From positions 1-20,855 of the IMG/VR virus record IMGVR_UViG_3300022602_000497: DNA of 20,855 nucleotides; one strand, 5' to 3'. The DNA comes from a virus. Position numbers and translations under genes: made by a program. This document shows, piece by piece, positions 1 to 20,855 of the stretch. Below the pieces are notes generated by a model that saw only the letters and a list, made by a program, of their open reading frames with translations, had not been told where the DNA came from and did no database searches. Position 1 is the first letter of the stretch. Every line of letters starts with the position of its first letter.

Positions 1-912
1 GGTTTAGATGGTGAGTTGATTGTTGATAAGACAAATAAAACACTAACTGTACATGACGGGTATACACCTGGTGGTTCTCCATTGGCAACAGAAGCATACA
101 CACAAGCGTATGTGGCAGAAAATATTGGTTCAACGACCTCGGCAAATTTAGTTAGTGGTGGATACACAGCAAGTCTAAGTCCTATTGACGGTTCATTTAC
201 TGTTCCGGGTTTTATCAATATAGGAAATGCAGATGGTTATCTTAATTTCCCAGACAGCACGGCACAAAACACCGCATTTACTGGTACCGCAATAGACCCT
301 ACTGCAAGAACATTAGCACAGTCTGCATATAATCAAGCAAATGCGGCTTTTGCACAAGCAAATAACTCTGGATCAGGAATAGCCAATGCGGCTTTTATAC
401 AAGCCAATGCGGCTTTTGCACAAGCAAACATATCAGTTGGTGTAGATTCAACACAAAATACCAATATTCAACTTGCATGGAATACCGCTAATGCGGCTTT
501 CAATCAAGCAAATACGGATGCATTGTTGAGTTATGCAAACATAATATTTACTCAAGCAAATGCAGCTTTTGTAGAAGCAAACATTGCAGCCACAATTATA
601 CCACAAAACGCACAATCAGCAAACTATGTATTAGCAAATACGGATGCAGGTAAACACCTATATTATACCAATGGTTCTGCGGTAAACTTATATCTTCCTT
701 GGACTTCTAATACTACTTTTGCAAATGGTACAACAATTACAATTATTTCACACACATCATCGAATGTAACAATAACACCAAATACTGGTGTGTCTATGTA
801 TCTTGCGGGAAATACAACAAGTGCATCAAGAAACGTAACAACATACGGCATGGCAACATTGATTATGACTGCCGCCAACACATGGTATATTAACGGAACT
901 GGAGTGATCTAA
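1..912 (+). CDS. Tail-fibre/adhesin protein, C-terminal part (5' end outside window)
   Basis: The reading frame is open from base 1, so the gene starts upstream; the TTG at 16 is only the first possible start inside the window. The visible ~300 residues are rich in Asn, Ala, Thr and Ser with almost no Cys or Trp, as in phage fibre shafts. The middle contains imperfect repeats of the type QANAAFxQAN. The last ~95 residues, from about YVLANTDAGKHLYYTNG, resemble a C-terminal domain common in phage adhesins (beta-rich, small polar residues). It overlaps the next gene by one base (TAATG). Likely role: a distal tail fibre or receptor-binding component. The adhesin class is inferred from composition, repeats and the neighbouring LamG protein; the T4 equivalent cannot be named. 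Confidence 0.7.
   Translation, partial: GLDGELIVDKTNKTLTVHDGYTPGGSPLATEAYTQAYVAENIGSTTSANLVSGGYTASLSPIDGSFTVPGFINIGNADGYLNFPDSTAQNTAFTGTAIDPTARTLAQSAYNQANAAFAQANNSGSGIANAAFIQANAAFAQANISVGVDSTQNTNIQLAWNTANAAFNQANTDALLSYANIIFTQANAAFVEANIAATIIPQNAQSANYVLANTDAGKHLYYTNGSAVNLYLPWTSNTTFANGTTITIISHTSSNVTITPNTGVSMYLAGNTTSASRNVTTYGMATLIMTAANTWYINGTGVI
334..582 (+). repeat. Intragenic NAAF-type repeats in the fibre gene
   Basis: The 12-mer aatgcggctttt occurs at 340-351, 385-396 and 406-417, with near copies at 490-500 and 559-570. It is usually preceded by caagcaa or agcc. At protein level this gives QANAAF-type repeats, probably a helical or trimeric shaft. A 15-mer, gcaaatacggatgca, also occurs at 508-522 and again at 634-648. 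Confidence 0.75.
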
Positions 913-1658
913 TGTTGTCGGCAATGATGGTGATGAATAATAATTTGATTTCTTTAAGTACAAGTACATTAGTTACAGGAAACGTAGTATATTTACTTGA
1001 TATGGCAAATTATGTATCAGGCAATACTTGGCCAGATACAAGCGGTAACGCAAGAAACTTTACATTCTATACAGGTAGTGGCACAACTGTTCCATGGACT
1101 ACGACTGCTAACGTAGTCAATTTAGGAACTAGCACGGCATATTTCCACGCAAACAATCAAAATTGGGCTAAAGCACCTAGTGCATTTATGAACGCTAGTG
1201 TGAGTTATACTAAAGGTGCCGTGATTCGAGGTAAGGGTACAACAGGTGCACCATTTGGTGCAGGATACTTACAATGTTCCGCCGAGGCAAGAGACACAAC
1301 TTGGTTCAATAACGGTCAAAATATTTTCTGTGCAGGTAATCACACAACTTCGGCCTACACCGATGTGTCACAATCTATTGGAACAGAAAGTACCAATACT
1401 TGGTACTATGTTAGTGTTACGTTCAATCCTTCAACTGGATGGACGTTATACGTAAACGGAAATGTTGTTGGTAATAGTGCAACAATTGCGGTAGGACCAT
1501 CATCAACTACTCCAGTTATTGGTGCAACACAAACAATACCAGGTTTCAACGGTGATATTGCAGCTGCACATGCATACAATAGAGCATTATCAGCATCTGA
1601 ACATGCTCAAAATGCCACTTATTGGCTATCTAGATATAACGGATCAACGCCTACATAA
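912..1658 (+). CDS. LamG-like (concanavalin-fold) adhesin
   Basis: This 248-residue protein has the signs of a LamG/concanavalin A-like lectin domain. An N-terminal strand (YLLDMANYVSGNTW, residues ~29-42) is followed by PDTSGNARN, the usual position of the 'W-D-SGNGN' motif of such domains. The middle contains TWYYVSVTFN and GWTLYVNGNVVG, and the end ISAAxAYNRALSASE-like segment (here IAAAHAYNRALSASE) is the typical closing helix region. The start ATG overlaps the upstream stop (TAATG), indicating translational coupling. A second Met cluster lies a few residues downstream, so the true start could be slightly later. Likely role: carbohydrate or surface binding at the tail tip. Family assignment is by pattern; the target is unknown. 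Confidence 0.7.
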   Translation: MLSAMMVMNNNLISLSTSTLVTGNVVYLLDMANYVSGNTWPDTSGNARNFTFYTGSGTTVPWTTTANVVNLGTSTAYFHANNQNWAKAPSAFMNASVSYTKGAVIRGKGTTGAPFGAGYLQCSAEARDTTWFNNGQNIFCAGNHTTSAYTDVSQSIGTESTNTWYYVSVTFNPSTGWTLYVNGNVVGNSATIAVGPSSTTPVIGATQTIPGFNGDIAAAHAYNRALSASEHAQNATYWLSRYNGSTPT

Positions 1659-1662
1659 TACT

Positions 1663-2082
1663 ATGACTACATTCGACAAAAACATGGAAAAGATTTTTGA
1701 TGTGACTACAACACCGGTAGATTCTAAACCAGAAAAACTACCTGCGGTTATTGCTGGTGAACCAGATTTGAAAGTGGATCTACATGATGCCTACGAACAG
1801 ACTAAAGAAAACCTACAAGACCTAATTGACCAAGGCAAAGATGCCATGGATGAAATACTACAGATTGCCAAAGCAGGTCAACACCCAAGAGCATTTGAAG
1901 TTTACGGTACTCTATTGAAGAACGTAGTCGATGCAAATAAAGAACTACTTGCCGTACAGAAACAAATGCGTGAGATGGATGGCAAGAAGAAAGAAGTGAA
2001 TAATACCAACATTGATAAGGCTGTCTTTGTTGGTTCTACAGATGAACTAGCAAAGTTCTTGAAAAATGGCAACAAAGACTAA
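1663..2082 (+). CDS. 16: Terminase small subunit (gp16-like)
   Basis: In T4-like phages gp16 regulates the packaging ATPase gp17 and helps select DNA for packaging. The 139-residue product contains YEQTKENLQDLIDQGKDAMD followed by a central helical pair and QHPRAFEVYGTLLKN, matching the conserved core of gp16 (T4 gp16 is slightly longer). The frame is open back to 1519, but the ATG at 1663 is preferred: it starts just after the upstream stop (1656-1658) and gives a protein beginning at the conserved acidic N-terminus. There is no clear Shine-Dalgarno site, so coupling to the upstream gene is likely. It overlaps gene 17 by 17 bases, as expected for a co-translated terminase pair. Confidence 0.88.
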   Translation: MTTFDKNMEKIFDVTTTPVDSKPEKLPAVIAGEPDLKVDLHDAYEQTKENLQDLIDQGKDAMDEILQIAKAGQHPRAFEVYGTLLKNVVDANKELLAVQKQMREMDGKKKEVNNTNIDKAVFVGSTDELAKFLKNGNKD

Positions 2083-3742
2083 TTATCGTGATAATCCAAA
2101 ACTGAAACGTGCAGGCGTTGAAGTTCAGTTTACTAAAGAACAAGTCAATGAGTATATAAATTGTGCTCGGGATCCAGCATACTTTGCAAAATACATTACC
2201 ATTATTTCGTTAGATAAGGGTTATGTACCTTTTGAAATGTACGACTTTCAAAAAGATATGATGAAGACTTTTAATGACAATCGTTTTGTTATTGTCAAAT
2301 GTCCTCGTCAGGTTGGTAAAACTACTACCGCAGTTGCATATCTTCTTTGGACTATTCTATTCAAAGATGCACAAAAGGTTGCTATTCTGGCCAACAAAGG
2401 TAAAACTTCTCAGGATATTCTAGGTAAACTACAGTTGGCATACGAGAACTTGCCAATGTGGTTGCAACAAGGTGTTATTGAGTGGAACAAACGTTCTGTT
2501 GAACTAGAGAACGGTTCAGTTATTATTGCAGACTCAACATCAAGTTCAGCTGCCCGTTCAGGTGCATACAACATTGTATTCTTGGACGAGTTTGCGTTCG
2601 TACCATCTAATATTGCACACGACTTCATCACCTCAGTTTATCCAGTTATTACATCTGGTACTCAAACTAAAATTCTAATCGTATCTACACCAAACGGTAT
2701 GAATCTATTCTACAAGATGTGGATGGATGCCGTTGAGAAACGTAGTAATTATGTACCATTTGAAATTCATTGGTCTATGGTACCAGGCAGAGATGAGGCC
2801 TGGAAAGAAGAAACGATTCGTAATACATCTGAACGTCAGTTCGAACAGGAGTTCAACACGACCTTCTTAGGTTCGACCAATACGTTGATTTCAGGTATGA
2901 AGTTGCAACAGATTTCATATAAGAATCCTATTACCGAACATGACCTACTGAAAATCTACGAAGAACCTATCAAAGAAGATGGTGAAATTAACCTGAAAGA
3001 CCACCTGTATGCAATTACGGTTGACGTATCAGAAGGTAAAGGCCTAGATTGTTCTGCGTTCTCGGTCTTTGATATCTCATCACTACCATATAAACAGGTG
3101 GCATCCTACAGGTCGTCATCTGTTTCCCCAATTCTATACCCAACTATAATTTACAATGCAGCTAAATACTTCAATGATGCATATGTACTGGTTGAGATAA
3201 ACAATACTCCTCAGATTGCAGATACTCTACACAATGAATTAGAGTATGAAAATCTATGTAAGGTGTTTACCGGTAATAAGAAACCACAGCAATTGTCTGC
3301 CGGTTTTGCAAGAGGTATTCAATTAGGACTGAAGATGTCACCTCAGGTGAAACGTATCGGTTGTTCTAATTTGAAAACGTTGATTGAAGGTGACAAACTT
3401 ATTATCAACGACTTCGATACTTATTCGGAGTTGACAACTTTTGTGGCTAAGAAGAACTCTTTTGCGGCAGAAGATGAGGCGACAGATGATTTGGCAATGA
3501 CTTTGGTCATATTTTCTTGGTTGACAACTCAAAAGTATTTTAAAGAAATTGTAAACCATGACCTGAGGAAACAGGTTCAGTTAGAAAGTATCAACCAAGT
3601 AGACGAAATTACACCACCGGCCCCAGTAATTGACTCTGGAATGGAACATAGTTTCATGGTTGAAGGTGGAGATGTCTGGGAAAAGGCAGATTCCAACGCA
3701 CCTTATTCGGAATGGTTCAAACAAGTAGCGAGAGGATTCTAA
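2066..3742 (+). CDS. 17: Terminase large subunit (gp17): packaging ATPase and nuclease
   Basis: gp17 is the motor that translocates DNA into the prohead through the portal and cuts concatemers. In this 558-residue protein the ATPase half shows Walker A CPRQVGKTT (residues 79-87), Walker B VFLDE (171-175, D174 and E175) and the coupling motif STPNG (207-211). The RNase H-like nuclease half shows ITVDVSEGKGLD (D320), VLVEINN (E377) and ATDDLAMTLVIFSW (D474/D475), the three acidic clusters of the family. It is shorter than T4 gp17 (610). The ATG lies inside the end of gene 16 in another frame and lacks a strong ribosome site, so translational coupling is likely. Identification is secure. Confidence 0.97.
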   Translation: MATKTNYRDNPKLKRAGVEVQFTKEQVNEYINCARDPAYFAKYITIISLDKGYVPFEMYDFQKDMMKTFNDNRFVIVKCPRQVGKTTTAVAYLLWTILFKDAQKVAILANKGKTSQDILGKLQLAYENLPMWLQQGVIEWNKRSVELENGSVIIADSTSSSAARSGAYNIVFLDEFAFVPSNIAHDFITSVYPVITSGTQTKILIVSTPNGMNLFYKMWMDAVEKRSNYVPFEIHWSMVPGRDEAWKEETIRNTSERQFEQEFNTTFLGSTNTLISGMKLQQISYKNPITEHDLLKIYEEPIKEDGEINLKDHLYAITVDVSEGKGLDCSAFSVFDISSLPYKQVASYRSSSVSPILYPTIIYNAAKYFNDAYVLVEINNTPQIADTLHNELEYENLCKVFTGNKKPQQLSAGFARGIQLGLKMSPQVKRIGCSNLKTLIEGDKLIINDFDTYSELTTFVAKKNSFAAEDEATDDLAMTLVIFSWLTTQKYFKEIVNHDLRKQVQLESINQVDEITPPAPVIDSGMEHSFMVEGGDVWEKADSNAPYSEWFKQVARGF

Positions 3743-3753
3743 ATCCATCGTTT

Positions 3754-3761
3754 GATAAATA
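3754..3761 (+). promoter_or_regulatory. Late promoter core GATAAATA before gene 18
   Basis: This matches 7 of 8 bases of the T4 late consensus TATAAATA. It sits in the 66-base gap after gene 17, about 48 bases before the sheath ATG, which has its own AAGGAG site. No sigma-70 -35 box is needed for this promoter class. Confidence 0.6.
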
Positions 3762-3808
3762 GTTTTATGGTATTTGCTACCTAAAAAATAATAATCAAGG
3801 AGAAAAAA

Positions 3809-5551
3809 ATGGCATTTCAACTCTCTCCAGGAGTAAATGTAACTGAAGTTGACTTAACAACCATAGCGCCTTCAGTTTTTACTACTACTGGCGCCTTGGC
3901 GGGTTACACCCCATGGGGCCCAGCGCAGAAAATAATCACAGTCACTAGCGAAACTGACTTAGTAAACTACTTCGCACCACAAGGACCAGATGCAAACTCA
4001 GCAACTGGTTTCTTTACTGCTTCAAGTTTCTTAGCATACGGTAATAACCTACAATTTGTTCGTTCAGTTGGTTCAAACGCAGTAAATGCTGATGCAAACA
4101 ACTCAACACAAAACATTCAAGTTGCTAATAAAGACGTTTTCCAAGCAAACAATTACTTGACATCAGGCAACGGAAACTATAACGGCGCTTTCATGGCAAG
4201 ATATCCAGGTGCAATCGGTAATTCTTTACAGATTGATACTTTCGATTCATCTAATTCAACTGTATGGTCAACATCTACATTCACTTCTGGTGGTATCACA
4301 AGAAACTGGAATACGTTGTTCAATTCATACCCAACAACTTCTGTTTATGTAGCCGATCAAGGTGGTGCAAATGACGAGTTTCACATTGTAGTTACTGATG
4401 CGGGTGGTTTATTCACAGGTACAAAAGGTACAATTCTAGAAACATACGCTTTCGTTTCTAAGTCTTCTGATGCAGAAATCAACGGTGCTTCTAACTATTG
4501 GAAACAAGTTATATTTGATCAATCAAAATATATCTTTGCAGTAGACCCAGTTGACTACTACAATACTTATACCACATGGAATAAACCAGCTGCAAACGTA
4601 ACATTCTCTAGAACATCTAGTGCAGTAATTACTAATGCATTAGCTAATGGTGCAGACGATGTTGGCACAGATGCAAATCTACAAAATGCATATAACCTGT
4701 TTGCAAACAAACAAACAACTAACATTTCATTGGTACTAACTGGTGCAGCTGATACAACTGTACAACAATGGGTTATCGACAATATTGTAACTGTTCGTGC
4801 AGATTGCGTAGGATTTATTTCCCCACCACAATCAGCAGTTGTAAACCAATCTGGTTCTGAAGTATCTAACATTCTAACATGGTTATCTACTCTATCTCGT
4901 TCTTCAACATATGTTGTTGCAGACTCTGGATGGAAATACATGTATGACCGTTACAACCAAACATATCGCTGGATTCCATTGAACGGTGACATTGCAGGTC
5001 TATGTGTAAACACAGATGCAGTTGCAGATCCATGGTACTCACCAGCAGGTTTCAACCGTGGCGCATTGAAGAATGTTGTCAAATTGGCATGGAATCCAAC
5101 ACAAACATACCGTGACCAGTTATATTCACAGGGTGTAAATCCAGTAGTATCATTCCCAGGTCAAGGTACAATTCTGTTCGGTGATAAAACATTGACAGTA
5201 AAACCATCAGCATTCGACCGTATCAACGTTCGTAGATTGTTTATTGTACTAGAGAAAACAATTTCTCAGGCAGCACAATACTCATTATTCGAATTCAATG
5301 ATGCGTTTACACAAGCACAATTTGTTGCTCTTGTAACTCCATTCTTGCGTGACGTTCAAGGTCGCCGTGGCATTACATCATTCCAAGTTGTATGTGATAG
5401 TACAAATAACACCCCAGCAGTTATTGATGCAAACCAATTTGTTGGAAGTATCTATATTCAACCAGCACGTTCAATCAATTACATTCAATTGAACTTTGTC
5501 GCAGTTGGTACAGGTGTGAATTTCAACACTATCGTTGGAACAGCTCAATAA
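3809..5551 (+). CDS. 18: Tail sheath protein (gp18)
   Basis: gp18 subunits form the contractile sheath around the tail tube. The 580-residue product starts MAFQLSPGVNVTEVDLT, the usual sheath N-terminus. The conserved C-terminal core follows: RWIPLNGDIAGLC (~390-402), DPWYSPAGFNRG (~410-421), the SFPGQGTILFGDKTL segment (~450-465), INVRRLFIVLEKTI (~475-488) and the final QPARSINYIQLNFVA strand. T4 gp18 is 659 residues; the reduction appears to be in the variable surface-exposed middle. The start has a strong AAGGAG site about 7 bases upstream and is preceded by a late promoter core. Gene 19 follows, as in T4. Assignment is secure. Confidence 0.96.
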   Translation: MAFQLSPGVNVTEVDLTTIAPSVFTTTGALAGYTPWGPAQKIITVTSETDLVNYFAPQGPDANSATGFFTASSFLAYGNNLQFVRSVGSNAVNADANNSTQNIQVANKDVFQANNYLTSGNGNYNGAFMARYPGAIGNSLQIDTFDSSNSTVWSTSTFTSGGITRNWNTLFNSYPTTSVYVADQGGANDEFHIVVTDAGGLFTGTKGTILETYAFVSKSSDAEINGASNYWKQVIFDQSKYIFAVDPVDYYNTYTTWNKPAANVTFSRTSSAVITNALANGADDVGTDANLQNAYNLFANKQTTNISLVLTGAADTTVQQWVIDNIVTVRADCVGFISPPQSAVVNQSGSEVSNILTWLSTLSRSSTYVVADSGWKYMYDRYNQTYRWIPLNGDIAGLCVNTDAVADPWYSPAGFNRGALKNVVKLAWNPTQTYRDQLYSQGVNPVVSFPGQGTILFGDKTLTVKPSAFDRINVRRLFIVLEKTISQAAQYSLFEFNDAFTQAQFVALVTPFLRDVQGRRGITSFQVVCDSTNNTPAVIDANQFVGSIYIQPARSINYIQLNFVAVGTGVNFNTIVGTAQ

Positions 5552-5554
5552 ATA
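5547..5554 (+). promoter_or_regulatory. Late promoter core AATAAATA overlapping the gene 18 stop
   Basis: The core contains the TAA stop of gene 18 (5549-5551) and lies about 20 bases before the gene 19 ATG. A start site about 6 bases downstream would leave a short leader containing AAGGAG (5562-5567). It would allow tube synthesis independent of sheath transcription. Confidence 0.55.
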
Positions 5555-5574
5555 CTACGACAAGGAGAAAATAA

Positions 5575-6117
5575 ATGGCATTTCAAATCTCTGATTTCAG
5601 ATCAAATATTTTGGGAGACGGTGCTCGTCCCAATCTATTCTCTGTTACTCTGGTATTTCCAACAATCGCTGCTAACGGTTCAGCTGCAGGTCAGAAAACA
5701 ACTTTCATGGCCAAAGCTGCACAGTTACCAGGTTCTACAATCGGTCAAGTATCTCAGTACTACTTTGGCCGTGAAATCAAATTTGCTGGCAATCGTTCAT
5801 TCACAGACTGGACATTACAAATCATCAACGATGAAGACTTTGTAATCCGTAACTCTTTAGAGTCTTGGATGAATGCTATAAATAGTAATGAAGGTAATGT
5901 GCGTAACACAAACGCAATGACTCCTTCTAGTTACCAAGTAGATGCTACTGTTACTCAGTATGGCAAATCTGGTGATGCATTGAAATCATATAAGTTTGTT
6001 GGTCTATTCCCAATTGATGTTGCGCCTATCGATTTGGATTGGGGTTCTAACGATACTATTGAAGAATATTCATCAACTTTTGCTTTCCAATACTGGACAT
6101 CAGATACTACTTCTTAA
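5575..6117 (+). CDS. 19: Tail tube protein (gp19)
   Basis: gp19 stacks into the rigid inner tube of the contractile tail. The 180-residue product shows the family layout: RSNILGDGARPNLFSVTLVF near the N-terminus, FMAKAAQLPGSTIG (~44-57), IKFAGNRSFTDWTLQIINDEDF (split around residues 69-90), RNSLESWMNAIN (~92-103) and the C-terminal GLFPIDVAPIDLDWGSND strand with AFQYW at the end. T4 gp19 is 163 residues. It is preceded by AAGGAG and a late promoter core, and is followed at once by a terminator hairpin, so sheath and tube form one unit. Confidence 0.96.
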   Translation: MAFQISDFRSNILGDGARPNLFSVTLVFPTIAANGSAAGQKTTFMAKAAQLPGSTIGQVSQYYFGREIKFAGNRSFTDWTLQIINDEDFVIRNSLESWMNAINSNEGNVRNTNAMTPSSYQVDATVTQYGKSGDALKSYKFVGLFPIDVAPIDLDWGSNDTIEEYSSTFAFQYWTSDTTS

Positions 6118-6126
6118 TTTTTTAGC

Positions 6127-6153
6127 GGGGGACTTGTCCCCCTATGTGTTTTT
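6127..6153 (+). terminator. Rho-independent terminator after gene 19
   Basis: A GC stem GGGGGA (6127-6132), the stable tetraloop CTTG (6133-6136) and TCCCCC (6137-6142) are followed by a T-rich stretch ending in TTTTT (6149-6153). The U-tract is a few bases from the stem, so termination may be partial. Confidence 0.8.
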
Positions 6154-6171
6154 GATTTGAACTAAACTACT

Positions 6172-7815
6172 ATGGCAGAACAATTTAATAAATTCTCTCT
6201 GTTCGGTTTTACAATATCTCGTCAGAAAAATGACGATACTGCAAAAATTGAACAATCTTTCAGCCCGCCATCTAACGATGACGGTGCATTGACTATCCAA
6301 TCGGCAGCTTACTATGGTACATATGTTGACCTAGACGGCACCGCAAAAAATGAAGTAGAACTTATCTCCCGTTATCGTGAAATGGCAATGCAGCCAGAAA
6401 TCGAATCGGCAATTGATGACATTATCAACGAAGCAATTTGCCATGATGATGATGGTAAGTCAGTTGAAATTGTATTAGATGCCTTAGATGTACCAGATAA
6501 AATCAAAAAGGCAATCAAGTCCGAGTTTCAAACTATATTGAAACTACTCAATTATGGTGCAATGGCACAAGATATCTTCCGCAGATATTATGTTGATGGT
6601 AAAATGTATTACCATATTATTATCAACCGTGACGATCCGACACAAGGTATTAGAGAGTTACGTTATATCGATCCAAGAAAACTACGCAAAGTTCGTGAAA
6701 TCAAGAAGAAAAAAGATGAGCGTACTGGTGTAGATATTATGAATGTTATCAATGAATACTATATTTTCAATGACAAGGTTACTACTGGTAGTTCTTCTAG
6801 CTTTGGTCCTGTTGGGGTCCGTATTACGACTGATTCTATTATCTCTGTCGTGTCTGGCCTTATGGATTCTCGTAGAGCTGTTGTTCTATCGTATCTTCAT
6901 AAAGCAATTAAACCTCTAAACCAACTAAGGATGATTGAAGATGCAACTGTTATCTATCGTATCTCTCGTGCTCCTGAGCGCCGTATATTTTATATTGACG
7001 TTGGCAACCTTCCTAAGTTGAAGGCAGAACAATACTTGCGTGATATCATGGTCAAGTATAAGAATAAAGTGGTATATGATGCGAACACCGGAGAAGTCCG
7101 TGATGATCGTAAGTATATGTCTATGTTAGAAGATTACTGGTTACCACGTAGAGAAGGTGGAAAAGGTACAGAAATTACTACACTACCTGGTGGACAGAAC
7201 CTGGGTGAGCTAGAAGACGTAAAATACTTTGAGAAGAAACTCTATAAGGCATTATGTGTTCCAGTCTCCAGATTGAATCCAGAGAGTTCTGGTTTCTCTT
7301 TAGGTCGTGTATCAGAAATTACTCGTGACGAATTGAAGTTCACTAAGTTTGTGGACCGTCTACGTAACAAATTTGCAGACTTGTTTGATAAGGCATTGAA
7401 GACTCAATGTGTATTGAAAGGTATCTGTACGAATGAAGAATGGATGCAATTCAAAGAACATATCCATTACGACTTCATCAAAGACAATAACTTTGCAGAA
7501 TTGAAAGATGCAGAGTTGATGAAAGAACGCTTGAACTTATTGGGTGCAGTTGATCCATATGTTGGTCGTTATTATTCTCAAGCATGGATTCAACGTCACG
7601 TATTACGTATGAACGATGATGAGATTAGTGAGATGACTACTGAGATGGAAGAAGAAAAGGCAATGGGTATCGGTTTACCTGTTGGTGTATCTAATGCCGC
7701 AATGCAACAACAAATGGTTGGTGACATTGAAACATCTCAACAAAAAGAATTACAAGACGCTGACGAAGAACAGGTGAATGAAAGCATCATAAGTAGATTG
7801 AAGCAAGTATTATAA
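6172..7815 (+). CDS. 20: Portal protein (gp20)
   Basis: gp20 forms the 12-subunit ring at the head vertex that nucleates assembly and through which gp17 pumps DNA. The 547-residue protein (T4 gp20 is 524) shows RYREMAMQPEIESAIDDIIN (~66-85), the LRYIDPRKLRKVREIKK segment (~163-179), RAPERRIFYIDVGNLPKLKA (~266-285), the KYKNKVVYDANTGEVRDDR segment (~294-312), EDYWLPRREGGKGTEITTLP (~317-336) and VPVSRLNPES, all hallmark segments. The C-terminus is an acidic, glutamine-rich tail. I see no Shine-Dalgarno site and no late promoter between the upstream terminator and this ATG, so how it is expressed is unclear. Confidence 0.97.
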   Translation: MAEQFNKFSLFGFTISRQKNDDTAKIEQSFSPPSNDDGALTIQSAAYYGTYVDLDGTAKNEVELISRYREMAMQPEIESAIDDIINEAICHDDDGKSVEIVLDALDVPDKIKKAIKSEFQTILKLLNYGAMAQDIFRRYYVDGKMYYHIIINRDDPTQGIRELRYIDPRKLRKVREIKKKKDERTGVDIMNVINEYYIFNDKVTTGSSSSFGPVGVRITTDSIISVVSGLMDSRRAVVLSYLHKAIKPLNQLRMIEDATVIYRISRAPERRIFYIDVGNLPKLKAEQYLRDIMVKYKNKVVYDANTGEVRDDRKYMSMLEDYWLPRREGGKGTEITTLPGGQNLGELEDVKYFEKKLYKALCVPVSRLNPESSGFSLGRVSEITRDELKFTKFVDRLRNKFADLFDKALKTQCVLKGICTNEEWMQFKEHIHYDFIKDNNFAELKDAELMKERLNLLGAVDPYVGRYYSQAWIQRHVLRMNDDEISEMTTEMEEEKAMGIGLPVGVSNAAMQQQMVGDIETSQQKELQDADEEQVNESIISRLKQVL

Positions 7816-7818
7816 ATA
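7811..7818 (+). promoter_or_regulatory. Late promoter TATAAATA overlapping the gene 20 stop
   Basis: A perfect match to the T4 late consensus that contains the portal stop codon (TAA, 7813-7815). It lies 17 bases before the ATG of the small core-protein gene, whose leader would contain GGAG at 7826-7829. Confidence 0.7.
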
Positions 7819-7835
7819 ATTTATCGGAGAAAAAC

Positions 7836-8018
7836 ATGATAGACCTAACTAGAAAAATTATAGATTATTCATCAAGAGATGAAGGTGCGGATGCACGTGA
7901 AGCATTCTATGCGGCTTTGCATGATAAAGTTACTACTCATATTCAATCACATAAAGAAGCAATTGCAAAGACATTGATTCAACCTGAAGAAGAAGTAGTG
8001 GTTGAACCACAAGAATAA
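7836..8018 (+). CDS. 67: Small prohead core protein, gp67-like
   Basis: A 60-residue protein: a helical, mixed-charge N-terminal part (DLTRKIIDYSSRDEGADARE, then FYAALHDKVTTHIQSHKE) and an acidic tail, EEEVVVEPQE. It occupies exactly the position of gene 67 in T4, between portal 20 and protease 21, where the T4 product (80 residues) is an internal core component processed by the gp21 protease. Assignment rests on position, size, acidic C-terminus and the 'AREAFYAALHDKV'-type helix found in marine T4-like core proteins as I recall them. GGAG lies 6 bases before the ATG and a perfect late promoter lies just upstream. An unrelated small head protein cannot be excluded. Confidence 0.65.
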   Translation: MIDLTRKIIDYSSRDEGADAREAFYAALHDKVTTHIQSHKEAIAKTLIQPEEEVVVEPQE

Positions 8019-8029
8019 TAGGACAAAAT

Positions 8030-8599
8030 ATGGCAAATAAATTCACATATCAAATCTTGAGAGATACCACAACTGATGCAGTTATCAAACTAACTGGCAC
8101 TTTTGATGGAACATCTGGTCAAGAAGCAAACAATTCTAGAATTCAAGCAAACTCTTTGTTTGGTGCACTAGATGCAAATAACAATTTGTTGGTTACAGGT
8201 AATACTGCAAAATCATATTACGACTTACAAATTACTGGTGTGAAGGCAATCGTCAACTTTACAACGGCCGGTACTGGTGCAGTCGAAATGTTCTGGAACG
8301 GTGCTGGTGCAACTTCAGCTGCACAGTACGCAAACTCTGCAACTATCTTCCACATGAACGGTAATAGTGATTACGGTAACGGTGAACAACTACCTTCTAT
8401 TCTAAACAATTCTGGTAATACTGCTCTAGGTGCGGCAAGTGTTGGTAACGGTGACATTGGTTTCTATACTTCTGGTGCTGTTGCAAACTCTGCATACACA
8501 ATCTTTGTGGCAGTTCGTAAGAATAACGCTATGTACCAACGTGGTCAGTTCAACGATCCAGCAGCATTCAACTCTGGCGCATACAGAATAACACCATAA
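8030..8599 (+). CDS. Unassigned virion-type protein in the head cluster
   Basis: I cannot name this 189-residue protein. It begins with KFTYQILRDTTTDAVIKLTG, a strand pattern I associate with small structural proteins of aquatic phages, and is rich in Gly, Asn, Ala and Ser with few charges and no Cys. There is no signal peptide, membrane span or coiled coil. The predicted fold is mostly beta, with a conserved-looking end, RGQFNDPAAFNSGAYRITP. It sits 11 bases after the 67-like gene and 20 bases before protease 21, where T4 has gene 68; it does not resemble gp68, a small core protein. A head decoration or other capsid-associated protein is plausible. A weak AGGA (8019-8022) precedes the ATG. 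The gene is certainly real; its function is inferred from location only. Confidence 0.75.
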   Translation: MANKFTYQILRDTTTDAVIKLTGTFDGTSGQEANNSRIQANSLFGALDANNNLLVTGNTAKSYYDLQITGVKAIVNFTTAGTGAVEMFWNGAGATSAAQYANSATIFHMNGNSDYGNGEQLPSILNNSGNTALGAASVGNGDIGFYTSGAVANSAYTIFVAVRKNNAMYQRGQFNDPAAFNSGAYRITP

Positions 8600-8619
8600 T
8601 AATAAAAACAGGAAAGAAC

Positions 8620-9264
8620 ATGAAACTAATCAAAGAAGTTGTAGAGGATGTAAACTATCTTATCGAAGAAAAAGACGGTAAGAAAACTTTGTTTATTGAA
8701 GGTCCTTTCCTAGTTGCCGAAGCGGTAAATCGTAATGGTCGTAAGTATCTAAAAGAGACTATGCAAAAAGAAGTCGATAGATACCGCAACGAATATATCA
8801 ATAAAAATCGTGCTTTCGGTGAACTGGGACACCCAGATACACCAAGCATTAACCTAGACCGTGTGTCACATCTGAACGTTTCATTACGCCAAGAAGGTAC
8901 TGTTTGGGTAGGTAAAGCAAAAATTCTTGAAACACCAATGGGTAACATTGCAAGAAACCTTATCGAGGGTGGTGGCCAACTAGGCGTATCATCTCGTGGT
9001 ATGGGTTCTTTGAAATCTGTTAATGGTGTAAACATAGTTCAAGATGACTTTCATCTAGCCACAGCGGCAGATATTGTAGCAGACCCTTCTGCACCTGGTG
9101 CTTTTGTACAAGGTATTATGGAAGGCAAGGAATGGATGTTGGTAGACGGTGTATGGACTGAGATGCATTACGATCAAGCTAAGAAACAAATTCAACAAGC
9201 TTCTCGTAAAGATATCGAAGCAGTCAGTCTAATGATATTCGAGAACTTCCTCAAAAAACTTTAA
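8620..9264 (+). CDS. 21: Prohead maturation protease (gp21)
   Basis: This serine protease (MEROPS family S80/U9) is built into the prohead core and cleaves the scaffold and the capsid protein N-terminus during maturation. The 214-residue length equals that of T4 gp21 (212). The segment AFGELGHPDTPSINLDRVSH carries the predicted catalytic His71, and GQLGVSSRGMGSL carries the predicted nucleophile at Ser124 or Ser125. An acidic residue near DIVADPSAP (D152 or D155) may complete the triad. The ATG has AGGAAAG upstream. It lies between core and scaffold genes in the canonical T4 order. Family assignment is secure; the exact active-site residues are inferred by pattern. Confidence 0.95.
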   Translation: MKLIKEVVEDVNYLIEEKDGKKTLFIEGPFLVAEAVNRNGRKYLKETMQKEVDRYRNEYINKNRAFGELGHPDTPSINLDRVSHLNVSLRQEGTVWVGKAKILETPMGNIARNLIEGGGQLGVSSRGMGSLKSVNGVNIVQDDFHLATAADIVADPSAPGAFVQGIMEGKEWMLVDGVWTEMHYDQAKKQIQQASRKDIEAVSLMIFENFLKKL

Positions 9265-9265
9265 A

Positions 9266-9273
9266 TATAAATA
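9266..9273 (+). promoter_or_regulatory. Late promoter TATAAATA before gene 22
   Basis: A perfect match to the T4 late consensus, 2 bases after the gene 21 stop. A second overlapping core, TAAATA, occupies 9262-9267 and includes that stop. The scaffold ATG is 31 bases downstream, with AAGGAG at 9289-9294. Confidence 0.7.
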
Positions 9274-9304
9274 TCCAATATAGAAAACAAGGAGATTTTC
9301 AAAA

Positions 9305-10498
9305 ATGGGAAAACTAAATCTGTCTGAAGCCGCTCAAGCAATTTTGGGTGAAGGTTCAAAAGAAACATTTGACGCTAACATCGCTTCAAAAAAATCACAA
9401 CGTGGTGGCGAAAGAGCACCTAAAGGCGAAGTTGGTGCTAACAAGTTACCATCATCTACAGTTAGTGGTCAACAAGAAGTTGGAGAAATTGGTCAATCAC
9501 CAGAAGAAAAAGATGATGCATTGCCAAATTACACAAAAGGTACTCCATCTGCAACTCCACCAGGTGCAACTCCACCTGTAGGTTCAGAAAAAGATGGCGT
9601 TGGTATTACTAAACTAACAGGACCACAAGAAACTATGGGACGCCACGACTTAATCAATACTGCACAATCAAACGCAACAGATTACTCTGCAATCCGTGAC
9701 CGCATTGCTGGTAGATTAGCACCACAAATGATGCAAGCTAATCCAGGTGCAACATTTGCACAATACGGTGAAGATATGGAAGCATTGTTCTCTGGCGAAG
9801 CATTGACAGAAGAATTCAAAGACAAAGCATCTACACTATTCGAAGCAGCAGTTACTGCTAGAGTTACAGAATTGGTAGAGTCCGTAGAACAAGAATTGAT
9901 GGAACAATTCGAAGAAGCTGTAGAATCTTACAAAGAAGATTTGGCAACTAAGGTTGATGACTACCTAAACTACTTCACAGAAGAATGGTATAACGATAAC
10001 CAAATCGCAATCGAAAAAGGTTTACGTCAAGAAATCGTAGAAGAATTCATTACAGAATTACGTGACGTATTCATCAAACACCACATCGACATTCCAGAAG
10101 ACAAAGTGGATGTTGTAGAAGAATTGGTTGCTAAAGTAGAAGAACTTGAAGGCGCATTGAACGAAGAAATCGCTGCTTCTATCCAATTCAAGAAAGAACT
10201 AAACGAACACAAAAAATTCGAGGCTATCCACGCAGTATGTGAAGGCCTAAGTCAAACCCAAGTAGAAAAATTGAAATCACTCGCAGAGGGTGTGGAATTT
10301 ACTACTGAAGAAGAATTTGTTGGTAAACTAGAAACATTGATTGAATCTTATTTCAAGGCAGATGTTGTAGTTGCTGACGAGAATTCTTTGAATGAAGAAG
10401 TTGTAGTAGAAGATGAACCTACACAACAAAAGAAAACTAGCTATGATCCTATGATGGAACAATATGCTAAGACAATTTCACAAACCCTCAAAGGATAA
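9305..10498 (+). CDS. 22: Prohead core scaffold protein (gp22)
   Basis: gp22 is the main internal scaffold around which gp23 assembles; gp21 later degrades it. The 397-residue product is longer than T4 gp22 (269), mainly because of a flexible Gly/Pro/Ser-rich stretch at residues ~30-110. From ~155 it has the family core: DMEALFSGEALTEEFKDKA followed by a long acidic helical region (~170-345) with coiled-coil character. It ends in YDPMMEQYAKTISQTLKG, matching the conserved gp22 C-terminus. Strong AAGGAG and a perfect late promoter fit the high copy number needed. It lies between genes 21 and 23 as in T4. Confidence 0.92.
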   Translation: MGKLNLSEAAQAILGEGSKETFDANIASKKSQRGGERAPKGEVGANKLPSSTVSGQQEVGEIGQSPEEKDDALPNYTKGTPSATPPGATPPVGSEKDGVGITKLTGPQETMGRHDLINTAQSNATDYSAIRDRIAGRLAPQMMQANPGATFAQYGEDMEALFSGEALTEEFKDKASTLFEAAVTARVTELVESVEQELMEQFEEAVESYKEDLATKVDDYLNYFTEEWYNDNQIAIEKGLRQEIVEEFITELRDVFIKHHIDIPEDKVDVVEELVAKVEELEGALNEEIAASIQFKKELNEHKKFEAIHAVCEGLSQTQVEKLKSLAEGVEFTTEEEFVGKLETLIESYFKADVVVADENSLNEEVVVEDEPTQQKKTSYDPMMEQYAKTISQTLKG

Positions 10499-10501
10499 AT
10501 A
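10494..10501 (+). promoter_or_regulatory. Late promoter core GATAAATA overlapping the gene 22 stop
   Basis: Contains the scaffold stop codon (TAA, 10496-10498) and lies 40 bases before the major capsid ATG, which has AGGAG at 10528-10532. Confidence 0.6.
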
Positions 10502-10541
10502 AAATTTATCTAAACGATACTAATATAGGAGATAATAAACC

Positions 10542-11882
10542 ATGTATCTAACCGAACAACTTCAACAAAAATGGGCTCCAGTTTTGGACCACCCAGAATT
10601 AGAAGCGATCAAAGACCCATACAAGCGTGCAGTTACAACATTGGTTCTAGAAAACCAACAAACAGCGTTGAAACAAGATGCTCGTATGTTGAACGAAACA
10701 ATCTCTGACGGTGGTCCAACCAACGTTACAGGTGCTTCAGTTTCTAACTTCGACCCAATCTTGATTTCATTGGTTCGCCGTGCATTACCTAACTTGATTG
10801 CGTATGATGTTGCTGGTGTACAACCAATGACAGGACCAACAGGTTTGATCTTCGCAATGCGTGCTCGTTATGCTGACCAAGTATCTGGTGAAGCATTCTA
10901 CAACGAAGCAAACACAATCTTCTCTGGTGCATCATCTGCTCAAGGTACTTACAATAACTACGGTTTCAAAGGTACATACTTAACAGATACTGCAAACAGC
11001 GCAATCGCATCAGAAACTGCTAACGCATTTACAACTGGTATCGGTTTACAGACACGTGTTGCTGAATATTTGGGTTCAGACACAAACGCAGTATTCCAAC
11101 AAATGGCATTCTCAATCGAGAAAGTTACTGTTACTGCTCAATCACGTGCATTGAAAGCTGAATACTCACTAGAATTAGCACAAGACTTGAAAGCAATCCA
11201 TGGTTTGGATGCTGAAACAGAATTGTCAAACATTCTATCAACAGAAATTCTTGCTGAAATCAACCGTGAAGTTATCCGTACAATCTACGCTTCTGCTGTG
11301 TTAGGTGCTCAATACGGTACAACAACTGCTGGTTACTTTGACTTAGATACAGACTCTAACGGTCGTTGGTCTGTTGAACGTTTCAAAGGTTTGATTTTCC
11401 AAATCGAACGTGATGCTAACGTTATTGCAAAGCAAACTCGTAGAGGTAAAGGTAATGTATTGATCGTTTCTTCTGACGTTGCATCAGCAATGGCAATGGC
11501 AGGCGTTCTATCATACACACCAGCTCTATCTGCTGACCTACAAGTTGATGACACAGGCAATACATTTGCTGGTCTATTACATGGTCGTATCAAAGTGTAC
11601 ATCGATCCATACTATGGTGGTTACACATCTAACCAAGAGTTGGTAACAGTTGGTTATAAGGGTTCATCACCTTATGACGCTGGTATTTTCTACTGCCCAT
11701 ACGTACCGTTACAAATGGTTCGTGCAGTTGACCAGTTCACATTCCAACCTAAGATTGGTTTCAAGACACGTTACGGCATGGTTGCAAACCCATTTGCACA
11801 AGGCTTGAACGTTGGATCTGGTATCCTAAACGCACAATCAAACGTTTACTACCGTATCTTCGGTGTTAAGAACTTGATGTAA
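10542..11882 (+). CDS. 23: Major capsid protein (gp23)
   Basis: gp23 forms the HK97-fold shell of the head. The 446-residue product contains the most conserved gp23 block, ALKAEYSLELAQDLKAIHGL (~205-224), followed by the EINREVIRTIYASAV segment (~245-259), also NFDPILISLVRRALPNLIAY (~70-89) and VQPMTGPTGLIFAMRARY (~92-109). It is much shorter than T4 gp23 (521), as in exo-T-even phages. The first ~52 residues are helical and charged, fitting the cleaved delta domain; the LNE-T junction at residue 52 matches the gp21 cleavage rule (hydrophobic-x-Glu). A strong ribosome site, a late promoter and a downstream UUCG terminator make it a well-defined unit. No gp24-like vertex gene follows. Confidence 0.97.
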   Translation: MYLTEQLQQKWAPVLDHPELEAIKDPYKRAVTTLVLENQQTALKQDARMLNETISDGGPTNVTGASVSNFDPILISLVRRALPNLIAYDVAGVQPMTGPTGLIFAMRARYADQVSGEAFYNEANTIFSGASSAQGTYNNYGFKGTYLTDTANSAIASETANAFTTGIGLQTRVAEYLGSDTNAVFQQMAFSIEKVTVTAQSRALKAEYSLELAQDLKAIHGLDAETELSNILSTEILAEINREVIRTIYASAVLGAQYGTTTAGYFDLDTDSNGRWSVERFKGLIFQIERDANVIAKQTRRGKGNVLIVSSDVASAMAMAGVLSYTPALSADLQVDDTGNTFAGLLHGRIKVYIDPYYGGYTSNQELVTVGYKGSSPYDAGIFYCPYVPLQMVRAVDQFTFQPKIGFKTRYGMVANPFAQGLNVGSGILNAQSNVYYRIFGVKNLM

Positions 11883-11903
11883 TCTCCACTAAGAGAGGTA
11901 TTT

Positions 11904-11929
11904 AAAGGGACCTTCGGGTCCCTTTTTTT
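11904..11929 (+). terminator. Rho-independent terminator after gene 23
   Basis: A nine-base stem AAAGGGACC (11904-11912), loop TTCG (11913-11916) and GGTCCCTTT (11917-11925), running into seven T in all (11923-11929). A textbook strong terminator with a UUCG tetraloop. Confidence 0.95.
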
Positions 11930-11961
11930 ATGTCTGTAACATTGCCAAAACAATGCTTATG

Positions 11962-11969
11962 CCTAAATA
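11962..11969 (+). promoter_or_regulatory. Late promoter core CCTAAATA
   Basis: Shares the TAAATA core with the other late sites but has CC in place of TA. It lies between the gene 23 terminator and the Ala-rich gene, 27 bases before the ATG at 11997. The same CCTAAATA occurs before the next gene (12622). Confidence 0.5.
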
Positions 11970-11996
11970 ATAGAGTATGGTTGAAAGGAGTAAATC

Positions 11997-12572
11997 ATGT
12001 TTGAACATTTAACCCACATATTACAAAGGATGAAAATTATGTCAGATGATACAACAGTAGTAGCAAATACAGACCCAACAACAGTTGCAACAGCCGCAGT
12101 AGTTACAGCTGCACCAACTGCAACACCAGAAGAAACTCAAGCAGCTGTTCAATCAGTTGTGGCAACTTCTCCAGCAGCTGCTGATCCAGCGGCCGCAGCC
12201 GTAGTTACAACAGTAGTTACCGCACAAGCAGCTGCACCAGCAGTTACAGATCCAGCGGCAGCTGCAGTAGTTACAGCCGCAGTTGCAGCCGTAGCATCAG
12301 CACCAGCTGAAGTTGTTACAGATCCAGTTGCAATCACAGCCGCAGTTACTGAAGCAATTCAAGCAGTTCCAGCAGTTACAGACCCAGCAGCTGCAATCGA
12401 GGCATCTCATGCAGTAGCGGCAGTTGTAGCATCTGCAACATCTGCACCAGTTGATTCAGATACATTGAGCGACTTGACAGACGCTATTACAACTGATCCA
12501 GAAGAAGATGATAATACAGACGAAATCATTAGTTTGTTAGAACAAGCTCTTGATTTACTACGTAATCAGTAA
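11997..12572 (+). CDS. Ala/Val/Thr-rich repeat protein, probable virion component
   Basis: I do not recognise this family. The 191-residue protein is over a third Ala, with Val, Thr and Pro making up much of the rest. Residues ~60-150 consist of repeats of about 20-24 residues centred on (A)VTDPAAA followed by VVTAAV-like segments. There is no Cys, Trp or Tyr. The C-terminus changes to an acidic linker (DPEEDDNTDE) and an amphipathic helix, IISLLEQALDLLRNQ, that looks like an oligomerisation or docking element. Two starts are plausible: 11997 (AAAGGAG 6 bases upstream) and 12039 (AAAGGA upstream, giving MSDDTTV). The gene has its own late promoter core and UUCG terminator between the capsid and a tube-like gene. 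A head fibre or other capsid-surface protein is an inference from location and expression class. Confidence 0.75.
   Translation: MFEHLTHILQRMKIMSDDTTVVANTDPTTVATAAVVTAAPTATPEETQAAVQSVVATSPAAADPAAAAVVTTVVTAQAAAPAVTDPAAAAVVTAAVAAVASAPAEVVTDPVAITAAVTEAIQAVPAVTDPAAAIEASHAVAAVVASATSAPVDSDTLSDLTDAITTDPEEDDNTDEIISLLEQALDLLRNQ
12183..12440 (+). repeat. Tandem ~22-codon repeats in the Ala-rich gene
   Basis: The anchor gatccag (or gacccag) recurs at 12183, 12249, 12321 and 12381, that is every 66, 72 and 60 bases, the last three copies preceded by gttaca. Between anchors are gcagctgca and gtagttaca modules. The repeat matches at both DNA and protein level, suggesting recent duplication. Confidence 0.7.
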
Positions 12573-12590
12573 TCTTACTTGATTCATAGA

Positions 12591-12616
12591 AAGACACCTT
12601 CGGGTGTCTTTTTTTT
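12591..12616 (+). terminator. Rho-independent terminator after the Ala-rich gene
   Basis: Stem AAGACACC (12591-12598), loop TTCG (12599-12602), GGTGTCTT (12603-12610), then T-tract to 12616. Same architecture as the gene 23 terminator. Confidence 0.93.
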
Positions 12617-12621
12617 GGTCT

Positions 12622-12629
12622 CCTAAATA
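12622..12629 (+). promoter_or_regulatory. Late promoter core CCTAAATA before the tube-like gene
   Basis: Located six bases after the terminator T-tract and 18 bases before the ATG at 12648, with AAGGAG at 12637-12642 in between. Its position immediately after a strong terminator supports a functional promoter. Confidence 0.55.
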
Positions 12630-12647
12630 CTGAATAAGGAGAATTCA

Positions 12648-13172
12648 ATGTCAGCATTAGAAAGAACACCAGTCAATACTGGTTATCTACAACCCTCAAA
12701 GTTTCTGTTGACTTTCAGCAGAATACCAACCACACAGTATTTTTGTCAAACGGTAAATCTACCAGGACTATCTACTGGTAATGCCACATTGAATACTCCT
12801 TTTATTGATATACCAATTGCAGGCACAAAGATTGCATATAGTCCATTGAATATTACTTTTGCAGTTAATGGCGACCTGAAATCTTGGATGGATTTACATC
12901 AATGGATGCGTTCATTTGCGGCACCAACAGGGTTTACTGAAAGAAATAGATTGACACAACAACAATCTACAAGAAATACTTTACCAAATTATTCAGATGC
13001 CACTCTAACTGTATTGTCTAATCTAAACAATCCTATTGGTAATTTCTATTTTTATAATGCGTTCCCAATTTCTATTTCTGATATCGACTTTGATACCAAA
13101 GAAAATGCAGATACCATTATTGTTGGTAATGCATCTTTCATGTTTGAATATTACGATTACAAATCGGCATAA
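12648..13172 (+). CDS. Tail-tube-fold virion protein (gp19/gp54-like paralogue)
   Basis: The 174-residue product follows the layout of the tail tube protein at 5575 but is clearly diverged. Shared features in order are an N-terminal strand pair, KFLLTFSRIP (~18-27), then FCQTVNLPGLSTG (~32-44, compare MAKAAQLPGSTIG in gp19), SPLNITFAVNGDLKSWMDLH (~65-84), then WMRSF, and a C-terminal pair, NAFPISISDIDFDT and IVGNASFMFEYYDY. T4 has tube-fold proteins besides gp19, including the tube initiator gp54, and aquatic T4-like phages often carry an extra copy near the head genes. A tail-initiation, tail-completion or second-tube role is possible; I cannot decide which. It has a strong AAGGAG site and a late promoter core. 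Confidence 0.75.
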   Translation: MSALERTPVNTGYLQPSKFLLTFSRIPTTQYFCQTVNLPGLSTGNATLNTPFIDIPIAGTKIAYSPLNITFAVNGDLKSWMDLHQWMRSFAAPTGFTERNRLTQQQSTRNTLPNYSDATLTVLSNLNNPIGNFYFYNAFPISISDIDFDTKENADTIIVGNASFMFEYYDYKSA

Positions 13173-13186
13173 TTGTAATCTAGAGC

Positions 13187-13215
13187 TTGCCTTTCACTAT
13201 CATTCGTGATAGAAT
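13187..13215 (+). promoter_or_regulatory. Sigma-70-like promoter for the uvsY operon
   Basis: TTGCCT (13187-13192), a 17-base spacer, and TAGAAT (13210-13215). The predicted start is ~13222, giving a ~25-base leader before the uvsY ATG. No TAAATA core is present. It marks the switch from late structural genes to recombination genes. A hairpin with a UUCG-type loop overlaps the spacer and -10. Confidence 0.6.
13197..13212 (+). other. Perfect inverted repeat CTATCA-TTCG-TGATAG
   Basis: A six-base stem closed by a TTCG loop, inside the 13187-13215 promoter (spacer plus first bases of the -10). It could be a weak terminator for the upstream gene, since the two clear terminators nearby also have TTCG loops; but no T-tract follows, only a T-rich stretch. 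Alternatively it could be an operator. Both readings remain open. Confidence 0.55.
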
Positions 13216-13246
13216 GTATTACTTTTGACATATTACATTTTTTACT

Positions 13247-13681
13247 ATGGAAAATCTAGAACAAATACTGAAATTATGGAATGAGGATGTAGAGATAGAC
13301 CAGACAGAACCTGGTAAAGAACTTCTCAAGATCCCAAAACTACATAACAAATACCTGACCATTCTTACCAAGCATAAGATTGCAACTAAAAAAGCAAACT
13401 TTGATTACTTGCGTATGCGTAAGATAAAGACCGAATACTATACAGGTAAACTCTCACAAGAAGAACTAGAAGATTACGGATGGGAACCATTCCAATTCGT
13501 ATTGAAGTCTGACATGGGTGGTTATCTTGAAGCTGATCCGGATCTAATCAAACTATTAGAAAAGAAAATCTACCATGAAGAATGTGTTTCTGTTATTGAA
13601 TCCATTATGGGTGAACTAAAACAGAGAACATGGCAGTTGAGAGATTTTATTAATTGGGAGAAATTTATAGGTGGACAATAA
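13247..13681 (+). CDS. uvsY: UvsY recombination mediator
   Basis: UvsY loads the UvsX recombinase onto ssDNA coated with gp32 during recombination-dependent replication. The 144-residue length fits T4 UvsY (137). The N-terminal helix with the acidic DVEIDQTEPGKE is followed by the KLHNKYLTILTKHKIATKK segment (~31-49), corresponding to 'LYSKWLNKHSSIKKE' in T4. Then come LRMRKIKTEYYTGKLSQEEL (~55-74) and the LEADPDLIKLLEKK segment before a C-terminal helix. No Shine-Dalgarno site is visible before the ATG. It is followed by the DUF3820 gene with an 11-base overlap, then uvsW. uvsY also lies next to uvsW in T4, supporting the call. Confidence 0.92.
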   Translation: MENLEQILKLWNEDVEIDQTEPGKELLKIPKLHNKYLTILTKHKIATKKANFDYLRMRKIKTEYYTGKLSQEELEDYGWEPFQFVLKSDMGGYLEADPDLIKLLEKKIYHEECVSVIESIMGELKQRTWQLRDFINWEKFIGGQ

Positions 13682-13901
13682 AACTATTAAAAAACGAAAA
13701 AGTAAAATTCGTAAAAACCATAAAGATAGGCAAATTACTAAAATGCCTTTTGGAAAATATAAAGGTTTTTATTTTAAAGATGTTCCCACAGAGTATCTGG
13801 ATTGGGCAGCAAAACATTGGGTCGAACAAGAATTTAGACCCATATTAACATTAGTGGTTGAAGAAATTGAATATAGACATTTCGATAACAAAAAAGGATG
13901 A
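13671..13901 (+). CDS. DUF3820 family protein
   Basis: A 76-residue protein with a very basic N-terminus (KKRKSKIRKNHKDRQ) and a DUF3820-type core, MPFGKYKGFYFKDVPTEYLD (residues 25-44), where the consensus is MPFGKYKGxxxxDxPxxYLxW, followed by a C-terminal helix. Function unknown; members are frequent in T4-like phages near recombination genes. The start is GTG at 13671, inside the end of uvsY, with GGGAG 10 bases upstream. An in-frame ATG at 13743 would give just the core domain but has no ribosome site. It overlaps uvsW by 44 bases. Nucleic-acid binding is a guess from the basic tail. Confidence 0.75.
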   Translation: MDNKTIKKRKSKIRKNHKDRQITKMPFGKYKGFYFKDVPTEYLDWAAKHWVEQEFRPILTLVVEEIEYRHFDNKKG

Positions 13902-15336
13902 GGTATACGCCAAGGTCACATGTGAACGACACGTGGCGAAAGAACTGTCTGAGTACTTCACGTTCTTCGTACCTGGTTACCAATTCGTTCCTGCGTTCAG
14001 GAATCGAATCTGGGACGGTAAGATTCGCCTATACAATCTAACTACTTCACAAATATATCTTGGTCTTATTCCTTACATGGAAGAATTTGCAAAAGACCGT
14101 GGGTATACTATTGAACATAATGATGTTGGTATTGAATCAGAGTTCTCACTCTATCATGCCAAGAAGTTTTCAGAATCTTTAGGTCTACCTTTTGAAGTAC
14201 ATGAACATCAACTAAATGCTTTCGTGGACGCAATGCAATCTCACCGTAGACTGTTATTGTCGCCTACTGCATCAGGTAAGTCGTTAATCATTTATATGAT
14301 TGTCCGTCAATTATTGGACTTTCAAAAACTTAAAGGTCTGATTATTGTTCCAACCACATCTTTAGTAGAACAACTCTATAAAGACTTTGAAGATTATGGT
14401 TTTGATTCTGAAAGTAACGTGCATAGAATCTATCAAGGTAAAGAAAAACACACCGATTATCCTATAACGATATCAACTTGGCAATCTTTGTACAAAATGG
14501 ATAAAGAATACTTTGCACAATTTGATTATGTTATTGGTGATGAAGCACACTTATTCAAAGCTCAATCGTTAACTACTATATTGACTTCATGTGTAAATGC
14601 AAAGTATCGTATTGGTTTGACTGGTACTTTAGATGGAACAAAGACACATAAACTGGTACTAGAAGGTCTATTCGGACCTGTAAAACAAGTTACTACTACC
14701 CGTGAGTTGATTGACTCAAATAAGGTATCAGGGTTTGATATCAAGTGTCTATTACTCAAGTATTCGGATGAAGAATGTGAGCTTTCTAGAAGTTATACAT
14801 ACAAGGATGAAATTGATTTTTTGATTAGTCATCCAGCAAGAAATAAATTCATAAGAAATCTTGCGGTATCTTTGAGTAAAAATACACTTGTTTTATATCA
14901 AATGGTTGACAGGCATGGTCAAGTCCTGTATGATATGATAAAGGACACCAAGAATCTAGGAGATAGAAAAGTATTCTTTGTCCATGGCGGAGTGGATGTA
15001 GAGGAAAGAGAACAGATTCGTAAAATAATGGAGACTGAAAATGATGCTATTATTGTGGCTAGTTTTGGGACTTTTAGTACTGGAATTAATATTCGCAACT
15101 TACATAATATTATATTCGCATCTCCATCAAAGTCACGAGTTAGAAATCTTCAATCTATTGGACGAGGTCTTCGGAAATCGGATGGTAAGGAAACTGCCAC
15201 ACTCTATGACATAGCTGATGATCTTAGATATAAAAAACATATGAACTTTACATTGAAACACTTTATTGAGAGAACTGATATTTACAATGAAGAAAAATTC
15301 TCATTCAAAATATACAAAATAGGAGTCAATAAATGA
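13858..15336 (+). CDS. uvsW: UvsW DNA/RNA helicase
   Basis: UvsW is a superfamily 2 helicase that unwinds R-loops and branched DNA, shutting off early origin replication and promoting recombination-dependent replication and fork regression. In this 492-residue protein, an N-terminal accessory domain (FRNRIWDGKIRLYN, ~47-60) is followed by Walker A PTASGKS (136-142), DEAH (228-231), motif III LTGT (254-257), ASFGTFSTGINIRNLHNIIF (401-420) and motif VI QSIGRGLRK (432-440). Length matches T4 UvsW (~500). The TTG at 13858 gives an N-terminus that aligns with T4 UvsW; no in-frame ATG comes before the conserved domain and no Shine-Dalgarno site is seen. It probably depends on coupling from the overlapping DUF3820 gene. 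Confidence 0.96.
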   Translation: MKKLNIDISITKKDEVYAKVTCERHVAKELSEYFTFFVPGYQFVPAFRNRIWDGKIRLYNLTTSQIYLGLIPYMEEFAKDRGYTIEHNDVGIESEFSLYHAKKFSESLGLPFEVHEHQLNAFVDAMQSHRRLLLSPTASGKSLIIYMIVRQLLDFQKLKGLIIVPTTSLVEQLYKDFEDYGFDSESNVHRIYQGKEKHTDYPITISTWQSLYKMDKEYFAQFDYVIGDEAHLFKAQSLTTILTSCVNAKYRIGLTGTLDGTKTHKLVLEGLFGPVKQVTTTRELIDSNKVSGFDIKCLLLKYSDEECELSRSYTYKDEIDFLISHPARNKFIRNLAVSLSKNTLVLYQMVDRHGQVLYDMIKDTKNLGDRKVFFVHGGVDVEEREQIRKIMETENDAIIVASFGTFSTGINIRNLHNIIFASPSKSRVRNLQSIGRGLRKSDGKETATLYDIADDLRYKKHMNFTLKHFIERTDIYNEEKFSFKIYKIGVNK

Positions 15337-15719
15337 ACGATATAAAAATATTGAGACTTACTACAGGAGAAGATATTATTGGCCATGTTACCAGTAATGA
15401 TTTTGGATTTGTTGTAGAAGATCCAATGATGCTTAGAGTAAATTACCGTGGTAATAATCCACAAGGGGTACTTCAATTGGCATATTGGTTGCCTGTTGAG
15501 TTAATCAAATCTAATTCGGCAACAGTACAATTCGAACATGTCGTTACGGTATTGGATCCTGATGATAGTTTTATGGAATATTATATTAATGCAATCCAAA
15601 AAGTTAAAGAACTTATGGATGCTAAAAATAATATGGATGATATGGATATTATGGATAATAATGATATTATGGATATTATGGATTCTATTAAAATGGAACC
15701 AAATCAAATATTACATTGA
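15333..15719 (+). CDS. Sm-like (LSm/Hfq-type fold) phage protein
   Basis: The N-terminal ~75 residues have an Sm-fold pattern: IKILRLTTGEDIIGHVTSND (residues 4-23) followed by FVVEDPMMLRVN, then a strand pair (VLQLAYWLPVEL, ATVQFEHVVTVLDP) and a C-terminal helix (SFMEYYINAIQKVKELMDAK). Sm proteins form rings that bind RNA; cellular Hfq is an example. The last ~30 residues are an Asp/Met/Ile repeat tail encoded by a short-period DNA repeat. The ATG overlaps the uvsW stop (ATGA) and has AGGAG at 15321-15325, so it is co-translated with uvsW. T4 has no well-known equivalent, but similar proteins occur in aquatic T4-like phages. RNA binding is inferred from fold pattern only. Confidence 0.65.
   Translation: MNDIKILRLTTGEDIIGHVTSNDFGFVVEDPMMLRVNYRGNNPQGVLQLAYWLPVELIKSNSATVQFEHVVTVLDPDDSFMEYYINAIQKVKELMDAKNNMDDMDIMDNNDIMDIMDSIKMEPNQILH
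15633..15683 (+). repeat. Short-period atggat/gatatt repeat
   Basis: The hexamer atggat occurs at 15633, 15642, 15651, 15669 and 15678, at multiples of 9 bases, with gatatt between copies. It encodes the MDDMDIMDNNDIMDIMD tail of the Sm-like protein in frame. Confidence 0.85.
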
Positions 15720-15761
15720 TATCATAGGGGAACACCGAGACTGTAACATATGTCAAGCCTT

Positions 15762-15789
15762 TTGTCAACAACTTTTTATGGTATATTTG
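15762..15789 (+). promoter_or_regulatory. Possible weak promoter before gene 55
   Basis: TTGTCA (15762-15767), 16 bases, TATTTG (15784-15789). The -10 is poor and would put the start site close to the ATG at 15791, as for gene 47. The 71-base gap 15720-15790 shows nothing else convincing. Confidence 0.25.
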
Positions 15790-15790
15790 A

Positions 15791-16312
15791 ATGAGTAAAC
15801 AGAAACATTATATAAACAATGCCGACTTCCTGAAGGCCCTAATCGATTACAAGACTCGAAAGAGTGAGAATCCTAAAGAACCAATACCAAATTATATTGG
15901 TGAATGTTGGATGAAGATTGCCGAAGGTCTATCACATAAACCTAACTTTATCAATTACCCACATCGTGAAGATATGATTGGTGATGGTATTGAGAATTGT
16001 CTTATGTACTTCAATAACTTTGATCCAGAGAAGTCGAAGAACCCATTTGCATACTTTACTCAGATTATATACTTTGCTTTTCTAAGACGTATTGGTAAAG
16101 AAAAGAAACAACTATATGTAAAATACAAAGCTACTGAACAGTTTGGTATTCTAAATGAATATGATATGCAGGATGTGGATGGTAATACTATGCAGTTCCA
16201 GTTATACGATAACATATCAGAGTTTATTGAAACATTTGAAGATACCAAAAAGAAGAAGAAGAAAACTGCAAAGAAGCCAAAAGGTGTAGAGACTTTTTTT
16301 GAAGGAGAATAA
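15791..16312 (+). CDS. 55: Late-transcription sigma factor (gp55)
   Basis: gp55 is the minimal sigma factor that redirects host RNA polymerase to TATAAATA late promoters. The 173-residue product (T4 gp55 is 185) aligns by eye with T4: YINNADFLKALIDYKTRK (7-24), GECWMKIAEGLSHKPNFINY (~37-56), REDMIGDGIENCLMYFNNFD (~59-78), NPFAYFTQIIYFAFLRRIGK (~83-102), KEKKQ. A Lys-rich linker (~152-165) leads to a C-terminal VETFFEGE, comparable to the hydrophobic-acidic tail of T4 gp55 that binds the sliding clamp. It lacks a Shine-Dalgarno site; its upstream promoter is unclear. Seven candidate late promoters in this window fit its activity. Confidence 0.95.
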   Translation: MSKQKHYINNADFLKALIDYKTRKSENPKEPIPNYIGECWMKIAEGLSHKPNFINYPHREDMIGDGIENCLMYFNNFDPEKSKNPFAYFTQIIYFAFLRRIGKEKKQLYVKYKATEQFGILNEYDMQDVDGNTMQFQLYDNISEFIETFEDTKKKKKKTAKKPKGVETFFEGE

Positions 16313-16313
16313 A

Positions 16314-16511
16314 ATGGATGCAAAAGCTGTAATTGAACGTATCAAAAACCTAAAAGAATTTATTATCGAATATGAATTGCCGGAGGACTTTGTATTCTCT
16401 GGTAATATACCGTTTGATCTCCACATCTCGGAGAACCAAATAATTGCCAAAGTAATTGCCAGTTCAGAAAAAGAGGCAGATAGGATTGTCCGAGAATTCT
16501 TTACCGTTTAG
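16314..16511 (+). CDS. Small unassigned protein between genes 55 and 47
   Basis: A 65-residue protein. The ATG at 16314 is chosen because AAGGAG (16302-16307) is correctly spaced; a TTG at 16299 in the same frame has no ribosome site. Composition is helix (AKAVIERIKNLKEFIIEY) followed by a strand-rich half (FDLHISENQIIAKVIASSEK) and a final helix. No motif is recognisable. The segment lies one base after the gene 55 stop, suggesting co-translation with the sigma factor; a late-transcription partner such as gp33 is worth testing, but nothing in the sequence identifies it as such. No Cys, no membrane span. Confidence 0.75.
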   Translation: MDAKAVIERIKNLKEFIIEYELPEDFVFSGNIPFDLHISENQIIAKVIASSEKEADRIVREFFTV

Positions 16512-16515
16512 CCTA

Positions 16516-16544
16516 TTGACAACTTTAGTTTTCTTTGTTATAAT
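16516..16544 (+). promoter_or_regulatory. Consensus sigma-70 promoter directly before gene 47
   Basis: A perfect TTGACA (16516-16521), exactly 17 bases, then a perfect TATAAT (16539-16544). The ATG of gene 47 begins at 16551, about 7 bases after the -10, so the predicted transcript starts on or within a base or two of the initiation codon. No Shine-Dalgarno site lies between. Confidence 0.88.
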
Positions 16545-16550
16545 GTCGTT

Positions 16551-17621
16551 ATGAAAATAGCAATTATTACTGATCAACACTTTGGGGCAAGAAACGACTC
16601 CATACAATTTCTGGATTATTATGAGAAATTTTATAAGGATACTTTCTTTCCTACTATTGATAATGAGTCTATATCTACTGTTCTCATACTTGGGGATACG
16701 TTTGACAGGCGTAAGTACGTCAATTTCTTTACCTTAAAACGTGCCAAACAAATGTTCTTTGATCCTTTATTGGACAGAGATATCAAAGTACACATGTTGG
16801 CAGGTAACCATGACACATACTTCAAGAATACCAACGAGGTAAATTCTGTTGACTTGTTACTACAAGAGTATGATAACATCAATGTGATTGACCACCCAAC
16901 CGAGATTGAGATTGAAGGTGTAAAGATTGTAATGATGCCATGGATATGTGAATGGAATTATAATGAATCTATGGAGTTACTCAAAAATACTGATGCAACT
17001 ATTTGCATGGGACATTTTGAGATAGCTGGTTTTGCAATGCATCGTGGTATGCAATCACAAGAAGGATTAGATCGTGGTCTCTTTCGCCGTTTCCAATGCA
17101 CTTTTAGCGGTCATTATCACCATCGTTCTTCTTCGGATGGAATCAATTATCTTGGTAACCCCTACGAACTTACTTGGCAAGATTATAATGATACTCGTGG
17201 ATTTCATCTATTCGATATACATAATTTGGACCTTCAGTTTGTTGCTAACCCTAATATAATGTTCCATCGTATTACGTATGATGACAAGTTAGAATCAATC
17301 TCCGATATTACCAACAAAGATATGAGCATATATGCCAATCGGTATGTCAAGGTTGTGGTAGTAAACAAAACTAATCCATATCTATTTGACCGATTTATGG
17401 ATGCTTTATATCAAGTCAATCCTGCTGACGTTACTATCGTTGAGGACTTTACAGACTTGACAGAAGGCGCAGAAGATGATATGATAGACCAAGCAGAAGA
17501 CACATTGACTATACTAAACAAGTTTGTTGATACCGTTCAACATGATAGTATTGATAATAATGTATTGAAGAATGTATTGAAAGAGCTTTACATAGAAGCA
17601 TTGAATCAAGATAACGTATGA
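16551..17621 (+). CDS. 47: Recombination endonuclease subunit gp47 (Mre11/SbcD family)
   Basis: gp47 is the nuclease of the gp46-gp47 complex that resects DNA ends for recombination-dependent replication. The 356-residue product (T4 gp47 is 339) has all phosphoesterase motifs: TDQH (D8, H10), LGDTFDRR (D49), GNHD (85-88), GHFE (154-157) and SGHYHHRS (H188, H190), the metal ligands and catalytic His of Mre11/SbcD proteins. The C-terminal ~120 residues form the capping and partner-binding part. It overlaps gene 46 by 4 bases (ATGA), as expected for a fixed-ratio complex. A consensus sigma-70 promoter sits directly upstream, suggesting early or middle expression by unmodified host polymerase. 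Confidence 0.96.
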   Translation: MKIAIITDQHFGARNDSIQFLDYYEKFYKDTFFPTIDNESISTVLILGDTFDRRKYVNFFTLKRAKQMFFDPLLDRDIKVHMLAGNHDTYFKNTNEVNSVDLLLQEYDNINVIDHPTEIEIEGVKIVMMPWICEWNYNESMELLKNTDATICMGHFEIAGFAMHRGMQSQEGLDRGLFRRFQCTFSGHYHHRSSSDGINYLGNPYELTWQDYNDTRGFHLFDIHNLDLQFVANPNIMFHRITYDDKLESISDITNKDMSIYANRYVKVVVVNKTNPYLFDRFMDALYQVNPADVTIVEDFTDLTEGAEDDMIDQAEDTLTILNKFVDTVQHDSIDNNVLKNVLKELYIEALNQDNV

Positions 17622-19333
17622 TTTTATTTGAAACTGTTCGTTGGAAGAATATTCTTTCAACTGGTAACTCGTTCACCGAAGTAAAGTTGAACAAGTCACC
17701 TAACACATTGATTATTGGACATAATGGTGCTGGTAAATCCACCATATTGGATGCGTTGTGCTTTGGTCTTTTCGGTAAACCATTCCGTAAAATCAATAAA
17801 CCAAATTTACTAAACTCTATCAACAATCAAAAAGGTATTGTTGAGATTGAGTTTACTATTGGTAAAAAGAAATACAAGATTGTTCGTGGTATCAAACCTA
17901 ATGTGTTTGAAATCTATTGCGATAATGTTTTGCTGAACCAAGATGCAGCTGCAAGAGACTATCAGGAAGTACTAGAGAAACAAATTCTCAAATTGAATTA
18001 TAAGTCCTTCACGCAGGTTGTCATCCTTGGTTCAGCCTCTTTTGTTCCATTCATGCAATTGACTCCTGTTATTCGCAGAGAGATCATTGAAGATTTATTG
18101 GATATTCAAATCTTCTCTACAATGAATGGACTTCTCAAGGAAAAGTTCTCAGAGAACAAAGAGAGCATTACCAAAACCAAGTATGAGATTAGTTTGATAC
18201 AGGAGAAGATCAGTCTTCAATTGTCCAACATCGAAGAACACAAAAAGAATAATGCTGTTCAAGTGGAACGTAAGCAAGAAGAAATTGCGGAATCACAGGC
18301 ACAGATTGATAAAATTAGTAGTGATGTGGAACTCATACAGAAACATATCGATGCATTACAAACCAAGGTTCTAGATAAGAGTAAGTTAGAGGCTAAATCT
18401 AAAGAGTACCTACAGATAGAATCCAAATTGGAATCTAAACTAAAGAGATTGAAAAAAGATGAAACTTTCTACCACGAGAATGACAATTGCCCAACGTGCA
18501 AACAATCGATACCGGCAGGATTCAAAGCCACTCAATTATCAAGTATTACAGCAACTAAAAATGAGGTCGACAATGCAGTTACGCAAATTGAAACTCGTAT
18601 CGAGTCTCTTTCCGAATCCCTCGGTAAAATGCAAAAGATATTGGAGAATATCAGCAAACATCAAAATGAAATCTTGAAACACAATACCAATATTACGGCA
18701 ACAAACAAGTATATTGGTAAGTTGAATAAAGAAATTGCTGAGTTACAATCCAAGTCCGATACTTCAGAACAAGACAACGAGAAACTGAACGAGTTCAAAG
18801 CCGAATTAGATAGATGTAAAAAAGAATATGACATGTTATTTGTTGAGAAACAATACATGGATTTTGCAAGTACATTATTGAAAGATACTGGTATCAAAAC
18901 CAAGATTATCAAACAGTACTTGCCAGTCATGAATAAACTAATCAACAAATATCTCAAGGCGATGGACTTCTTTGTGAACTTCAATATTGATGAGAACTTT
19001 GAGGAAACAATAAAGTCTCGTCACCGTGATGAGTTCAGTTATGCAAACTTCTCCGAAGGTGAGAAGATGCGTATTGATCTGGCATTATTATTTACCTGGC
19101 GACAAATTGCCAAGTTGAAGAATAGTGTTAGTACAAACCTATTGATACTTGATGAGGTCTTTGATTCAAGTCTCGATACAGTAGGCACAGAAGAATTCTT
19201 GAAGTTGATCCATGAAATGGGTAATGATACAAATGTATTTGTTATCTCACATAAAGGTGACCAACTTTTCGATAAGTTCCGTTCAGTTATAAAATTCCAA
19301 AAGGTAAACAATTTTTCACAGGTGGTAAAATGA
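17618..19333 (+). CDS. 46: Recombination endonuclease subunit gp46 (Rad50/SbcC family)
   Basis: gp46 is the SMC-like ATPase that controls gp47. In this 571-residue protein (T4 gp46 is 560) the N-terminal ATPase half shows Walker A GHNGAGKS (34-41) and Q-loop region TQVVILGS (132-139). A coiled-coil arm (~175-400) is interrupted by the zinc hook CPTCKQSI (C291, C294), used for dimerisation. The C-terminal half shows the ABC signature NFSEGEKMR (477-485), Walker B NLLILDEVFD (507-516) and the switch His SHKGD (H545). Start and stop overlap neighbours by ATGA on both sides, so 47, 46 and the deformylase gene are translationally coupled. Confidence 0.97.
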   Translation: MILFETVRWKNILSTGNSFTEVKLNKSPNTLIIGHNGAGKSTILDALCFGLFGKPFRKINKPNLLNSINNQKGIVEIEFTIGKKKYKIVRGIKPNVFEIYCDNVLLNQDAAARDYQEVLEKQILKLNYKSFTQVVILGSASFVPFMQLTPVIRREIIEDLLDIQIFSTMNGLLKEKFSENKESITKTKYEISLIQEKISLQLSNIEEHKKNNAVQVERKQEEIAESQAQIDKISSDVELIQKHIDALQTKVLDKSKLEAKSKEYLQIESKLESKLKRLKKDETFYHENDNCPTCKQSIPAGFKATQLSSITATKNEVDNAVTQIETRIESLSESLGKMQKILENISKHQNEILKHNTNITATNKYIGKLNKEIAELQSKSDTSEQDNEKLNEFKAELDRCKKEYDMLFVEKQYMDFASTLLKDTGIKTKIIKQYLPVMNKLINKYLKAMDFFVNFNIDENFEETIKSRHRDEFSYANFSEGEKMRIDLALLFTWRQIAKLKNSVSTNLLILDEVFDSSLDTVGTEEFLKLIHEMGNDTNVFVISHKGDQLFDKFRSVIKFQKVNNFSQVVK

Positions 19334-20025
19334 ATAAAATAACTTCAGTACAAGAAGCATTTAGTAATGATAAGGATATGATTGTTTTCGATACAGATAA
19401 ACAATCACAATTGATCCAAAAAGAAATCGAAACGTTTGATTTGGTTCCCGAAACCGATCCAATCTTATTAGAAGTATTACCGGAGTTTGACTTTGACAAT
19501 GCACCAATCAATGTGGTTGACTTTGCATCTTCAATGGTAGAAACCTGTATCAAACATAAAGGTTATGGTTTATCCGCCAATCAATGTGGATTCTCCTATC
19601 GTATGTTTGTGATGGGTGCCGGTACAGAATATGTGGCATTCTTCAATCCTAAGGTTATCAAAACCGAAGATGAAGTCCATATGGAAGAAGGTTGTTTATC
19701 GTTTCCTGGTTTGTCCTTGCATATCACCCGACCAAAAGAAATCTGGGTGGAATACCAGGATTACAACGGAGTAAAGAAAGAAGCACATTATGTTGGTATG
19801 AGTGCAAGATGTTTTCTCCACGAGCTTGACCACATGAACGGAATAGTGTATACTAAGAAGGCGAAACCACTTGCATTACAAAGTGGAATGAAGAAACGTG
19901 CAAAGGTTTTCAACATGATGCAACGTTACTTCAAAGCACAAGAAAAGTTGGCACACCAAACTAAGAAACAAGAATCGATTGTAAAACATAAACACAATGG
20001 CAAAAAAACAAATACTGTCAATTGA
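19330..20025 (+). CDS. def: Peptide deformylase with N- and C-terminal extensions
   Basis: Peptide deformylase removes the formyl group from the N-terminal Met of nascent proteins, using a metal ion. All three motifs are present: GYGLSANQCG (78-87), EGCLS (120-124, metal ligand C122) and HELDH (164-168, ligands H164 and H168, catalytic E165). Phage deformylases are usually short, ending soon after motif 3; here the 231-residue protein has a ~35-residue acidic N-terminal extension and a ~50-residue basic, Lys-rich C-terminal tail (KAQEKLAHQTKKQ and onwards). It overlaps gene 46 by ATGA and the next gene by 29 bases. Phage deformylases are known from cyanophages and other aquatic phages; the extensions are unusual, with unknown function. 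The catalytic core appears intact. Confidence 0.93.
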   Translation: MNKITSVQEAFSNDKDMIVFDTDKQSQLIQKEIETFDLVPETDPILLEVLPEFDFDNAPINVVDFASSMVETCIKHKGYGLSANQCGFSYRMFVMGAGTEYVAFFNPKVIKTEDEVHMEEGCLSFPGLSLHITRPKEIWVEYQDYNGVKKEAHYVGMSARCFLHELDHMNGIVYTKKAKPLALQSGMKKRAKVFNMMQRYFKAQEKLAHQTKKQESIVKHKHNGKKTNTVN

Positions 20026-20855
20026 TGAACAATGGGCTGACTGGCAGGAACAAAACGATCCTGCCAGATTTGAACATATTGATACTGAACAACTACAACA
20101 GGAACTCATAGAGAACCTAACTCACAAATCCCAAATGGATGTGCGTGAGTATACTTTATATCAGAAATGGATTGAAGTAAAAGAAAAGTTCCCTACAAAA
20201 CAAGTTTCTAATTTGTTCGGTGATGATGAATTTCGATTGATAAATCCAGGTCAACTAAAGACTATCAATGAAGCTAGAGAGAAAATCTGGTTACCAGAAT
20301 CTCCTGATGATTATGAGAAGTTGAAACCGACAATGGTTCTATCTAACGGTCCATTGGCCGATAAATGGAATACTGTTCGTACTTTTTCTTCTACAATGAA
20401 GAATAATTCTAACATTGGACGTAATCTATTCTACACCGTAGTCGATGAAGTAACAGGTAAGTATCTTGGTGTAATTTGTATATCATCTGACTTCCTGGAC
20501 CTTACTCCAAGAGATACTTATATTGGTTGGCCTAAAGATGTGAAGACACAAGGTAATATGATCAATCATACGGCAATTGGATCGACAATCGTTCCACTTC
20601 AACCGTTAGGGTTCAATTACATGGGTGGTAAATTATTGGCATTGTTATGCCTTTCAGATACAGTTCAAAAAGATTGGAAGAAACAATATGGTGACGTTCT
20701 TGCTGGGGTTACAACTACTTCTCTATATGGTATGGCAAAGTCCAATGGGTTATCACAATACGATGGACTCGAACATTGGTCTAAAATGGGATTCAGTTCT
20801 GGCTCAGTTGCTTATCTCCCTGACCGTGATATACTCAACAAGATGTACGCTTGGG
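19997..20855 (+). CDS. DUF4338/DruA-like protein (3' end outside window)
   Basis: The frame is open from the ATG at 19997, inside the end of the deformylase gene, to the last base (286 codons), so the gene is truncated by the window. Starts at 20025 and 20032 are in other frames. After an ~85-residue helical N-terminus the protein has segments resembling DUF4338 in order: the YTVVDEVTGKYLGVICISS segment, RDTYIGW (position of the family 'IGW' motif), QGNMINHTAIGSTIVPL, the GGKLLALLCLSDTVQKDWKK segment followed by QYGDVLAGVTT, then LYGMAKSNG and LEHWSKMGFSSG (position of 'YRAANW..LG.T.G'). DUF4338 is the DruA family of the Druantia defence system, also found in phages. The match is from memory, so the family call is moderate; the gene itself is secure. 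Confidence 0.6.
   Translation, partial: MAKKQILSIDEQWADWQEQNDPARFEHIDTEQLQQELIENLTHKSQMDVREYTLYQKWIEVKEKFPTKQVSNLFGDDEFRLINPGQLKTINEAREKIWLPESPDDYEKLKPTMVLSNGPLADKWNTVRTFSSTMKNNSNIGRNLFYTVVDEVTGKYLGVICISSDFLDLTPRDTYIGWPKDVKTQGNMINHTAIGSTIVPLQPLGFNYMGGKLLALLCLSDTVQKDWKKQYGDVLAGVTTTSLYGMAKSNGLSQYDGLEHWSKMGFSSGSVAYLPDRDILNKMYAW

Follow-up and report, generated by a model that had tools for sequence, protein, structure and literature searches.

Why would a phage carry a gene from a family named after an anti-phage system among its own replication genes? The window, by which we mean the whole 20,855-nucleotide stretch of viral DNA analyzed here, raises this question because its last open frame, recognized as DUF4338 by motif order in the original prediction, directly follows genes for gp47, gp46, and peptide deformylase. 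That prediction took the gene for an integral phage function, co-translated with replication genes and not a recent cargo gene, and offered three uses for it: against rival phages, as a decoy of host Druantia, or in DNA processing. The features concerned are listed below.

16551..17621, plus strand: gp47 (SbcD/Mre11-like nuclease); Metallophos PF00149, E 7e-11.
17618..19333, plus strand: gp46 (SbcC/Rad50-like recombination ATPase); SMC_N / AAA_23.
19330..20025, plus strand: peptide deformylase; PF01327, E 1.5e-35.
19997..20854, plus strand: DruA-family gene (DruA1 clade); PF14236, PADLOC DruA, and PHROG 19197; the 3' end lies outside the window.
20308..20854, plus strand: start of the predicted GNAT-fold domain, from the AlphaFold model of relative L007, its match to Mom 8bv8, and invariant columns.

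Elsewhere in the window, positions 1-912 encode a putative tail-fibre-like protein in which N-Q-A-N-A-A-F units recur, and positions 11997-12572 encode a 191-aa low-complexity protein, rich in Ala, Val, Thr, and Pro, which has no Pfam match.

The frame at 19997-20854 begins with ATG and stays free of stops for 286 codons, up to the end of the window. In profile searches it matched both Pfam PF14236 (DruA, formerly DUF4338) at E 7.4e-16 and 58.6 bits, where the curated cut-off is 27 bits, and the PADLOC DruA model at E 1.2e-10; it also matched PHROG 19197, a group of unknown function, at E 5e-28. The motifs IGW, MINH, GGKLLALL, DWKKQYG, and W-S-K-M-G-F-S-S-G were all found in it, and in a 33-sequence alignment GGKLLA, TTSLYG, and SQYD were invariant or nearly so. 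Intact relatives are mostly 421-432 residues long, and therefore the window gene lacks about 135-145 codons at its 3' end, those for the C-terminal part. Full-length relatives reach the end of the PF14236 profile (E 2e-21 to 2e-22; L007 and L002 align to profile position 296/297), with pelagiphage and window-like full-length relatives scoring 65-80 bits, and therefore the match is not due to chance. Searches of NCBIfam and, by sequence, of solved structures returned no match to phage DruA. Membership in the DUF4338/DruA family was thus borne out.

We addressed whether the gene belongs to its surroundings by sampling loci chosen by the neighboring gp46 and not by DruA, counting as informative those with at least 1.7 kb of sequence after gp46. 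A DruA gene lay downstream of gp46 in 62/62 informative loci of this sample, drawn so as to avoid bias, and one pattern scan of viral contigs gave at least 597 confirmed relatives. The deformylase adjoins DruA1 in 74/74 loci, and synteny with gp47 held in 51/51. Among 66 loci with all four genes, the median identity to the window was 70% for DruA, 71% for gp47, 65% for gp46, and 59% for the deformylase; between DruA1 relatives the median dN/dS was 0.08, with dS near 1. Its presence in every informative gp46-chosen locus, a conservation equal to that of gp47, and the low dN/dS mark DruA1 as a core gene on which purifying selection is strong. These data show that DruA1 is a core part of a replication-recombination cassette shared by a large, uncultured group of aquatic T4-like phages, and they uphold the prediction of an integral phage function. 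Co-translation fits as well: the start of DruA1 overlaps the deformylase frame by 29 bases in the window and by 26 bases in L007, and similar overlaps in some relatives are consistent with both the assigned start and co-translation.

In window-like loci the order is gp47, gp46, deformylase, DruA1, a winged HTH gene, a glycosyltransferase-like gene, in some a dNMP kinase (present in 37/63), then gp45 and gp44, and this order holds in all informative loci. Pelagiphage-like loci share gp46-deformylase-DruA1 (74/77) but not the downstream genes. No Druantia partner gene, neither the DruE helicase nor any other, was found in the conserved DruA1 operon, and the window gene is not part of a Druantia system. 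In L018:7677-9157 and relatives, the conserved gene two places after DruA1 encodes 272 residues (PHROG 1574, unknown) with a weak likeness to Anp1 glycosyltransferases; together with the adjoining dNMP kinase it recalls the T4-type DNA glucosylation gene set.

Besides DruA1, most large contigs of the window-phage kind carry a second PF14236 gene, whose product has about 369 residues. Window-like phages have this gene after those for gp43, UvsX, and gp41; Pelagibacter phage HTVC008M has it between gp43 and UvsX, and on a related contig it is close to these two. In a tree, these second copies group with cyanophage proteins, whose genes lie between gp44 and gp62, and DruA1 forms its own clade; bacterial DruA is set apart by long branches, its exact placement being unsure. 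This shows DruA2 to be a separate paralog amid primase-helicase, UvsX, and DNA polymerase genes, and in every phage arrangement seen, PF14236 genes stood amid DNA-replication genes. The closest named comparisons are the DUF4338 proteins of HTVC008M and Mosig EXVC030M (the latter already annotated as such), which are about 56% identical to the window protein and likewise follow gp46 and deformylase, although their downstream genes are MazG or a peptidase instead of the HTH and glycosyltransferase-like genes of window-like loci. DruA-like proteins have been reported by structure comparison in six Synechococcus phages (Phold paper, PMC12774648). These proteins, of S-PRM1 and others, share the Pfam family and the conserved core with the window protein, but they belong to the DruA2 clade, whereas the DruA1 window protein is about 27-30% identical to them, has a longer N-terminal part, and occupies a different operon position. 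In the record of one cyanophage, that phage's copy is labeled methylcarbamoylase mom.

What the protein might do was approached through its predicted fold. The AlphaFold model of L007, which is 76% identical to the window protein, had a mean pLDDT of 84.5, and the fold is read from this one model, a low-confidence cyanophage model (pLDDT 59) having been kept out of the fold searches. In VIA-align, the best solved match was phage Mu Mom, a DNA adenine methylcarbamoylase (8bv8; Z 10.8, 174 aligned residues, rmsd 4.2), with a lead of only 1.0 Z over many GNATs at 9.8 and below; the PDB matches listed for the model were Mom and GNAT-fold enzymes at Z 8.9-10.8. Foldseek against the PDB gave no match at E <= 0.001, acetyltransferases being frequent in its list. 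In a viral structure library, Mom of phage FSL SP-031 matched the model at E 8e-4 and probability 1.00, and was the only named-function match at E <= 0.001 known to involve a GNAT fold, the others being mostly unnamed giant-virus or phage proteins. Phage DruA1 is accordingly modeled as a GNAT-fold protein, the predicted domain covering residues 104-356 in L007 and about 104-286 in the window protein; DUF4338 was independently called a GNAT domain in a published analysis (PMC10853773). The invariant glycine-rich GGKL falls at the place of GNAT motif A, and the full Q/R-x-x-G-x-G/A loop is not kept in all branches. The BFVD entries A0A3G4ZXG3, A0A5K0UAJ3, and A0A3G4ZRA1, from Faunusvirus, Yasminevirus, and Dasosvirus, also match the DruA1 model (E 1e-17 to 2e-8).

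A published review (PMC7824862) describes Mom as a GNAT enzyme acting by acylation of N6 in adenine. Although Mom is the nearest fold, it shows no direct sequence match to phage-type DruA (hhalign probability 0.1, score 13.4; shuffles scored up to 29.9), and the sequence alignment shows nothing equivalent to its invariant His-Tyr, Ser124, and Asp149 in phage-type proteins, so any chemistry that these carry out is not just a copy of Mom's. PF14236 proteins of bacterial genomes come in two types: one, which we call FVD, has the motifs HHY, N-L-A-S, T-F-V-D, and G-T-x-Y-x-A-A-N-W; the other has GGKL and TTSLYG, and both the phage protein and the DruA of defense loci belong to this TSLYG type. Compared by hhalign, the FVD type scored 62.5 against Mom (best of 60 column shuffles, 20.8) and 76.7 against the phage type (25.8 shuffled), and its motifs coincide with the invariant His-Tyr, Asn, Ser, Asp, Gly, Tyr, Ala, and Asn of Mom. 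As judged from these profile alignments, the FVD branch is a sequence relative of Mom, to which the phage branch is linked only indirectly, through the FVD branch. In L356 (2123 bases, with a 679-aa open frame), an FVD-type domain appeared by eye to be in-frame with an IS4/Tn5-type transposase, and other FVD-type genes, for example in L354, L355, and L367, appeared by eye to adjoin transposase-like frames. One phage contig, G303, bears a short FVD-type gene as its third PF14236 copy, with a product of 193 residues. The 193-aa FVD-type product of L382:3919-4500 reads TFVG instead of TFVD and belongs to a phage that also encodes DruA1 and DruA2.

Bacterial relatives of the phage's own type add context. 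DruA from bacterial defense loci (PADLOC DruA1 models) shares GGKL and TTSLYG-like motifs with the phage protein and is alignable through the C-terminal region, but the two are divided by long separate branches and the phage gene lacks adjoining Druantia partners. TSLYG-type bacterial DruA occurs with NurA- and HerA-like genes, as at L379:4411-8572, where it lies next to both, and at L378:3622-12412, where DruA, NurA-like, and HerA-like genes stand directly behind TnsA, a Mu-type transposase, TniB, and TniQ; this module is cargo of a Tn7-like transposon. At L376:214-10146, a protein of 1281 aa joins DruA (PADLOC E 2e-110) to an SspF/DndF-like part that comes after it, in line with published DndF fusions (PMC10853773); adjoining this gene are one of 1583 aa and one with a weak likeness to SspG. 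Taken with the phage operons, these contexts point to DNA as the working place.

Of the three uses first proposed, DNA processing survives, narrowed by a predicted GNAT fold nearest to that of phage Mu Mom. We favor, at somewhat less than even confidence, a GNAT-fold protein working on phage DNA in replication or recombination, probably as a base-modifying acyltransferase. DruA1 would act on the phage's own DNA while it is replicated or recombined; the likeliest chemistry would be a Mom-like one, in which a base receives an acyl-type group; such a mark would tag or shield phage DNA against nucleases; and DruA1 and DruA2 would each serve a complex or a target of its own. Neither thymidylate-synthase-like (PF00303) nor PurZ-like (PF00709) enzymes were found in related phages, some of whose records may be fragments, so nothing points to base replacement at the precursor level by either of those routes; no precursor enzyme would be required for a Mom-type mark, which is added to finished DNA.

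The missing Mom catalytic residues suit a protein without catalysis, in which the GNAT fold is a scaffold and DruA1 serves gp46/gp47 (SbcCD-like) as a DNA-binding or DNA-end adaptor, as DruA2 would the replisome. The fixed place beside gp46/gp47 fits such an adaptor, as do the neighbors of same-branch bacterial DruA, genes like those of NurA and HerA, which form a pair for DNA-end resection; yet the dense invariant polar residues (TTSLYG, SQYD, and GGK), kept across very distant branches, resemble an active or cofactor site, and we consider this a real but lesser prospect, perhaps a quarter of the way to certainty in our judgment. Another reading is an acetyltransferase of proteins or small molecules that aids host takeover, acting for instance on host factors or on new N-termini after the deformylase. 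In its favor, DruA1 overlaps the deformylase gene in this clade, and close behind Mom in the fold list come generic GNATs, whose substrates are in many cases proteins or small molecules. However, cyanophage and DruA2 copies stand among replication genes with no adjoining deformylase, and the bacterial kin are located with DNA machinery, which makes this reading rather unlikely. Homology to the DruA subunit is what would commend a decoy or inhibitor of host Druantia, a counter-defense role that we regard as very improbable for a gene present in all 62 gp46-chosen loci at a dN/dS of 0.08, split deeply from bacterial DruA in the tree, and duplicated within replication operons. An exclusion weapon against rival phages, for which the family name and the defense context of bacterial DruA speak, is the least credible, given a core instead of a patchy cargo distribution and a conserved operon holding no Druantia or other defense partner. 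The original prediction therefore stands in its family assignment and integral function and is not supported in its two defense-related uses, which sit poorly with an old gene found in two phage clades among replication genes.

Returning to the base-modifying acyltransferase, a broader and distinctly more speculative proposal is that PF14236 is a distant Mom-type superfamily of DNA-modifying enzymes, that the two core paralogs of aquatic T4-like phages place a new acyl mark on their own DNA, and that bacterial Druantia would use a relative of this enzyme. In the literature searched, we found neither the paralog pair, the core status, and the two-branch link to Mom stated, nor a description of the biochemical role of DruA, nor a paper mentioning either DruA or Druantia in connection with GNAT or Mom, the search being thin on subscription papers.

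We conclude that a family named after an anti-phage system is a fixed, duplicated part of the replication clusters of many aquatic T4-like phages, and that a DruA profile match should not be taken, when the genome is that of a phage, as evidence of a defense system. The predicted shape of DruA suggests action on DNA rather than a borrowed weapon. DruA is an ordinary gene in the cultured phages HTVC008M, Mosig, S-SSM7, and S-PRM1, and its role is directly testable there. If DruA does prove to be a DNA-modifying enzyme, this would help to explain Druantia and, in addition, the DNA chemistry of T4-like phages that abound in the sea and in fresh water.
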